Shown here piece after piece: positions 1 to 64,000 of a stretch of 64,000 nt of DNA (its first letter is position 1; every line of letters begins with the position of its first letter). Source of the stretch: Verrucomicrobia bacterium IMCC26134 (GTDB lineage: Bacteria > Verrucomicrobiota > Verrucomicrobiia > Opitutales > Opitutaceae); the NCBI GenBank assembly GCA_000972765.1, contig CP011265.1, forward strand, positions 3,469,001 through 3,533,000. The letters are read 5' to 3'. The notes under the pieces were generated by a model. That model made no database searches, was not told the DNA's origin, and was given only the letters and a program-made list of their open reading frames with translations. Made by a program: the position numbers and the translations under genes.

Positions 1-1253
1 CCGTGATCGACGGCTTGATCCCCCTTCTCGCCCCCAACGACATCATCGTCGACGGCGGCAACGCCCTCTGGACCGACACCATCCGCCGCGAAAAATCCCT
101 CAAGGAAAAGGGTCTCCGCTTCATCGGCTCCGGCGTCTCCGGCGGCGAAGAGGGTGCGCGTTTCGGTCCCTCCCTCATGCCCGGTGGCGACAAGGCCGCC
201 TTCAAGGAGCTCGAGCCCATCTGGAAGGCCATCGCCGCCAAGGTCGATGCCAAGACCGGCAAGCCCCTCATGGGCGCCAAGCCCGGCAAGCCCGTCAAGG
301 GCGGCGTGCCCTGCACCGTCTACATCGGTGAAAACGGCGCCGGCCACTACGTGAAGATGGTCCACAACGGCATCGAGTATGGCGACATGCAGATGATCTG
401 TGAGGCCTACTCCCTCATGCAGGGCCTGCTCGGCCTCAAACCCGCCGAGATGGGCGAGATTTTCTCCACTTGGAACAAGGGTGCCCTCGACAGCTTCCTC
501 ATCGAGATCACCGCCGACATCCTCAAGCAGAAGGACCCGATGACCAAGAAGCCCATCGTGGACGTCATCCTCGACACCGCCGGCCAGAAGGGCACGGGCA
601 AGTGGACCTCCGTCAACGCCCTCGACATGGGTGTGCCCGCCCCGACCATCGCCGAGTCCGTCTTCGCCCGCTGCCTCTCCGCCATCAAGGAAGAGCGCGT
701 CGCCGCCTCCAAGGTCCTCAAGGGCCCCAAGATCAAGAAGGTCGCCCCCGCCCAGAAGAAGGCCCTCATCAAGGCCATCCACGACGCCCTCTACTGCTCG
801 AAGATCTGCTCCTACGCGCAGGGCTTCCAGCTCATGCGCACCGCCCAGGGCGAATACGGGTGGAAGCTCAACTTCGGCCAGATCGCCCAGATCTTCCGCG
901 GCGGCTGCATCATCCGCGCGGCCTTCCTGCAAAAGATCACCGAGGCCTACGCCCGCGATCCGAAGCTCGCGAACCTCCTCCTCGACGCCTACTTCAACAA
1001 GACCATCCAGAAGGCCCAGGCCAACTGGCGCAAAGTCATCAGCCTCGCGGTGCAAAACGGCATCAGCATCCCGACCTTCGCGTCGGCCCTGAGCTACTAC
1101 GATGCCTACCGCTCCGCCCGTCTGCCGGCCAACCTGCTCCAGGCCCAGCGAGACTACTTCGGCGCCCACACCTACGAGCGCACCGACAAGCCCCGCGGCA
1201 AGTTCTTCCACATCGACTGGCCCGAGGCCGGCCGGCCCCAGCTGGAGGCCTAA
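1..1253 (+). CDS. gnd: 6-phosphogluconate dehydrogenase, decarboxylating (5' end outside window)
   Basis: Oxidises 6-phosphogluconate to ribulose 5-phosphate and CO2 with NAD(P)+ in the cytosolic oxidative pentose phosphate pathway. About 417 C-terminal residues are present, and the N-terminal part of the Rossmann domain is missing because the frame is already open at base 1. Visible family motifs in order are [19 protein letters not shown] (substrate site), [13 protein letters not shown] with the catalytic Lys and His-Asn, [27 protein letters not shown], and the C-terminal [12 protein letters not shown]. An insertion of roughly a dozen residues rich in Gly, Lys and Pro sits before the [14 protein letters not shown] segment. 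The first GTG at base 3 is an internal Val codon, not a start. A strong terminator follows the stop. The gluconokinase domain at the far end of the window belongs to the same pathway but is not adjacent. Confidence 0.97.
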
Positions 1254-1272
1254 AGTCCTTCGGTTCTCTTCG

Positions 1273-1304
1273 AGCCGCGCCCTTCACCGGGCGCGGCTTT
1301 TTTT
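1273..1304 (+). terminator. Rho-independent terminator after gnd
   Basis: A perfect 10-bp GC-rich stem (AGCCGCGCCC paired with GGGCGCGGCT) with a 6-nt loop is followed by a run of seven T. It lies 20 bases after the gnd stop codon and just before the end of the convergent GH43-like gene. Confidence 0.93.
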
Positions 1305-1317
1305 GGGTATTAGCAGA

Positions 1318-2322
1318 TCACTCGACGAAGGGGACGCCGTCCTTCCAGCCGATCTTCACTTTGGAGAGGAACCAGGACTTACCCTTGTCGGCATTTCCTT
1401 GGTAGAAGAGGTAGGTCTGCCCGTCGGTGTCGGTAAAGACTCCGGGATGGCCGGATTCGCTGGAGTTCCAGCTATCGGGCTGGCCGACGGCGAGAAGAGG
1501 AGTTTCGGAAACACGCTTCCAATTCACCGCGTCGGTGCTGACGGCGCAGCCGATTTGCTGGGGCATGTTGTTATAGGCGCCGGCGTAGAACATGTAGAGG
1601 GACCTGCCGCGGCGCACCAGCGTGGGCGCCTCCAGGCACTCTTGTTCCCAGGCGAGCTCGGGCTTCAGGATGGTGCGGTCGGCGAGCTGCGTCCATTTAT
1701 CGCGGGCCCAATCGGAATTCATCGGGGCGGAGGCCACACCGACGAGCTGGATTTTGTAGCCGGGATCGCGGCTGGCGAAGTAGAGCAGCAGGCGGTCGCC
1801 GTCGGGGATGACCTCGGCGTCGATGGCGCGGCCGCAAGTCCAGTCTCCGTGGGGGTGGAAAATGGGGTTGGTGGGCTCGCGGGTGAAAGTCACGCCGTCG
1901 TCGGACCAGGCGTGGCAGATGGCGTCTTTTTCGCGATTGCCGTAGGTCTGGTAGAAGAGGTGCACCTTACCGCCGAGCACGATGGCGCCGGGAGCGCAGA
2001 AGCCATTCACCTCGCTCGGGTGAGCGGGCTCGAGGGTCGTGAGCTTTTCCCAGATCAGGAGATCCTTGCTGGCTGCCACTCCAATGCGCCAGCCCTGCAT
2101 GCCGCCAAAGGTGGGCACGGAATAATACATGAGGTAACGTCCGTTGAACTTCACCACCGACGGATCCTTGGCGAAGGGTGGCCCGCCCTGGGAGGTGTCG
2201 CCATACATCATGATGCCGCGATCGGTGAAGGATTTGACGTTCACAAAATCGGCCGAAAAGGCCGTGGTCACGCAGGCGCAAATACAAAGCAGGGCGAGGG
2301 AAAGCAGACGATGAAGGTGCAT
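1318..2322 (-). CDS. Secreted GH43-like five-bladed beta-propeller glycosidase
   Basis: 334 residues with a signal peptide ending about residue 23 (CACVTTAFSA). The rest reads as a five-bladed propeller of the GH43/GH32/GH117-like superfamily: KDPSVVKFNGRYLMYYS, VHLFYQTYG, ICHAWSDDGVTF, RAIDAEVIPDGDRLLLYFA, EAPTLVRRGRSLYMFYAG and GHPGVFTDTDGQTYLFYQG. The Asp in KDPS and the Glu in ECLEAPTL are at the positions expected for catalytic acids, but I cannot assign the exact GH family or substrate (arabinofuranoside, xyloside or neoagaro-type). Likely periplasmic or extracellular. It is transcribed away from the GH2 operon, with about 130 bp of shared upstream DNA, which suggests co-regulation. Confidence 0.85.
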   Translation of the reverse strand: MHLHRLLSLALLCICACVTTAFSADFVNVKSFTDRGIMMYGDTSQGGPPFAKDPSVVKFNGRYLMYYSVPTFGGMQGWRIGVAASKDLLIWEKLTTLEPAHPSEVNGFCAPGAIVLGGKVHLFYQTYGNREKDAICHAWSDDGVTFTREPTNPIFHPHGDWTCGRAIDAEVIPDGDRLLLYFASRDPGYKIQLVGVASAPMNSDWARDKWTQLADRTILKPELAWEQECLEAPTLVRRGRSLYMFYAGAYNNMPQQIGCAVSTDAVNWKRVSETPLLAVGQPDSWNSSESGHPGVFTDTDGQTYLFYQGNADKGKSWFLSKVKIGWKDGVPFVE

Positions 2323-2450
2323 GAGGGTAGTGGTGGGATTTGAAACAAGCTTAAGTTACAAAAGTGAACAATAAGCTTCTTATTTACGAAAAATCGACAG
2401 AAATAACCTTCCAGAACCAAAAAAACGGACTACTATACACGCCCACCCCT
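2323..2450. promoter_or_regulatory. Divergent control region between GH43-like gene and GH2 operon
   Basis: AT-rich spacer between divergent genes. Two AAGCTT hexamers lie on either side of a TTACA half-site (positions 2356-2360), which resembles one arm of the TGTAATAGTTACA palindrome found elsewhere in this locus. A full palindrome is not present here, so the operator call is weak. Confidence 0.35.
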
Positions 2451-5348
2451 ATGCCCCGTATCTATTCTGAGTTGATGCGTCTTATCCCGCTAAAATCCGT
2501 TGGGCCGTGCCTGGTGGTTTTTTTTGGCTGCTTTTCGATGGCCTTTGCCGACAGCGCTGGAGGATCGGTGCAATCTCTGGCCGGCACGTGGGAAGTCCGC
2601 TTGGACCCCAAGGTGCTCGGTGCGGGGCAAGGCTGGATGGACCCGGGGGTAAAATTCGAGGAGACGCTGAATCTACCCGGCACAACCGATCAAGCCAATC
2701 TCGGCATCCCCTTGGCGACCAAACCTATAGTGAGCAAAGAAGGGCTCGCCAGACTGCATCGGAAGTTTTCCTATATCGGGCCGGCATGGTATCGTAAAAC
2801 GATCGAAATCCCTGCCGACTGGAAGGGTAAACGGGTCGTCCTGTCGCTCGAACGGGTGCTATGGGAAAGCCAAGTCTGGCTCGATGGGGTGGAGATCGGC
2901 AAACAGAACTCACTCAGCGCGCCCCACGTCTTTGACCTGAGCGCACAGGCGGGAGTCGGCCGCCACGAACTCGTGGTGCGGGTCGATAACCGGCAACAAT
3001 TCGACATTGGCCGTTCTCACGGTTACATTGAGGACACTCAATCGATCTGGAACGGCATCGTTGGCGCCCTTGAGTTGCGCGCGAGCCCCGTGGTCTGGAT
3101 CGAGCAAATCCAGATCGAGCCCGACCCGGCCAGAGCCTCCGCCAAGGTGAAAATCGGCAATCGCACCGGCCAGGCCGGCGAAGGGCGCCTGCACGCGAAA
3201 GTGACCGGACCGGGTCTGGCCTTCGACGCCGAGCTGCCGCTTCGTTGGACGGCGGAAGGAGGCGAGGTGACAGTGGATCTGAAGAGCACGCAACCCCTGC
3301 CGCTATGGAGCGAGTTGCATCCCGCGCTTTGCACGCTGAGTGTGACGCTGTCCCGGCCCGGCGCGGAGGCGGTGAAGCGAGAGCAGGTTTTCGGCTATCG
3401 CAAAATCTCAACCGCGGGCTCCCGCATCATGCTGAACGACCTGCCGGTTTTTTTCCGCGGCACGCATGAAGGCGCGTCGTTTCCCCTGACCGGCTATCCG
3501 CCGATGGACGTGGCGGAATGGCGGCGGCTGTTTCGCATTCTCAAGGATTGGGGACTGAACCACATGCGCTTCCATTCCTACTGCCCGCCCGAAGCCTGCT
3601 TCGCGGCAGCGGACGCGGAGGGCATTTACCTGCAGGCCGAACTGCCGCTCTGGGCCGGAGACCTCGGCAAGCCCGGCGATGCCGGTCGCGTGGCATGGGT
3701 GCGAGCCGAGGCGGCGCGGATTTTCGAAGCCTATGGCAACCACCCCTCGCTCGTGCTCTTCTCGCTCGGGAACGAGTTGCACGGCCAATACGAGTTCATG
3801 AAAACCCTGCTCGCCGAACTGCAGCAGGCGGACGGACGGCGACTCTACACCCTCACCTCGAACCGCCTCTGGGTGGCGGATGCACCGCCCAAAGTCGGCG
3901 AACGCGACGGCCCTCCCGGCACCGACGACTTTCTGGTGGAGCGGGCCTTTCGCGTGAATGGAAAAATCGAGGGCATGCGCGGGCAGAGCTTTTTTAGCGA
4001 GGAACCGAATACCTCGGTCGATTTCCGCAAGATCCTCGGTCGCGCCGCCCTTCCCCTGCTCACGCATGAGATCGGACAATGGACGGTGTTCCCCAATCTG
4101 GCGGAGATAACCAAATACACCGGTGTGCTCCGCCCCCTCAACTTGGAGGCGATCCGTGATGATCTGGAAAAAGCGGGCATGCTGTCGCAGGCGGCGGATT
4201 TTACGCGGGCATCGGGCAAGTTCTCGGCCGAGCTCTACAAGCAGGAACTGGAGCTCGCCCTGCGCACGCCCGGCCTGGCGGGTTACCAGCTGCTCGATCT
4301 GCACGACTACCCGGGACAAGGCACCGCGCACGTGGGCCTGCTGGATTCGTTCTGGGAGTCGAAAGGCTTCGAGGACTCGGCGGCCTTTCGCGAAGCGGCG
4401 GCGCCGGTCGTCCCGCTGGTGCGCCTGCCGAAGCGGGTCTTTGCCGCCGGGGAAAAACTAACCGCGCCGGTCGAATGGGCGAACTACTCGGAGCAGCCCG
4501 TGGCCGGCCTTGATTCGTCATGGGAGCTCACTACGCCGACAGGCCTGGTGCTCGCCCGAGGGGCGCTGGATCGCGTCAACCTTGCGCTGGGCGCCAGCCA
4601 GCCAGGCGGCGAAATCCAGGTGACGCTGCCCCAGCTGGAGAAAGCCTCCGCGGCGGTGCTGCGGATCAAGGCCCCCTCCGCCGGAGCAGGCAACTCGTGG
4701 AAAATCTGGATCGTGCCGCCCGCGCCGGCCGTGGACGCCGACGGAGTGACCGTGACGGATTCGCTGGCCCGGGCCAAAGCCGCGCTAAGCCAGGGCGGCC
4801 GCGTGCTCTACCTGCCACCGGCGGCCGCGCTGCGCCAGCATCAAGACACCGCCTTCCTGCCCGCCTTCTGGAGTCCCGTTTATTTCACCAACCAAGCCGG
4901 CACGATGGGGCTGTTGATCCGCGACCGGCATCCGGCGCTGGCGGACTTCCCGACCGCCGACCACTCCGACTGGCAATGGTGGGGCGTGCTCACGCCGGCG
5001 TCCGGCGCCGTCGTGCTGGATACGGTGAACAAGTCCCTGCGCCCCATCGTGCAGGTGATCGATTCCTTTGCACGGAATCAGAAACTGGGCCTGGTTTTTG
5101 AAGCCAAGGTCGGCGGCGGGCATCTCATGGTGAGCACGGTGAATCTCGCCGATTCCAATCTGACCGACCCCATGCGGCGCCAGTTGCGGGCGAGCCTGGT
5201 GCGCTACCTCGCCACGAATGCTCCAAGCGACCTCGTCAGCCTAAGCCACGAGGAATTGAACCGGCTCTTCCGTGAGGAAGCGTCGGGAAATCGCACGGAG
5301 CGCGAATGGGTGAAGGACATGGAGCCGCCTCCGGAAAAGAAACGATGA
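2451..5348 (+). CDS. Secreted glycoside hydrolase family 2 enzyme
   Basis: About 965 residues from the ATG at 2451. The frame stays open to 2364, and ATG 2475 is an alternative that would start right before the signal peptide (LVVFFGCFSMAFADS). Domains in order: galactose-binding-like sugar-binding domain (about residues 35-220, with GTWEVRLDP and WYRKTIEIP), immunoglobulin-like domain, TIM barrel (about 325-660), then C-terminal beta domains. The acid/base is probably Glu442 in SLGNELHGQ, and the nucleophile is probably Glu540 in LLTHEIGQW. GH2 enzymes hydrolyse terminal beta-galactosides, glucuronides or mannosides with retention; the specificity is not readable here. First gene of an apparent operon. 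Its TGA overlaps the ATG of the next GH2 gene, indicating translational coupling. Confidence 0.9.
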   Translation: MPRIYSELMRLIPLKSVGPCLVVFFGCFSMAFADSAGGSVQSLAGTWEVRLDPKVLGAGQGWMDPGVKFEETLNLPGTTDQANLGIPLATKPIVSKEGLARLHRKFSYIGPAWYRKTIEIPADWKGKRVVLSLERVLWESQVWLDGVEIGKQNSLSAPHVFDLSAQAGVGRHELVVRVDNRQQFDIGRSHGYIEDTQSIWNGIVGALELRASPVVWIEQIQIEPDPARASAKVKIGNRTGQAGEGRLHAKVTGPGLAFDAELPLRWTAEGGEVTVDLKSTQPLPLWSELHPALCTLSVTLSRPGAEAVKREQVFGYRKISTAGSRIMLNDLPVFFRGTHEGASFPLTGYPPMDVAEWRRLFRILKDWGLNHMRFHSYCPPEACFAAADAEGIYLQAELPLWAGDLGKPGDAGRVAWVRAEAARIFEAYGNHPSLVLFSLGNELHGQYEFMKTLLAELQQADGRRLYTLTSNRLWVADAPPKVGERDGPPGTDDFLVERAFRVNGKIEGMRGQSFFSEEPNTSVDFRKILGRAALPLLTHEIGQWTVFPNLAEITKYTGVLRPLNLEAIRDDLEKAGMLSQAADFTRASGKFSAELYKQELELALRTPGLAGYQLLDLHDYPGQGTAHVGLLDSFWESKGFEDSAAFREAAAPVVPLVRLPKRVFAAGEKLTAPVEWANYSEQPVAGLDSSWELTTPTGLVLARGALDRVNLALGASQPGGEIQVTLPQLEKASAAVLRIKAPSAGAGNSWKIWIVPPAPAVDADGVTVTDSLARAKAALSQGGRVLYLPPAAALRQHQDTAFLPAFWSPVYFTNQAGTMGLLIRDRHPALADFPTADHSDWQWWGVLTPASGAVVLDTVNKSLRPIVQVIDSFARNQKLGLVFEAKVGGGHLMVSTVNLADSNLTDPMRRQLRASLVRYLATNAPSDLVSLSHEELNRLFREEASGNRTEREWVKDMEPPPEKKR

Positions 5349-7414
5349 ACGCGGGTCTCATCCGGCTGGTTTTAATCCTCACGTTTGCCTGCTCGGCATT
5401 CGCCGGGCGCATCGAAACGCCCCTCCTGGAGGACTGGAAATTCATCAAGCGCGACCTCCCGCCCGCCGCTTCTCCGGCGAACTGGGAAGATGTGAATCTG
5501 CCGCATACCTGGAACACGATCGATGGCGCCGACGGACTCGCTGCCGAACCGGCCGAGCCGGAGGGGTATTATCGCGGCCCCGCATGGTATTTTCGCACCC
5601 TGCCCGTCCCCAAAGAGTGGAAGACCCGGCGGGTTTTCATACGTTTCGAAGGCGCTGCCACCGTCGCTGATGTCCTGGTAAATGGGATACCAGTCGGACA
5701 ACACCGCGGCGCCTTCGCCGCTTTTTGCTTCGAACTCACACCTTACCTGCAGTTCGACGGACGCGACACGCTGAAGGTGCGGGTGGACAACGCCCGCGCC
5801 TTTGACGTGGCGCCGCTGGCGGGGGATTTCACAATCTTCGGCGGGTTGTATCGGCCGGTGACCCTGCTCTCGACCGAAAGCGTGTGCGTCTCCCCGATCT
5901 TTTTCGCTTCGCCTGGCGTTTATGTGAATTTGCAACGGATCACGCAGGACGCCGCCCTCATCGAGGCGAAGGTAAAAATCTCGAGCGGCGAAAAGACGGC
6001 GGCCGAAGTCGTGGTGGAAGTCGAAATCCGCGACGCCGACGGACGGCCCGTCGCGCAGGAAAGGCAAGCGGTGAAAACCGCTCCCGTGGACACCGTGGAG
6101 GCCACCGTGGGCCTAAGCATCAAGACACCCCGCCTCTGGAACGGACGGGGCGACCCCTACCTCTACCGCACGGTTGTGCGGGTGATATGCGAGGGCCAGG
6201 AGATCGACGAAGTGAACCAGCCTCTGGGCATCCGCGAAGTGGAGCTCTCCAAGGAAAAAGGCTTTTTACTGAACGGCCGGCCCTACCCGCTCCACGGCGT
6301 CAACCGTCACCAGGACACGGCGACGCGCGGCTGGGCCATGACGGAGGCGGACCACCGCAACGACCATGCCCTGATCCGCGAGATCGGCGCCACCGCGGTG
6401 CGACTGGCGCACTACCCGCAAGCCACGGCGTTTCATGACGAAAGCGACCGCACCGGACTTATCGTATGGCAGGAAATCCCGCTGGTCGATTCCGTTGCGG
6501 CCACTCCCGAGTTTCTGGAAAACGCACGCCTCCAGCTCCGGGAGATGATCTGGCAAAACCGCCACCACCCCTCGATCGCGCTGTGGGGTCTCTACAACGA
6601 ACTCGAGCGCGGCGGCGCCGAGGTCAAGACCGCCGGGCCCACGCCCGTTGTCGCAACCCTTCAAGCCCTCGCCAAACAGCTCGATTCATCACGGCCCACC
6701 GTGGCAGCCTCGCAGCGTCAGGATGCCAAGGCGCGGCATCGGATCCCCGACGCCGCCGCCTGGAACATCTACCCCGGCTGGTATACCGGTGCGCCCGAAG
6801 ACGCGACCGCCTGGATCGCAAGTTACCAACGCCAGATGGGCGCCAAAATCGGGATCAGCGAATACGGGGCCGGCGCAAACATCACCCAGCACCAGGAAGG
6901 CGTGCCGGCCAAACCAGTCGCGGGCGGTGCCTTTCACCCCGAGGAATGGCAGACCCTTTATCACGAAAAACTCTGGGCGCAGCTCCGGGCGAATCCCGAT
7001 CTCTGGGGCACCTACGTCTGGGTGATGTTCGACTTTGCCGCTGATGCGAGAAACGAGGGCGGCACCCCGGGTCTGAACGACAAGGGCCTGGTGACCCGCG
7101 ACCGCCAGACGCGCAAGGACGCCTTCTATTTCTACAAGGCCAACTGGAATCCCGAGCCCATGCTGCATCTGGTCTCAAAACGCATGACGCCGCGCCGCGA
7201 AGCGCTCACGGAAGTAAAAGCCTACACCAACTGCACGAGCGCGGAGCTGCGGGTCAACGGCCTCGCACTGGGCACCCGTGAACCCGACACCCTGCGCATC
7301 GTGCGCTGGGAGAATATTCGATTGAACCCGGGAAAGAACCATATCGAGATCCGCAGCCTTTCCCCGGAAGGCGGGTTGACGGACGGGTGTGATTGGATGC
7401 TGGATACAAATTAA
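5345..7414 (+). CDS. Secreted glycoside hydrolase family 2 enzyme (beta-galactosidase/glucuronidase type)
   Basis: 689 residues starting at the ATG that overlaps the upstream stop (ATGA); the open frame extends further upstream but only inside the previous gene. Signal peptide to about residue 21 (ILTFACSAFAG). Sugar-binding domain (LPHTWNTIDG, GAWYF-type strand, FEGAATVADVLVNG), Ig-like domain, then TIM barrel with GVNRHQDTATRGWAM, acid/base Glu419 in YNELER and nucleophile Glu506 in ISEYGAG. A WVMFDFAAD segment follows, as in classical GH2 enzymes, and a short Ig-like C-terminal domain ends the protein. The residues around the active site match the beta-galactosidase/beta-glucuronidase branch better than mannosidases. 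Exported, probably acting on the same glycan as its operon partner. Confidence 0.92.
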   Translation: MNAGLIRLVLILTFACSAFAGRIETPLLEDWKFIKRDLPPAASPANWEDVNLPHTWNTIDGADGLAAEPAEPEGYYRGPAWYFRTLPVPKEWKTRRVFIRFEGAATVADVLVNGIPVGQHRGAFAAFCFELTPYLQFDGRDTLKVRVDNARAFDVAPLAGDFTIFGGLYRPVTLLSTESVCVSPIFFASPGVYVNLQRITQDAALIEAKVKISSGEKTAAEVVVEVEIRDADGRPVAQERQAVKTAPVDTVEATVGLSIKTPRLWNGRGDPYLYRTVVRVICEGQEIDEVNQPLGIREVELSKEKGFLLNGRPYPLHGVNRHQDTATRGWAMTEADHRNDHALIREIGATAVRLAHYPQATAFHDESDRTGLIVWQEIPLVDSVAATPEFLENARLQLREMIWQNRHHPSIALWGLYNELERGGAEVKTAGPTPVVATLQALAKQLDSSRPTVAASQRQDAKARHRIPDAAAWNIYPGWYTGAPEDATAWIASYQRQMGAKIGISEYGAGANITQHQEGVPAKPVAGGAFHPEEWQTLYHEKLWAQLRANPDLWGTYVWVMFDFAADARNEGGTPGLNDKGLVTRDRQTRKDAFYFYKANWNPEPMLHLVSKRMTPRREALTEVKAYTNCTSAELRVNGLALGTREPDTLRIVRWENIRLNPGKNHIEIRSLSPEGGLTDGCDWMLDTN

Positions 7415-7415
7415 C

Positions 7416-8858
7416 ATGCAACTACCCCTGCCCCGCCACCTTGCCCTGATGCTGCTTTGCCCGGCTCTGGCCGCCGCCTCCGGACCGTATCACGCCCAGG
7501 GTGAAATGGCCGGCGAGATCAACGCGACACGGGTGCTGCTCCAATCGCGCCTCACCGCCCTGCCGGGGCCGGAACTGGCGGCGGATGGCGACATGCCGGG
7601 GGCCAAGGGAGTGGCGGCCTTTGAATGGAGCGAAACCGCGGATTTCTTAAAACCACAGCGCACCGGCTGGCTTACCGCCGATGAAAAAAACGATTTCATC
7701 GTGCGCACCGCGTTGGATCGGCTGCAGCCGGGGCAACGCTACTACTACCGCCTGGTCTATGGCGCGAAGCCGGAGACGACCCAGAACGGACCGACCCGGA
7801 GCTTCAAAACCCTCGCCCCGCTGAATGCCGAAGCCCCGGTGTCGTTCTGCATGGGAAACTGCATGCACTACGACGCGTTTATGAGCGGCGTGGCGAACGG
7901 AGACGGCCCCGTCACCGCAACCGAAGAAGACAAGCAATTGGGCTTCCGCGTCTTTGCCGCGATGCGAAACCTGCAGCCGGACTTCTTCATCGGGGCGGGC
8001 GATGCGGTGTATTACGACTTCCCCAAATCGCATCCGGCGAAAACCCTGCCTGAGCTGCGGAAAAAATGGCACGAGCAATTCCGCCTCCCGCGACTGAGCG
8101 AGTTCTTTGGCGAGTGCCCCGGCTATTGGTCGAAAGACGACCACGATTTCCGCTTCGACGACGCGGACCTCGAAGGAACCGCATTGCCCAGCGCCATGAC
8201 GGGCGAAGACCTGTTTCGCGAGCAACTGCCGCTCACGCCGCAAGGGGATAAAGACACCCCTACCTACCGCACGGTGCGAATCCACCCCCGCGTGCAGCTT
8301 TGGTTTTTGGAAGGCCGGGATTATAGATCGCCGAACTCGATGCCGGACAGTCCCGGAAAATCCATTTGGGGCGCGACCCAAAAGGCGTGGCTGGAAAAAA
8401 CCCTGAAAGAAAGCGATGCCACCTGGAAACTCATCGTCAGCCCGACGCCGCTCGTGGGGCCCGATCGGAAAAGCAAAAGCGACAATCACACCAATCCGCG
8501 CGGCTTCCGCCAGGAGGGCGACGCCTTCTTCTCATGGTTGCAGCAGGAGAAAATTGAAAACGTGATGATCCTCTCTGGCGACCGCCACTGGCAGTATCAC
8601 AGTATACATCCGAGCGGAGTCGAAGAGCTGTCCGTAGGTGCGCTCAATGACGAAAACTCCATCCTGGGCGAATACCCGGGACAGCCCGGATCCACCGACC
8701 CCGAGGGCAAAATCCGGCAACCCTACCATTACAAGGAGGCGACCGGCGGCTTTCTCTATGTAACCGTAACCCCGCATACGCAAAACCGGCACACTTTGCG
8801 GATGGAGTTCCGGGACGATACCGGGAAAATTTTATATCAAATCGAGAAAACGCCCTGA
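7416..8858 (+). CDS. PhoD-like secreted phosphatase/phosphodiesterase
   Basis: 480 residues from ATG 7416, one base after the stop of the GH2 gene. Signal peptide to about residue 22. An N-terminal fibronectin-like strand region ends in GQRYYYRLVYG, the usual start of PhoD family proteins. The metallophosphatase core follows: CMGNCMHYD, FFIGAGDAVYYD, WSKDDHDFRFDDAD and, near the C terminus, ILSGDRHWQYHS, giving the Asp and His metal ligands of the calcium/iron PhoD fold. Known members cleave phosphomono- or diesters outside the cytoplasm. Its place inside a glycosidase operon suggests a phosphorylated or teichoic-acid-like glycan, or simply phosphate scavenging; the sequence does not decide. 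Confidence 0.85.
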   Translation: MQLPLPRHLALMLLCPALAAASGPYHAQGEMAGEINATRVLLQSRLTALPGPELAADGDMPGAKGVAAFEWSETADFLKPQRTGWLTADEKNDFIVRTALDRLQPGQRYYYRLVYGAKPETTQNGPTRSFKTLAPLNAEAPVSFCMGNCMHYDAFMSGVANGDGPVTATEEDKQLGFRVFAAMRNLQPDFFIGAGDAVYYDFPKSHPAKTLPELRKKWHEQFRLPRLSEFFGECPGYWSKDDHDFRFDDADLEGTALPSAMTGEDLFREQLPLTPQGDKDTPTYRTVRIHPRVQLWFLEGRDYRSPNSMPDSPGKSIWGATQKAWLEKTLKESDATWKLIVSPTPLVGPDRKSKSDNHTNPRGFRQEGDAFFSWLQQEKIENVMILSGDRHWQYHSIHPSGVEELSVGALNDENSILGEYPGQPGSTDPEGKIRQPYHYKEATGGFLYVTVTPHTQNRHTLRMEFRDDTGKILYQIEKTP

Positions 8859-8859
8859 C

Positions 8860-11679
8860 ATGCCCCCAATGAATCCCCGCACCCAGCCCAGCGCCCCACG
8901 CCAATTACGCTGGCTCGGCCTCTGGCTGCTCACCTGCGCCAGCCTGCCAACCGCGCCCGCGCAAACCGGTCCGGTGGGCACGCTGTTCACCGTGCCCACC
9001 ACCACGTTTTACAAACAGGTTTCCAGCGAAAGCGTCGTCACGCTGAACGATACATCGGAAACCATCACCGGTGTGCAGACACAAATAAACAGCCTGCGGA
9101 CCCAAAATCCCACGAAGGTCATCGTCATTAACCTGAAAGCGAACGGTCGCTACCTTGTAGACACCACCCCTCTGGTGCTCGGCACCAATATGTGCCTGAA
9201 CGGCGCCGGCGCCACCCTGGCCGCCACCTCCGCCTCGATCACCGCAACCTGCCTGATGAAAATCAGCGACGGATCATCGTATACCTCGGTTAGTTATCTA
9301 AAACTGGAAGGCAACAGCGCCAACGTCTACGGCATCGAGGCCAATGGCGTGAGCCGGGTGAATATCGATAAAGTTCGCACCCGCGCCACCGGTCTGGATG
9401 GCGTAAAACTGCAAGGCCTCGGATCCGATGTTTTTGATAATGAGTGCACCATCACCCGCTGCGATACGGCGGGCGCCACCAACGCGGCAGGAGTTCGTAT
9501 CCTGGATACAACCCAAGTTGTATACATGGATAACAAAAGCCACGACAATCTGGAAGGCATCGTCATCACCAACAGCTCCAGGGCGGTGATCGCGAATAAT
9601 ACCATCGCCAACAACAGCCTGAACGGCCTCTCCCTGCCCGATACCAGTTGGTGCTCGATCGTGAATAATCAATTCACCAGCAACCCCACCGCGGTCGCCA
9701 CCAACGCCTCCGCCTCCGCGACCACCGGCAGCCAGCGTAATATCATCGCGTCCAATAATTTCACCGCCACCACCACCGGCATACAATTACTCGGCATCGG
9801 AAACATTTTATACGACAACACCTTTGACAGCACCGTCACGACCCCGCTGGCCGCGTCCGGCGCCAGTAATAACCATGTCGTAGTGACCACCCAGAAACCG
9901 CTCAACGCCGGCAGTCAGGGCTACTTCTACCCCCCCACCATCGCCAATTTCCATAACTCCACCGTTGTCACCGGCAAAGCCCGGGTGGACCTCAGCACCG
10001 CCGCGACCAGACTGTCCGAGATTCAGGCGCTTTATGATGCGGCCCGCCTCGCCTCACCCGATGCCGTGATTGTATTGCGCCTGACCGCCCCCGTGATCAC
10101 CGGCGACGCACCCCTGGTTCCCCTGACCAACACCTGCATAGTCATCGACGGCACCATCAACCTCGAACCGGGTATCGCCGCCATCAGCACGGGGGATCTC
10201 CTCGCCATCACTTATAATATCTCCGTCTCGGGCGGAACCATTGATGGTAAAAATACCACCGGCCGCAATGGTTTCGCTTTCCTCAACTGCGCCCGGGTCC
10301 TCGTCGATCACGTGAGTTTACGAAACTTTGGTAGCAAAACCACCCGGGTGGATGGTTCCGATATCATTGCCTTCTCCAAAGGCGGAAATCCCTGCATCGT
10401 AGGTTATTGCACTCTGGATGGCGGCGCCGCCCGCGGGATCTGGTCCAAGGATGCCAGCGCGCGGTTCATCTTTAGCAACAACACCGTGTCCAATGTAAAC
10501 ATGGACGGCATCGATTTCGACGCCTTCAGCAAAGCGGGTCTAGCGAAGTTCAATGTCCTGACCGGAAATATAAGAACCGGAATTTTCGTGGAAGAGAGCG
10601 CCCAGAATACCCAGCTCATCGCGAACACCGCCAACACGAATGATATCGCGTTTAACGTCTATTCCTACGCCGCCGGCCCCACCGCCTATAATACGCTGGT
10701 CGCCAACAAAGCCAACGGCAACCAGCGGGGCATTCGCATGGGGGCGCGCACCGGCTACGCCACCGAACACAACTTTGCCTTCAATAACTCCATCCAGACC
10801 ACCTCGCCCAACGGCGCAATAGATTCGCAAAACGTCGGGACAGAAAACTATTTTTCACAAAACCACCTCGCGAGTAATACCACTCCGATTGCAGCGACCA
10901 ATTCGGCGGTTTTCTTTAATTCGCCCTGCGCAGCCGCGAATACCGCGCCGACCCTCTTGCCTATAGCCAATCAAAGTCTTCAAGAGGACGGCCCGGGGCT
11001 GGCGGTGAGCTTGACTTTAGATGACATGGAAACCGAGCCCAGTGTGCTCACCATGAGCTCCAACTCGAGTTCCACCGTGCTCTTTCCCAATGATAAACGG
11101 GTATTCAGCGTGACCGGTGGCAATCAAGTGCTTACCCTCACCCCGGCGCAAAATCAAAACGGTTCCGCTACCGTCACCGTATCCGCCAGCGACGGGCAAG
11201 CCTCCGCCAGCGCCTCGTTCAACGTGACCGTCACGCCGGACGTGCCTTTGACCAACTGGAAACAACTTTATTTTGGCTACTCCTTAAACGGTCTGGCCTC
11301 CGCCAATGACCTCGACGATCCGGATGGCGACGGCCTACCCAACCTCTTGGAATACGCCATGGGTGGCAACCCCGTGCAGGCGTCCACGTCTCCACTTTCT
11401 ACCCTTGGCACGAGCGGAGCCAGGCTGACCCTCGCGTTTACCCGTGATACCACCAAGACCGACGTCAACGTGATCGCCCAAGGTGCAGATGAAGCGGGAG
11501 GTCCCTGGTCCACGCTCGCGCAATCAACCTTGGGCTCTTCTTTTACGGCGATCGCGTCCGGCGCCACCGTCAATGAATCCGGCACCGGAACACTGCGCAC
11601 CGTGCAAGTCGGCGACAGCTACACCCTCCCGGACAACAATCACCCGAAACGTTTCTTAAGGGTGAAGGTGCAACATTAA
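8860..11679 (+). CDS. Secreted tandem right-handed beta-helix protein with C-terminal Verrucomicrobial module
   Basis: 939 residues, one base after the PhoD stop; a second ATG lies three codons in. Signal peptide to about residue 35 (TAPAQ). Two consecutive parallel beta-helices each open with the same entry motif: VQTQINSLRTQNPTKVIVI at about residue 72 and IQALYDAARLASPDAVIVL at about 388. NosD-like rungs rich in NN and DGI follow (NNTIANNSLNGL; NMDGIDFDAFS). A cadherin/Ig-like segment (about 700-800) follows, then an EF-hand-like DDPDGDGLPNLLEYA and a C-terminal domain ending RFLRVKVQH. Such helices occur in polysaccharide lyases, GH28-type hydrolases and epimerases. No catalytic set could be recognised. 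It is a paralogue of the gene at 17321-19393. It ends flush against the convergent gene at 11680. Confidence 0.82.
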   Translation: MPPMNPRTQPSAPRQLRWLGLWLLTCASLPTAPAQTGPVGTLFTVPTTTFYKQVSSESVVTLNDTSETITGVQTQINSLRTQNPTKVIVINLKANGRYLVDTTPLVLGTNMCLNGAGATLAATSASITATCLMKISDGSSYTSVSYLKLEGNSANVYGIEANGVSRVNIDKVRTRATGLDGVKLQGLGSDVFDNECTITRCDTAGATNAAGVRILDTTQVVYMDNKSHDNLEGIVITNSSRAVIANNTIANNSLNGLSLPDTSWCSIVNNQFTSNPTAVATNASASATTGSQRNIIASNNFTATTTGIQLLGIGNILYDNTFDSTVTTPLAASGASNNHVVVTTQKPLNAGSQGYFYPPTIANFHNSTVVTGKARVDLSTAATRLSEIQALYDAARLASPDAVIVLRLTAPVITGDAPLVPLTNTCIVIDGTINLEPGIAAISTGDLLAITYNISVSGGTIDGKNTTGRNGFAFLNCARVLVDHVSLRNFGSKTTRVDGSDIIAFSKGGNPCIVGYCTLDGGAARGIWSKDASARFIFSNNTVSNVNMDGIDFDAFSKAGLAKFNVLTGNIRTGIFVEESAQNTQLIANTANTNDIAFNVYSYAAGPTAYNTLVANKANGNQRGIRMGARTGYATEHNFAFNNSIQTTSPNGAIDSQNVGTENYFSQNHLASNTTPIAATNSAVFFNSPCAAANTAPTLLPIANQSLQEDGPGLAVSLTLDDMETEPSVLTMSSNSSSTVLFPNDKRVFSVTGGNQVLTLTPAQNQNGSATVTVSASDGQASASASFNVTVTPDVPLTNWKQLYFGYSLNGLASANDLDDPDGDGLPNLLEYAMGGNPVQASTSPLSTLGTSGARLTLAFTRDTTKTDVNVIAQGADEAGGPWSTLAQSTLGSSFTAIASGATVNESGTGTLRTVQVGDSYTLPDNNHPKRFLRVKVQH

Positions 11680-14088
11680 CTACTCGGTTGCGGGTATTAT
11701 AACCGCCTCATTAAGACGATCGCCGCCGTAAGGCTTTGTCACATTTTTGAAGTGGTTTTTACTGATTAATATATCGGTGGGACCACCGACCAGGAAATCC
11801 GCCCAACGTCCGCCGCGGCTGCTTACCTCCACGCCGATGTTGGCGTTGCTGACTTGGCCTTTTTCAAAAAGCACGTTCTGCACATTTCCGCCCACCATAA
11901 ACCGGCCGTTATTGGCGATATGATTGCGCCGGAACACTTGATCCAACGCCATGGGGCCATGATAATCGGGCGCGGTCACCGGCTGTCCCTTATCGGCTTG
12001 CAAGGTGCGATCATGATAAACGGGAGGATAGGTAATCGTGCCAATATTGGAACCGCGTGGAAATATAAAGGAGGCTCCCCACGTGATGCCTTGGATGATT
12101 TCGTTATCAAAAAACTGCGCCCGCAGGCCGGGGAGAAACTGCCCCTCGTAGGAAATGGTGATCTGCTGAATAGCGCCGCCACGCACCGATTTATTACGTG
12201 CGGCCACCACCTCGACGCCACCACACCAAAATAGAACGGTGTTACCGGCGTCGTGCGTTTCGTTATCCACTGCTATCACATGATCCAGCGCTTTGCAGAC
12301 CGTGATAAAAGAGGACGAGTCGAGCGGCACATCCCACGGACGATCGACCAGCAATGTCTTGCCGGCGCCGCCGACAAGAGAACGATACTGGCCAGCGCCC
12401 TTGCCATCCATCACCACGACGATGGCGCCCTTCCACTTGGTGGCGAAAGCAGGATCCTCCGTCTCCTTGGGCAGTTCCAAGCTCAAGCCCGAGCATTTGG
12501 AAATCGTTCCAGTGTAGATGCCTACGGGGGCGTGGAAATCAGAATTAAATCCGCCATCGCGATCGCCCCGGTAACTATCCTTCATCGTGTTTCTTCCAAT
12601 ATATATTTCCTTGGAGTATATACTGGGGATGCGCGTCTTGCCATTATTGGTGACCATATCATGGACGCTGTTGAGGCTGACGCCGCCGTCGCTGCAGTCG
12701 TTGTTCTCAAATATGATCTTTTCGGTGCGACGCCCGAATACGGTCCAATGACGCGGAACAGCGGAAAACTGGTTGCGGGCAATGTAGCCGGACGAACCGT
12801 TTAACATCAAAACCTGCAACGAGGAATAGATATCGCAGTCCGTGATTTGTATATTCGGGCCGCCGACATCGATCGCACCCGTGCGCCGTTTATCTTTCCA
12901 GCGACTCAGGAAAACCTCCTCGGCGTTGTCGTAGTGGCGGTCGGTTTTGTCGTTATTGATAAAACGATCCAGGCGCATGATGACCCGGCGTATGGTCACG
13001 TGGCCGGCATTGGGCGAATTTTGCGGCAATTCGGACTGGATGCCCGCGTGATGATTGATCGCATAAATCGCCAGATCCTCCACGGTGAAATGCCCTTCGC
13101 CGCGTAATAAATAAGGATGCGGAGGGGTATCCGGTCCCTTGATGGGTTCGTATTGTTGGGCGCCCCAATAGAGTTTTTTAAGCCGCTTTTCGCGGGGCAA
13201 CATATCATCGACGTAGGAAAGGATGGTCTGGTCCGCACCGGCTCCGCGCAAAGTCACGTTCAGCGGAATGGTCAGCCCGCGGGATAATACAAAAACGCCG
13301 CGCGGCAGAGTGACCACCCCGCCACCGGCCGCGCCCGCCGCATCGAGGGCTTTTTGGAACGCGTCGGCACTATCGACCTGCCCCTCGGCAAACATCGCGG
13401 TCGTGTATTGAAAATACTCGGGCTCCGCCGGAGTCGCGCCGTAGCGGGTGACATCGTAGCTCGCCTCCGGCACGACCGGACGAGCCCGGATAACGATTTT
13501 ACCTGCGGAAACCTGGGCGGCGGGAAGGGGAATGCCGTTGGCAAAAATCACCTCATACTCCCCCTCGGCAAGACTGGTGGGCAACGGAACGCGGAGCGCG
13601 AATTCATCAATGGATTCCGGCACGACTTCCGTTGTGCCGGACGCGCGCCGCAGACTGATTTTGGCGCCGGCGTTGAGCTCCAGATTGAGACCGAATAGTC
13701 GCAGCCAGCCACCCGGCGTGGCGGTTTCGGTTTCGTCGCCTTGCATCCACCACACCTTGGGGGCGTTCAGCAAATAGGTGTCGGAGCGCTCCGGTGTAGT
13801 CGTGATGCGAAAGGATACAATGCCATCCGCCAGGTCATCGGGCAGGCTGAATTTGAGTGTGGTGGGGGTTTGCTGCAGGACTGGCGCACCCGTCCATTCG
13901 CCTGAAACACCGTGCCGCGAAAGGCAGACCTCGACAATGGCCTTAGCGCCAAAATCATCCCCGCGCACGAGCACACTTTCGCCCGCACGAACCGGATCCG
14001 ACGCCCAAATCACGACCGGCATAGCGCCGAGAAAGGAGCAGTTTAAGGTGAACAGGCAGACAAGGACCAATCGGTGAATTATATGCAT
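11680..14088 (-). CDS. Secreted pectate-lyase-3-type beta-helix protein
   Basis: 802 residues from ATG 14088 (the frame is open eight codons further). Signal peptide ends about residue 23 (NCSFLGA). Two N-terminal Ig-like domains (WASDPVRAGESVLVRGDDFG; LNAPKVWWMQGDE) bind the helix domain, which starts near residue 215. The segment DAFQKALDAAGAAGGG, then VVTLPRGVFVLSRGLTIP and LRGAGADQTIL is the classic entry of the pectate lyase superfamily. Later rungs include NGSSGYIARNQFS, ENNDCSDGGVSLN and FRRNHIANNGRFMVGGN. Function: probable glycosidase, lyase or binding protein for a polymer; the substrate is unknown. Its stop codon abuts the stop of the convergent gene with no spacer, so any terminators must lie inside coding sequence. 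Confidence 0.82.
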   Translation of the reverse strand: MHIIHRLVLVCLFTLNCSFLGAMPVVIWASDPVRAGESVLVRGDDFGAKAIVEVCLSRHGVSGEWTGAPVLQQTPTTLKFSLPDDLADGIVSFRITTTPERSDTYLLNAPKVWWMQGDETETATPGGWLRLFGLNLELNAGAKISLRRASGTTEVVPESIDEFALRVPLPTSLAEGEYEVIFANGIPLPAAQVSAGKIVIRARPVVPEASYDVTRYGATPAEPEYFQYTTAMFAEGQVDSADAFQKALDAAGAAGGGVVTLPRGVFVLSRGLTIPLNVTLRGAGADQTILSYVDDMLPREKRLKKLYWGAQQYEPIKGPDTPPHPYLLRGEGHFTVEDLAIYAINHHAGIQSELPQNSPNAGHVTIRRVIMRLDRFINNDKTDRHYDNAEEVFLSRWKDKRRTGAIDVGGPNIQITDCDIYSSLQVLMLNGSSGYIARNQFSAVPRHWTVFGRRTEKIIFENNDCSDGGVSLNSVHDMVTNNGKTRIPSIYSKEIYIGRNTMKDSYRGDRDGGFNSDFHAPVGIYTGTISKCSGLSLELPKETEDPAFATKWKGAIVVVMDGKGAGQYRSLVGGAGKTLLVDRPWDVPLDSSSFITVCKALDHVIAVDNETHDAGNTVLFWCGGVEVVAARNKSVRGGAIQQITISYEGQFLPGLRAQFFDNEIIQGITWGASFIFPRGSNIGTITYPPVYHDRTLQADKGQPVTAPDYHGPMALDQVFRRNHIANNGRFMVGGNVQNVLFEKGQVSNANIGVEVSSRGGRWADFLVGGPTDILISKNHFKNVTKPYGGDRLNEAVIIPATE

Positions 14089-14238
14089 AGTATTATTTAA
14101 AGCCCATCCCATTGCCGAGCGCCGTCGTGAAGTTCCTTGCGAGGCCTTCTGCAGCGATCACCACACTCGGTTTAAAAACCCCGCGCAGTCAAAAAAAGCT
14201 CGCTCAACGTCTTACCACTTCGAGTCGATCACACCATG

Positions 14239-14268
14239 AAAAAGGCCCACCCCTGGATCGGTGAGCCC
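14239..14268 (-). terminator. Rho-independent terminator after pseudopilin gene
   Basis: On the minus strand an 8-bp stem (GGCTCACC pairing GGGTGGGCC, one G-U pair) is followed by a run of five T. It lies 50-80 bases beyond the stop of the pseudopilin gene and before the start of the beta-helix gene, so it probably separates two transcripts. Confidence 0.7.
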
Positions 14269-14319
14269 TCATTGGCGGCATCGTTTCCCCAGATGTAATT
14301 TCAGGGAAAATGAAACGCT

Positions 14320-15030
14320 TTAGTATTTATTGGATATCGATGTATTGTAATCCACTTGCTGGCGATCGATGGTGTTGACGTGAAAATCGGCGTAGAGGGC
14401 ATTCGCTTTGCCTCCATGGCGGGAGCCCATTTTGGTCAGATAATCTCCGGCGTTGTTATTCACCGCGAAAGGTCCGGGATCGCCGTTGGCCAGTGTCGGG
14501 TCGGCCGGGATGACCGCAGGGGGCTCGCTATCGGTGATGATAATCTTGGTCGAAGGACTCGGAATCTTCGTATAAGGCATAGTCTTGCCTGGATTGGAGA
14601 TCCGCTGGATCATAAACTGGGCATTGGACACGTAGGTCCGGAAGAAATTCTTATCGGACGGGCAATTGAAAATATGATTGGTCTCGGGATTATCATACGC
14701 CTTGCGGTCCAGATTGGCGGTGCTGCGCGTCAGCAACGGCAAAGGAGCTTTATACTGATCCCAGCCGGTGGAGGTATCGTCCGCCGAGAACGGCATCATA
14801 TTCTTGTTCTCATTTAAATAGAGGCCGATCGTCATGCCGATCTGCTTCAGATTCGAGACGCACTGGGCCTTTTTGGCGGACTCGCGCACCTTGCCCACGG
14901 TCGGGATAATGATCGCCGCAAGGATGCCGATAATGGCGATGACGGTCAGCAACTCGATCAAGGTAAAGCCCTTGATCGTCGCCGGGCGCCTAAGGCCGGT
15001 TTGCGGTAATTGCGGGAATGAAACTTTCAT
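14320..15030 (-). CDS. Type II secretion/type IV pilin-like pseudopilin
   Basis: 236 residues. The prepilin peptidase site is plain: TIKGFTLIELLTV, with cleavage expected between Gly and Phe at about residues 21-22 and Glu at +5. A hydrophobic helix ILAAIIIP follows, then KKAQCVSNLKQIG and NENKNMMPF, the usual pattern of the large Planctomycetes/Verrucomicrobia pseudopilin families. The C-terminal region ends MGSRHGGKANALYADFHVNTID, matching the H-x9-DG-type ending of those families. No pilus assembly genes are nearby, so it is an orphan. In related bacteria such orphans sit beside carbohydrate genes and may present surface enzymes or be exported through a shared type II system; that role is inference. 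Confidence 0.88.
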   Translation of the reverse strand: MKVSFPQLPQTGLRRPATIKGFTLIELLTVIAIIGILAAIIIPTVGKVRESAKKAQCVSNLKQIGMTIGLYLNENKNMMPFSADDTSTGWDQYKAPLPLLTRSTANLDRKAYDNPETNHIFNCPSDKNFFRTYVSNAQFMIQRISNPGKTMPYTKIPSPSTKIIITDSEPPAVIPADPTLANGDPGPFAVNNNAGDYLTKMGSRHGGKANALYADFHVNTIDRQQVDYNTSISNKY

Positions 15031-15140
15031 AATATTTTCTAAGTGAGCAACTACTGAAAACTTGGATTTACGATCTAAACTAATATCTATAATTTAGCGT
15101 AAGCGTCCAGAGGTCAAACCAGTCAGTGAGGTTTTGGATA

Positions 15141-16970
15141 TCACCGTGCCTTGCGGCGGCGATAGAGGGCAACGTAACCAAGCGCTGCCGCACTGAAACC
15201 AAGCGCGAGGGACGAGGGCTCCGGGATCGCGGTGATGGTGAGATCGCCGGTGGTGCTGCTGAAACTGAGGTTCCAAGTAGCCGCGGCGGCGTCAGTCATG
15301 CTGGCGGTCCAATCATTTCCAGCGAAAGCCAGGCCGGTCGGGCTGATTGGCGTCACGACATTCAATGCAGTGCCGCTGATGGAAACGGAGGAAAACGCGC
15401 CGCTCTGCCCGACACTGCCGAGTGAGAAAAGGTCATACACGCCTGCCGTAACCGTGTCGGAAATCGTGGAGCCAAAGACCAGACTGAGGGTGCCGCCGAA
15501 GGTGAGGCTCTTGGAACTGGAGCCGAGCATATCAATACCATCGTAGCTCGTGCCGCGAACAGTGCCGTTGATCTCCATGATTGTCGTTGTAGTGCTGTTG
15601 GACGACAAGATGAGATTATCGGAAAAGGACAAGACGCCGGGACTGTTGCCAGGGGAGAGGAAACCGCCGGCGCTGATCGTCGTGACGCCGCCAATGGTGC
15701 CATTGCCACCCAGAACGGCCGAGGCAGCAACCGTGACCGACCCCGTGCCCGTGCCAGAGCCGCTGGCATTGTTCACGAGGAGTTTGCCTGCATTGATGTT
15801 GGTGCCACCGGTATAGGTGTTGTTGCCCGATACGGTCCAAGTGCCCGATCCACCCTTAGACAAGGTGGTGGCACCCGTGGTAGAATCGATAATACCGCCG
15901 GCAAACTCGCCGGTGCCGGTCGTGCTTGAGCCGTTCAATCCAAAGGTGTGTGCACCGGTGCCAACACCAACCGAAAGGTTGCTCGTGAATTTCACCAGAC
16001 CGCTTCCGGCCTGATCAATTCTTACATTACCCAAGGCGTTAGGAATGCTGATCACCTTGTTCGTTGTCTCGCCAGCACCGACGTAACTGAGGACATTATT
16101 CGTTCCCGCGACAGAGCTACCCAATTTGATGGTGCCGTTAGAGCCCAAGCTGCTTGCCTCTCCGGCATTGCCGATTTTGACGGCTTCCAAGGTATAGGTT
16201 CTACCGTTGGTGTTGCCATCGAGGGTGACGCCGCCCGTGAAGGAATTGGTGGTATTGCCGAGTCGGAAAACGCCGTTGCCGCTGCCATTGCCACGGACAG
16301 CGATTACCGAGCCCGTGCCATCTGCGATCAGACCGTTAAGGGTGATGCCTTGTCCTGCGTTACCTCCGCTGGTCGCGAGGGTGAGGGTTTTGCTTCCCGT
16401 GCCGGTGATGGTGGTGTTTGAGGTAAACGTATAGGTGGCACCGGTGACCGTGATAGTCGCGCCGCCGGTGGTGCCGGACAGGTTGATAACTTTATTGCTC
16501 GTCTCGTTCGCGTTCGTGCCGTTTCCGGTGAGCCGGAGTGTGCCTGCGGTGGTCGTGCTACCGATGGAGATGGTGCTGTTTTGCCCCAGAGAACTGTTTC
16601 CGCCTGTATTACCTAGGGAAGAGGCGTAGATGCCTCCCGCTGAAATCTTCACAGCTCCAGTGAATGAGCTGCTGGTGCTCGTCAGGAGCAGGTTGTTCGC
16701 GCCGGTTTTGGTGAGGTTTCCGCCGGTGCCGGATAAGTTACCAGACATCGTGGTATCTGCCGTCGTGACATTGACCGTGAAATTAGTGTCGAGATTGTAG
16801 TTCGTCGAATTCGCAACGCCCGTAAGCGACAGGAGACCCGAGGTCGGCGTCAGCGTGGACACATTGGTCTGCGCCGACACACCGAGGGCGGCGAAAGCAG
16901 CGAGTAACGCGGCAGCAGGCGCGACCAAAGAGGTGCGAATCGAAGACGGCAAAGCAGAGGTATTTTTCAT
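15141..16970 (-). CDS. PEP-CTERM protein with autotransporter-associated beta-strand repeats
   Basis: 609 residues from ATG 16970, chosen because it directly precedes a signal peptide (LLAAFAALGVSAQT); the frame opens 30 bases earlier. The body is made of Gly/Ser/Thr/Asn-rich beta-strand repeats (GNLSGTGGNLTKTGANNLLLT, SFTGGVTLDGNTNG, GSGTWTVSGNNTYTGGT), ending in the GNGTIGG and LSPGNSPGVLSF type seen just before the C-terminal part of such proteins. The tail is a clear PEP-CTERM signal: IPEPSSLAL, a hydrophobic helix, then YRRRKAR. This predicts sorting by an exosortase and cell-envelope anchoring or release; no exosortase gene is in the window. Strong paralogy to the protein at 26415-29804. 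A palindromic operator candidate lies 254 bp upstream. Confidence 0.88.
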   Translation of the reverse strand: MKNTSALPSSIRTSLVAPAAALLAAFAALGVSAQTNVSTLTPTSGLLSLTGVANSTNYNLDTNFTVNVTTADTTMSGNLSGTGGNLTKTGANNLLLTSTSSSFTGAVKISAGGIYASSLGNTGGNSSLGQNSTISIGSTTTAGTLRLTGNGTNANETSNKVINLSGTTGGATITVTGATYTFTSNTTITGTGSKTLTLATSGGNAGQGITLNGLIADGTGSVIAVRGNGSGNGVFRLGNTTNSFTGGVTLDGNTNGRTYTLEAVKIGNAGEASSLGSNGTIKLGSSVAGTNNVLSYVGAGETTNKVISIPNALGNVRIDQAGSGLVKFTSNLSVGVGTGAHTFGLNGSSTTGTGEFAGGIIDSTTGATTLSKGGSGTWTVSGNNTYTGGTNINAGKLLVNNASGSGTGTGSVTVAASAVLGGNGTIGGVTTISAGGFLSPGNSPGVLSFSDNLILSSNSTTTTIMEINGTVRGTSYDGIDMLGSSSKSLTFGGTLSLVFGSTISDTVTAGVYDLFSLGSVGQSGAFSSVSISGTALNVVTPISPTGLAFAGNDWTASMTDAAAATWNLSFSSTTGDLTITAIPEPSSLALGFSAAALGYVALYRRRKAR

Positions 16971-17320
16971 AGGGGTGTAAGAGAAAGTTAGACAGACCAT
17001 TGGAGGGTTTTCTGCAATGTCAATAATCTAAATGATGCATTGCCTGAAATAAACTGAGCTTGCCTCAATTAACGGCCATCATCCTACCACGCGGACAGGC
17101 GGACTTTTATAACCGGAGTGGATTTCACTAAATTCATTTAAATTGTTGTTAAAGTGTGATTTAAAACAATATTAAGGCTGCGGGCGAGAATCGGAAATGA
17201 AGCCCGATTCCTTCCACCTCTTTTGTAATAGTTACATTGTATTTTTTCTTTCGCGCAAGTCAGAGAGGGCTCGTGCGCGAAAAAAGCGGTCGGGAAAGCA
17301 GGGCTCCCGTCACTCTGGAC
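16971..17320. other. 350-bp intergenic region upstream of the PEP-CTERM gene
   Basis: AT-rich non-coding stretch. It contains the 13-bp palindrome at 17224-17236 and several AT-rich direct repeats. A 7-bp inverted repeat with a 16-nt loop (TCGCGCA ... TGCGCGA, starting near 17251) lies close to the end of the neighbouring beta-helix gene but has no U-tract in the right orientation. No convincing small ORF was seen. Confidence 0.6.
17224..17236. promoter_or_regulatory. Candidate operator, perfect palindrome TGTAATAGTTACA
   Basis: TGTAA-TAG-TTACA is a perfect 5-bp-arm inverted repeat. The same 13 bases, within a shared 16-base string, occur at 30265-30277 in another intergenic region of this locus. 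It lies upstream of the PEP-CTERM gene. The local LacI-family repressor is the obvious candidate ligand, but that link is inference. Confidence 0.55.
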
Positions 17321-19393
17321 TCATCGAGGCGCAGGCGTGCAGAGAAGGAAGGCGTTTTCGGTCCCGACGAAGTCTGCGCCATGGCTCTCGCTCACGACCG
17401 ACTGGCTGAAATAACTGCCCTTGGCATGGGAATTACCCGCCAGCACGCCATTCAGCCAGTTGTCGCGGCACACATTGTTGAAAAACAGATTTGCGTGGGC
17501 GGAGATGTTTTCGGCGCGGCCCCCGGTGCTGACGCCGCGGCGATTGGCGATACAGGTGTTGGCCGCGATGATGTTGGTGCCGGTGTTTTTCTTCACCTCC
17601 TCGTTCCAGACGTGGACGCCGGCGTTGCCGTTGCCGTTGAGCTGATTGCCAAAAACGATATTGTGGCTGATCCCCTCCTCGACGAACACACCGTGGCGGC
17701 GGTTGCCATTGCTGATATTGAAGAGCGCGGTGCCATCGATCGAACCGGCGTCCAAGTCGATCCCGTCGGTGTTATTGCCCACGCAGGTATTGGCGATCGA
17801 GTGAACGCGCGTGGCGACGTGCGCCCAGATGCCGCGACCGCCATTGGCATAGACGTGGCACTGGTAAACGAAGATGGGGTCGGTGGCCTTGCGAGTCTTG
17901 GTGTAGAGCCCGTCGCGAGAGCCGGAGGCAAGTTGCACGCCCTCGATGAGCGCGAGGCTGCCGGCATGGGCGTTGAGCGGATAGGAGGCCTGGCGCGCGC
18001 CGTCCAATCTACCACCCGAAACCGAGGAGTAACCGGTGGCGGGAAGCGTGATCAACTGGCTGACCGCCTCGCCGCGGACCCAGATCGGATCCAGCGGCAG
18101 GCCGAGGTCGGCCAAGATGCGACCCTCCAGGATGACGCAGGTGTCGGGCGGGAGCTTGAGGCCCTGCGGGGTGCGGGAGACGTATTCACCGGTGAGTTTT
18201 AGAACCAAAACCGCGCCCGGGTGATCGGCGCGGGCGGCGTCGAGCGCGGTTTGCACGGTGGCGAGATCGACCGGGACTGGCTTCTCCAGCTTGCTGGCGG
18301 CCTTGCCACCGGGCACGGTGAAATCGAAACGGCTCAAGCCGGGCACGATGACAGGCAAATTATGGGGGCGGCTGAAGGTGGGCGGATTGAAAACCCGCAC
18401 CCCGATCGCGGCACTGTCCACCTGCAGACCGGGGTTGCCGACGAGAATCAGATCCGCGCTGCCCGGTTCGATCTTCACCGAACCGGTCCACTCATTCCTA
18501 AAAAGCTGCTGCGTGGTGCCGGCCAGCGTGATGACCATAGCAGCGGCGGTGCCGCGATTTTCCGAAACGAGATTGCCGGCACTGGCGGCGGTGAAGGTGA
18601 GCGCGGCGGGGTCGAGAATATCGTTCCGCGTGATGACGCCGCGATCCGAACCACTCAGGATGGCGGCATGGTTTTGTGCGAACGTGTTGCCGGCCACGAC
18701 ACTGTTGACCGAGGTGATGGAAAGCGCGGTGCCGCGATGACCACGGAAGGAGTTGTCGAGACACATGAAACCGCCGGTGCGATCCACCCGCAGGCCGTCG
18801 CCATTGTCACTGAACGCACAACGGGTTACGCTGCCCGCCTCGTTGACGACCGCGGCATCGACACCCTGAAAATCGATGCCGGCCTTGGCGCAACCGACGA
18901 TGGTCAACTCGTCTAGGGAAATGCGGCGACCAGCCTCGACCGAAATGCCGACCAAGCGTTTGCCCGAGCCGTCCAAAGTGGCCGGACCCGGCCCGGCGGA
19001 GGACACCGTGACCGACTCGGCGCCGGAGATTTGAAGCAGGCTGGGCGCACTGCAGCCGAAGACGGCGCGAATGCCGGCGTCCGGCGAAAGGACCAGACTC
19101 ATGCGAGACCCGAGACGAAGCGCGGAGGAACGAATCTCGATATCGCCCGAGGCTTGAAATACGAGAAATGCATCCGGGTTTTCCAACCGGGCACGGTCGA
19201 TGACGGCCTGCACCGACTTCGCCGAACCGCGGGGTAATGGAACCTGAACCGCAGCCTTCCCAGGTGCGACCCGGTCGGACAGGACAGGCGGCGTATAGGT
19301 GCGAACCGCCGCCAGTCCGGAGTTCAAAGCAAAAACGCAGGTCAAGACGACCAAGAGGAAATGAGGCAGGAAGCGGGACGGGGCGGGTTGCAT
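17321..19393 (-). CDS. Secreted tandem right-handed beta-helix protein
   Basis: 690 residues with a signal peptide ending about residue 29 (CVFALNSGLAA). As in the gene at 8860-11679, there are two parallel beta-helices, each introduced by the same motif: VQAVIDRARLENPDAFLV at residue 61 and VQTALDAARADHPGAVLV at about 380. Between and after these are NosD-like rungs (GDGLRVDRTGGFMCLDNSF; GIWAHVATRVHSIANTCVGN; NNTDGIDLDAGSIDG; GVFVEEGISHNIVFGNQLNG). Unlike its paralogue it lacks the Ig-like, EF-hand-like and C-terminal RFLRVKV parts. Function unknown: carbohydrate binding, lyase, epimerase or hydrolase are all possible for the fold. The upstream region, shared with the divergent small secreted protein, holds a variant of the palindromic site. 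Confidence 0.82.
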   Translation of the reverse strand: MQPAPSRFLPHFLLVVLTCVFALNSGLAAVRTYTPPVLSDRVAPGKAAVQVPLPRGSAKSVQAVIDRARLENPDAFLVFQASGDIEIRSSALRLGSRMSLVLSPDAGIRAVFGCSAPSLLQISGAESVTVSSAGPGPATLDGSGKRLVGISVEAGRRISLDELTIVGCAKAGIDFQGVDAAVVNEAGSVTRCAFSDNGDGLRVDRTGGFMCLDNSFRGHRGTALSITSVNSVVAGNTFAQNHAAILSGSDRGVITRNDILDPAALTFTAASAGNLVSENRGTAAAMVITLAGTTQQLFRNEWTGSVKIEPGSADLILVGNPGLQVDSAAIGVRVFNPPTFSRPHNLPVIVPGLSRFDFTVPGGKAASKLEKPVPVDLATVQTALDAARADHPGAVLVLKLTGEYVSRTPQGLKLPPDTCVILEGRILADLGLPLDPIWVRGEAVSQLITLPATGYSSVSGGRLDGARQASYPLNAHAGSLALIEGVQLASGSRDGLYTKTRKATDPIFVYQCHVYANGGRGIWAHVATRVHSIANTCVGNNTDGIDLDAGSIDGTALFNISNGNRRHGVFVEEGISHNIVFGNQLNGNGNAGVHVWNEEVKKNTGTNIIAANTCIANRRGVSTGGRAENISAHANLFFNNVCRDNWLNGVLAGNSHAKGSYFSQSVVSESHGADFVGTENAFLLCTPAPR

Positions 19394-19486
19394 AAAGGAT
19401 GAATATAAGATGGCTCAGGCAAGCCGTATGGGGAGCGTAAGCTTTGTCGAATTTATTTGGACAATAATGTAGAATGAAGCGTTTTT

Positions 19487-19499
19487 TGTAATAATTGTA
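19487..19499. promoter_or_regulatory. Variant of the palindromic operator (TGTAATAATTGTA)
   Basis: Ten of 13 positions match TGTAATAGTTACA, with the left arm intact. It sits in the 139-bp region between the divergent beta-helix gene (start 19393) and the small secreted protein (start 19533), where a shared operator would be expected. Confidence is limited by the degenerate right arm. Confidence 0.35.
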
Positions 19500-19532
19500 G
19501 CTTTTTTGGCGATTTCATACAGCTTGGTCACA

Positions 19533-20279
19533 ATGAAGCTCCTCGCACGACTCACGCTCGCCCTCACCCTTCAATTCTCGACGCTCGCGATGATGGCCCA
19601 AACCGCGCCGGTGAAAGGCGAGGTGCCTTTGGATAATTGGGGCGTGATCGGTGACAAAGCTGGCAAATGGACGCCGGCCCAGGCCGAAGGGCGTGTGACG
19701 TTTTCCGGCGAGGGATTTGGCGACAAGGGTAAGCTACCCGCGGCGTTCTTTCCGAAAACCGAACTGAAGCAGGGGCAGACACTGGAGTTATCGGCCAAGA
19801 TTTTTTTTACCGGCGTTTCAGGCACGGGCAATTTCCGTTTCGGTCTGTTTTTAAAACGCTCCAAAGATCATGCACGCGGATGGCTTGGCTACTGTGCCTT
19901 TGCCGGGCTGGAGAAAAATTTCCCCAATGGCGGTCTCTATGCACGCATGCAGGGCAATGACACGACCTTCGACTCGGTGGACGAATCCAATCCGGAAGCC
20001 GCCCCGCGCCTGCTCTCCAACGCAAAAGGAGCGATCCAAAACATACGGAATGGGGCCTATCACTTGACCATGAGCCTGAAACGCACGGGGAAAGAAATCG
20101 AGTGCACGGCACGTTTGGTATCCGAAGGTGAGGCGGCGATACCGGCAGTGGAGTATGCAGCCATCGACAGTCAGCCCGCCACCTACGCATTCGATACCCT
20201 CGGATTCTCGACACGCCAAGTGCTCTCGGTCGATGTCTTGGAATTTAGCGACGTGAAACTCAGCCTGAAAGGCGACTAA
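19533..20279 (+). CDS. Secreted protein of unknown function, beta-sandwich-like
   Basis: 248 residues from ATG 19533, chosen because it begins a good signal peptide (LLARLTLALTLQFSTLAMMAQ); the frame is open nine codons earlier. The mature part alternates short hydrophobic strands (TLELSAKIFF, GNFRFGLFLKRS, YHLTMSLKRTGKEIECTARL, VLSVDVLEFSDVKLSL) in a way that suggests a concanavalin/LamG-like jelly roll, a fold used for glycan binding or lyase activity. No catalytic motif was recognised. It stands alone between the divergent beta-helix gene and the convergent LacI gene, so it is probably a member of the same locus. Calling it a glycan-binding protein would be a guess. Confidence 0.7.
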   Translation: MKLLARLTLALTLQFSTLAMMAQTAPVKGEVPLDNWGVIGDKAGKWTPAQAEGRVTFSGEGFGDKGKLPAAFFPKTELKQGQTLELSAKIFFTGVSGTGNFRFGLFLKRSKDHARGWLGYCAFAGLEKNFPNGGLYARMQGNDTTFDSVDESNPEAAPRLLSNAKGAIQNIRNGAYHLTMSLKRTGKEIECTARLVSEGEAAIPAVEYAAIDSQPATYAFDTLGFSTRQVLSVDVLEFSDVKLSLKGD

Positions 20280-20331
20280 GCGGATTAACTGGCAACGCAA
20301 AGGAGCTCGGCGGCAGCCCGCCCGCCCCCAG

Positions 20332-21372
20332 TCAGGCCGAGACAACCCGCGGTTGCACCATGACGGTTTGCGGGCGAGCACCGGGATCCCCGCCATGCGC
20401 CAGCAAGCGATCGATGGCGGTGTTGGCCACTGCGTCGAAATTCGGGTCGATGAGCGTGGGTCTGGGCTGAATGTCGTCCACCAAACGCGGCGTGACTCCG
20501 GCGATGACCAGACGTGTGCTGGACGGATCGTCGAGACCCGCCATGCGCAAGGCTTCGGATAATTCCTTGGCCCGGGCGTCGATGGGCAGAAACACGCCAA
20601 TGGGCTTGGGCAGAGCCTTGAGACTCTCAACGATTTCCTGAAAGGTCTGATAAGCGACCGTGCCGGCCGGCCATAGGGGAGTCTGGGTTTGATCCTGCAC
20701 GAAAACGCGCACCGAACGCCCCGCCAAAATCGATCGATCCAAGCACGCCCGACTGCGAATCAGAAGACTCTCCTTGAATGACGGCCAGACGTTGATCACG
20801 GCCACGGACTGGCAGTGCGCGGCGGAGAACAGCAAATGCGCATGCGTGCCGATGGAGACATCGTTCACCGTGACGTGTTCGATGTTAGTCAAGGGATGCC
20901 CGGGCGCGAACACCTGGACGACGGGGAACTGCTCGGAAATTCGCCGGATCGTATCGTCCTCGGGGATGAGCCCCGGAAACATCATGACCAAGGCCCCATC
21001 CACCTTGGCGCGCTGCAAAGTGGCAGGGAGAGGTCCCTTGTCGCTGACACGCTCCAGTAACAAATGCAGGCCGCGTTTACTGCACGCTTCCTGCACCGAC
21101 TGCACAAAGTTGGCCATGCCGGGATCGTCAAAAAGGATGCTCGTATCGGCCACGATCAGGGCAATGGCACCGTGCCGGGAAGGAGCGGAGCGTTGATCCT
21201 TGGGTTTGCGCCCGGGACGAACCGCAGGCCGCACATAACCCAGCCGGTCCATTTCCTGCCTGATCGCCGCGATAGTGGAGGGCTTGACCCCTTGGCCACC
21301 ATTCAAGACCCGCGATATCGTGGCGCGGGAAAGCCCAAGTTTTTCAGATAGCTCGGCAGTGGTTAAAGTCAT
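20332..21372 (-). CDS. LacI-family transcriptional repressor
   Basis: 346 residues. The N terminus carries the LacI helix-turn-helix (TTAELSEKLGLSRATISRVL) and the hinge region (VKPSTIAAIRQEMDRLGYVRP). The rest is a periplasmic-binding-protein-like effector domain: GAIALIVADTSILFDDPGMANFVQSV, VDGALVMMFPG, PVVQVFAPGHPL, TLFSAAH-type strands and RLVIAGVTPRLVDDIQPRPTLIDPNFDAVANTAIDRLL. Such proteins release DNA when a sugar or sugar derivative binds. It is divergent from the sugar transporter-GH2 operon, the standard arrangement for a local repressor, and has a palindrome 42 bp upstream of its own start that could serve autoregulation. The effector cannot be read from sequence. Confidence 0.93.
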   Translation of the reverse strand: MTLTTAELSEKLGLSRATISRVLNGGQGVKPSTIAAIRQEMDRLGYVRPAVRPGRKPKDQRSAPSRHGAIALIVADTSILFDDPGMANFVQSVQEACSKRGLHLLLERVSDKGPLPATLQRAKVDGALVMMFPGLIPEDDTIRRISEQFPVVQVFAPGHPLTNIEHVTVNDVSIGTHAHLLFSAAHCQSVAVINVWPSFKESLLIRSRACLDRSILAGRSVRVFVQDQTQTPLWPAGTVAYQTFQEIVESLKALPKPIGVFLPIDARAKELSEALRMAGLDDPSSTRLVIAGVTPRLVDDIQPRPTLIDPNFDAVANTAIDRLLAHGGDPGARPQTVMVQPRVVSA

Positions 21373-21413
21373 CAGGATAATTACTTACCATTAAAGAACC
21401 CTGGCTCAAGAAT

Positions 21414-21426
21414 AAATGTAACATTT
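21414..21426. promoter_or_regulatory. Candidate LacI operator, perfect palindrome AAATGTAACATTT
   Basis: A 6-bp-arm perfect inverted repeat around a central A, 42 bp before the repressor start codon. It contains TGTAACA, related to the arms of the TGTAATAGTTACA sites elsewhere in the locus. Position suits autoregulation of the repressor. Confidence 0.5.
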
Positions 21427-21549
21427 TAGACCAACACATCCCTTGACGTAGCCGAAGTCCGCGCCAGAAGCGACCCCGCACGCCCTGGTTCAAGTGCGGC
21501 AAAAAGGACGCCAATCACTCCGGCGTAACAAAACGCTTAACGCCTCTTA

Positions 21550-21571
21550 AAAAATGCAATGAAGCATTTTT
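21550..21571. repeat. Inverted repeat in the transporter promoter region
   Basis: AAAAATGC and GCATTTTT form a perfect 8-bp inverted repeat with a 6-nt loop (AATGAA). It lies 108 bp before the transporter start. It could be an operator, or a terminator-like hairpin since T residues follow directly. A similar AATGAAGCGTTTTT string lies at about 19473-19487. Confidence 0.45.
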
Positions 21572-21678
21572 ATATAACTGAATACCATTGCTTTAATATT
21601 AAATTAAGATACAAATATTTGATTTGTAATTTTTTTAGTGACGATTATGTGTATTTGTAGCAATCAAAGCTACCTCCC

Positions 21679-23079
21679 ATGTCACCTTTACCTCAAAGTT
21701 CATCCGCTCCAGCTTCACGCGACGATTACCGGGTGGGAACTTTGACTTACACCGCGCGCGGGCTTTATAGTGTCCTGTTCTGGATGCTTCTAGGCGACTT
21801 TTGCCTGCAAATCATGGAGCAGCTGCCGACGTCCTTGGTGCCTTTGCAGCTGAGATGGGCGGATGCCTCGGCTGCGCTGATCGGGTTTTTAACCGGAAGT
21901 TTGCCGGCCATCTTGGGGATAGCGCTTAATCCCTTTATCGGCGTTCAAAGCGACCGGCACCGGGGGCCGCTCGGGAGGAGGCGGCCCTTTTTACTTTGGA
22001 GCACACCCGTGGTGGTCCTTGCGCTGCTGGGTTTGGGGTTTGCCCAACCCATCGCGGACACCCTGGCGGGCCTCTTGGGATTGAAAGCCGGTGCCGCCAA
22101 GATCGGGTGGATTGGTGCCTGCATGGTGGTGTTCGTAGTCGCAAACACTTACATAATGCAGGTTTACCAGTTTCTCTTTGTGGATGTCATACCGGCGAAG
22201 GTAATGGGCAAGTTTGTCGGTTGTTACCGGGCGTTAGGTGCCTTGGGCGCCTTTGTATTCCACCGCTTTCTTTTCGGGCACGCCAAGACCGATACCGCCT
22301 CCATTTACTCTCTGGCCGCCCTGCTGTATGCGGTCTCGTTTCTCTTGTTGGTCTGGAAGGTAAAGGAGGGCGACTACCCGCCGCCTCCACCCCGGTCCAC
22401 CGAAAGTAAACTGGATATCTTTAAGAGCTATTTCCGGGACTGCTTTAGTCACGGGTTTTACTGGAAAACCTATTCCCTCTCGCTCTTTTTCTGGAGCGCC
22501 TTGGTGCCTTTCGGGACCTTTCTGGTGTTCTTCGGCACCCAACCGGGAGGCGAAGCCACCGGTTATGCCCAGACCGTCGGACTGAGCCTGACGGAATTCG
22601 GCAAGATAAAGGGCTGGTGCTCGCTGATCGGCGTGCCGGTCTTTTTCTTGGTGGGGCCCTTGGTAGATCGTTACCACCCTCTGCGCATCGCGATGGTGGG
22701 ACTTTTATTAAGCGCCGTCACTTTTCTTGCCTGTTACATTTTCGTCAGGGATGCCGCGTCGCTGTCGCTCTGGTTGATCATCAACGCCGCGTCGCAGGCC
22801 GTCTACATGGGGTCCTATCTGGCGATATTGCCCCGCTTGCTGCCACGAGAGAAATACGGCCAGTTTTTCACCGCCAATCAGATTTTCGGCTTTAGCGGGG
22901 TGGTCCTCGCGCCCGTTTTGTGCGGCTGGTTGATTGAGGGGTTTCGTGACTACCGGCTCGTCTTCCTGTGGTGCGCGGCCTGCGCCGGGATGAGCTTTAT
23001 CATGTGCGTGCTGCTCTTCCGGCAATGGCTGAAGCTGGGCGGAGCGACCGGCTACACGCCCCCGGGACAAACTGTTTAA
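21679..23079 (+). CDS. MFS sugar transporter, SLC45/GPH-like
   Basis: 466 residues with about 12 hydrophobic segments. The loop between the second and third helices reads SDRHRGPLGRRRPFLLW, the signature of glycoside-pentoside-hexuronide and SLC45-type symporters, which move disaccharides or oligosaccharides with H+ or Na+. A second hallmark, FFTANQIFGFSGVVLAPVLCGWLI, lies near the C terminus. Inner-membrane location. Only 16 bases separate it from the cytosolic GH2 gene downstream, so the two are almost surely one operon: import of an oligosaccharide, then hydrolysis inside. Divergent from the LacI repressor. Confidence 0.9.
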   Translation: MSPLPQSSSAPASRDDYRVGTLTYTARGLYSVLFWMLLGDFCLQIMEQLPTSLVPLQLRWADASAALIGFLTGSLPAILGIALNPFIGVQSDRHRGPLGRRRPFLLWSTPVVVLALLGLGFAQPIADTLAGLLGLKAGAAKIGWIGACMVVFVVANTYIMQVYQFLFVDVIPAKVMGKFVGCYRALGALGAFVFHRFLFGHAKTDTASIYSLAALLYAVSFLLLVWKVKEGDYPPPPPRSTESKLDIFKSYFRDCFSHGFYWKTYSLSLFFWSALVPFGTFLVFFGTQPGGEATGYAQTVGLSLTEFGKIKGWCSLIGVPVFFLVGPLVDRYHPLRIAMVGLLLSAVTFLACYIFVRDAASLSLWLIINAASQAVYMGSYLAILPRLLPREKYGQFFTANQIFGFSGVVLAPVLCGWLIEGFRDYRLVFLWCAACAGMSFIMCVLLFRQWLKLGGATGYTPPGQTV

Positions 23080-23095
23080 CAAACTAATTTTTCAA

Positions 23096-26000
23096 ATGAA
23101 GAAAGTATCTGCAGAACTCGATTACTTTGCCGAGATCGCCACCGCGGTCAGGATCCATTCCCGCCCGGGACTCACGGAGCCGGCCCGCGCCGCCGCACCG
23201 GATATCACCCTGCCCTTGATCGCTGGGGCCGCCCGGGATGCGCGCCCCCGCGCCTCGAAGATCGCCTCGGCTGAAGATCTCGCCCGCGCCTTGGCCGACG
23301 CGCGCGAACGGCATCGGGAGTTCCTCGCCGACTTCGCTCCGCCCCTGCCCGCGACGCGCGAACGCTTCGAATTAAAAATATTCTCGTGGCGAATCGAACG
23401 CCCCGAGGACCGCTCCGATTTCCAAGCTCTGGCCGGAGGGGCTGGCGAATGGGAAACCGTGACGGTTCCCCACTATGGACCGCCCCTCGGCAAGGCCTTC
23501 ACGTTGTATCGCGTGGAGTTCGACCTGCCGGCCGCCCTCGTGGCGAAGGAGGTCGTGGCGCTGCGTTTCCGCGGTGTGGACTACAAGTGCGAGGCCTATC
23601 TGAACGGCGTCTGCGTAGGCCGCCACGAGGGCTTCTTCGACGAGTTCGAATTCAACTGCACCGGCGTGGCTCGGCAGGCCGGCAATATCCTGCTGGTCCG
23701 GGTGGAGAACGACTACACCATGCTCGGGAGCCACAAGGAGGGCGACGCGATCAATGGCGATAAAATCTACGCCGCCACCGGCCTAGGCTATGATGATCCG
23801 GTCCGCGGCTGGCATCACTGCCCGGCAGGCATGGGCATTTACAACACCGTCCACTTCGAGGGCCGGTCCCGCCTCGCCATCACCGACCTGTGGGTGCGCC
23901 CCCTGCCCGCGGAGGCGGCGGCGGAACTGCGCTTCGAGGTGGAAAACCTCGGGCCGACCCCCAACGAGGACGCCCGCTTCCTGGTCTCCGTCTTCGGCCT
24001 GAACTTCCCCGCCACCGTGCATCGCGACCACGCGCACCGGCCGCACGCCCGGACCGAGCGCGGCTTCGGCGATCTCGACGGCGATCATGCCTCCGACATT
24101 CCCGGCCTGATGGGCCCGGGCGTGAGTTTCGTCACGGTGCGTCTGCCCATGCCCCAGGCACGTATCTGGGACCTGGATACTCCGTGGCTTTATCAGGCCC
24201 AGGTGAAAGTATTGACGGCCGGCGGGCAGTTGCTCGACGCCGCGGCCTGCCCCTTCGGCATGCGGACTTTCACGCAGGACGAACACTCCACGCCCAAGGG
24301 TAAATTCCACCTCAACGGACGCGAGATCCGCCTGCGCGGCGCCAACACCATGGGGCACCTCGAACGCTGCATCATGCTGGGCGACTTCGACCAGCTGCGC
24401 GACGACATCCTTCTCGCCAAGCTCACGAACATGAACTTCCTGCGCCTGACCCAGCGTCCGGTGCACAAGGAGGTTTACGAGTGGTGCGACCGCCTGGGTC
24501 TATTGTTGCAGACCGACATGCCGATGTTCGCCAGCGCGCGGCGCAACCAGCTCATCGAGATCACGCGGCAAGCCGCCCGTATGGAGCGCCATGTGCGCGC
24601 CCACCCGAGTAACATCCTGGTTTCCTACATCAACGAACCCCGGCCGGCGGCCGCCAGCCAGCCGCATCGCTTCATGCTCCGGCCCGAGCTGGAGCGGATG
24701 TTCCTGTTGTGCACCGAGGTCATACGTCAGGAAAACCCCGATCGCGTCGTCAAATGTGTCGACGGCGACTACGACCCGCCCTCGACCTTCGGCATGCCGG
24801 ACAACCACTGCTACTGCGGCTGGTATATCGGCCACGGCGTGGATCTCGGCGCGCTGCACAACGGCGCCTGGCTGCCGGTAAAACCGGGCTGGCACTACGG
24901 CTGCGGCGAGTTCGGTGCGGAAGGCCTGGATTCTTACGAGGTCATGCAGAAATATTACCCCGAGGCGTGGAAGCCCCGCTCGCCCGACGCTCCCTGGACA
25001 CCTGCGGTGATTTCCGAAAGCCAGAGCTGGAACTTTCACTTTCTCTGGTATGACACTCCCGCCGGAGCCCGCGAATGGATCGAGGCCAGTCAGGATCACC
25101 AGACCTGGATCGTTCGCCTCATGACCGAGGCTTTCCGACGCAAGGCTGATATGAACACCTTTGCCATCCACCTGTTCATCGACGCCTGGCCTGCCGGCTG
25201 GATGAAGACGCTCATGGACGTGGACCGCGTGCCGAAAAAGGCCTGGTTCGCTTATTGTGATGCGCTCGCCCCGCTCGCCGTTAATCTCCGTTGCGACCGG
25301 TTGCAGGCATGGTCCGGCGAAGTCCTTTCCGTCGAGGTCTGGGTTTGCAACGATCACGTTTACGCCCCTGCCGGCGCTCGCATTGTCTACGACGTCAGCT
25401 TCGAGGGATCGGTCGTGTCGCATGGCGAGATTCCGGCGCAGCTTGCCGTCTGTGCTCCGCGCGGTCAGGGCATCATCGAGATCAAATTGCCGGCCACGTC
25501 CTCCCGTGGCCGTATCTGCGTCGCCGCCTCCCTCGTCTCCGCCGATGGCGCAGCGCTGCACGACAACGAGATTTTCGTCGACGTATTCCCGGTCCTGCCC
25601 CGGAAGACCGACTCGATCTATTTGCCGGAAGCTTCCGCCGAAACCAGTCAACTCCTGAGCAAACTCAGCCTGGCCGCCTCGTCCCAAAGCGCCGCCAAGC
25701 AGCCGGTGATTTTGCTCGCAAGCCACGAGGCCTACACGAATCGACGCGCCGAGATCGACTCAGCCGTGCGAGCCGGCGCGACGGCGGTTTTCCTCAAACT
25801 AGCCCCCGGCACCTATGATATCGGCGGCTCCGCGCTCGAGGTGCGCAAAGCCGGCATGGGGCCCCGCCATTTTGTTTCCAGCCGGACCGGGCACCCGCTG
25901 CTCGCAGGGCTGGAGCCTCGGGACTTCAAGTTCTGGCATTTTGATGCCCTAGGGCACGCATCTCCCCTCTTGCTCACCGTGCTCGAGGGAGACGCGTGGA

Positions 26001-26188
26001 CGCCAATCGTCCAAAGTGGTGACGGAGGCTGGCTTCGCCCCTGGGCCTACACCCCAGCGATCGTGGAGCGAAAGTCAGGCCTTGGCGTCTGGCGTGTGTG
26101 CCAGCTCGAACTGGGCGCCACCATCGAAACCACCCCGACAAGTGCGATCCTGGCCCGCCGTCTCCTCGGCATAGACCTGGTCGCATGA
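23096..26188 (+). CDS. Cytosolic glycoside hydrolase family 2 enzyme
   Basis: 1030 residues without a signal peptide, in contrast to the two exported GH2 enzymes of this locus. An unusual N-terminal extension of about 110 residues precedes the sugar-binding domain (FTLYRVEFDLPAALVAKEVV, FRGVDYKCEAYLNG). The Ig-like domain and TIM barrel follow (FHLNGREIRLRGANTMGHLE); the acid/base is probably Glu514 in SYINEPRP and the nucleophile Glu641 in AVISESQSW. The C-terminal 250 residues contain a further beta domain and a glutamine-amidotransferase-like or trehalose-utilisation-like stretch with no clear active site. It probably cleaves the oligosaccharide brought in by the transporter encoded just upstream. 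Specificity is unknown. Confidence 0.88.
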   Translation: MKKVSAELDYFAEIATAVRIHSRPGLTEPARAAAPDITLPLIAGAARDARPRASKIASAEDLARALADARERHREFLADFAPPLPATRERFELKIFSWRIERPEDRSDFQALAGGAGEWETVTVPHYGPPLGKAFTLYRVEFDLPAALVAKEVVALRFRGVDYKCEAYLNGVCVGRHEGFFDEFEFNCTGVARQAGNILLVRVENDYTMLGSHKEGDAINGDKIYAATGLGYDDPVRGWHHCPAGMGIYNTVHFEGRSRLAITDLWVRPLPAEAAAELRFEVENLGPTPNEDARFLVSVFGLNFPATVHRDHAHRPHARTERGFGDLDGDHASDIPGLMGPGVSFVTVRLPMPQARIWDLDTPWLYQAQVKVLTAGGQLLDAAACPFGMRTFTQDEHSTPKGKFHLNGREIRLRGANTMGHLERCIMLGDFDQLRDDILLAKLTNMNFLRLTQRPVHKEVYEWCDRLGLLLQTDMPMFASARRNQLIEITRQAARMERHVRAHPSNILVSYINEPRPAAASQPHRFMLRPELERMFLLCTEVIRQENPDRVVKCVDGDYDPPSTFGMPDNHCYCGWYIGHGVDLGALHNGAWLPVKPGWHYGCGEFGAEGLDSYEVMQKYYPEAWKPRSPDAPWTPAVISESQSWNFHFLWYDTPAGAREWIEASQDHQTWIVRLMTEAFRRKADMNTFAIHLFIDAWPAGWMKTLMDVDRVPKKAWFAYCDALAPLAVNLRCDRLQAWSGEVLSVEVWVCNDHVYAPAGARIVYDVSFEGSVVSHGEIPAQLAVCAPRGQGIIEIKLPATSSRGRICVAASLVSADGAALHDNEIFVDVFPVLPRKTDSIYLPEASAETSQLLSKLSLAASSQSAAKQPVILLASHEAYTNRRAEIDSAVRAGATAVFLKLAPGTYDIGGSALEVRKAGMGPRHFVSSRTGHPLLAGLEPRDFKFWHFDALGHASPLLLTVLEGDAWTPIVQSGDGGWLRPWAYTPAIVERKSGLGVWRVCQLELGATIETTPTSAILARRLLGIDLVA

Positions 26189-26340
26189 CCGATTGCGTTG
26201 GATAGGCGCTTGATCAGTCGAGTGTGCCATCCCCCCGCGTCTACCCCCGTAGAGCGAGGGGATCAACGTGTCGGCTAACTCCGTGTCAGTATCGCCACGG
26301 CCCGAATCGTCCTTGGATGTGCGGTCCACATGAGAAACAA

Positions 26341-26371
26341 AAAGCCGGGGTCTTTCGACCCCGGCTTTTTT
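26341..26371. terminator. Bidirectional rho-independent terminator
   Basis: A perfect 12-bp stem (AAAGCCGGGGTC with GACCCCGGCTTT) and a 4-nt loop, with A residues on the left and T residues on the right. It can stop transcription from both convergent neighbours, the cytosolic GH2 gene and the giant repeat protein. Confidence 0.93.
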
Positions 26372-26414
26372 ATTTCGCGGCCCGAAGGCCTCGTTTCGTG
26401 AAAACGAACCCGGC

Positions 26415-29400
26415 TTAGAAGGTGCCTACGACTTTGAGGCGGAGGAACTTCTTGGCCGCGCCCGTGCTGTCTACGGTGAAAACCTTGCGGGTGCAGTTCG
26501 CGGGCAGATTCGATTGATCAGCGGCCGCAGTCTCCGTGACCGTGCCGCCCGTGCCCCAGGTGCCGGCGAGATCGGTCACCGCTTCTCCGGTGACGACCAG
26601 ATTCGCATCATTGGTGCGAACCACTGCCGTGACCGAAAGCGTGGTGGCGGTGCTGCTCGCAACGGGTGCCTGAACGGTGTCGCTCGAACTGTTCGCGCCG
26701 AAGGCATACTTCATGACCGGCGAATATCCATCCGCGCCGACGGTGGTGGCGTTGGGGATCGAGACGATCACCGTGCGGGTAACTTGGGTGGCTACATTGC
26801 CCGCTGCGTCGGTCGCATCGTAGGTCCGGAGGTAGGTTCCGGGTTTGTTGGTATTGACGGTGCCAGCAATGTTCACCGTGACGGAGGCATCGACGTTATC
26901 CGTGGCAGTGGCGCCAGCCTCGACATAGGAAGCGCCCCAGTCCACCGAAACGGGCGAGGAGCCAACGAGAGAAATAACAGGGGCTTGGGTATCGGTCTGT
27001 CCAAAGGTGATCAAACCAGTGACCGCGTCACGGGTTGCGGGGACGGCGGGCGTCTCGACCGAAATGATTTGAGCGAGATCGAGACCGGTTGCATCGAGGA
27101 TGTAGAGTTTGCCGATCGAGCTGTTTGCGACGGTCAAGCCTGCGGTCCAACCGGTGGCGGTCGCGAAGGTGATGGAGGCGCCGGCGGTGGTGCCGAGGTC
27201 GATCCTGGCGGTTCTCTGCACGAGAAGATTACCGAGAGTAGGTCCGTTGCCCGAGTAGGCGAGTTTCACCACTCCGCTCCCTACACCGTTGGACGTGAAC
27301 GACACGTTACCGCTCGACAAGGCCGACGCGTGGCCGAGTTGGAGCGTGCCACCCTTGAGCGTCACGCCACCGGTGAAGGTGTTGGCCGCCGAAAGAACAA
27401 GGGTGCCGAGACCGTTTTTGTTGAGCAAGGTGGCGCCGGCGGCGCTATCGGGTATGCTACCCGCGAACTCTGTGGCGCCCAACACATCGTCTTGGTCGGC
27501 GTAGAGGGTCTTGGTGCCGTTACCGGTCACGGTCAGATTTGAGGTGAACTTCAGCAACGCGGTGCCCTTGTTGTTAATCAGGGCGCCGTTCGTCGTGCCG
27601 GAGAGATTGATGGTTTTGTCGGTCGTCTCGTTCGAAGAATTAGTCCAGACAAGGAAGTTAAATGCCCCGCCGGTGTTATTTGTGCCGATGTTAATCGTGC
27701 CGTTGGTGCCGAGAGGACTGGTGGCTCCGGTGTTGCCGATCTTGGTCACGTAGGTCTTATAGGATACGCCGCTGATGTTGCCGTCCAAGGTTACTCCTCC
27801 CGTGAAGCTGTTGTTGACATTGGCCAGCACGACGGAGCGGGCGCCGCTGCCGTTGATGCGCAGACGGGCGTTGCCGCTGATGAGACCGTTAACGACGAGG
27901 GAATAGCCGGTGGCTGCGTTTTGGCCGTTGCCGGTGAACTGCAGGGCGCGGCTGCTGGCATCACTGCCGGTGTCAATCGCACCATTGAGAGTGAGCTCGT
28001 TCGCACCGCGCACATCGAGCGTGCCGCCGCCGGTGGTGCCAGCCAGGGTGATCGTCTTGTTGGAAGACTCGGTGGTGGCGGTGAAGGAGTCGCCCCAACG
28101 CAAAAGGCCGGTGGTGGCTCCATTGCCGAGGATGATGTTTCCACTGCCGAGCGAACCGGCCAACGTGTTCACCTTGAGTTCGTTCTCATTGATTTTCACG
28201 CCGCCGCTGAAGGTGTTCGATGTGCCGGTGATGACGATGCTGCCGGTTCCGGACTTGATCAGAGCCCCCGAGCCGCTGATGACGCCGTCGATCGATACAG
28301 TTCCTGCGGTGGAAGTTCTGCTAAATGTGGTATTGCTGCTGAGCACCAAAGCATTGGCGACGGTGACGGGAACGGCCGCTGCGGTGGTGAAACTGACAAG
28401 CGGCGCCACCGCGGTGGCCGGGGCGGAGTTGGTGGCGAAGGTGAGCTGCGCGCCAGTGAGAGCCACCGTCGTGCCTGAGCCGGTATTGGCGATGTTAAGG
28501 GCGTTGAGGGTGTAGGTCGCGTTGTTGGTGACGTTAATTCCGGCCGACAAGGCTCCGATAAAGTTCACGGTGGATTTCGCGTCGCTGACCGGAAGGGCGT
28601 CCCAACCGGAAATCGTGGCCCAATCGACCGATCCAGAGGTGGAGCTGTTGGTGTAGGCGAGAGCAGTCGCAGTTCCGGGCAGCTGGACGTTTTGAACCGC
28701 AGAGTTGTCTGAGGCACCGACTGCGTTACGCGCCCGGACACGGTAGTAAAGCGTCTGACCGGAACTGAAGGTTCCGGTCACCGCTTGAGAGGTGGCGGTG
28801 CTTACATCCAAGTTGCTGTAGCTCGCCACCAGAGCGGTGAAGCTGGCGTCGGTCGCAACATCGAGATTGTAACCGGTTGCACCATCGGAAGCAGCCCAGT
28901 TGGCGGTGAATCCGCCAGCGATGATATCGGTGCCGACAGATGAGACGGGAGCCGCGGGAGCCAATACGTCAGCAGCCGTATCGCCGAGCAAGAGCTTGCT
29001 GGCGGTGAACTCGTTTACCGAGGAGTTGGAGACTGCGCCAGGAGTCCAAACAAAGGTCTTCATGCTAGCGGTCGGATCGGTAAAAGTCTGGCTGATTTCA
29101 GCCGTCCAGTTGGCCGGATTCAACCCAACCGGGTTCACATACACTTTTACTCCATCGGAAGTGCCGGTCGGATTTGCAGTATACTCCACCACAATCTTAT
29201 AAGAGGTGTTTATGTTGAGTGCAGTGGTTCCATAGGTAACGGCTGAATTACCTCCATTCATCCCCAAATCGAATGTTGCAGTGTTCGCCGAAGAGCCCTG
29301 AAAGCGACGAACATAAAGACGCGAAAGATAGGTCCCAGTTCCTCCTAGCGTTGTGGTCAATGCGCACACGCCAGAGCCGGTGCCAGTCGATGAATTCAAG

Positions 29401-29804
29401 GCCTGTAATACCCGGAAGTTTTCGATGACGTAATAGAACGTAGCGGTAGAAGTCGCGCCGACCGGGTTGAACGCAGTGGGCAGGTCTCGGTAGGCTAGGG
29501 CGGCGCTAGCCACGCCTTTGACCTTGATGGACTGTGGAACCGGCGAGACCGCCGCGATCACTTGGATCGGGTTCACCGTGTTCGTAACACTCGTAACCTG
29601 CGCCCAACTATTTTGGGTGGCCAATCCGCCGAGCGTGAAGGTGGTGTAGTCGGCGATAAAGGAGCTCGCGGCCGAAGCCGTGGAAACGCCCAGGGCTAAA
29701 ATACCCGATGTGACCAGCAACGGCGACAGGCGAAGCGTGGCGCTCAGTGAATTGCGAATGCTTTTCCAGGCAGTCGCTGGCTTGAGACTAGGGAATGTAA
29801 TCAT
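26415..29804 (-). CDS. Giant secreted protein with beta-strand repeats, FN3-like and Ig-like domains
   Basis: 1129 residues with a long signal peptide (SPLLVTSGILALGVSTASAAS, to about residue 46). Residues 50-290 resemble a concanavalin-like sandwich, then a fibronectin-type segment (GFTANWAASDGATGYNLDV), then several autotransporter-associated beta-strand repeats (GSIVITGTSNTFSGGVKI, NNSFTGGVTLDGNISG, GTLVLSAANTFTGGVTL). A bacterial Ig-like domain follows (VDWGASYVEAGATATDNVD ... DATDAAGNVA), then a C-terminal domain ending KKFLRLKVVGTF. There is no beta-barrel and no PEP-CTERM tail, so despite the repeats it is not a classical autotransporter. Its central repeats are paralogous to the PEP-CTERM protein at 15141-16970, and its C terminus is related to that of the 8860-11679 protein. 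Probably a surface adhesin or glycan-binding scaffold. Confidence 0.85.
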   Translation of the reverse strand: MITFPSLKPATAWKSIRNSLSATLRLSPLLVTSGILALGVSTASAASSFIADYTTFTLGGLATQNSWAQVTSVTNTVNPIQVIAAVSPVPQSIKVKGVASAALAYRDLPTAFNPVGATSTATFYYVIENFRVLQALNSSTGTGSGVCALTTTLGGTGTYLSRLYVRRFQGSSANTATFDLGMNGGNSAVTYGTTALNINTSYKIVVEYTANPTGTSDGVKVYVNPVGLNPANWTAEISQTFTDPTASMKTFVWTPGAVSNSSVNEFTASKLLLGDTAADVLAPAAPVSSVGTDIIAGGFTANWAASDGATGYNLDVATDASFTALVASYSNLDVSTATSQAVTGTFSSGQTLYYRVRARNAVGASDNSAVQNVQLPGTATALAYTNSSTSGSVDWATISGWDALPVSDAKSTVNFIGALSAGINVTNNATYTLNALNIANTGSGTTVALTGAQLTFATNSAPATAVAPLVSFTTAAAVPVTVANALVLSSNTTFSRTSTAGTVSIDGVISGSGALIKSGTGSIVITGTSNTFSGGVKINENELKVNTLAGSLGSGNIILGNGATTGLLRWGDSFTATTESSNKTITLAGTTGGGTLDVRGANELTLNGAIDTGSDASSRALQFTGNGQNAATGYSLVVNGLISGNARLRINGSGARSVVLANVNNSFTGGVTLDGNISGVSYKTYVTKIGNTGATSPLGTNGTINIGTNNTGGAFNFLVWTNSSNETTDKTINLSGTTNGALINNKGTALLKFTSNLTVTGNGTKTLYADQDDVLGATEFAGSIPDSAAGATLLNKNGLGTLVLSAANTFTGGVTLKGGTLQLGHASALSSGNVSFTSNGVGSGVVKLAYSGNGPTLGNLLVQRTARIDLGTTAGASITFATATGWTAGLTVANSSIGKLYILDATGLDLAQIISVETPAVPATRDAVTGLITFGQTDTQAPVISLVGSSPVSVDWGASYVEAGATATDNVDASVTVNIAGTVNTNKPGTYLRTYDATDAAGNVATQVTRTVIVSIPNATTVGADGYSPVMKYAFGANSSSDTVQAPVASSTATTLSVTAVVRTNDANLVVTGEAVTDLAGTWGTGGTVTETAAADQSNLPANCTRKVFTVDSTGAAKKFLRLKVVGTF

Positions 29805-30387
29805 CGTAGTGGGGATTTGTGCTGTAATGGGAGAGGGTGGAAATTACTCAAAAACCGCGGCTTGCATTTCTAGCCGGCCAGAGCGTTTCATCGCTGAAAA
29901 GGCCGACTTGTAAAAGCGTGGGGCGAGGTGGTGGTTGTCGTGGCACCAAAACGAGAATCCATGAGCAAGACAGAGATTCCGCAGGTTTCCGATTGGGGTT
30001 AAAAAAGAGGTAGCTGAACAGGGTATGACTCAATGCTTGGAAAATGGTTCTAAAGATAACTTTACAATGTCAACCTAAAATGATACAAAAACTAACGCAA
30101 TACCCGTATTGCACGTAAAACATGGATAATAGGTGCGCCTACCAAGACAAAAGGGCAAACCATAAAATCATTACAATTAATATTTAAGTAGCTATTAAAT
30201 AATAAGTTATTTACTAAATACTAAGCTGAATAAACGCACCTTCCATCTCCCTCGTGGATTTTATTGTAATAGTTACATTATTGTAATTACTTGGGAAATC
30301 CTCCTTGTCGATAGGCGCGGTCCTCTTCATTGCCCCATCGACGACCGCTCCCTTCACCCCGCCTGAGTCCCCCCCTCCTTCCCCACA
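29805..30387. other. 583-bp divergent intergenic region with palindrome
   Basis: The longest gap in the window, between the giant repeat protein and the FAD oxidoreductase operon. It is AT-rich from about 30040 to 30300, with TTTACAAT, ATTACAATTA and the full TGTAATAGTTACA palindrome followed by an overlapping TGTAATTAC. No supported gene was found; short ORFs here have no recognisable features. Confidence 0.6.
30265..30277. promoter_or_regulatory. Candidate operator, perfect palindrome TGTAATAGTTACA
   Basis: Identical to 17224-17236, with 16 shared bases in all, and followed five bases later by another TGTAAT arm. It lies 111 bp before the FAD oxidoreductase start and 461 bp before the divergent repeat-protein start. 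Confidence 0.55.
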
Positions 30388-31956
30388 ATGATCCGACCCC
30401 TGCTGATCGCGCTCTTGGTTGCCTTAATGTCCACTGGTCGGGCCGAGTCCCCGCCACCGGTGGATGTGCTCGTTTACGGAGGCACGGCCGGCGGGGCCAT
30501 GGCCGCCATCGGCGCCGCCAGCCAAGGCGCCACCGTCGTGCTGCTCGAACCGGGCCGCCACATCGGCGGCATGCTTTCCGGTGGCCTGGGCCGCACCGAT
30601 ATAGACCGCCAGGAAGCCTGCATCGGCGGACTGTCCCTCGAGTTTTTCCGCCGCGCCGGCCGGCACTACGGGCAAGACATCGCGTGGATTTTCGAGCCCC
30701 ACGTCGCCGAGGATATCCTCAAGGCGATGCTACGGGAAAAGAACGTCACGGTGGAGTTTGGCCAGAGTCTCGAGTCCATCATCAAAACCGACGGCCGTAT
30801 CCGCTCCGTCAAATCCACCGACGGTCGCGTGTTTACCGCCAAGGTCTTCATCGACGCGACCTACGAGGGCGACCTCATGAAGGCCGCCGGCGTCTCCTAC
30901 ACCGTGGGCCGCGAAGGTCGCGATCGTTATCGGGAATCCCTCGCGGGACGACGCGAGATTCTGCGCAGCAACCACCAGGTGAACTTTCCGATCTCGCCCT
31001 GGAAAGACGGCCGCCTGTTGCCCCACATCACCCCCGAAGAGGAGCTCGCCCCCAGCGGCTCCGGCGACGGCAAGATTCAGGGTTACTGCTTCCGGCTGTG
31101 CCTCACCAACGTCCCTGAAAACCGCCTGCCCGTCCCACGCCCCGAGAACTACAATCCCGAGGACTATGAGCTGATTCGCCGCTGCTTCAAGGTCGGCGGA
31201 GAAAAAGTCCAAAACATACTCGGAATAAAACCGATGCCCAACGGCAAGACCGACATCAACGCCGGCTACCCCTTCTCGCTCAACCTGCTCGGTGCCAACC
31301 AAGACTACCCCGATGGCTCGCCCGCCCGCCGCAAAGAGATCTGGAAACAACACCTCGATTGGGCGCACGGCCTGGTCTACTATCTGCAAAATGATCCGTC
31401 CGTGCCCGAGAGCATTCGCGCCAAATACACGCCGTGGGGGCTCTGCAAGGACGAGTTCACCGACACCGGCGGATGGCCCCACCAGCTCTACATCCGCGAG
31501 GCCCGCCGCATGCTCGGCGAATACGTGCTCACCCAGCACGACCTCATGACCAACCTTCGCAAGTTCGACCGCATCGGACTGGCCGGTTACAACATCGACA
31601 TACGCGAAGTGCAATGGGTCGCCCTCAAGACTTTCTATTTTCCCAAGGCCGCGGAAGAGATCTACATGGAGGGCTACCTGAGCCATCCCGTCGAGCCGTG
31701 GGACATCCCTTACCGCGCCCTGCTGCCACGCTACGGCGAGTGCCAAAACCTCCTCGTGCCAGTCTGCACCAGCGCCTCCACCATCGCCTTCGCGTCCTTT
31801 CGCATGGAGCCGCAATACATGATCGCCGGCCAAGCCTCCGGCATCGCCGCCGCCCTGGCCAGTCGTTCCGGCACCGCCGTTCAACTCGTCCCGATCACCG
31901 AGCTGCAAGACCGCCTCCGCGAAGCCGGCCAGATTTTAGAGCTCGGCAAAAACTAA
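30388..31956 (+). CDS. Secreted FAD-dependent oxidoreductase
   Basis: 522 residues. Signal peptide to about residue 20 (LLVALMSTGRAES). The dinucleotide-binding motif GGTAGGAMAAIGAASQGATV is followed by GRHIGGMLSGGLGRTD, typical of the FAD_oxidored family that is abundant in Planctomycetes and Verrucomicrobia carbohydrate loci. Other family segments are FIDATYEGDLMKAAGVSYTVGRE and, near the C terminus, RMEPQYMIAGQASGIAAALA. The electron acceptor and substrate are unknown; a role in oxidising or opening a sugar or deoxy-sugar residue is plausible. It leads a run of four same-strand genes (FAD enzyme, two SGNH esterases, fucosidase) with spacings of 30, -4 and 49 bases. Confidence 0.88.
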   Translation: MIRPLLIALLVALMSTGRAESPPPVDVLVYGGTAGGAMAAIGAASQGATVVLLEPGRHIGGMLSGGLGRTDIDRQEACIGGLSLEFFRRAGRHYGQDIAWIFEPHVAEDILKAMLREKNVTVEFGQSLESIIKTDGRIRSVKSTDGRVFTAKVFIDATYEGDLMKAAGVSYTVGREGRDRYRESLAGRREILRSNHQVNFPISPWKDGRLLPHITPEEELAPSGSGDGKIQGYCFRLCLTNVPENRLPVPRPENYNPEDYELIRRCFKVGGEKVQNILGIKPMPNGKTDINAGYPFSLNLLGANQDYPDGSPARRKEIWKQHLDWAHGLVYYLQNDPSVPESIRAKYTPWGLCKDEFTDTGGWPHQLYIREARRMLGEYVLTQHDLMTNLRKFDRIGLAGYNIDIREVQWVALKTFYFPKAAEEIYMEGYLSHPVEPWDIPYRALLPRYGECQNLLVPVCTSASTIAFASFRMEPQYMIAGQASGIAAALASRSGTAVQLVPITELQDRLREAGQILELGKN

Positions 31957-31986
31957 TCTCTCTCTCCACCCCCCCCAAAAAAAACC

Positions 31987-32895
31987 ATGCCCCTCCCCCG
32001 CCGCCTCCTCTGTTCGCTCGCCCTGTTCGGCGCGCACCTGCTCGCCGCCGCCGAACCGCCGGCCCCCGCCGCGATTCCAGCCCACGAGCCGCGCAACGCC
32101 TCCGAGGCCCAGCTGCAGAACAAGTATCCGGATAAAATAAAACCCGCCCTCTACCAAAAGTGGCTCGACCGCGTGCAAGCCTCCAGCACCGAGGAGCAGG
32201 TCTGGCTGCGCACCCTGGAAGAACAGCTCGGCGGTTTTTATTTTCCCCACTACCTCATCGACCTCTTCGGCCCCAAGCCCTACGTCCCCGCAGCCGACGC
32301 CTGGGCCTACGTCAAAGACGACCCCACCCTGCCCCGCGTGCTCATCATCGGCGACTCCATATCCCGCGCCTACACCGCCACCGTGCGCCAAACCTTGCAG
32401 GGCAAAGCCAACGTCCACCGCGCACCCGCCAACTGCGGACCCACCGGCCGTTTTATCGAATTCGGCGAGGTCTGGCTGAATCAAAACGGCAGCAATCAAT
32501 GGGACGTCATCGTGGTGAACTTCGGCATCCACGACGGCAAAAACCCCAAGGGCTACGAAGCTCGCCTTCACCAGGTGATGACCCGGCTGAAAGCAGCCGC
32601 TGCCAAGCAGGTTTTCTGGGTCCGCACCACCCCCTGGGGCAAGGACGCCGCCGTATTCGAAAACGAGGCCGGCGATGCCAGTCTGATCACCAACCCCACC
32701 TCCGATCGTGTGGCTAAAGAAGAGGGCCTGGCCATCATCGACGCCCACGCCGTCATGGCTCCGCTGATCGCCACCGCGCTCAACCGGAAAGACTTCACCC
32801 ACTGGACGCCCGAAGCTTACGACCTACTCGGCAAAGCCGTGGCCTCCGCCATCTCCGACGGCCTGAAGCCCGCCGCGACCGCCGTCTCCAAATGA
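31987..32895 (+). CDS. Secreted SGNH/GDSL-type esterase
   Basis: 302 residues, signal peptide to about residue 22 (GAHLLAAAE). The SGNH blocks are readable: block I LIIGDSISRAY with the nucleophilic Ser, a VNFGIHD block carrying the oxyanion Asn-Gly pattern, and block V FTHWTPEAYDLLG with the catalytic His. The domain starts near residue 115; the region before it is a 90-residue Pro/Ala-rich and helical stretch with no clear match. Members of this group remove acetyl groups from polysaccharides. The TGA overlaps the start of the next esterase gene (ATGA), so the two esterases are coupled and probably co-expressed. Confidence 0.87.
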   Translation: MPLPRRLLCSLALFGAHLLAAAEPPAPAAIPAHEPRNASEAQLQNKYPDKIKPALYQKWLDRVQASSTEEQVWLRTLEEQLGGFYFPHYLIDLFGPKPYVPAADAWAYVKDDPTLPRVLIIGDSISRAYTATVRQTLQGKANVHRAPANCGPTGRFIEFGEVWLNQNGSNQWDVIVVNFGIHDGKNPKGYEARLHQVMTRLKAAAAKQVFWVRTTPWGKDAAVFENEAGDASLITNPTSDRVAKEEGLAIIDAHAVMAPLIATALNRKDFTHWTPEAYDLLGKAVASAISDGLKPAATAVSK

Positions 32896-33659
32896 GAGCC
32901 TCCCACACTGTCCGCCCTCTGCGCCAGCAGCTGTTTTCCGCCACCCGAGGCGTTGTGTTTTTATCGTGCGTTGCCCTTTCGATAACCGCGCAGGCGCAGC
33001 CGGCTGAACCGGTTTCCCCGGCCACCTCGTCAATCACCGAGCCCAACGGCACGCGCTACAAGCCGGGCCTCTGGCTCGCCGCCCAACAGCAAAAAATCGA
33101 CGCGATGAAAGGTGCCTGCGACCTCCTCTTCATCGGCGACTCGATCACCTTCGCCTGGGACGGACAGCTCTGGAAAAAACACCTGGCCCCGCGCCGGGCG
33201 CTCAATTACGGCATCCCCGGGGACAACGTTCAAAACGTCCTCTTCCGGCTCGACTACCCGGGTCTCAAGGCGATCCAGCCCAAGGTCGCCGTCATCCTCA
33301 TCGGCACCAACAACGGCGGCCCCGCCGCCGAAACCGCCGCCGGCATTCTGGCGGTCGTGAACAAAACCCGCGCCCTGTTTCCTGCCGCCAAAATCATCCT
33401 CATGGACCTGCTCCCCACCGCGCGCCGCAGCGCGCTGGTCATGGCCGTGAACGAGCGCATCCAAACCTACGCCGACAACGAGACGGTCTTCCGCCTCAAC
33501 CTCGGCGAACGCATGATTCGCGAAGGCGACTCGTGGGTCGGATTGGGCCCGGATAAACTTCATCTCTCCTCCGCGGGCTACGCGATCTGGGACGAGATGC
33601 TGGCACCTCTGCTGGTCAGATTCCTCGGCCCCCTGCCGGAGGCGAAGTCCGCACCCTGA
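32892..33659 (+). CDS. Secreted SGNH/GDSL esterase, PAF-acetylhydrolase-like
   Basis: 255 residues with an N-terminal signal peptide (VVFLSCVALSITAQA, cleavage near residue 37). Block I FIGDSITFAWDG, block II NYGIPGDNVQNVLFRL, block III ILIGTNNGG and block V DKLHLSSAGYAIW are all intact, giving the Ser-Asp-His set of the platelet-activating-factor acetylhydrolase-like SGNH branch. The start codon overlaps the stop of the upstream esterase. Two different SGNH enzymes in tandem suggest two acetyl positions on the substrate, which is inference. Confidence 0.9.
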   Translation: MRASHTVRPLRQQLFSATRGVVFLSCVALSITAQAQPAEPVSPATSSITEPNGTRYKPGLWLAAQQQKIDAMKGACDLLFIGDSITFAWDGQLWKKHLAPRRALNYGIPGDNVQNVLFRLDYPGLKAIQPKVAVILIGTNNGGPAAETAAGILAVVNKTRALFPAAKIILMDLLPTARRSALVMAVNERIQTYADNETVFRLNLGERMIREGDSWVGLGPDKLHLSSAGYAIWDEMLAPLLVRFLGPLPEAKSAP

Positions 33660-33708
33660 CACGCCTTCACTCCGCCCCTCGACGGCCCCGCGCCACCCTT
33701 TTCAAATC

Positions 33709-35127
33709 ATGCTACCCCACCGCCTCCGCCCGTTCGTGATGGCCCTTCCGCTCGCCACCTTGTTTTTGACGCCCTCCACTTTCGCCGCGTCCGATGACGG
33801 AGAATCCGCCGGGCAGGCGCAGCGTTTGCAATGGTTTCAAAAAGCCAGGCTCGGACTGTTTATCCACTGGGGACCCTACTCCATCACCGGTTGCGAATGG
33901 AAGGGAGTGACCGGCAAACGCGACGCGCACATGATGCAGGAATTCAGGATTCCGCTCGCCGACTACAAGCAGCTCGCCGCCACCTTCAATCCGGTGAAAT
34001 TCAGCGCCGCCGATTGGGTGAAGCTCGCGCGCGACTCCGGCCTCGGCTACATCGTCTATGTCGCCAAACACCACGACGGATTCGCGATGTATGACTCGCC
34101 TTCGAGCGGTTACGACATGGTCGATGCCACCGTTTTCGGACGCGATCCCCTGCGCGAGATCGCGGACGAATGCCGCCGGCAGGGCGTGGTTCTCTGCGTC
34201 TACTATTCACTCGGCCGGGATTGGACCGTGCCCGGCGTGCCGGCCGGTAAGCGGCGTTGCAACGACTGGGATTTTCCCAATCCCCCGCCGACTGCGGTGG
34301 ACGACTACCTCGAAACGAAGGCCAAGCCGCAACTGCGCGAACTGCTGACCCAATACGGGCCGATCGGAGCAATCTGGTTCGATACACCCGAGGGTATCAC
34401 GCCCGCACACAGCCGCGCCCTCCGCACGCACATTCTGGCGCTGCAACCAAAGTGCCTGATCAACGCCCGCGTCGGCAACGGCCTCGGCGACTACGACATC
34501 CACGAGCAAAAAATCCCGGCGGAGAGCCTGCATCGCCACTGGGAGGCCTGCCTGACCATCAACGACCGCTGGGCCTACGATAAGAACAACCACAATTGGA
34601 AATCCCCCGCGATGATCGTGCGCAGCCTGATCGATGTCGCCAGCAAGGGCGGGAACTTTCTGATCAACGTCGGCCCCACCGGCGAGGGGATTATCCCCGC
34701 CCCCTCGGTGGAACGCCTCCACGCAGTCGGCGCGTGGCTGAAAGTGAATGGCGAGTCGATCTACGGGACCTCCGCCTCCGCGCTTTCCGGTCAGGGCGGC
34801 GAAATGGTATTCCAGGAAATCCACCACGACGGCACCGAGAAGAACCTGGCTCCCGATAGCTCGTCACCGAACCTCGAGGTCCCGCTGCCTCGCGGCTGGC
34901 GCTCCACCCGCACGAACGGCGCGCTCTACATCCACCTTTTCGACCGTCCGTCTGACGACACCGTAACACTCCCGGGCGTCACCGACGAGGTCGCGACCGC
35001 CACTCTGCTCGCCGATCCTCAGCACCGCGCCCTGCCCCTGCGCCGCGAGGCGGGCGTCTTGTGCGTCACGCTGCCGCCCGACGTCTGGGACGAGCGGGCG
35101 ACCGTGCTCAAACTCGAGTTACGGTGA
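33709..35127 (+). CDS. Secreted alpha-L-fucosidase, GH29
   Basis: 472 residues, signal peptide to about residue 26 (FLTPSTFAAS). GH29 signatures run in order: RLGLFIHWGPYSITG, YKQLAATFNPVKFSA, GYIVYVAKHHDGFAMYDS, VCVYYSLGRDW and GAIWFDTPEG, where Asp225 is the expected nucleophile. NFLINVGPTGEGIIP and WLKVNGESIYGTSA follow at the end of the barrel; a short beta domain closes the protein. Retaining enzyme that frees L-fucose from glycans. It ends in a 9-base overlap with the convergent second GH29 gene. Confidence 0.93.
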   Translation: MLPHRLRPFVMALPLATLFLTPSTFAASDDGESAGQAQRLQWFQKARLGLFIHWGPYSITGCEWKGVTGKRDAHMMQEFRIPLADYKQLAATFNPVKFSAADWVKLARDSGLGYIVYVAKHHDGFAMYDSPSSGYDMVDATVFGRDPLREIADECRRQGVVLCVYYSLGRDWTVPGVPAGKRRCNDWDFPNPPPTAVDDYLETKAKPQLRELLTQYGPIGAIWFDTPEGITPAHSRALRTHILALQPKCLINARVGNGLGDYDIHEQKIPAESLHRHWEACLTINDRWAYDKNNHNWKSPAMIVRSLIDVASKGGNFLINVGPTGEGIIPAPSVERLHAVGAWLKVNGESIYGTSASALSGQGGEMVFQEIHHDGTEKNLAPDSSSPNLEVPLPRGWRSTRTNGALYIHLFDRPSDDTVTLPGVTDEVATATLLADPQHRALPLRREAGVLCVTLPPDVWDERATVLKLELR

Positions 35128-36996
35128 GACGGGCACCAAGCGCAGACTCTTGAGCTGCATCAACTCCTGCCCGGTGATCGTCCCCGCCGAGACTTTGATC
35201 TCGATCGGGCCGGCCCCAAGCGTAACGCGCCCGAGAGGCAGCGCCACATCGAGACCCGTCTCCGCCACCTGCCCGCGCAGTGTCTGTGTGCCGAGCGAGA
35301 CCAGGACATCGCCGCCAAAGGTAAGCCCGCTGGTCGTGGTCGTTTTTCCTCCGATGGTATCGACCTGGGTTTTTCCCTTTGCGTCAGGGGCATCGTAGCG
35401 GGCGATCACATCAAAGGTGCCCGCCTCCGCCAAACGAGCCTGCCAGCGCACCGCGTAATCGGGCTTGCTCCAACCCTGCACGTGAGAAGTCAGCGAAGTT
35501 CCCTTGCCCAGTTTCCAAGATCCTTTCGACGTCGGAGCGGGCAGGAGTTCGGCGGTGAAGACACTCAGGTCATTTGGCATCGCCGGCTGCATCAGGAGCG
35601 GCCCGCCGCCCCGGGGACGCTCGGCACAGTCGAGCGAGATCACAGAATCAGCGGCGTCGGGCGCGCGCGCAGGGAGCCTGATTTCCACGTCCGCGCCGAG
35701 GCGGGTGAAGGCCAGCTTTTCACCGGATGTGGCAAGGAGCCTGGCTTGAATAATTTCGGCGTCTAGACCGCCGACCAGCAGGCGGCCATCCGCGGGCCAG
35801 TTGAAGACATGGAGATAGAGCCGGTTGCCCTTGAGCGTGGATTCACCCCAGCTTTGCGGAGCAAGCGGCGTGCGTCCCGTGCCGCGAATCGCTTCCCCGT
35901 TGGTCTTCCACCAAGCGGTCAGTGCCTGCAAAATGGTCTGGTCCTCGGGAGCGAAAGTGCCGTCCCCGCGCGGACCGAAATTCATGAGCAGGTTTCCACC
36001 CCGCGCGGCAGCCTTGGCCAGCAGACGGATGAAATGGGCCGGCGGTTTGTGCGATTTATCGAAAGCGTGGTAGCCGTAGGACTCGTTGGTCGTGGGTATG
36101 GCCTCCCAGTCACGCTCGTCAGGTCCGCGCATGAGGCCAAACTCCGCCGGCCGGTCCGCCGTGGTGAGGTAGTCGCCATGACTCGCACCCGCGAGGCGGC
36201 CATTGACGATCAAGTTCGGATCCGCCTTCCGCACCGCGAGGAGGATGCGTTCGTTCAACTCCTTGGGATTTAAATGCGGCGTATCGCCCCAAAGCAGCGC
36301 GGGGTGGTAGTTCTCGATCAGCTCCAAAATCTGGGGCAGCGCCTTCCGCTCCACACAGGCCAAACGACGCTCCGGTCCGTTCGGCTCCGGGTAGCGCGGA
36401 TCTCCGGACAACGACCAATCAATCGCATGGGAATAGTAGAACCCGAGCTTGATTCCCGCCCGGTCACACGCGGTCTTTAACTCCCGCAGCGGGTCTCGCC
36501 CAAAGCGGCTGGTTTTGACGACATTATAGTCATCCACCTTGGAATCATACATCGCCACGCCGTCATGGTGCATCGCGGTGATCACGATGTAGCCCATGCC
36601 TGCCTCCTTCGCGGTGCGCACCCACGCGTCCGCGTCGAACGCGGCGGGGTTAAAGGGCTTCACCACCTCTTCGAGATAGTCTGCGCGTTTGATTTTGCAG
36701 AGACGCTGGACGTGCTCCGAGTAACCCTCGACCCGCTGCCCCTTCCACTCGCCTGCCAGGGCGGAATACACCCCCCAGTGGATGAACATACCAAACCGGG
36801 CCTCACGCCACCACGCCAACCGCGCATCCTTGGCGGCTTCTGTCTCGAAAGAGGAAACCGCACCGGCTTCAGCGACGGCCACTGGCTCGCCAAAGACCAA
36901 GCCGGTCGAGCCTATCATCAAAAGAGCCGCGACCCAAAGTTGTCGTCTGTGGAAAAGATAAAGGCGCGCAAGCACAGTCATGGAGTGAATAGCCAT
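35119..36996 (-). CDS. Secreted alpha-L-fucosidase, GH29, with C-terminal beta domain
   Basis: About 625 residues from ATG 36996; ATG 36981 is an equally good alternative and the frame is open to 37182. Signal peptide follows (LWVAALLMIGSTGLVFG). GH29 motifs: RFGMFIHWGVYSALAGEWKG, GYIVITAMHHDGVAMYDS, LGFYYSHAIDW, and ALLWGDTPHL with Asp238 as the expected nucleophile, then GGNLLMNFGPRGDGTF. Unlike the neighbouring fucosidase, it carries an extra C-terminal beta-rich domain of about 150 residues (GWSKPDYAVRWQARLAEAGTFDVIARY) that resembles a carbohydrate-binding module. The two enzymes are distant relatives, not a recent duplication, so they may attack different fucosyl linkages. Confidence 0.92.
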   Translation of the reverse strand: MAIHSMTVLARLYLFHRRQLWVAALLMIGSTGLVFGEPVAVAEAGAVSSFETEAAKDARLAWWREARFGMFIHWGVYSALAGEWKGQRVEGYSEHVQRLCKIKRADYLEEVVKPFNPAAFDADAWVRTAKEAGMGYIVITAMHHDGVAMYDSKVDDYNVVKTSRFGRDPLRELKTACDRAGIKLGFYYSHAIDWSLSGDPRYPEPNGPERRLACVERKALPQILELIENYHPALLWGDTPHLNPKELNERILLAVRKADPNLIVNGRLAGASHGDYLTTADRPAEFGLMRGPDERDWEAIPTTNESYGYHAFDKSHKPPAHFIRLLAKAAARGGNLLMNFGPRGDGTFAPEDQTILQALTAWWKTNGEAIRGTGRTPLAPQSWGESTLKGNRLYLHVFNWPADGRLLVGGLDAEIIQARLLATSGEKLAFTRLGADVEIRLPARAPDAADSVISLDCAERPRGGGPLLMQPAMPNDLSVFTAELLPAPTSKGSWKLGKGTSLTSHVQGWSKPDYAVRWQARLAEAGTFDVIARYDAPDAKGKTQVDTIGGKTTTTSGLTFGGDVLVSLGTQTLRGQVAETGLDVALPLGRVTLGAGPIEIKVSAGTITGQELMQLKSLRLVPVSP

Positions 36997-37355
36997 GGCT
37001 TCATCCGAAGCAGTTTGAAATCGGATGACGAGCCCAAGCGAGTCGCACGACCGTTTTCCTGCATTCACCCATGAACAGAGGAGACGACTTTCCAAACCGT
37101 CGTCTTTTTGGGCGACCCCTTTTTTGCGCTCTGAAGCCGTGCCGCCGCCACCTGCGCCTGCTCGATCAAACCGGGCGAGCACCTACGGAATGCTCACGAA
37201 TGACGGGCTGACACTCGCGAATTGCCAGTTTCCCGATTACATGCGGCACCATGTCCTGCCGGAAAAAAACCGCTGCGCCTGCCGTTCCATGCCATGTCCA
37301 TCGCGTGGGTGGGGTGGCTCGGCATCGCCCGTGAAAAAAAGTCCGGCGCACCCAC
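36997..37355. other. 359-bp region between fucosidase and DUF429 genes
   Basis: Leader of the minus-strand fucosidase plus upstream DNA of the plus-strand DUF429 gene. It contains the hairpin at 37082-37109. The fucosidase frame is open through part of it, but without signal peptide or domain content. No other feature was recognised. Confidence 0.5.
37082..37109 (+). terminator. Terminator-like hairpin
   Basis: A perfect 7-bp stem (AGACGAC with GTCGTCT), a 10-nt loop and a run of five T on the plus strand. No plus-strand gene ends nearby, so its role as a terminator is doubtful; it may stop antisense transcription into the DUF429 gene. Confidence 0.4.
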
Positions 37356-38069
37356 ATGATCACGCTCGGCATCGATCTCTCCTCCCAACCCAAAGACACT
37401 GCGGCGTGCCTCGTCGATTGGCACGCCGCCGGACGCATCACGGTGCGCGAGGCCGTGCACCAGTGTGACGACGCCGCGCTCGATGGCCTGATCCGCCGGG
37501 CGGATGCCGTCGGCATCGACGCGCCGCTGGGATGGCCGGAGGCCTTTGTCGCCGCCGTGGGCGGGTGGACTGCGACCACATGGGATAATCGCGAGTTTCA
37601 GAAATCGCTCCGCCTTCGCCTCACGGACATCGAGGTGCATGCGCAAACCAAACTCACCCCGCTGAGCGTTTCCACGGATCGCATCGGCCTGCCTGCGATG
37701 CGCGCGATGGCGTTGCTCTCGCGCCACGGCGTCACCGATCGGAGCGGCGGCGACGGGCGTTTTTTTGAAGTGTATCCGGCGGGCAGTCTCAAACAGTGGG
37801 GCATGCGGTGTCGCGGCTACAAAGGATCAGACAAGACCGCCCTCGCGACCCGTCGGACCTTGCTCGCCGAGCTGCGCAAGGCGATACCTGCGCTGGAAGT
37901 GGACGATGCCTGCGCTCAAACCGACCACGTCTTTGATGCGTTGATCGCTTCACTCACGGCTCGCGCCGCCGCACAGGGAAAAACCCTGCGCCCGCCGCCA
38001 GAGCGGTATGGTATCGTGCGACGGGAAGGCTGGATTCACCTGCCCATGGCGGAAAACTGGCCGGGGTGA
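37356..38069 (+). CDS. DUF429 family protein, RNase-H-like fold
   Basis: 237 residues. It begins MITLGIDLSSQPKDTAACLVDW, the first strand and conserved Asp of the DUF429 family, predicted to have an actin/RNase-H-like fold. Further matches are AVGIDAPLGWPEAF, RLTDIEVHAQTK, FEVYPAGSLKQWG, YKGSDKTALATRRTLL and a C-terminal DHVFDALIASLTARAA. No signal peptide or membrane segment, so cytoplasmic. The molecular function of the family is not established. It marks the switch from the carbohydrate locus to housekeeping genes. Confidence 0.85.
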   Translation: MITLGIDLSSQPKDTAACLVDWHAAGRITVREAVHQCDDAALDGLIRRADAVGIDAPLGWPEAFVAAVGGWTATTWDNREFQKSLRLRLTDIEVHAQTKLTPLSVSTDRIGLPAMRAMALLSRHGVTDRSGGDGRFFEVYPAGSLKQWGMRCRGYKGSDKTALATRRTLLAELRKAIPALEVDDACAQTDHVFDALIASLTARAAAQGKTLRPPPERYGIVRREGWIHLPMAENWPG

Positions 38070-38084
38070 ACGTCCGTCGCCTTC

Positions 38085-38378
38085 TTACTTGCCGCGCAAC
38101 AGGCTGATGAGGTCGTCGGGGTGGGACTTCTCGCGCTCGGTTCCGAGGTATTTCTGGTCGCGGTGGGCCACGACCACCAGTTTCACCGGGCCGGTTTCCG
38201 CTGTGACGAAAAACTCATCCGTGCCGGCCTCGATCGCGGCGATGGCGGCCGTCTGCGTGAGTGACCAACGCGAACGGTCGGAGTTAATCCCCGCGATGGA
38301 GTCGATGCGCTCCAGCGGATCATGACTGTAAGCGGGAGTGAAAGAGGAGACCGCGCGACGGCGATAAGGACGGGCCAT
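38085..38378 (-). CDS. DUF3892-like small protein
   Basis: 97 residues from ATG 38378; the open frame extends to 38540 but the upstream part is low-complexity and would overlap the divergent permease start. The pattern GINSDRSRWSLTQTAAIAAIEAG, then FFVTAETGPVKLVVVAHRDQKYLGTE and the C-terminal DDLISLLR matches the DUF3892 family, whose function is unknown. No signal peptide or membrane segment. Divergent from the EamA permease with about 160 bp between starts. Confidence 0.75.
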   Translation of the reverse strand: MARPYRRRAVSSFTPAYSHDPLERIDSIAGINSDRSRWSLTQTAAIAAIEAGTDEFFVTAETGPVKLVVVAHRDQKYLGTEREKSHPDDLISLLRGK

Positions 38379-38538
38379 GGGAAAAGGTGGTTTTAAAGGA
38401 GGTGCGGGACGCGCGGACTTGGTCACTCTATATCGGACTAACGGGAATAGCGACAGATTCCACCCTTTGCCCGGCGACACCCTCGGCGCAGAGAAGGATT
38501 GGCGTCGGCGAGCGATGCACCACCTTGTCCCGTCTCCC

Positions 38539-39435
38539 ATGCCTTGGATTATCGCCAGTCTCGTCTCCGCTCTGTTTCTAGGTGTTTACCAGCTTTGCAC
38601 CAAACGCGCCGTGCACGACAACGCCGTGTTGCCGGTGCTCTTTTGGTCCAATGTGTGCAGCGCCGCCGTATGGCTGGCCTTGCTCGGATTCGACTCCGCG
38701 CTGACCTCCGGACTGCCGCCCGCGCTCAAGGTCGCCACCCTCACCGCGCACGAGCATCTGCTGTTACTGGGTAAATCCACCCTCGTCGCCGGTTCCTGGA
38801 TCTGCAGCTACTTCGCGGTCAAACATCTGCCCGTGTCGCTGGCCTCGCCCATCCGCGCCACCGGTCCGCTGTGGACACTGTTCGGTGCCTTGCTCATGCT
38901 GGGCGAACGTCCCTCTTGGGTCGAATTTTTAGGCGTGGGCATCACACTCGCTTCCTTTGTGAGTCTATCCTTTGTCGGCGCGAAGGAAGGCGTGCATTTC
39001 CTACGCAACCGCTGGGTCGGATGGCTGATCGCGGGCACGCTGCTCGGTTCGCTGAGCGGACTTTACGACAAATTCCTCATGGGCCGGGGCGGCTTCAACG
39101 CGGCGACCGTGCAATGCTGGTTCTCCATCTATCTCGCGCTCATTTTTCTGCCCATCGCGGTGGGCTGGAAACTCCGCTGGTGGCCACGAAATGTATTCCA
39201 CTGGCGGTGGAGTATCCTGGGGGTCTCGTTCGCCTTGCTGGCGGCGGACTTCCTCTACTTCGACGCCCTGCGCGATCCGGATGCGCTCATTTCGCTCGTC
39301 TCCAGTCTGCGGCGCGGCAGCACGCTGGTGGCCTTCGCCGGCGGCATCTGGTGGTTGGGCGAAAAAAACGGCCGTCAAAAACTGCCTTCCGTGCTCGGCA
39401 TCGTCGCCGGCATGGTGCTGACCGTGCTCGGATGA
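38539..39435 (+). CDS. EamA/DMT-family permease
   Basis: 298 residues from ATG 38539, chosen because the first membrane helix follows at once (PWIIASLVSALFLGVYQL); ATG 38515 is possible and the frame is open to 38377. About 10 hydrophobic segments form two EamA halves, with the conserved SLASPIRATGPLWTLFGALLMLGERPSWVEFLGVGI at the end of the first half and SLVSSLRRGSTLVAFAGGIWWLGEK in the second. Inner-membrane drug/metabolite transporter superfamily; substrate unknown. Convergent with glpD, 22 bases apart. Confidence 0.88.
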   Translation: MPWIIASLVSALFLGVYQLCTKRAVHDNAVLPVLFWSNVCSAAVWLALLGFDSALTSGLPPALKVATLTAHEHLLLLGKSTLVAGSWICSYFAVKHLPVSLASPIRATGPLWTLFGALLMLGERPSWVEFLGVGITLASFVSLSFVGAKEGVHFLRNRWVGWLIAGTLLGSLSGLYDKFLMGRGGFNAATVQCWFSIYLALIFLPIAVGWKLRWWPRNVFHWRWSILGVSFALLAADFLYFDALRDPDALISLVSSLRRGSTLVAFAGGIWWLGEKNGRQKLPSVLGIVAGMVLTVLG

Positions 39436-39457
39436 GCCCCGCGCCTCCGGCGGCAGT

Positions 39458-40987
39458 TTACGCGTTGGGCGTGCAGCCCGCCGCCAGCTCACGAAACGCC
39501 GCCACTTGCTTCTCCGCCCACGCCGCGTCACGGCCGAGCTCTTCGGCGAGGATCTCCGCCACGCGCGGCGCGCACCCGGACGCGGCGCGGGCATCGAGCA
39601 GCAGGGCCCGGGTGCGACGGGAAAGCACATCTTCAACCGTCTCGGCGAGCTCGTGACGGGCGGCCCAGCGGACCTCCGCCTCGGTGTAGGGCAGGTTCGG
39701 ATGCAGCGGCGCGCCCGCACCCGAAGCAAACACGGCGGGCTCGTCGTCACCGTAAACCGTGCGGATATTTTCTCCCGCGCCGCGCAAGCGGAGGTCGGCG
39801 GTGATCGAAGCCGCGGGCGGCAGTCCGCCGAGACGGGCAGCCAGATCGACGACCTGTTCGGCCATTTCACGATAAGTGGTCCACTTTCCCCCGGTGACGG
39901 TGAGCACGCCTCCGGTGCCGACCTCCAGCGCGTGTTCACGAGAGAGACGGGAGGTGGCGGCGCCCGCCTGGCCGCGCACCAGCGGTCGTTGTCCCGCAAA
40001 GACACTCAACACGTCGGCCTGCGTCGGGTCTTCGGCGAGATAGCGCCGGGCGTGGGAGAGCACGAAGGCGATTTCCTCGGGCAGCGCACGCGGCTCTGTC
40101 TCCGCCACCGGGCGCGGAGTGTCGGTGGTGCCGACGATGACGCGGTCGTGCCAAGGCACGGCGAAAAGCACGCGACCGTCGTCGGTCTTCGGAACCATGA
40201 GAGCGGAGCCGCCCGGCAGAAACCGGCGGGGCAGCACGAGGTGGATGCCCTGGCTAACCGTCACCAGTGGTGCGCAGGCGGCATCTTCAAGGCGGCGCAG
40301 GGCATCCACAAACACGCCGGTGGCGTTGATGACGGCGCGCGCCCGCACCGTGAACTCGGCTCCGCTGATAAGATCGAGCACCTCAACTCCAACGACCCGG
40401 CTTCCTTCGCGGACGAAAGCCGTGACGTCGGCGTGGTTGAGCAGGACAGCGCCGCGATCCGCCGCGCTGCGGGCGAGCGTGAGCGCGAGACGGGCGTCAT
40501 CGAACTGCGCATCGTGGTAAAGCACGCCGCCTCGCAAGCCGGTTGATTCCACATTGGGCAGACGGGCAAGAGTGGCGGTGCGGTCGAGCACCCGCGAAGG
40601 CCCGAGCGAACACGCACCCGCCAGGGCTTCGTAGAGTTTCAGGCCGGCGCCATAGAAGAGCCAGTCGGTCACGGAGTAGGCGGGAATGACAAAGGCAAGC
40701 TTGCGCACGAGGTGGGGCGCGTTGCGCGCGAGCCGGCCGCGTTCGCGCAAGGAGGAGCGCACGAGGCTGATGTTGCCCTGGCTCAGATAACGCACCCCGC
40801 CGTGGACCAGCTTGGTCGAACGACTGGAAGTGCCGCAGGCGAAGTCGCCGCGTTCGAGCAGGGCGACCGTGTAACCGCGCGCGACCGCATCGAGTGCGGT
40901 GCCAAGGCCGGTGGCCCCGCCGCCGATGACGAGCAGGTCAAAGGTTTCCCCCGTCCGCAGGCCTTGCAACAGGGCTGGACGATTCAT
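39458..40987 (-). CDS. glpD: Glycerol-3-phosphate dehydrogenase, FAD-dependent
   Basis: 509 residues. Start chosen at ATG 40987, which overlaps the glpK stop (ATGA); the much longer open frame upstream is the antisense-like shadow of glpK. Motifs: [23 protein letters not shown] (FAD), [59 protein letters not shown] and [15 protein letters not shown], then [16 protein letters not shown]. Oxidises glycerol 3-phosphate to dihydroxyacetone phosphate and passes electrons to quinone at the inner membrane. With glpK it completes glycerol use; no glycerol facilitator gene is present here. Confidence 0.95.
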
Positions 40988-42477
40988 GATTTGGCCCAAT
41001 CGCGGGAGCGGGACACGGCGCGGGCCCAACCGGCGAGTTGTGCATGGCGGGTGGATTCGTCCATGCGCGGCTCGACACGCACGTCCGCCACCCAGCGGGC
41101 GGCGAAGGTCTCGGGGGCGATCAGCCCGGCGCCGACCCCCGCGAGGGCGGCGGCTCCGAGGGCGGTGGTCTCGACGACCTTGGGACGCACGACGGGAAGG
41201 TTGAGAAAATCCGCCTGCATTTGCAGCAGAGGAGCGCTTCGGCTCACCCCGCCGTCGACGCGCAACTCGGCGAGGCGAAGGCCCGCGTCGGCCTCCATCG
41301 CAGCGATGAGCTCGGTGGTTTGGAAGGCGATGGACTCCAGGGCGGCGCGGCAGATGTGGGCGCGGTTGGTGCCACGCGTGAGACCGACAAGCGCGCCGCG
41401 GGCATAGGGATCCCAATGCGGCGCACCGAGGCCGGTAAAGGCGGGCACCAGATAAGCTCCGCCGGCGTCGGACACCGAGGCGGCGAGCGCGTCGAGGTCT
41501 TTGGCGCTGTCCACCAGATTGAGCTCATCGCGCAACCACTGCACCACGGCTCCGGCGACGAAGACCGAGCCTTCGAGGGCAAAGGTGCATTTACCATGGA
41601 TGCGCCAGGCGACGGTCGAAAGCAGGTTGTGAGTCGAAGCCACTACTTTTTCGCCGGTGTTAAGCAGAAGAAAACAACCGGTGCCGTAGGTGGCCTTGGC
41701 CGTGCCGGGGGTGAAGCAAGCCTGGCCATAGAGGGCGGCCTGCTGGTCGCCGACGAGCGCGGTGATGGGTGCACCCGCCGCCGGCAGACCTGCTGCGATC
41801 TCGCCAAAGGCACCGGCGGTGTCGCGGATCTCGGGCAGCACGGAAGGCGGTATCTTGAAAAGACGAAGCAGGTCCTCGTCCCACGTGCCGGTGTGAAGAT
41901 TAAAGAGCAGAGTGCGGGCGGCGTTGGTGGCGTCGGTCGCGTGAACGCGGCCGCCGGTGAGCTTCCAGAGCAGCCAGGTGTCCACGGTGCCGAAGGCGAG
42001 CTCTCCGCGAGCGGCGGCGGCGCGCGCGCCCGGCGTATGATCAAGCAGCCAGGCGAGCTTGGTGGCGGAAAAATAAGGATCAAAGCGCAGGCCGGTTTTT
42101 TGAGTGACGAGCGGTTCGCTCCCCTCGGCGCGCAAGCGGGCGCAGCTGTCGGCGGTGCGGCGGTCCTGCCAGACGATGGCGCGATGGATGGCTTTGCCCG
42201 TGCGCCGATCCCAGAGCACGGTGGTCTCGCGCTGGTTGGCGATGCCGACGGCGGCGAGATCGGAGGAGGAGATTTTGGCGCAGGCAAGAGCTTCGGCGGC
42301 GCATTCGCGCTGGGTGTTCCAAAGATCCTCGGGATCGTGTTCGACGCGGCCGGGTTCCGGGTAGTGCTGGGGGAACTCGCGTTGCGCGGTGGCGACGGGA
42401 ATGCCGTCGAGATCAAAGACGAGGGCGCGCGAAGAGGTCGTGCCTTGGTCGAGCGCCAGTAGGTAACGTCGGGGCAT
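40984..42477 (-). CDS. glpK: Glycerol kinase
   Basis: 497 residues, the usual length. Phosphorylates glycerol with ATP to sn-glycerol 3-phosphate in the cytoplasm. FGGY kinase signatures: [16 protein letters not shown] at the N terminus, [85 protein letters not shown], and the substrate and nucleotide loop [24 protein letters not shown]. First gene of the glpK-glpD operon, with a 4-base overlap. Divergent from the coiled-coil membrane protein gene. Confidence 0.97.
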
Positions 42478-42591
42478 GGGAGGACTGTGGGCGAAGGCTG
42501 GGAAATACGCCAGCCTGACGCGTGAGGGGAGTTGTCAGCGGGGGAGTTGCGCCTTTGCCTGAGCTCCTCTACGCATCCCAGTCGCATTCGC

Positions 42592-43401
42592 TTGAAACTA
42601 TTAAATTACAGTCTGGTGGGCGTGCTCGGTGCAGCGTTGGCGAGTCTGGCCACCTATCAGCTGCTCGAAGGCGGGGCGCGGATGAAGGCTCCGGTTACCG
42701 CACCGGTCATGGTGCGGGAGTTTTTACCGACGCCGACGCCTGCGGCATCAGCCGATCACTCGGCGGCCGAGTGGGAGGAGTTACTGCGAAAAAACGCGGA
42801 GTTGACCGCGCAGCTGGCCAAGGAGCGCGCCAGTCGCGAGATAATCGACCTCACGCTCAAGCACACGAGCGAAGACCTGGATGAGCTGCGCCGGCCGATG
42901 TCGGGTGATTTGCTGAGCTCGTCGCTGCACGCCGAGTTGAAATCAGGTGAAGTGGTGGTGACCGGCGGCTATAAACTGGCGGATGGCACCCGCCTCTACG
43001 CCTTTATCCAGCCTACGGTGGAGCAGAGTAACGGCGCGGACGTGGTAAGGGTCGCGAGCAAGATCATGATGTTGCCTGATGCCCTGAGTTCAAAGGTCGG
43101 CCTGGATAATCTGGCGACGAACGCCGCCAATACCATTCAACACGGTGAAGTCTGGACCGCGGATGAACAGTGGTCCGTTTTTTCCGCGATTGGCGAGACG
43201 CCCGGAGTTCGCGGCATTAATGTCACCGGCGCCACCGTGCCAACCGGAACCAGCTCGGTGATCGAAGCCGGGGAATTGCGGCTCAAGGTCACGCCCACGG
43301 TGGGAGCTGATCGTGAGAGCATGGATTTCGAGGTGCGGCTGGAACAAGCCCAGCCCAAGGCGCAACCAGTGGAATTAAAGCCGGTCCCGGACGCGAAATA
43401 G
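42592..43401 (+). CDS. Membrane-anchored coiled-coil protein of unknown function
   Basis: The start is uncertain. The frame is open from a TTG at 42532, but TTG 42592 gives a neat N terminus (LKLLNYSLVGVLGAALASLATY) with a membrane helix or uncleaved signal right away; the first ATG is only at 42682 and would lose the helix. About 269 residues: membrane anchor, a Pro/Ala linker, a short coiled coil (AAEWEELLRKNAELTAQLAKERASREIIDLTLKHT, about residues 55-95), then a beta-rich domain. Its last part, SVIEAGELRLKVTPTVGADRESMDFEVRLE, resembles the strand pattern at the end of secretins. Function unknown. It lies upstream of panB by 71 bases on the same strand. Confidence 0.6.
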   Translation: MKLLNYSLVGVLGAALASLATYQLLEGGARMKAPVTAPVMVREFLPTPTPAASADHSAAEWEELLRKNAELTAQLAKERASREIIDLTLKHTSEDLDELRRPMSGDLLSSSLHAELKSGEVVVTGGYKLADGTRLYAFIQPTVEQSNGADVVRVASKIMMLPDALSSKVGLDNLATNAANTIQHGEVWTADEQWSVFSAIGETPGVRGINVTGATVPTGTSSVIEAGELRLKVTPTVGADRESMDFEVRLEQAQPKAQPVELKPVPDAK

Positions 43402-43472
43402 GAGCGCGACCATGGGGGCAATATTTTGGTGCCCATTCGCTCGGATTTGAGGCAGGATGGCGGCTCTTCACG

Positions 43473-44261
43473 ATGAAAAGTGTTCTCGAGTTCAAAGCGC
43501 GCAAGGGCAAGGCGCCGATCAGCATATCCACCGCTTATACGCATTGGGAGGCTCGGTTTCTGGCCGACTCGCTTGTCGATTGCGTGCTGGTGGGCGACAG
43601 CGTCGCTACCGTGGTGGATGGTGAAGCGACTACATTCGCAGCCACCCCCGAGCTCATGGCGCGGCATACCGCCGCCGTCGCGCGCGGGCTCGGAGGCGCC
43701 AAGTTCTTGATCGCGGACTTTCCGTTTTTGGCTGCGCGCAAGGGTATCGTCCCGGCCGTGGAGTGCGCGGCCCTCCTGCTGCGCGCCGGAGCCCACGCGG
43801 TAAAAATCGAGGGGGTCGACGGCCATGAAGACGTTATCCGCCACCTCGTGCAGTCGGGGGTGCCGGTGATCGGACATCTCGGTCTCACTCCGCAATCGAT
43901 GCAGGCGCTCGGTGGCTACAAGGTGCAGGGTCGCGGAGAGGCGGCGGCGGCGGATTTATTGCGCCAGGCCAAAGCACTGGAAGCTGCGGGCGTATCCGGC
44001 CTCGTGATCGAATGCGTGCCCTCGGCGCTGGGAAAAGCCGTGACCGCGGCGGTGCCGGTTCCGGTGATAGGCATAGGCGCAGGTCCGCACACCGACGGAC
44101 AGGTGCTGGTGTTTCACGACATGCTGGGGCTCAACCCGGGATTCAACGCAAAGTTCGTGCGCCAGTTCGCCGACGGAAATAAAACCGTGGCCAACGGACT
44201 GGAAGCGTATGCCCGCGCGGTGAGCGAAGGCACTTTTCCGAACAGCAAAGAGAGTTACTGA
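43473..44261 (+). CDS. panB: 3-methyl-2-oxobutanoate hydroxymethyltransferase
   Basis: 262 residues, normal length. Transfers a hydroxymethyl group from methylene-tetrahydrofolate to 2-oxoisovalerate, giving ketopantoate, the first committed step to pantothenate. Motifs: PISISTAYTHWEARFL, DCVLVGDSVATVV with the metal-binding Asp, KFLIADFPF, AHAVKIEGVDG, GHLGLTPQSMQALGGYKVQGRG, LVIECVPSALGKAVT, and VIGIGAGPHTDGQVLVFHDMLGL. Only 15 bases precede coaC, so panB, coaC, coaB and panD form one same-strand set from pantoate to phosphopantetheine. panC and panE are not in the window. Confidence 0.96.
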   Translation: MKSVLEFKARKGKAPISISTAYTHWEARFLADSLVDCVLVGDSVATVVDGEATTFAATPELMARHTAAVARGLGGAKFLIADFPFLAARKGIVPAVECAALLLRAGAHAVKIEGVDGHEDVIRHLVQSGVPVIGHLGLTPQSMQALGGYKVQGRGEAAAADLLRQAKALEAAGVSGLVIECVPSALGKAVTAAVPVPVIGIGAGPHTDGQVLVFHDMLGLNPGFNAKFVRQFADGNKTVANGLEAYARAVSEGTFPNSKESY

Positions 44262-44276
44262 ACCCGTCTTTTTACA

Positions 44277-44831
44277 ATGAGCTCCCCCCGCGTTCTGTTT
44301 TTACTCAGCGGCTCCATCGCCTGTTACAAGGCCTGCTTTGTCATCTCGCGGTTGGTGCAGGCGGGAGTCGAGGTGCGCACGGTGGCAACCCCCTCGGCGC
44401 TCCAGTTTATCGGCAAGGCGTCGCTCGAGGGCCTCACAGGGCAACCGGTGTTCACCGATCTTTGGGAGCCGGGCCGCGCGATGGATCATATCGAGCTCGC
44501 GCGATGGGCTGACCTCGCCCTGGTGGCGCCGGCCACGGCCAACACCATCAATCGCCTGGCTGGCGGGCTGGCGGATGATCCAGTGGGGACGCTCTTTCTC
44601 GCCTGGGAATTAAAGAAGAAGCCGTGGTGGATCGCGCCAGCGATGAACGTGGCAATGTATCAGAATCCCATTACGCAAAATTCACTCCAAAAACTGGCCG
44701 GGCTCGGCGTGCGGGTGCTGCCGACCGACGAAGGCGCTCTGGCCTGCGGCGAAGAGGGGGCCGGGAGGTTGCTCGATCCAGAGAAAATCCTAATGGAAGT
44801 GCTGGTCGCGCTCGGGCCCAAAATCGCGTGA
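44277..44831 (+). CDS. coaC: Phosphopantothenoylcysteine decarboxylase (flavoprotein)
   Basis: 184 residues, which equals the N-terminal half of the usual fused CoaBC (Dfp). Motifs: FLLSGSIACYKACFVISRLVQAG (FMN fold), MDHIELARWADLALVAPATANTINRLAGGLADD with the catalytic His, APAMNVAMYQNP (the PAMN loop) and ACGEEGAGRL with the Cys of the flap. Removes the carboxyl of 4'-phosphopantothenoylcysteine to yield 4'-phosphopantetheine. The ligase half is a separate gene five bases downstream. Confidence 0.95.
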   Translation: MSSPRVLFLLSGSIACYKACFVISRLVQAGVEVRTVATPSALQFIGKASLEGLTGQPVFTDLWEPGRAMDHIELARWADLALVAPATANTINRLAGGLADDPVGTLFLAWELKKKPWWIAPAMNVAMYQNPITQNSLQKLAGLGVRVLPTDEGALACGEEGAGRLLDPEKILMEVLVALGPKIA

Positions 44832-44836
44832 GTTAA

Positions 44837-45487
44837 ATGAATATCCTGCTGACCGCCGGAGCCACCCGCGAGCCGATCGACTCGGTGCGGTTTTTATCGA
44901 ACATCAGTTCGGGTGCTACCGGGGCGGCGCTGGCGGAGCGGTTGGCGGCGGCAGGACACCGGGTGACTTTGTTGCACGGTGAAAACGCGGCGCGACCTGA
45001 GGCGGCGAGCGGAGTGAGCTGCACCGTCTTCGGCTCGACTGAACAACTCGGCGAGCGGCTGCGGGCGGCGCTGGCCACGGGCGGCTTTGACGTCGTGATA
45101 CACGCGGCGGCGGTATCGGACTACCGTCCGGCAATGGTGTCGGCGGAGAAGCTCAGTTCGGACGCGGACGGGATGAAAATCCAGCTCGTGCCTACGCCAA
45201 AACTGCTGCCGCAGTTGCGCGGATGGTCCCCGAGGCCGGTGCGAGTGGTGGGATTTAAACTCACAACCGGCGCGAATGCAGCGGAGCGGGCGGTGGCCGT
45301 GGGCAAGCTTTTTTCACGCGGCGGCGTGGACGCGGTGGTGCAGAACGACACCGCCGAATTGAGCAGCGCGGGCGCAGGACGGACTTTCCGGCTCTTCGTC
45401 AATGGCGCTGAGGATACGACGGCGGACGTCGTGTCAGGCGTGACCGCGCTAGGCGAGTGGCTGGTGCGGTGGGTAAATTCTCGTTGA
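44837..45487 (+). CDS. coaB: Phosphopantothenate-cysteine ligase
   Basis: 216 residues matching the C-terminal half of CoaBC: LTAGATREPIDSVRFLSNISSGATGAALAERLAAAGHRV is the nucleotide-binding start, HAAAVSDYRPA and KLSSDADGMKIQLVPTPKLLPQLR follow, and VVGFKLTTGANAAERAV closes the substrate site. Joins cysteine to 4'-phosphopantothenate using a nucleoside triphosphate. Separated from coaC by five bases; both halves look complete, so this is a split, not a frameshift: coaC has its own stop and coaB its own ATG. Confidence 0.94.
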   Translation: MNILLTAGATREPIDSVRFLSNISSGATGAALAERLAAAGHRVTLLHGENAARPEAASGVSCTVFGSTEQLGERLRAALATGGFDVVIHAAAVSDYRPAMVSAEKLSSDADGMKIQLVPTPKLLPQLRGWSPRPVRVVGFKLTTGANAAERAVAVGKLFSRGGVDAVVQNDTAELSSAGAGRTFRLFVNGAEDTTADVVSGVTALGEWLVRWVNSR

Positions 45488-45577
45488 TCAGAGGGGTCTT
45501 ATCGGCCGCTGAAAGGACTCAACGCAAAGTGCGGCCGACAGGGCGACAAGGAGCCCGCGCTTGCGGAGTGCGCTTAA

Positions 45578-45976
45578 ATGGGTTGGGTTTCGCGGTTTAA
45601 TCCCGTGTTTCGCACTTTCCTACGCTCCAAGCTGCATCGCGCCACCATCACCGCCGCCGACCCCGACTACGAGGGCTCGATCTCGCTGGATCGTGCGTTT
45701 TGCCGGGCGGCTGGACTGCTGGAGTTTGAGCAGGTGGATGTGCTCGACATTAACAACGGTGCACGTTTCACGACCTACGTAATCTACGGCGATACCGGTC
45801 AGGTGCAAGTCAACGGCGCGGCAGCGCGATTGGTGAGGCCGGGCGATATCGTAATCGTGCTGGCATATTGCCAACTGGCACCCGAGCAAGTGAACGGCCA
45901 CTTCGCGCGTGTGGTCTTAATGGGATCCGGAAACGTGATTGTTTCTGCCGAGGACAAGCCGGTGAATCCGGCGTGA
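45578..45976 (+). CDS. panD: Aspartate 1-decarboxylase
   Basis: 132 residues from ATG 45578. A GTG at 45605 is a good alternative: counting from it, the self-cleavage Gly-Ser lies at residues 24-25, the numbering of the E. coli enzyme. Motifs: FLRSKLHRATIT, DYEGSISLD (autocleavage giving the pyruvoyl group), VDVLDINNGARFTTYVIYG and GDIVIVLAYC. Converts aspartate to beta-alanine for pantothenate. No panM or panZ maturation factor is evident nearby. Confidence 0.95.
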   Translation: MGWVSRFNPVFRTFLRSKLHRATITAADPDYEGSISLDRAFCRAAGLLEFEQVDVLDINNGARFTTYVIYGDTGQVQVNGAAARLVRPGDIVIVLAYCQLAPEQVNGHFARVVLMGSGNVIVSAEDKPVNPA

Positions 45977-45989
45977 AGTCTCAACCCGC

Positions 45990-46331
45990 TTACTTGGCCG
46001 GGGTAGTATCTTTGTAATCCTTATACTCGATCTTCGAGGGAAGAACGCGCGACAGCTCGTTAAAAATGGGCGACAGTATCTTTGGCTCACAACGCTCGTA
46101 AGTGGTATATAAAATCACCGATCCGCCGAACAGAACCAAAACGATCCAGGGCACGATCTCGCTGACTTCGCGGAGGTTTTTCCATATCTTGACGACAACA
46201 ATCACCGCCAGCACCGCGACGCCAAAGCTGATCCAGGTTTCCTTGGGCACTGCCATGAGCTTTTCCCAAACGGTAAGATTGGAGCCCGTAACAGTAGCGA
46301 AGGCGGCGATCAGAAAATGAGACGGCGACAT
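45990..46331 (-). CDS. Small membrane protein of unknown function
   Basis: 113 residues from ATG 46331 (46256 is possible). Two membrane helices are visible: WISFGVAVLAVIVVVKIW and IVPWIVLVLFGGSVILYTTY, followed by a charged C-terminal tail (KIEYKDYKDTTPAK). Same strand as gmk, 60 bases downstream of it. No family recognised. Confidence 0.65.
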   Translation of the reverse strand: MSPSHFLIAAFATVTGSNLTVWEKLMAVPKETWISFGVAVLAVIVVVKIWKNLREVSEIVPWIVLVLFGGSVILYTTYERCEPKILSPIFNELSRVLPSKIEYKDYKDTTPAK

Positions 46332-46391
46332 GCAACACAGCTGATCTTGAAAAATAAAAAAGTCGAGAGCGCCTCCGGCATCACAACCCGA

Positions 46392-46988
46392 TCAAGCGGC
46401 GGCGACGCGGGACTGGACCCGGCGGTAAATGCCCAACAAGGCGGCGAAATCAGTGTCGCGATCGCAGCTCTCGATGACATGGTCGAACTTGGCGATTTCC
46501 AGAAGCTCGCGCTCCGCCGTCAGCATGCGGTGGGCGATTTCGGCCTCGGTCTCTCCGCGACCGCCAAGACGCACCCGCAGCTCGCGTATCGGAACATTGA
46601 TGAAAACGGTGGCAAGGTGGCGGGCCAGCACCGGGTTGGCGGCGGCGGCACGACGGAAGTTATCCACGCCCTGCACATCCACGTTCATCACCAGACTGCG
46701 GCCGGCGGCGAGCGGATCGAGCACGGAGGAGGCGAGGGTGCCGTAGCGGTTTTTTTGATGCACCCAGGCCCATTCGAGAAAAGCGCCTGCGGCGATGCGA
46801 GCGTCGAACTCCTCCGGGGAGAAAAAGTGGTAATGCACGCCATTGACCTCGCCGGGACGCGGCGCACGGGTGGTGCTGGTAACGACGCGGGTGAAGCCGG
46901 GTGTCTCGGCAACGAGACGTTCACAAAGGGTCGTCTTGCCGGAGCCGGCGGGGCCTGCGAGCACAAGTAAAACAGCGGTGGCGGACAT
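46392..46988 (-). CDS. gmk: Guanylate kinase
   Basis: 198 residues from ATG 46988; the frame is open much further but only across the upstream gene. Phosphorylates GMP to GDP. P-loop LAGPAGSGKTTLCERLV, then the GMP-binding region VVTSTTRAPRPGEVNGVHYHFFSPEEFD, AFLEWAWVHQKNRYGT and MNVDVQGVDNFRRA. Ends with the usual helical tail. Lies between two membrane protein genes on the same strand, 11 bases after the 47000-47539 gene. Confidence 0.96.
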   Translation of the reverse strand: MSATAVLLVLAGPAGSGKTTLCERLVAETPGFTRVVTSTTRAPRPGEVNGVHYHFFSPEEFDARIAAGAFLEWAWVHQKNRYGTLASSVLDPLAAGRSLVMNVDVQGVDNFRRAAAANPVLARHLATVFINVPIRELRVRLGGRGETEAEIAHRMLTAERELLEIAKFDHVIESCDRDTDFAALLGIYRRVQSRVAAA

Positions 46989-46999
46989 GGCGCGTAGAA

Positions 47000-47539
47000 T
47001 CAGTAGGTCAAAGATACGCCGGCCAGCAGCAGTCCATAAGCGGCGAACAACGCGCCAACCCAGCGGGAGCGGCCGGGCACGCGTTGCAGCCACTCGATGA
47101 TATCCCGCAGGCGGTAGGGCGCGGCTCCAAGGTAGAGCGAGAGCGTGAGGGCGGCGTAAACAAAACCCACCATGAACAAACGCTGCGGAATTTCGTAGCG
47201 GGTGAAGGCAGTGGCGAGCAGCGGGCTGGCGGAAAGCAGGACAAGCGCAGCCAGGCCGCGCACGGCGAGGAACTCGGAAACGTAGAAAAAAGAAAGAACC
47301 GCGACCGCGGCGAAACCGAAGAAAAGGGGCGTGCGGAACTGCCCGAAGTCCGCCTCGGAGAGGTGCGCGACACGGTAGAGAAACCAAGCCGAGGCGGCGC
47401 CGAAAAAGAGATACGAGGCCGCCTTGGAGCGCGGGAATCCGCGCAAGGCAGAACGGACAAGCGAGGTGTCGGCGATCAGGGCCCCGCCAAACGCGAGCAA
47501 AACAAGGCCGACAAGAAGAGTGGCGAGGAAAAGGGTCAT
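47000..47539 (-). CDS. Polytopic membrane protein of unknown function
   Basis: 179 residues with about five or six hydrophobic helices (LFLATLLVGLVLLAFGGALIA, ASYLFFGAASAWFLYRV, TPLFFGFAAVAVLSFFYV, ALVLLSASPLLATAF, MVGFVYAALTLSLYLGA, WVGALFAAYGLLLAGVSLTY). No transporter or enzyme motif is visible. Lies between miaB and gmk on the same strand with short spacers, so the three are probably co-transcribed. Function unknown. Confidence 0.75.
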   Translation of the reverse strand: MTLFLATLLVGLVLLAFGGALIADTSLVRSALRGFPRSKAASYLFFGAASAWFLYRVAHLSEADFGQFRTPLFFGFAAVAVLSFFYVSEFLAVRGLAALVLLSASPLLATAFTRYEIPQRLFMVGFVYAALTLSLYLGAAPYRLRDIIEWLQRVPGRSRWVGALFAAYGLLLAGVSLTY

Positions 47540-47567
47540 GCAGTGAAAAGGGACGACAAGAAATGAC

Positions 47568-48926
47568 TCAAGCTTCGGCCAGCACCAGCTCGCCGTAAAG
47601 CGTGCTCACACTGGCGCGGGTGATGCGCAAAGGGACAAGCTGGCCGACGAGCCGGGGAGCAGCCTCGAAAACGCAAACGCGATTGCCAGGGGTGCGACCG
47701 GTGTAGCGTTCGCCGCTTTGGTCGGATCCCTCGACAAGGACTTCCTCGACGGTGCCGACCAGCGAAGCGGTGCGGCGCTCGGAATTGCGTTTCAAAACCT
47801 CCAGCAACTCGTGGTTGCGGCGCTCCTTCACCTCGTCAGATATCTGGTCGCCGAGGCCGGCGGCGGGCGTGCCACTGCGGATCGAATACTTGAAAATGTA
47901 GGCCATGTCGTAGTCGCAGGCGACGAACAGCTCTTTCGTCTGCTCGAAATCCTCCTCGGTCTCGCCAGGGAAGCCTACGATGACGTCGGTGGAAAGATAG
48001 ATGCCGGGTTTGGCGGCGCGAAGTGCGTCCACAATCTGCTTGTAGCGGTCGCGCGAATACGGCCGGTTCATCGCCTTGAGGATGCGATCGCTCCCGCTCT
48101 GGAGGGGCAGGTGAACGTAGGGACAGAGCTTGGGCAGACGGGCGTAGGCGGAGACAAGATCATCCTTGAAGCCGCGCGGGTGCGGCGAGGTGAAGCGGAT
48201 GCGCGCGATGCCTTCGATGGCGTGAACCTGCTCGATGAGCTGCACGAACGGCGAAACGCCGTCGGTGTGGGTGTAATCGCGACGGCCATAAGAGGTGACG
48301 ATCTGGCCGAGCAGGGTGATCTCGCGCACGCCGCGCTCGGCGAGAGCGCGGCACTCGCCCACGATTTCGTCCATGGGGCGGGAGCGTTCATCGCCACGGG
48401 TCTTAGGGACGATGCAGAAGGCGCAATCCATGTTGCAGCCCTGCTGGATCGAGACGAAGGCGGAGACCTGCCGTTCGCCGGTTTCGAAGTGCTCGCGAAT
48501 GGTGTTTTGCGAACCGGCTTCCTCGGCGATGTCGACGATGCTGGCGCCGACGGGAAGCCCGGCCTCGCGGGCGGCGCGAATGTTGTCGAGATAACCGGGG
48601 ACCTGGTGAAACTTTTGCGTGCCGATGATCAGATCGACATCGGGCAGACGCTCCAGGATCTCGGCACCGCGGTTCTGCGCCATGCAACCGAGGATACCCA
48701 GGATGAAATCAGGGTTATGCTTTTTGCGGTGGGCGACGAAGCCGGCCTTGCCCAGGGCCTTTTGCTCGGCGGCATCGCGCACGGAGCAGGTGTTGAGAAG
48801 CATGATATCGCAGGCATTCTCATCGGCGACGATGCGATAGCCGCGAGTGCGCAGCATGGCGGCGACCGCGTCGGAATCGCGTTCGTTCATCTGGCACCCG
48901 TAGGTTTTAATATAGACGCGGTTCAT
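47568..48926 (-). CDS. miaB: tRNA-2-methylthio-N6-isopentenyladenosine37 synthase
   Basis: 452 residues from ATG 48926; the extra 27 codons upstream look non-conserved. Radical-SAM methylthiotransferase that adds the 2-methylthio group to i6A37 in tRNAs reading U-initial codons. N-terminal domain with the auxiliary cluster cysteines C11 (YGCQMNERD), C47 (LLNTCSVRD) and C81 (ILGCMAQ); radical SAM cluster CNMDCAFC at C164, C168 and C171; then LPLQSGSDRILKAMNRPYSRDRY and a C-terminal TRAM domain (EEVLVEG ... YTGRTPGNRVCVF). The motif usually LGQNVNSYG reads LGQIVTSYG here, a small variation. Cytoplasmic. Confidence 0.96.
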   Translation of the reverse strand: MNRVYIKTYGCQMNERDSDAVAAMLRTRGYRIVADENACDIMLLNTCSVRDAAEQKALGKAGFVAHRKKHNPDFILGILGCMAQNRGAEILERLPDVDLIIGTQKFHQVPGYLDNIRAAREAGLPVGASIVDIAEEAGSQNTIREHFETGERQVSAFVSIQQGCNMDCAFCIVPKTRGDERSRPMDEIVGECRALAERGVREITLLGQIVTSYGRRDYTHTDGVSPFVQLIEQVHAIEGIARIRFTSPHPRGFKDDLVSAYARLPKLCPYVHLPLQSGSDRILKAMNRPYSRDRYKQIVDALRAAKPGIYLSTDVIVGFPGETEEDFEQTKELFVACDYDMAYIFKYSIRSGTPAAGLGDQISDEVKERRNHELLEVLKRNSERRTASLVGTVEEVLVEGSDQSGERYTGRTPGNRVCVFEAAPRLVGQLVPLRITRASVSTLYGELVLAEA

Positions 48927-49320
48927 GCGGCGTAAGGGTAAGAAATGCGACGGGACGAGAGTCGGGTCAAGCGCAGCAGGCAGGGTGAAGTTCGAGGGAC
49001 TACGCAATCCGCGCTCGTCTAGCTGCTAAACTCGGCGCCACACCGTCAGGCACATCGACTTTACCGCTTGAGCGTTAAAAAAAGGACCGTCTTCCCCCAA
49101 GAAAATATTGTGCGCTAATGGCATACGAGATTTTTAAGCGTAGTCTTAACCGCATGAGATCACTCGCAGCGGGCTATCCGCTGCAAGACGATTACGACGA
49201 ACACGACTGTCTCGGGCTGGCGCAATGAAAGTAAAAGTTTCAGGGTGTTTGCACACGAATCGTTCCTGAGACGGACTTTTTTCTTGTGGAAAACCAGCCG
49301 GTTTGCGCGCTGATGATCCC
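48927..49320. other. 394-bp divergent region between miaB and lytic transglycosylase
   Basis: Contains AT-rich promoter-like stretches near 49100-49145 and a perfect 7-bp hairpin (GCAGCGG with CCGCTGC, 5-nt loop) at 49166-49184. A 24-codon ORF (49154-49228, ending LGLAQ) covers the hairpin but has no supporting signal. Nothing else recognised. Confidence 0.5.
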
Positions 49321-50379
49321 ATGAAGTTACGAACGTTTGCTTTGATCGGGGCCCTCCTGGCGAGCACGGCGACCACGGGTTCCCTGGCGCAAAACGAAGA
49401 TATGTTTGAAACCGGGCAGGCTTTATTCGAAGCACTGGCTCCACCGGAAATCAAGGCGGAGTTTGAGTTTCCAACCCGCGCGCAATGGGACGACTTCGCC
49501 GCCCGGTTGGAGAAGACCCGGGAGACCGGATCGCTGGCCGAACTCGCAGCCTACGAACCAGAGGCAAGGATCGCGCTGGCAGCGCTACGGATCATTCCCG
49601 GCTACGAGGACTACGCGGATTGGCTGGCCGATCGGCTCGACGACATCGTGGTGGCGAAAGAAGCGGAGGCGCAGCGCAAAACGGGCTTGGTAATCGAAGT
49701 CTCCCCTCCACCGCCTGCACCACCGGACGTGACACCGTCTCCGTTAAACCCGCCTGTCGGTCCGATTCCTACACCGCCGCCTCGTCCACCGCAACCAAGC
49801 CCGAAGCCCAACCCGCCGCCGATCCCCAAACCTGTTCAAGTAACGGCAGGGACGGGTGTGCCGCTCTACGAGCTTTGGGTCGAGCGCTTGAAATTGCGGC
49901 CGAGACCCGCCCGAGCGGACGAGTTTTTACCGGTTTTAAAAGGAGCGTTTAACTCGCAAGGAGTGGCGGAAGCACTGGTCTGGCTGGCGGAGTCGGAGTC
50001 GACTTTTAATCCCCGCGCACGCAGCCCGGCAGGAGCGAGAGGCTTGTTCCAACTCATGCCGGTCACCGCGAAAGCGATGGGGCTGAGTTTACTACCCTTC
50101 GATGAACGCACCCAGCCGGACAAAAGTGCCCTGGCGGCGGCGGGATTGTTGCGCAAGCTTCACGGACTATTCGGCTCCTGGCCTCTAGCGCTGGCAGCCT
50201 ACAACGCCGGCGAAGGAACGGTGCGACGGGCCTTGAAAAGCAATAATTCCACGACCTTCGCGGAAATCGCTGAAAAGCTACCCTCCGAAACACGGCTCTA
50301 CGTGCCAAAAGTCCTCGCCACCGTCGCCCTCCGGACTGGCTTGGAACCGAATGCGCTAGCCGCGCCAAGGGCTCGATAA
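49321..50379 (+). CDS. Exported lytic transglycosylase, SLT domain
   Basis: 352 residues from ATG 49321. Signal peptide to about residue 23 (STATTGSLAQ). A helical segment (25-120) is joined by a striking Pro-rich linker (about residues 127-175, PPPPAPP ... NPPPIPKP), long enough to span the periplasm, to a C-terminal SLT domain (about 195-345). The catalytic Glu is probably Glu226 in AESESTFNPRA, followed by SPAGARGLFQLMPVTAKAMGL and ALAAYNAGEGTVRRA. Cleaves the MurNAc-GlcNAc bond of peptidoglycan with anhydro-MurNAc formation. The same frame continues open for 76 codons after the TAA stop. Confidence 0.92.
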   Translation: MKLRTFALIGALLASTATTGSLAQNEDMFETGQALFEALAPPEIKAEFEFPTRAQWDDFAARLEKTRETGSLAELAAYEPEARIALAALRIIPGYEDYADWLADRLDDIVVAKEAEAQRKTGLVIEVSPPPPAPPDVTPSPLNPPVGPIPTPPPRPPQPSPKPNPPPIPKPVQVTAGTGVPLYELWVERLKLRPRPARADEFLPVLKGAFNSQGVAEALVWLAESESTFNPRARSPAGARGLFQLMPVTAKAMGLSLLPFDERTQPDKSALAAAGLLRKLHGLFGSWPLALAAYNAGEGTVRRALKSNNSTTFAEIAEKLPSETRLYVPKVLATVALRTGLEPNALAAPRAR

Positions 50380-50610
50380 AAAAGGACCTCGTGGAACACA
50401 GCGGCTAATCGCGAAAGGGGAAGTAAAGAAGATGCGTGCGCCGTAGCTTTCACCCCTGCCCACCTTGCGCATCCGGCGACGGCACCAGCAACCAACGCAC
50501 CGCCGACAGCGCCGCCCACTCCGGCTTCCGTCGCCGCCCACCAGCCGGCGGCAAGCATCCCTCCCAATAAAAATACACGCCCTAATCCGGGCTACACCGT
50601 GCGGTTTTAA
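50380..50610 (+). other. In-frame open continuation after the transglycosylase stop
   Basis: Directly after TAA 50377-50379 the same frame is open for 76 codons. It reads as a Pro/Ala-rich tail similar in style to the linker of the upstream protein (HPATAPATNAPPTAPPTPA, IPPN) and ends NPGYTVRF. It contains no plausible start codon (one GTG near its end only). Its stop overlaps the stop of the convergent gene, a layout seen at real convergent gene ends in this window. It may be an ancestral extension cut off by a nonsense change, or a chance open frame in GC-rich DNA. Confidence 0.35.
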
Positions 50611-52514
50611 TTCCAGCCTTGCGCCGCGACCACCAGCGCAAGGTTTGCGCGCAGTTGCGTGTCCTCGGGATATTGCCGCAACCAGAATTCGGTCAACCAC
50701 CGCGCATTGTCGAGGTCGCCCTTCGCAAATGCCTCCCGCGCCAGCCATGCCCCCGCCTCCAGCGAGATTTCAGCCAGCGGAGCGTAGAGTTTACTCGCCT
50801 CATCCTTGCGACCCGCAGCGAGGTGCGCACGCGCAAGCAGGGCCACGCCTTCAGGTGCGGCGGCCAGCGCGGGAGTGGACTCCACCAAGGCGGTCGCTTC
50901 GGCGACATGGTCGCGCTCCATTAACCAGGTTGCGAGCAACAGGCCGGCAGCGTAGCCGGTGGCGCCTTCGTCCGCGGCCAGCTGGCGGAGATCGGACACT
51001 GCATCGGACCGGCCCGCGGACAACTTTAGCGCCGCTACCGCGTAATCGGTTTCCGGATACTCAGGCAAGGTCCTGCCCCAGACCAGCGCATCGAGCGTCC
51101 CCCGCACCATGCGGCGTGCCTCTAAAAGCCCTAAACGAATCCATCCGGGAGTGTCCAATGTCGAGGCTGACGACCAGCCAGCCAAAGCAACCGCCGGACC
51201 ATTCCATCCTGCAGCCAGCAAGGCGGCTGAAGCCGCCTGCGGACCCATGGCTACAGGGGTGAATTCCGCGATGGCCTCCCTGCCGCCGCGCAGGGCCTTC
51301 GCAGTCACCCACCACCAGCGATGTGCACCTGCGAGGGGAAATGGGCCCGGCGAGGCGAGGCCGACGTCGGCCGGCGACTTACCCTGCCGCACCGCCACCG
51401 TCGTTCGCAGCGAAGCGAGGAGACTGGGCGCGATTGAAGCCGCCCTTGTCGGAGCAGAGCTGATAAAGTCGCCTGCACCTGCCCAATCACCGCCACGGAT
51501 CTGCTCAAGCAGACGCAGCCAAAACACAGACGGCTCGGTTTGCGCATGCGCGTCAGGAAGATTCAAAGCGAGATAGCCCTTTTCATCCCAAAAACGATCA
51601 GGCGGCAAGTCCGCCAGCCAGCCGACGAAACGCGCCCGTCGCACCGCTGGAAGCCCCTCTGCAGCATCCAGTGCGGGCACACCGAGCATCCGCCTCCAGA
51701 ACACCACTCTCACCCAGAGATAATCCGGCGATTTTTCATCCAGCCCTTCGCGCCATGTCCGCACGGCCGTAGCCAGGTCGCCTTGTCGCAGATAAAACGA
51801 GGCGAGATCGTCGCGCCGCAACTGATTACCCGGATCGGCGGCGAGCGCCGCCACATAGTTTACCCGCGCTTGAGCCGTCTGCCCGGTCCTCTCCTGCAAG
51901 ATCGCACGCAGACCGCGCAAGTCGGCGTTCATAGGGTCGATCCGGTATGCGATCGCTAGCTCTTCAAAACGGGCCGCCCCATCGGTGGCCAGCATCGCCT
52001 GGCGCAGTAAAATCGGCAATTCGAATGATCCGGGCGAGCCGTCCGTGACTTTCGCCAGAAGACTCTTCGCTTCTTCGCATCTGTCGGACGCCCAGAGGAC
52101 GTCCACCTCGGCGCAAATCCAAGCCAAGGGCATTTTCTCGCTGCCGCGCCAGAGCTCGCGAATAGTCACTGCGGCAGCATCGTCACCCGACGCACGCGCA
52201 AGCCGCCAGAGCAAGAGAGCCGCCTCCTCGTCGAGCCCCGCTAATTCGGGATAGCGGGCGAAAAGCGCCTCCATCGCAGCAAAGTCCCGCAACCCGGCGG
52301 CGGCTCTGAATTCGAGCTCTGCCCAGCGACGCACCGCCACGGGTTCCGCAGGGCGGCCGCGTCTGCGCGCCTGATAATCAAGGATAGCGCGAGCCTCCTC
52401 CCAACGTGAGTCGCCGACTGACCGCTTGGTCGCGACCAGCGTCCATGTAAGAGCCGCACGAGCCGCAGCGTCACGCCACCACCACTTACCTACATTAGAA
52501 AGAACCGATGACAT
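50607..52514 (-). CDS. TPR-like helical repeat protein
   Basis: 635 residues rich in Ala, Leu, Arg and Trp, built from about 34-residue helix pairs typical of tetratricopeptide repeats (AALAADPGNQLRRDDLASFYLRQGDLATAVRTWREGLDE; LLARAHLAAGRKDEASKLYAPLAEIS; AKGDLDNARWLTEFWLRQYPEDTQLRANLALVVA). The N terminus (SSVLSNVGKWWWRDAAARAALTWTL) lacks a clear signal peptide; one weak hydrophobic stretch is present. Probably a scaffold for protein contacts; similar proteins accompany exopolysaccharide or PEP-CTERM export systems in other bacteria. Exact function unknown. Same strand as, and 50 bases downstream of, the response regulator. Confidence 0.75.
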   Translation of the reverse strand: MSSVLSNVGKWWWRDAAARAALTWTLVATKRSVGDSRWEEARAILDYQARRRGRPAEPVAVRRWAELEFRAAAGLRDFAAMEALFARYPELAGLDEEAALLLWRLARASGDDAAAVTIRELWRGSEKMPLAWICAEVDVLWASDRCEEAKSLLAKVTDGSPGSFELPILLRQAMLATDGAARFEELAIAYRIDPMNADLRGLRAILQERTGQTAQARVNYVAALAADPGNQLRRDDLASFYLRQGDLATAVRTWREGLDEKSPDYLWVRVVFWRRMLGVPALDAAEGLPAVRRARFVGWLADLPPDRFWDEKGYLALNLPDAHAQTEPSVFWLRLLEQIRGGDWAGAGDFISSAPTRAASIAPSLLASLRTTVAVRQGKSPADVGLASPGPFPLAGAHRWWWVTAKALRGGREAIAEFTPVAMGPQAASAALLAAGWNGPAVALAGWSSASTLDTPGWIRLGLLEARRMVRGTLDALVWGRTLPEYPETDYAVAALKLSAGRSDAVSDLRQLAADEGATGYAAGLLLATWLMERDHVAEATALVESTPALAAAPEGVALLARAHLAAGRKDEASKLYAPLAEISLEAGAWLAREAFAKGDLDNARWLTEFWLRQYPEDTQLRANLALVVAAQGWN

Positions 52515-52564
52515 TGTGAAATACCTTAGGTTAAGAGCTTTGATTTATTCTCCTGAGAAGGGCC

Positions 52565-53056
52565 TCAGCCGACATCGGCGAGCCGCATGGATTCCCAATC
52601 GTAAATCATAATTTCGCCGTGGGAAAAGCCGTGGGATGGCGCCCCCAAAATTCGCTCGATCAACTGCATTAAACTACCTGATCGAAAGGGCTTTATAAGA
52701 TATCCATCTATCCCTGACTGCTGCGATAACCCGATTAACTCCTCTTTATCCATGGAGGTCATGATGACAAAAGGCAGACGATCTTCCGGGAAGCAGCGCC
52801 GCACCTCAGCGCACAAACTCCACCCGTCCATTTCAGGCATGAGTCCATCACACAAAATCAAATCCGGGCGATTCTCCTTGATGCGCTCAAGCGCGGTCAT
52901 CGCATCCTCTTCGAGCTCCACCTCGTAGCCTTTGGCTTCGAGTATTTGCGCAACCAAAAGACGGACGTGGCGATTATCGTCCACCAGCAAAACCGAGCCC
53001 AGTTTCCTAAAGCCAGCGTCGGGTAAGTTGCGCGTGCTCAAAATGGGGCGGTTCAT
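52565..53056 (-). CDS. Response regulator, receiver domain only with short tails
   Basis: 163 residues. CheY-like receiver: acidic pair in VLLVDDNRH (residues 26-27), phosphoacceptor Asp70 in LILCDGLMPEMDGW, the Thr/Ser of FVIMTSMD, and Lys in YLIKPFRSGSL. The N-terminal 20 residues and C-terminal 25 (GFSHGEIMIYDWESMRLADVG) carry no known output domain. It probably relays phosphorylation to partners, like CheY or Spo0F. No histidine kinase is adjacent. Upstream of the TPR-like gene on the same strand. Confidence 0.92.
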   Translation of the reverse strand: MNRPILSTRNLPDAGFRKLGSVLLVDDNRHVRLLVAQILEAKGYEVELEEDAMTALERIKENRPDLILCDGLMPEMDGWSLCAEVRRCFPEDRLPFVIMTSMDKEELIGLSQQSGIDGYLIKPFRSGSLMQLIERILGAPSHGFSHGEIMIYDWESMRLADVG

Positions 53057-53188
53057 AGTCGGCTAAAGTAACAAGCTACTACCACATGCCGTGCCATGAC
53101 TTTACTAAAAATATTAACTTGTTATCATAAAATGACATAGAATTATTATAGCGCCTTTTAATTAATATTATCGCCTTCGGTGATCGCG

Positions 53189-53225
53189 ATATGCATGAAA
53201 AATACAATGCATTTTTCATGCATAT
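53189..53225. repeat. Perfect 15-bp inverted repeat
   Basis: ATATGCATGAAAAAT and ATTTTTCATGCATAT are exact inverted arms with a 7-nt spacer (ACAATGC). It lies upstream of the activator gene if that gene starts at 53354, or covers its first codons if at 53195. A dimeric regulator site or a strong hairpin in the leader are both possible. Confidence 0.75.
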
Positions 53226-53329
53226 ATGTAGGTAATGCCTCCCGAGGGCTTAAGGCGAAACTCGAAAAAATCGCTGCAGTCTCCGGCGCACCCGCGCCGA
53301 CCGTGTCCTCACTCGTATCTTGGATGGAA

Positions 53330-53345
53330 TGGCCGGCGCCGGCCA
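53330..53345. repeat. 16-bp perfect palindrome TGGCCGGCGCCGGCCA
   Basis: Self-complementary over 16 bases, centred 16-17 bases before ATG 53354. In RNA it would form a GC-only hairpin near the translation start of the activator. It may also be coincidental, since this DNA is GC-rich and the frame is open here. Confidence 0.5.
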
Positions 53346-53353
53346 ACCCCGAC

Positions 53354-54661
53354 ATGGTCAGAGGTAAAACTGAAGCGAAGTCCGTCCCTGTTCTGCTGAT
53401 CGCCGCCGACCAACTTATTCTCCCTGCCTGGCGAACGGTGCGGGTTCACCTCGCCGAGGCCGGGCGGTTCTTCGTCGTATTGTTACCCGCCGGCTCGCCC
53501 ACCGCCCATATCGTCGCCGCCTTGCGTGAGGGTGCCTACGACGCCCTTACGGAGGACGAACCACCCGAACGCTGGACGGTTACCCTGGACGCCGCGGCAG
53601 CCGCGGAATCACTCTGGGCACGGCTTTTTGGCGGCGCGGTGACAACCATGCGCGACGGTCTTGTGGGACGCTCCGCCACTTTGCAGCAATTACGCGAGTT
53701 GATAGCCCGAATCGGCCCCACATCCGCATCCGTGCTCATACTTGGTGAATCCGGCACCGGCAAGGAACGGGTCGCCGAAGCGCTCCATAAAGCCCGCGAC
53801 GAAGGCAAGGGGCCCTTCGTTGCGATCAACTGCACCGCCCTGCCGCGCGAACTACTGGAAGGGGAACTCTTCGGCGCAACCAAAGGCGCTTACACCGGAG
53901 CGCTTGCCGACCGCCCCGGCCTCGTCGAACAGGCGGATGGCGGCACGCTTTTTCTGGATGAGCTCGGCGACCTCGACCCGGCCCTCCAACCCAAGTTACT
54001 GCGCTTTCTGGAAACCCGCCGCGCCCGCCGCCTCGGCGGCAAGTCGGAATACTCCGTCGACGTGCGTATCCTGGCCGCCACCAATGCCGACCTGCGCGCG
54101 CAGGTCGCCGCCGGACGTTTCCGCGAGGACCTTTACTACCGCTTGGCAGATTTCACCATCGAGCTGCCGCCTCTGCGCGAACGCCGCGAAGACATCCCGC
54201 TGCTCTGCCGCCACTTCCTCGGAGCCGCTGCCGAGCGACACGGCAAACTCGTCACCAGTATGGAACCCGCATTGGTCGAGCGCCTCCAATCCTGGTCTTG
54301 GCCGGGCAACATCCGCGAACTACGCAGCACGATCGAGCGCCTCGTCATCCTCGCCAGCAGCCCTGTCCTTCGCGAAGGCGCATGGTCACCTCCCTCATCC
54401 GGCGGGCCCGCGCCCACCCCTCCGTCGGGCGCCAGCTCCGTCGTGGAAACCAGTGCATCCGGCTACGCCATACATGCCAACGAAACCGTAAACGCCGTGC
54501 CTCTCAACAAACGCCAGCGAAGGGAACTCGCTTTCCGCCTGCTGGCCGAGAGTGGCGGCGATCAGACTTGGGTCGCAGCCAGGCTCGGCATTCACCCGAC
54601 CACTCTTTACCGCTGGTGCCAGCAAAAGCCGGCAACGAATACGCCGCCCGCCGTCTTGTGA
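53354..54661 (+). CDS. Sigma54-type AAA+ transcriptional activator, Fis family
   Basis: 435 residues from ATG 53354. The frame is open back to 53180, with ATGs at 53195, 53207 and 53324. I prefer 53354 because a receiver-like N-terminal domain begins right after it (VPVLLIAADQLILPAWRTVRVHL), but it has lost the usual phosphoacceptor pattern. Central AAA+ domain: Walker A LILGESGTGKERVAE, GELFGATKGAYTGA (the sigma54-contact loop reads GAYTGA instead of GAFTGA), Walker B GGTLFLDELGDLD, RFREDLYYRLADFTIELPPLRERREDIPLLC and WPGNIRELRSTIERLV. A Fis-type helix-turn-helix (QTWVAARLGIHPTTLYRWCQQ) ends the protein. Activates RNA polymerase carrying sigma54; targets unknown. Inverted repeats lie on both sides of the gene. 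Confidence 0.88.
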   Translation: MVRGKTEAKSVPVLLIAADQLILPAWRTVRVHLAEAGRFFVVLLPAGSPTAHIVAALREGAYDALTEDEPPERWTVTLDAAAAAESLWARLFGGAVTTMRDGLVGRSATLQQLRELIARIGPTSASVLILGESGTGKERVAEALHKARDEGKGPFVAINCTALPRELLEGELFGATKGAYTGALADRPGLVEQADGGTLFLDELGDLDPALQPKLLRFLETRRARRLGGKSEYSVDVRILAATNADLRAQVAAGRFREDLYYRLADFTIELPPLRERREDIPLLCRHFLGAAAERHGKLVTSMEPALVERLQSWSWPGNIRELRSTIERLVILASSPVLREGAWSPPSSGGPAPTPPSGASSVVETSASGYAIHANETVNAVPLNKRQRRELAFRLLAESGGDQTWVAARLGIHPTTLYRWCQQKPATNTPPAVL

Positions 54662-54677
54662 CCGCTCATTATAAAAA

Positions 54678-54700
54678 ATTTTACGCATTTGCCGTAAAAT
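54678..54700. repeat. 8-bp inverted repeat after the activator gene
   Basis: ATTTTACG and CGTAAAAT with a 7-nt spacer (CATTTGC), just downstream of the activator stop and 130 bp before the glycosyltransferase-STAS gene. The spacer length equals that of the 53189-53225 repeat. It may be an operator; the A/T-rich arms make a poor terminator. Confidence 0.45.
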
Positions 54701-54829
54701 GCTCTTTATGAATAACCAAAGCCGTCAAGACCGACACCCGATGCCTTGCTCTACCCTATTCACAACCAGCTAATTTTGAACCCTGCGGATGTCCCGGCCG
54801 AAACCTACTCCACGCTCTTCTTCTCTCTC

Positions 54830-56278
54830 ATGCCTAAACTAGATTCCACCCGCTCCGCAGTGATCCTCGGCGTGCCGTTCCACGACGTCACGCTGAACGA
54901 AACCATTGCCCGCCTCGCGTCTGTGATCGAGCATCGCGATCCGGTCTACTGGGCCACCGCCAACCTCGATTTCGCTTATCAGGCCAGCGTGGATGTCGAG
55001 CTGCAACGCATCCTCGTCGAATCCGATCTCGTGCTTTGCGATGGCAAGCCGCTCGTATGGGCCTCGCGCATGATCGGAGCTCCGTTGCGCGAGCCTGTCG
55101 CCAGTTCGGACCTGATGCCCCGCATCGCCCAGGAGGCTGCAGCGCGCGGCTGGAAAGTATTCCTCCTAGGCGGCGGCCAAGATGCCCTAGCCGCCGCGCT
55201 CATCAAACTGCGCGCCCGCTACTCCAACCTCCAAGTCGATGGATACTCTTCCCCCTACGCGCAGTTGCTCGAGATTGATTTTGAAAACATCTCCACGCGC
55301 ATCGCCGCCGCCAAGCCCGACATCCTGCTCGTCGCCTTCGGCTGCCCGAAACAGGAGAAGTGGATCTACATAAACCACCGACGCCTGGGAGTGCCCATGT
55401 GCGTCGGCATTGGCGCCACGGTGGACCTCCTCGGCGGAAAGTTTCGCCAAGCACCCCGCTGGATGAAGATCGTGGGCGCTGAATGGCTTTTCCGACTCAG
55501 GCAGGAACCGCGCCGGCTTTTCAACCGTTACCTGATCGACCTGCTGTTTTTCGTCCGCGCCCTGCGCGCTCAGCGCCGGGCCTTGTCCCCCAACACACCA
55601 GCCCCCTCCACCTCCGAAGCGGTGGTATCCGCCGCTCCGGTTCTGAACACCGATATTCGCACCATAGTCTGGCGCGGAAGGATAGACACCGCCGCAATCT
55701 CCTCCGGTCAGGTGCCAGCCCCGGCCGCCGACCTACCTCCGGGAGGTGTCGTTGCACTCGATTTATCAGACGTCACCTTCATAGACAGCACGGGGCTAGG
55801 CTTTCTCCTGTCCGGCTACCGGCGCTCCATCGCCTCCGGAGGCGGCCTGGTCCTCGTTCGTCCTTCTTCGGCCGTCACGGGCCTCGTCGCAGCAATGAAA
55901 CTCGACCGTATCCTCCCCGTCGTAGAAGAGGCCGCCCGTGCCCGCGCCGCCCTCGGCCTCACCGCGCCGGCGCGCACGAACACCGCCGCCGCGGAAGATC
56001 TGGTGCTTTCCATTCAGGGCGAGCTCACCGCGACGCGCGTCCCCGGACTTTCCCGCTGGATCGAACAAGCCTGGTCCGCCCGCACCGACGCCACCCGTCT
56101 GGTGCTCGACCTCTCCGCCGTGCGTTTCATGGATAGCAGCGGCCTCGGGCTGCTCATCCAGTCTCACCGCCTCGCCGCGGCCCGCTCCGGCAGTAAACTC
56201 GTGCTGCGCCAACCATCCGAAAACGTTCGTAATGTCCTCCGTCTTGCCAAGGTCGATGGCGTGCTTAACATCGAGTGA
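54830..56278 (+). CDS. WecG/TagA/CpsF-type glycosyltransferase fused to two STAS domains
   Basis: 482 residues from ATG 54830, which begins the conserved part; the frame is open to 54746. Residues 10-245 form a complete GT26 glycosyltransferase: ILGVPFHDVTLNETIARL, TANLDFAYQ, ESDLVLCDGKPLVWASRMIG, KVFLLGGGQDA, PDILLVAFGCPKQEKWIYINHR and CVGIGATVDLLGGKFRQAPRWMKIVGAEWLFRLRQEPRRLFNRYL. GT26 enzymes add ManNAc, ManNAcA or glucose to lipid-linked intermediates of surface polymers at the inner membrane. The C-terminal part holds two STAS (anti-sigma-antagonist) domains with intact phospho-sites: DST at Ser320 and DSS at Ser436. Glycosyltransferase-STAS-STAS is an unusual arrangement and implies that partner switching acts on the enzyme itself. 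A lone STAS gene and a HATPase-PP2C gene follow. Confidence 0.9.
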   Translation: MPKLDSTRSAVILGVPFHDVTLNETIARLASVIEHRDPVYWATANLDFAYQASVDVELQRILVESDLVLCDGKPLVWASRMIGAPLREPVASSDLMPRIAQEAAARGWKVFLLGGGQDALAAALIKLRARYSNLQVDGYSSPYAQLLEIDFENISTRIAAAKPDILLVAFGCPKQEKWIYINHRRLGVPMCVGIGATVDLLGGKFRQAPRWMKIVGAEWLFRLRQEPRRLFNRYLIDLLFFVRALRAQRRALSPNTPAPSTSEAVVSAAPVLNTDIRTIVWRGRIDTAAISSGQVPAPAADLPPGGVVALDLSDVTFIDSTGLGFLLSGYRRSIASGGGLVLVRPSSAVTGLVAAMKLDRILPVVEEAARARAALGLTAPARTNTAAAEDLVLSIQGELTATRVPGLSRWIEQAWSARTDATRLVLDLSAVRFMDSSGLGLLIQSHRLAAARSGSKLVLRQPSENVRNVLRLAKVDGVLNIE

Positions 56279-56360
56279 GCCTATCGCCTCCCAAACCAAG
56301 CTTCACGTCCCCCTGAACACCATCGGCGACCAGAGCGGCCTCCGCCCTCGCCCATGGCGT

Positions 56361-56675
56361 TTAATTTCCTAGTTCGAAAACATTATGCAGCCGCAAAAGC
56401 TCGATCACGGCGAGCACAGCGGGCTTGACGTTGATAAGGCGCGTAACTCCGACTCCTGGTGGTAATTTACGATAGACGCTGAGCAGCGCCCCGATACCCG
56501 AGCTATCCACGAAATCAACCGCACCGAGATCGATCTCAACCCGTTCGATTCCTACGACCCAGGCGGCCGAAACATCCGCCTTGAAAGAGCGCGCGATCGC
56601 CGCGTCCAGACGCGACACGAGAACTTTTACCCCCAGCTTACCGGTCATCACTGTTGTCTGCAAAACAAGGCTCAT
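56361..56675 (-). CDS. STAS-domain anti-sigma factor antagonist
   Basis: 104 residues, a single STAS domain of SpoIIAA/RsbV type: VEIDLGAVDFVDSSGIGALLSVYRKL. The phosphorylatable serine is Ser58 in DSSG, the same number as in Bacillus SpoIIAA. When unphosphorylated such proteins bind their HATPase kinase partner and release its target. It points against the neighbouring genes but lies between the glycosyltransferase-STAS gene and the HATPase-PP2C gene, its likely partner. Cytoplasmic. Confidence 0.93.
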   Translation of the reverse strand: MSLVLQTTVMTGKLGVKVLVSRLDAAIARSFKADVSAAWVVGIERVEIDLGAVDFVDSSGIGALLSVYRKLPPGVGVTRLINVKPAVLAVIELLRLHNVFELGN

Positions 56676-56779
56676 ATGGGTCAGCTAATCCTGCTCAAAA
56701 ACAAATTGCGAATCACTTTTTTCATGGATGCGATTTGTCCGGTTGTAAACGTTCATAAGAGCCTTAGCGTCAACCAACC

Positions 56780-57040
56780 ATGTTGCGCCAGCTCTACGTG
56801 CACGACTCTTTCGGAAGCCAGGCGGGCGCCGAGGCGAACCTCCTGATTACCGCGACCGAACTCAAAACGCGCGGTGCCAGCGTAGGTCTCTGGTCGCCTC
56901 CTGCCCCAGATGCCGCAGTCAACCAGTCGCTGATAGCACAACGGCTCACCCACGCCTTTAACCCAGCCTCCCTGCCTGCGGCCGGGCGCACCGTGGCTTC
57001 ATCTCTCATAAAGCTGTTTTTACTCCAAACTGCACCATGA
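56780..57040 (+). pseudogene. N-terminal fragment of a group 4 glycosyltransferase
   Basis: 86 codons. The first 35 residues (LRQLYVHDSFGSQAGAEANLLITATELKTRGASVGLW) match the start of GT4-type glycosyltransferases: the Gly-rich loop and the helix of the N-terminal Rossmann domain. After that the pattern is lost, and the protein ends long before a catalytic domain. The stop overlaps the start of the HATPase-PP2C gene (ATGA), so it may still be translated and drive coupled expression. I read it as a decayed or truncated gene left by a deletion; a functional short leader peptide is possible. Confidence 0.6.
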
Positions 57041-58746
57041 ACGATCTCGAGGAATCACTGGTGCTCACCCTGCAGGCGCGCCTCTCCAGCGTCCACCCGG
57101 CAGTAAACCGCTTGCTCGCCTGGTCGCGTATCCAAGGCCTGCCAGAAGATACCCTCGCACGGATAGAGCTCCCCCTCGTCGAGGCCGTTAACAACGCCAT
57201 CGAGCACGGATGCGCCGGCCTCACCTCCGCCGTCGTGCGCATATCCTCGCAAATCGACGCAGAGGGCTTGTTAGTCTCCGTGCGTGACCCGGGATGCTTC
57301 GCGCCAACCGCCAATTGGACTTTCCTGCCCAAAGACCCGATTGCAGAGGATGGCCGCGGTGGCTTTATCATCAATTCCAGCACCGACGGATGGGAGCACC
57401 AGAACGACCCCTCCGGGCACACCCTGCGCCTTCGCTGGCAAACCCGCGCAGCAGCCGGACACGGACTCGAAGCCGCCGCCAAACTGGAAACAACGATCGA
57501 CCGCCTGACCGAGGATCTGGCCAACAGCTTCGAGACCCTGCTGGGGCTTTCGCACTTCGCTGGCCTGCTCGCCACCAGCGCCAACTTTGACCAGCTTCTT
57601 AGCAAGGTCCAAGATCGTCTCTGCACGATGCTGGGTTACAACCAGCTGCTCGTCCGTTTCATCGAGGGCGACAGGCTTGTGCTCCATGCCGTCGGTCCGG
57701 TGACAAAGATACCCTCGAGCCTTCCCCTGGATCGCGCCTGCGCCGAATGTGAATGCGCCCGCCGCCGCCGCCCCTTGGTCGGCAACCGCTCCTCTCTCGC
57801 CGCCGATGATCCACTCGCCGCCGTGGCCGAACATCTCTGCGTGCTCACCGTCGAGTTCGGCGGAAAATCCTTGGGCTCCATCACGGTCTTGCGCGGAGCC
57901 AGCTCACCCGCGTTCTCCGCCGGCGAGGTCGAACTACTCCAGGCCGTCGCCGACTTCGTGGGCATCGCCAAGGCCACCGACACCCTTTGGAAAGAACGGG
58001 ACCAGCAGCTTCGCCTCGAGCAGGAGATTCAGGTCGCGGCCGGCATCCAGCGCTCCCTTCTGCCAGCGAGTTTTCCAACCCACACGCGCTGGTGGGTCCA
58101 CGGCGAATGCCGTCCCGCCCGCGAGGTCGGCGGCGACTACTTCGACGTCGTCTCGCTGCCCGATGGCAGCCTCCTCCTCCTTATCGCTGACGTCATGGGC
58201 AAGGGCGTGCCCGCCGCGCTCCTGGCCGCCATGCTGCGCAGCTCACTCCGCGCCCTCGCCGCCGTCGAATCATCCCCCGCACTCATCCTCACCGGCATCA
58301 ACCGGCAGCTTTTCGCCGACCTCGAAAATCTGGGTATGTTCATCACCGCCGTTCTCGCCGTCCTGCCCGCCGATCCGAAAACTTCACCTCATTTCGTCAA
58401 CGCCGGCCATTGCCCGCCCGCCATCCTCAAACCCGACGGCTCCATCGTAGAGCCTTCCGGCGGCGAAGTCCCGCTCGGCATCCTGCCCGACACCGTTTAT
58501 AATCCTCACGATCTGCCGCTAGCGAGCGGCGACCGCCTTTTCCTCTACACCGACGGCTGCTACGAAATACCCGGTGACGACGGTGAATTTCTCGGCGATA
58601 AACGCTTCGTTCGCTTCGCCTCTTCCCTGCTCCATCTCGCTCCGTCCGACATGGTCGCCGCTTTGCTCGACCCCGCCACCTTGGCACTCAACCCTGCCAC
58701 GATCGCCGACGACCGCACTCTTCTTGTCGCCAACCTAAGCCCATGA
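57037..58746 (+). CDS. HATPase-GAF-PP2C (RsbW/RsbU-like) signalling protein
   Basis: 569 residues, three domains. Residues 1-135: HATPase_c anti-sigma kinase of RsbW type with N-box EAVNNAIEHG (Glu49, Asn52/53), the VRDPGCF Asp-Gly loop and DGRGGF with GHTLRLRW. Residues about 160-310: GAF sensor (LLSKVQDRLCTMLGYNQLLVRFIEGD), followed by a short helix (LRLEQEIQVAAGIQRSLLP). Residues about 330-565: SpoIIE/RsbU PP2C phosphatase with metal ligands Asp367 (GGDYFD), Asp385 (ADVMGKG), Asp506 (YTDG) and Asp559 (DDRT). So one chain holds both the kinase that would phosphorylate STAS proteins and the phosphatase that would reverse it. Its start overlaps the glycosyltransferase fragment; its stop overlaps the response regulator. 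Confidence 0.93.
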   Translation: MNDLEESLVLTLQARLSSVHPAVNRLLAWSRIQGLPEDTLARIELPLVEAVNNAIEHGCAGLTSAVVRISSQIDAEGLLVSVRDPGCFAPTANWTFLPKDPIAEDGRGGFIINSSTDGWEHQNDPSGHTLRLRWQTRAAAGHGLEAAAKLETTIDRLTEDLANSFETLLGLSHFAGLLATSANFDQLLSKVQDRLCTMLGYNQLLVRFIEGDRLVLHAVGPVTKIPSSLPLDRACAECECARRRRPLVGNRSSLAADDPLAAVAEHLCVLTVEFGGKSLGSITVLRGASSPAFSAGEVELLQAVADFVGIAKATDTLWKERDQQLRLEQEIQVAAGIQRSLLPASFPTHTRWWVHGECRPAREVGGDYFDVVSLPDGSLLLLIADVMGKGVPAALLAAMLRSSLRALAAVESSPALILTGINRQLFADLENLGMFITAVLAVLPADPKTSPHFVNAGHCPPAILKPDGSIVEPSGGEVPLGILPDTVYNPHDLPLASGDRLFLYTDGCYEIPGDDGEFLGDKRFVRFASSLLHLAPSDMVAALLDPATLALNPATIADDRTLLVANLSP

Positions 58747-59129
58747 CAACGCGCACCATTCTCATAGTCGACGACGAGCCACATATGCTGCGCCTCGTGG
58801 CCTACGCGCTCAAATCCGTCAACGCCACCCTGCTCACCGCCAACAGCGGCCTCGACGCCCTCCAGATAATCCGCACGCAGCCCGTGGATCTCGCACTCTT
58901 CGACGTCCACATGAAGGATATTGACGGCCTCACCGCACTTAAGGAACTCCGCGCCGACCCCTCCCACCAAAACCTCCCCGTCATACTGCTCACCGGCGCC
59001 GGCGAGACCCACGTCGAGGAGCAGGGCCGCGCCCTCGGTGTGTATGCTTTTTTCCGCAAACCCTTCAGCCCCGCCCAACTCGCCGCCCGCGTGCGCGAGC
59101 TCCTCCCGCCCGCCAGCCCCGCCGCGTGA
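58743..59129 (+). CDS. Response regulator, receiver domain only
   Basis: 128 residues. CheY-like: ILIVDDEPH (acidic pair at residues 10-11), phosphoacceptor Asp54 in LALFDVHMKDIDG, Thr in ILLTGAGE, and Lys in FFRKPFSPAQL. No output domain. Overlaps the upstream HATPase-PP2C stop by four bases (ATGA) and is itself overlapped by the uridine kinase fragment. It probably modulates the phosphatase or a partner through protein contact, as in other two-component-linked partner-switching modules. Confidence 0.94.
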   Translation: MTTRTILIVDDEPHMLRLVAYALKSVNATLLTANSGLDALQIIRTQPVDLALFDVHMKDIDGLTALKELRADPSHQNLPVILLTGAGETHVEEQGRALGVYAFFRKPFSPAQLAARVRELLPPASPAA

Positions 59130-59218
59130 CATCCGCCACTCTCACTCCGCTCGTTATCGGCATCGCCGGTGGCACCGCCTCCGGTAAAACCTGGCCCGCC
59201 CGTCACCGGCCGGACTAA
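59126..59218 (+). pseudogene. Truncated uridine kinase (P-loop fragment)
   Basis: Starts at a GTG overlapping the response regulator stop and runs 30 codons. The segment LVIGIAGGTASGKT is the N-terminal P-loop of uridine/cytidine kinases, including the characteristic GIAGG start. After GKT the sequence changes to WPARHRPD and stops. Too short to fold or act, so it looks like the remnant of udk cut by a deletion next to dusB. The region is too short for ordinary gene calling. Confidence 0.6.
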
Positions 59219-59230
59219 TCTCACTTTCCT

Positions 59231-60340
59231 ATGCGCCTCGGGCCGCTCACCCTTTCCTCCAACTTGTTTTTGTCTCCGCTTGCGGGATACACAAATCTGC
59301 CCATGCGGCTGACCGTGCGCGAGCTGGGCGGACTCGGGCTGGCCACCACCGACCTCGTCAACGCCCGCTCGCTCCTGGAGCGCAACCGGGGCGCCCTGCG
59401 CCTCGTCGCCACCTCGCCCGAGGACAGACCCTGGTCCATCCAGCTCTTCGGGGCCGTGCCGGAGGAAATGCGCGACGCCGCCATCCTGTGCCAAGAGCTC
59501 GGCGCCCAGTCCATCGACATTAACATGGGCTGCCCCGTCAAAAAAGTGGTCAAGATCGGCGGCGGCTCCGCCATGATGACCGAGCTCGCCAAGACCACCG
59601 CCCTCGTGCGTGGCATGGTCGAGGCCGTGAAAATCCCCGTCACCGCCAAGATGCGCCTCGGCTGGGACGACCAGAACCTCACCGCGCCCGATCTCGCCGC
59701 CGCGCTGGAGGACGCAGGCGTCGCAGCCGTTTTTGTCCACGGCCGCACCCGGGCACAGGGCTTCGCCGGCCAGGTAAACCTCGCCGGCATCCGCGCCGTG
59801 GTGCAGGCCGTGAAGACCATCCCCGTCATAGGCAACGGCGATGTGACCACACCCGAGGCGGCCCGCCACATGATCGCCGAAACCGGCTGCACCGGCGTGA
59901 GCGTGGGACGCGGCGCGTTCTACGATCCGTGGATTTTCAAGCGCACCGACCACCTGCTGCGCACCGGTGAGCTCCTGCCTGAACCGACCCTCGAGGAACG
60001 TGTCCGTGTCATGCGACGGCACTTTGAACGCTATATCGAGTTCTACGGCGAGCACGACGGCGCGCGCCATTTTCGTCGCGTCGCGCCGTGGTATGCGCGC
60101 CGCTTCGGACCGGCCAAACCCTTTAAACACGCCATCCTCGGCATGGGTTCACGGGAGGATTTTGAACGCGCGCTCACTGAGTTTTTTGCCTGGCGCGCCC
60201 GTTTTTGCGACGAGCGGGGCGATTTGCTTCCCAAGTTTCAGCCCGAACCGCTGGTCGCCTCTTTCATGCGCGATGCGGACGACCCGGTCTTCACCCGTGA
60301 CGCCATCCCCGTGCCAAAAGGTCCGGTGGAAAACTGGTGA
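59231..60340 (+). CDS. dusB: tRNA-dihydrouridine synthase
   Basis: 369 residues. FMN-dependent reduction of uridine to dihydrouridine in tRNA. Motifs: FLSPLAGYTNLPMRLTVRELGG, QLFGAVPEEMRDAA, SIDINMGCPVKKVVKIGGGSAMM with the catalytic Cys, VTAKMRLGWDD, VFVHGRTRAQGFAG, PVIGNGDVTTPEAARHMI and GVSVGRGAFYDPWIF. The last 100 residues form the helical RNA-binding domain (RHFRRVAPWYARRFGPAKPF). The DusB subfamily is the best match; DusA or DusC are less likely. Twelve bases follow the uridine kinase fragment. Convergent with the gene at 60357. Confidence 0.92.
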   Translation: MRLGPLTLSSNLFLSPLAGYTNLPMRLTVRELGGLGLATTDLVNARSLLERNRGALRLVATSPEDRPWSIQLFGAVPEEMRDAAILCQELGAQSIDINMGCPVKKVVKIGGGSAMMTELAKTTALVRGMVEAVKIPVTAKMRLGWDDQNLTAPDLAAALEDAGVAAVFVHGRTRAQGFAGQVNLAGIRAVVQAVKTIPVIGNGDVTTPEAARHMIAETGCTGVSVGRGAFYDPWIFKRTDHLLRTGELLPEPTLEERVRVMRRHFERYIEFYGEHDGARHFRRVAPWYARRFGPAKPFKHAILGMGSREDFERALTEFFAWRARFCDERGDLLPKFQPEPLVASFMRDADDPVFTRDAIPVPKGPVENW

Positions 60341-60356
60341 GCCGAGCGTTAAACTC

Positions 60357-61829
60357 TCAATACTTCAGGCGCACTTGCGCACCGGACTCATCCTGCAGAA
60401 TGAGGTGTTTGCGCCGCGCATCCACACCGACGAATTTCACCCCCATAACGGGTTCGATCACCTCACCTTGGCGAACCAAACGGCGATCAATCAAGGCCCG
60501 GGCGGGCACACCTTGATACACACCCGTTATTTTCAATTCATCGCTCCATTTCACGAATTCAGGACTCGGCTCTAGCGGCGAGCCATCAGACTGGGTGGCC
60601 GGACCACGATTGATAGTATCCGCAATTTCCACCGCCGCCCCACTTTTCGTGGGAAGTATAGCACTTTGATGGGCAGGAGATGGAGCAGGTGTCGTTGCAT
60701 ACGGCGAGGTTTCTTCGCCCTTCATCACCGCATCCATCTTCGCTTGATTTTTCTCGCGGGCCAAGTCCATCGCTTTTTGAGCCTTACCCACCGCCTCGCC
60801 GGGAAGTTCTGCCGCCGCATCCAGCTTAGCCTTCAAGGCGTTTACCGTATCGGTTGTGCCCCATGGATTCAAATAATAGAGAAGGCCACCGCCGCCCCCG
60901 ACAAGCAAAAGTAAAAACAAGACGAGAACAACTCTGTTGCGTCGCGCCCGAGTTCGTTTTTTAACCCCTCCAAACTTCGCAGACGACAAGGCGTCGGCCT
61001 TTCCTGCGGTCGCCGCTCCGCCACGTGAGCTTAAAATCATCGGCGGCCGCGTGCCGATGGTCGCTTGAGCCGACTTGGACATCAACGGAACCAATGGAGG
61101 AGCGAGGCCGTTTTCGTCCACAGGCACGAAAATTGTGGGCAGCCCCTTCACGGGCATTGGAGGCGAGGAAAGAGCGCGAGGAGCGGCAGATCCCGCGGGA
61201 GCCCCACCCATCGGGAAAGGAACTCCGGCAGGTTGATCCATTGGCGGTAATGGCGGGACACTTGAAGACGGCTGAAGCCGGGTGCTCATCCTTAATTTAA
61301 TCGGCAACGCTTCCGAATCGGGAGAGCCCGGTGCAGACGGAAGTGCTGCACTTGGGTCAGCTACCGGCGCAGAGGAAACCGCAGCCTCATGCTCCGTATC
61401 CTGTGGCTTGAAAGGTGCGTTTTGCGAAACTGCAGGGGATACGCCCAGACTACCCATCGGAACGGCCGACTGTTTGTATCGCAAAGGAATTACGGGCGAT
61501 ACCTCTGCCACCTCCTGCTCCCCAAACTTAGGTTCTTCAGCAGGCGGCGTGTCACCAAAAGGCGAAGCTGAAGGCAACAAAACCGGTTTGCGTCTCGGCG
61601 CTTCAGCGGTTGGCGATGCGGATGCTTCCTGGGCCGAAACCAGCGGCGTGGTCGATTGAGCGGGAGCCGTAGGCGCAGGTGCCGCCCTCCCTTCATCCTG
61701 GGCCGGAGTCACTGGTGAGGGAGCGCCGGAAGGCTGCGCATCCCCGCCTACCACAGGTTGACTGGGCACCGCCGCAACCTCGCGGAGGCGCTTCAAGCGC
61801 AATGGCGTAACTTCGGACTCGTCGCTCAT
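60357..61829 (-). CDS. Pro/Ala-rich single-span membrane protein
   Basis: 490 residues. Cytoplasmic part of about 300 residues, very rich in Pro, Ala and Ser and probably disordered, with a basic patch KKRTRARRNR before one membrane helix (VVLVLFLLLLVGGGGGLLYYL, about residues 300-320). After that come a helical section (ALKAKLDAAAELPGEAVGKAQKAMDLAREKNQAKMD) and a small beta domain at the C terminus: WSDELKITGVYQGVPARALIDRRLVRQGEVIEPVMGVKFVGV ending in VRLKY. This last part recalls the short beta domain of type II secretion GspC/PilP-like proteins, but the similarity is only in pattern. Function unknown. Confidence 0.72.
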   Translation of the reverse strand: MSDESEVTPLRLKRLREVAAVPSQPVVGGDAQPSGAPSPVTPAQDEGRAAPAPTAPAQSTTPLVSAQEASASPTAEAPRRKPVLLPSASPFGDTPPAEEPKFGEQEVAEVSPVIPLRYKQSAVPMGSLGVSPAVSQNAPFKPQDTEHEAAVSSAPVADPSAALPSAPGSPDSEALPIKLRMSTRLQPSSSVPPLPPMDQPAGVPFPMGGAPAGSAAPRALSSPPMPVKGLPTIFVPVDENGLAPPLVPLMSKSAQATIGTRPPMILSSRGGAATAGKADALSSAKFGGVKKRTRARRNRVVLVLFLLLLVGGGGGLLYYLNPWGTTDTVNALKAKLDAAAELPGEAVGKAQKAMDLAREKNQAKMDAVMKGEETSPYATTPAPSPAHQSAILPTKSGAAVEIADTINRGPATQSDGSPLEPSPEFVKWSDELKITGVYQGVPARALIDRRLVRQGEVIEPVMGVKFVGVDARRKHLILQDESGAQVRLKY

Positions 61830-61883
61830 TTTGAAGGATTATGGCAGATTATATACCTATTGCCAAAGCTTACTAAATAAAAA

Positions 61884-61913
61884 AAGCGGCGCCCCCAAAG
61901 GGGTGCGCCGCTT
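61884..61913 (-). terminator. Rho-independent terminator after the RRM gene
   Basis: A GC-rich stem (AAGCGGCGC with GCGCCGCTT plus further C-G pairs, one mismatch) and, on the minus strand, a run of seven T after the stem. It lies about 40 bases beyond the stop of the glycine-rich RRM gene. Confidence 0.85.
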
Positions 61914-61955
61914 GAAACAATTTTAGCCGGTTACCCGGCATGCAATTGGTGTGAC

Positions 61956-62354
61956 TTAGTAGCGACGATCGCCACGGTCGCCGCCGCCGAAGCCGCCACG
62001 GCCACCGCCGCCGCCGCCGAAGCCACGACCGCCACCGCCGCCGCCGCCGAAGCCGCGACCACCACCGCCGCCGCCGCCGCCGAAGGAGCGACCAGCGCCC
62101 TCTTCCTTGGGACGAGCCTCGTTGACGGTGAGAGCGCGGCCGCCGAGATCGGCACCGTTCAGCTTCTCAGCGGCTTCCTTGGCCTCATCGGCGGTGCCCA
62201 TGGTGACGAACGCGAAGCCGCGGGGGCGACCGGTCATCTTGTCCATGGCGACATAGACGTCGGCGACGGAGCCGAACTGGCCGAAGGCGGAACGGATCTC
62301 GTCTTCGGTCGTCTTGAAGGATAGGTTACCAACATATAATTTAGCGTTGCTCAT
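61956..62354 (-). CDS. Glycine-rich RNA-binding protein, RRM domain
   Basis: 132 residues. One RRM at residues 5-80 with RNP2 KLYVGNLSF and RNP1 RGFAFVTM; the intervening [21 protein letters not shown] is typical. The C-terminal 45 residues are Gly-rich with Arg, Phe and Tyr (repeats of GGGGG with RGFGG), coded by GCC/GCCGCC repeats on the opposite strand. Similar Rbp proteins in cyanobacteria and other bacteria bind single-stranded RNA and often rise in the cold. The 220-bp region upstream is a possible leader; no cold-shock motif could be confirmed. Has its own terminator, so probably monocistronic. Confidence 0.93.
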
Positions 62355-62574
62355 GATGTTTGATTCGTCGCTTACCCGTCTCTGCCAGTCCGTTCCCGAC
62401 CATCGGGTTTCAAATCATCACTAGAGCTAACTCTTCTGACGACTCACCAGTTCCTGTCATCTTACGTATCGCTAACGATTGGCCCATCAACAACGCCATG
62501 CCCTCCCAACGCAAGCTTAATTTAGTTCGAGGCTTGCGCAAGCCGACCCAAACTCCTCGAAACACGCCCCCTGC

Positions 62575-62985
62575 TCAGGCCTCTCCCCAAAGCTCCCGCC
62601 GCGCCCTGCGATCGCGTTTACCGACCGGTTTTCCCGCCGCCCCGGCCTGGGCCTGTTCGCGACTGATTTCAGCCGCCCGCGCATAGACCTCCGGCGGAGT
62701 TTCATCGCGCATAAAGTCACTCAAACGCGCCGCCGCTTGCCTGCCGCGCGGCACGGCCAGCATGACCAGCTTCCGCGTCACCGCACCCACCCTCACTTCC
62801 ACAATCTGCCCCGCACGCAAAGAATGAGCGGCCTTCGCCTCGCGGCCGTTCACTTGCACCCGCCCCGAACGGCAGGCTTCAGCGGCCATGGGCCGAGTCT
62901 TAAACACCCGAACCGTCCATAACCACTTGTCCAAACGCGCATCCTCGAGCGCATCGTTTGCATCTAACTGTTCCGCTTTTGCCAT
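62575..62985 (-). CDS. S4-domain RNA-binding protein (Hsp15-like)
   Basis: 136 residues. S4 domain near the N terminus: ARLDKWLWTVRVFKTRPMAAEACRSGRVQVNGREAKAAHSLRAGQIVEVRVG, the pattern of Hsp15/HslR, which binds stalled 50S subunits carrying peptidyl-tRNA. A basic tail (KPVGKRDRRARRELWG) follows. Cytoplasmic. Start chosen at ATG 62985, in front of an acidic 16-residue lead. Not close enough to the RRM gene to form an operon with certainty. Confidence 0.88.
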   Translation of the reverse strand: MAKAEQLDANDALEDARLDKWLWTVRVFKTRPMAAEACRSGRVQVNGREAKAAHSLRAGQIVEVRVGAVTRKLVMLAVPRGRQAAARLSDFMRDETPPEVYARAAEISREQAQAGAAGKPVGKRDRRARRELWGEA

Positions 62986-63086
62986 TAAAACAGCCTGTGC
63001 CTATATAAATGCCGTGCAACTACTCCCTCGATTCGCTTTTGCAGGCAAAGCGTTATAGTGTGCGGTGGTTGTCCAAGCCTTTTCCC

Positions 63087-63365
63087 ATGTTTGTCGCTCT
63101 CTCTCGTTTTTTCCGCCGCCCGCCCGTTGCTGATGAAGCTGACATCGCCTTCATCCAACACCTCCACGTCGAGCACCCTCGCGAGCCCCGCAACCGTCGC
63201 TCCGAACTTATCCTCGCGATCGGTTGGCTCCTCGTCCTCATCAAATGCGTTGTCGTGTGGTGGGCGTGCCAGACTTACTCGGTCCCCATCCACCCCGGCT
63301 GGATCATAATTCCTACTTTGATCGGAGCCGCGCTTTGCACCGGTCTCTACTGGCGACGTTTTTGA
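63087..63365 (+). CDS. Small membrane protein of unknown function
   Basis: About 92 residues from ATG 63087; the frame is open to 63009. A basic N-terminal part (FFRRPPVADEADIAFIQHLHVEHPREPRNRRSE) is followed by two membrane helices (LILAIGWLLVLIKCVVVWWA, IIIPTLIGAALCTGLYW) and RRF. No family recognised. It lies 84 bases before the DUF5069 gene on the same strand. Confidence 0.6.
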   Translation: MFVALSRFFRRPPVADEADIAFIQHLHVEHPREPRNRRSELILAIGWLLVLIKCVVVWWACQTYSVPIHPGWIIIPTLIGAALCTGLYWRRF

Positions 63366-63448
63366 GCTGCGTTTAATGGATAAATTAAAGCGCCCGTATT
63401 CATTGCTACGGCTTGCGCAACCAACCCGCCGGGCCTCACCTTGACCAA

Positions 63449-64000
63449 ATGCCCGCCGTCCCAGGTCTCCGCAGCCCCTATGTCCGTGTCGGCCGTCTCG
63501 TCTACTTCGGTCGCATGCTGGATAAAATCCGCCTCCAGGCCGCCGGCAGGCTCCCAGCCGACTATGTCGCCAATCTCGGCGACTCAAAACCCACCGTTTT
63601 CGACGGTCGCATCTGCCGCTTTCTCCGCATCAATTTCGCTGATCTCACCGCCCGCACCCTCGCCGGAGGCAGCGACGCTGATATCCTGATCTGGGCCGAA
63701 ATGCACGCCGGACTGCCTCCCCGCACCGACGAGGAATGCGAGATCTGGAACGCCTTCATCACCAAACGCGGCTGGCGCGATCTCGCCACCCCGCTCGTCC
63801 GCCAGCGCGCCGCCGAGTCCGGCCTGGCAGACCGCCCCATCGAGACGATGTTCGACTACATTGATTTCGATGAGGGTCGCGACCCCGTAACCACGCGGGC
63901 ATGGGAACTCAAACCCACTGTCCTCCTCGTCATGGGCGTCTCCGGCAGCGGTAAATCCACCGTAGGCCGCGCCCTGGCCGCCGCCCTCAGCTGGGATTTC
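63449..64000 (+). CDS. DUF5069 domain continuing into a gluconokinase P-loop (3' end outside window)
   Basis: 184 codons to the window edge without a stop. Residues 1-155 match DUF5069 proteins of Verrucomicrobia and Planctomycetes: LRSPYVRVGRLVYFGRMLDKIRLQAAGRLPADY, FDGRICRFLRINFADL and DADILIWAEMHAGLP, later MFDYIDFDEGRDP. The same frame then reads PTVLLVMGVSGSGKSTVGRALAAAL, which is the start of GntK/IdnK-type gluconate kinases (P-loop GVSGSGKST). If the frame holds beyond the window, this is a DUF5069-gluconokinase fusion phosphorylating gluconate to 6-phosphogluconate, the substrate of gnd at the other end of the window. It could also be two genes if the frame breaks later, but no stop or new start separates them here. 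Confidence 0.8.
   Translation, partial: MPAVPGLRSPYVRVGRLVYFGRMLDKIRLQAAGRLPADYVANLGDSKPTVFDGRICRFLRINFADLTARTLAGGSDADILIWAEMHAGLPPRTDEECEIWNAFITKRGWRDLATPLVRQRAAESGLADRPIETMFDYIDFDEGRDPVTTRAWELKPTVLLVMGVSGSGKSTVGRALAAALSWDF

Follow-up and report, generated by a model that had tools for sequence, protein, structure and literature searches.

STAS-type protein switches normally serve gene control, and STAS domains are also found as docking or oligomerisation modules, as in MlaB and the SulP transporters. In Vibrio fischeri the phosphorylation of the STAS protein SypA is set by SypE, in which serine-kinase and phosphatase domains oppose one another, and SypA acts below transcription, on a target protein that remains unidentified according to excerpts of two reports (PMC10120452, PMC4517449). 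In the HmpU/V/W system of Nostoc, too, a partner switch acts through a STAS protein, HmpV, whose effector has not been defined, and the excerpt of PMC6495340 that describes this STAS domain protein mentions no fused enzyme. In Anabaena, all4160 is listed by a review (PMC8256260) as a glycosyltransferase whose N-terminal part is a STAS domain; the review cites for it Wang et al. 2007, a paper whose title refers to heterocyst envelope polysaccharide. For the glycosyltransferase TagA, excerpts of PMC6493773 report that activity requires both the C-terminal appendage and the membrane, propose that the enzyme is inactive as a dimer away from the membrane and becomes an active monomer when membrane-bound, and use a docking model to put Arg83 next to the lipid diphosphate.

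The window, meaning the whole 64-kb stretch of Verrucomicrobia bacterium IMCC26134 DNA that was analysed, encodes a protein in which a GT26 glycosyltransferase is joined to two STAS domains. Its locus resembles SypA/SypE in having a single STAS protein and a kinase/PP2C protein, which in V. fischeri are tied to a polysaccharide locus (syp), but differs in that STAS domains are also fused to the GT26 and in that the kinase of the window carries a GAF domain and lacks a receiver. We know of no GT26 in the syp locus. Going by the review's description, all4160 is also a glycosyltransferase joined to STAS, although its STAS domain is N-terminal whereas here the STAS part is C-terminal and double. 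A preliminary description of this DNA had not recognised the architecture as a described system. Since all4160 appears in the review, the joining of STAS to a glycosyltransferase is not without precedent; no GT26-STAS fusion was found in searches of openly licensed papers. The same searches found no description of a C-terminal double STAS on GT26, its spread or its switch-gene neighbourhood.

Domain organisation of the fusion protein

The fusion protein has 482 residues and is encoded on the plus strand at 54830-56278, stop codon included, as defined by its open reading frame, profiles and structure matches. Residues 1-250 (54830-55579) comprise the GT26 (WecG/TagA/CpsF) domain with its C-terminal appendage, followed on the same strand by STAS domain 1 at about residues 272-378 (55643-55963) and STAS domain 2 at about residues 388-482 (55991-56275). 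A relative with 72% identity has a start that agrees with the ATG at 54830; were the in-frame TTG at 54746 used instead, the protein would be 28 residues longer. The enzyme half matches PF03808 of Pfam (183.8 bits against a cut-off of 27.4, residues 65-234) and wecG_tagA_cpsF of NCBIfam (TIGR00696; 129 bits, cut-off 69). The C-terminal half matches the Pfam STAS model PF01740 in two stretches (93.7 bits, cut-off 22.6) and ant_ant_sig of NCBIfam (TIGR00377; 95.6 bits, cut-off 53.45), and in a whole-genome search its two STAS domains were recovered separately, at 41.4 and 58.5 bits. A phmmer comparison with solved structures matched residues 12-247 to TagA (E 1.5e-32) and the C-terminal half to anti-sigma antagonists.

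The AlphaFold2 model, which was built on 69 aligned sequences, has a mean pLDDT of 93.2 and a pTM of 0.91, and is of low confidence only for residues 1-3 and across the 251-270 linker (block means of 73 and 55). Modelled residues 8-203 correspond to TagA/TarA structures (Z 28.7, for a TarA chain; rmsd 1.5), and residues 376-482 to chains of the anti-sigma antagonist TM1442, RsbV and SpoIIAA (Z 15.9, for TM1442, to 11.2); MlaB and SLC26 STAS domains are also among the matches. The list of structure matches covers the GT26 part and STAS2, and STAS1 is assigned from profile matches. Open reading frame, frame, coordinates, profiles and model agree with the preliminary description, which had read 54830-56278 as a complete GT26 enzyme joined to two STAS domains, and the case that it named against itself, unrelated sequence in the STAS parts, is contradicted by PF01740, TIGR00377 and the TM1442-like fold of STAS2. 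The word complete is apt for the length of the glycosyltransferase domain, which is full, but not for residue 89, a proline where 68 of the 69 aligned rows have arginine.

Both STAS domains of the window protein have the D-S-[ST]-G site of the anti-sigma-antagonist type, and the positions proposed earlier are right: D319-S320-T321-G322 (DSTG; Ser320 codon at 55787-55789) and D435-S436-S437-G438 (DSSG; Ser436 codon at 56135-56137). In the alignment the phospho-acceptor serine is kept by 66 of 69 rows in STAS1 and 47 of 50 in STAS2, and in both domains by 46 of the 50 two-STAS rows. F-x-DSSG is present in 22 of the 23 single-STAS proteins encoded in the clusters (20 of 21 without two duplicates).

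The enzyme half shares its fold, catalytic residues and C-terminal appendage with TagA/TarA, WecG and CpsF, from which the fusion differs by the two STAS domains after the appendage and, in the window copy, by the lack of an Arg83 equivalent. Thr43, Asn45, Asp71, Gln175, Arg222, Arg229 and Arg233 are invariant in 69 of 69 rows and Glu176 is present in 68. The residues T43/N45/D71/Q175/E176 correspond to TagA Thr37/Asn39/Asp65/Gln167/Glu168, and R222/R229/R233 to the TagA appendage residues Arg214/Arg221/Arg224. The fused GT26 is a predicted sugar transferase, and outside the genome of the window the family looks intact.

Distribution and gene clusters of the fused family

Within the genus the full fusion was found in 2 of 15 genomes, the window's own (G000) and G004, many of the others being incomplete assemblies. 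A domain count over Verrucomicrobiota, which the preliminary description had proposed, finds the fusion recurring: in overlapping genome samples, 21 of 372 genomes of the order match at E <= 1e-50 and 20 extend past the GT26 part, 35 of 384 genomes of the class match at E <= 1e-55 and 31 extend past residue 340, and in the phylum the alignment has matches at E <= 1e-40 in 190 of 387 genomes, mostly through the GT26 part and nothing more, with at least 35 of the 387 reaching column 330 of 476 or further among the matches listed. A frameshift artefact of a single genome is ruled out by the presence of the fusion in relatives across genus, order, class and phylum. In one locus (L132) the GT26 and STAS-STAS parts are two overlapping open reading frames, which may reflect a frameshift there.

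The 80 loci of the set from named genomes are the best 80 of 570 confirmed ones, ordered by similarity to the STAS-bearing alignment, so that fused loci are over-represented among them. Among the named carriers are Cerasicoccus frondis NBRC 105381 and assemblies of Verrucomicrobiaceae, Akkermansiaceae and Pedosphaera, and outside the phylum Luteimonas panaciterrae Gsoil 068, a Chthonomonadales assembly and a Bacteroidetes-labelled assembly in which the match lies at a contig end. The fusion of L. panaciterrae, a member of the Pseudomonadota, is 44% identical and lies on a 608-kb contig between flanking GT4 genes (L096:9001-10413); horizontal transfer looks likely in this case. Among plasmids, 222 records match the fusion and none covers at least 80% of the query.

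In a GT26 tree of 119 domains (69 fused, 50 plain), made by a quick method (LG+G4), unrooted and subject to a long-branch warning that includes plain rows on the opposite side, all fused domains group together with 8 plain ones (77 rows, SH-aLRT 97). The fused/plain label changes 6 times on this tree against 38.6 times in shuffles, and the simplest reading would be one fusion followed by later losses. Three of the eight plain rows (L140, L168, L172) may be truncated because they lie at or near contig ends, and another of the eight is L132, with its STAS-STAS part in the overlapping reading frame. In L137, L145, L141 and L170 a GT26 without STAS occupies the unchanged gene slot; these are likely true losses, and the STAS domains would therefore be dispensable for the enzyme in those lineages.

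In relatives the fusion sits in predicted exopolysaccharide clusters, between GT4 genes. The gene order in L092 is STAS, nucleotidyltransferase-fold protein, GT4, GT26-STAS, GT4, Wzc, Wza, Wza, Wzx, DUF4114 protein and TPR protein, and parts of this order occur in other relatives. L095, L130 and L142 were dropped before counting as copies of L053, L087 and L089, respectively, and the near-identical L148 and L149 were both counted; L094 has no GT26 open reading frame called, and L053, L118 and L124 are in alignment A3 and absent from the 66 fused loci, their GT26 reading frame having been lost at the overlap step. A GT4 gene lies directly downstream of the fusion in 53 of the 66. With open reading frames called by simple length and overlap rules, which small genes can escape, a separate STAS gene is present in 23 of the 66 fused loci, an RsbW-type HATPase gene in 16, both in 15 and either in 24 (window included), and neither is present in 42 within the available flanks. 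Switch genes accompany 3 of the 20 plain GT26 loci of the phylum (L220, L221, L223), and the fetched set has 29 unfused loci, a good number of them from Bacillota, of which one has a separate STAS gene (the split case, L132) and none an HATPase gene. Fisher tests, uncorrected for kinship, give p = 0.099 for 24 of 66 fused against 3 of 20 plain loci and p = 0.025 when the fused loci are limited to the 40 flanked on each side by 6 kb or more, 18 of which have switch genes.

A kinase/phosphatase gene is found near the fusion in families f1, f9 and f20 and in Verrucomicrobiaceae and Akkermansiaceae assemblies. In the nearest relative, G004, genes for a STAS protein, the nucleotidyltransferase-fold protein, an HATPase-SpoIIE protein, Wzc and Wza are on a separate contig (L240). 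The syp-type arrangement, in which a STAS protein and a SypE-like protein are encoded in a polysaccharide cluster, occurs in L078, L119 and L120, and the window has the switch genes without the polymer genes. The upstream GT4 is fused as well in G032, which encodes an 881-residue GT4-GT26-STAS-STAS protein (L054:5770-8415).

Further arrangements were seen among the relatives. GT4-GT26 fusions of 652-995 residues occur in L137, L145, L220 and L221. In family f41 a receiver-PP2C-HATPase protein (L221:14548-16251, L223:14908-16533) is encoded beside a single STAS protein and GT4/GT26 without STAS; it combines the same three kinds of domain in one protein as SypE does, but in an order that differs from that of SypE, where the receiver is central. 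Joining the members of such a split gene set would give a fusion of the kind described here. L078 has a likeness to exosortase (XrtA/PEP-CTERM) clusters in its TIGR03087-like upstream GT4 (199.7 bits, under the cut-off of 316.65), the exosortase-like gene that follows (36.3 bits; TIGR04178 cut-off 23) and its TPR protein, and Wza/Wzc-like genes in other relatives extend the likeness; the difference is that TIGR03087 and the XrtA-specific models stay under cut-off, the exosortase having been examined in one relative, L078. The window has no exosortase match, and those of its genome are at 2455664 and 2822256 only. At L078:6866-7951, and in 31 relatives (alignment A4), is a conserved cluster protein without a Pfam match that has the motifs LGGGYGRGEGG and NDLDYF. 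Its AlphaFold2 model (pLDDT 95.5) is matched by Foldseek to aminoglycoside nucleotidyltransferases (best E 3.1e-4, TM 0.39 by query), and the protein is predicted to have a nucleotidyltransferase fold.

The window copy and its neighbours

In the alignment the codon of Pro89 (55094-55096, plus strand) falls at the position of TagA Arg83, as placed from the excerpts of PMC6493773; the equivalent is a conserved pocket residue on which membership in the GT26 profile does not depend. Pro89 and Ser92 (55094-55105), in the active-site region, stand in place of a near-invariant Arg and Gly, Ser92 replacing the Gly of a V-A-G-S-D motif, and the sister copy in G004 keeps both residues. At 56 near-invariant GT26 columns, which are at least 90% conserved in the other rows, the window differs at 8 and the sister at 1, with a median of 1 and only one row that differs more than the window; few STAS columns are conserved enough for the same comparison. 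The GT26 part has on average 17.1 window-only and 6.1 sister-only changes (67 outgroups), about a threefold excess that is seen neither in STAS1 (5.0 and 7.4; 66 outgroups) nor in STAS2 (2.7 and 3.0; 48 outgroups), the outgroups being non-independent throughout. Rate tests on GT26 with single outgroups give chi-square values of 9.85 (L076), 4.26 (L096) and 2.46 (L099, not significant), and the GT26 tree branch is 0.18 for the window against 0.048 for the sister. Between window and sister the GT26 part is 80% identical (dN/dS 0.138/0.99), STAS1 58.5% (0.312/0.769) and STAS2 76.8% (0.197/0.663), so that over the pair the GT26 part is the best-kept and STAS1 the least.

None of the cluster genes for GT4, Wzc, Wza and Wzx was found within the 64-kb window. 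A search of the genome for the upstream GT4 gave a best match of 30% identity, and the two Poly_export genes are both outside the window. By these comparisons the window GT26 shows an apparent loss of constraint, including at the arginine by the lipid diphosphate, and the copy may have changed its use of the acceptor, be weakened or be kept for its STAS part.

Upstream of the fusion are genes for a TPR protein (50607-52514, minus strand) akin to the one encoded in the exopolysaccharide clusters of several relatives, a receiver protein (52565-53056, minus strand; PF00072, 84.4 bits) and an AAA+ sigma-54 activator (53180-54661, plus strand; PF00158, 215.7 bits), a relative of which adjoins the fusion's upstream GT4 in G004 (L053) and G326 (L076). 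A search for a sigma-54 promoter ahead of the fusion, with a -24/-12 pattern allowing up to 2 mismatches, found none in 54661-54830, and the window has 23 matches against 30.6 expected.

Parts of a partner switch are encoded together downstream. They are a single-domain, SypA/RsbV-like STAS protein with VDSSGIG (56361-56675, minus strand; PF01740, 50.8 bits; TIGR00377, 39.2 bits, under the cut-off of 53.45) and a protein with RsbW-type HATPase, GAF and SpoIIE (PP2C) domains (57037-58746, plus strand; PF13581, 61.5 bits; PF07228, 155.9 bits), the gene for which begins 758 bp downstream of the fusion. It overlaps by 4 bp the gene for a receiver-only response regulator (58743-59129, plus strand; PF00072, 86.2 bits). 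The HATPase domain has the E-x3-N-x3-H motif (EAVNNAIEH), which is present in 15 of the 17 such proteins compared (14 of 16 without a duplicate), and the protein is a candidate serine kinase and phosphatase for the STAS domains. Two of the 11 HATPase_c_2 matches in the 4.0-Mb genome exceed 60 bits, those of this protein and of an RsbW-like protein near 7195, and by simple arithmetic the chance that either of two such genes would lie some 9 kb or less from a given gene is roughly 1%. The latter belongs to a second partner-switch set (L055:5164-7722, on G000:C1), which comprises a PP2C protein, a STAS protein and the RsbW-like kinase; the N-terminal part of this PP2C protein resembles, by eye, a cyclic-nucleotide-binding domain.

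Switch control of the glycosyltransferase and alternative readings

The comparisons establish, at the level of sequence, the fusion, its conservation, its single clade and its cluster context. The explanation we favour, tentatively and at just short of an even chance, is that this is an old, Verrucomicrobiota-centred family in which a membrane-associated GT26 of an exopolysaccharide cluster bears its own STAS switch and is controlled through an adjacent kinase/phosphatase. The HATPase protein would phosphorylate Ser320 and Ser436 and its PP2C domain would take the phosphate off again, and the phosphorylation state would set whether the STAS domains bind the kinase or the enzyme is left free. 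Since TagA gains activity only at the membrane, once its appendage has folded over the active site, and since a short flexible linker is all that separates STAS1 from the appendage, the switch would most likely permit or block docking of the appendage, or act on the monomer-dimer step. By analogy with SypA, the active form would be the unphosphorylated one. With constraint apparently lost in its enzyme half and the other polymer genes absent from the window, the window enzyme may make an altered product, work weakly or serve mainly in signalling, and the switch genes persist beside it. A glycosyltransferase as the output of a partner-switching circuit, which is the mechanism that the preliminary description had put forward, is plausible.

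The STAS domains could instead be a module for docking or oligomerisation that keeps the GT26 close to the flanking GT4 enzymes or to the membrane, with structural, unphosphorylated serines. The absence of switch genes from view in 42 of the 66 fused loci, the downstream GT4 in 53 of them, the existence of GT4-GT26 (L137, L145) and GT4-GT26-STAS-STAS (L054) fusions, and the MlaB and SLC26 domains among the structural matches all suit such a module, but we consider it unlikely given the acceptor serine in both domains of 46 of 50 two-STAS rows and the kinase/phosphatase gene nearby in several families (f1, f9, f20, Verrucomicrobiaceae, Akkermansiaceae). Very unlikely, in our estimate, is that the partner switch serves another target, a regulator or a sigma factor, and that the fusion merely shares its neighbourhood. 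The two receivers and the sigma-54 activator in the same stretch would fit that arrangement, as would the second PP2C/STAS/RsbW-like set at 5164-7722 of the genome sequence. No SigB/F/G-type sigma factor passed the TIGR02980 cut-off of 234.35 in this genome, where two matches of 134.5 and 114.7 bits, which would also fit, lie below what is a strict threshold (passed in 1 of 14 control genomes). The STAS domains, however, are on the enzyme itself, and the co-location recurs in several families.

A further reading concerns the window copy and can be held together with the favoured explanation for the family: the GT26 of the window lineage would be decaying or dead, and the protein would survive as a STAS sponge or as a signalling partner of the neighbouring kinase and regulators. 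This is possible, if somewhat doubtful. Pro89 and Ser92, the eight changed columns against one in the sister, the roughly threefold excess of lineage-specific changes in GT26 and not in the STAS domains, the longer branch (0.18 against 0.048), and the retention of switch genes where polymer genes are missing argue for decay; Asp71, Thr43, Asn45, Gln175 and the appendage arginines are nevertheless intact, the reading frame is open, GT26 has the lowest pairwise dN/dS of the three parts when compared with the sister, the chi-square with L099 as the single outgroup is only 2.46, and the STAS columns conserved enough to serve in the comparison are few.

Under the favoured explanation of a switch-bearing GT26, the fusion suggests that a glycosyltransferase can be the target of a SypA-like STAS protein, and its recurrence across the phylum hints at a possible on-off control of polymer synthesis itself. 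A wider proposal, which we regard as doubtful rather than probable, is that a glycosyltransferase of the lipid-linked stage would be the direct, covalently joined effector of a SypE-like kinase/phosphatase throughout the phylum, that by gene-fusion logic free SypA-type STAS proteins elsewhere would bind glycosyltransferases too, and that the enzyme half in the window would be turning into a pure signalling protein. SypA and HmpV are partner-switch outputs without a known target, and the fused family names a concrete target class. With the STAS domains physically part of a polymer-making enzyme the target question becomes testable, including in Cerasicoccus frondis NBRC 105381 and Luteimonas panaciterrae Gsoil 068.

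Elsewhere in the window, and with no visible tie to the fusion, 2364-37182 is a sugar-degradation and surface-protein region that encodes three GH2 proteins, two alpha-L-fucosidases, two beta-helix proteins and two PATR-repeat proteins.
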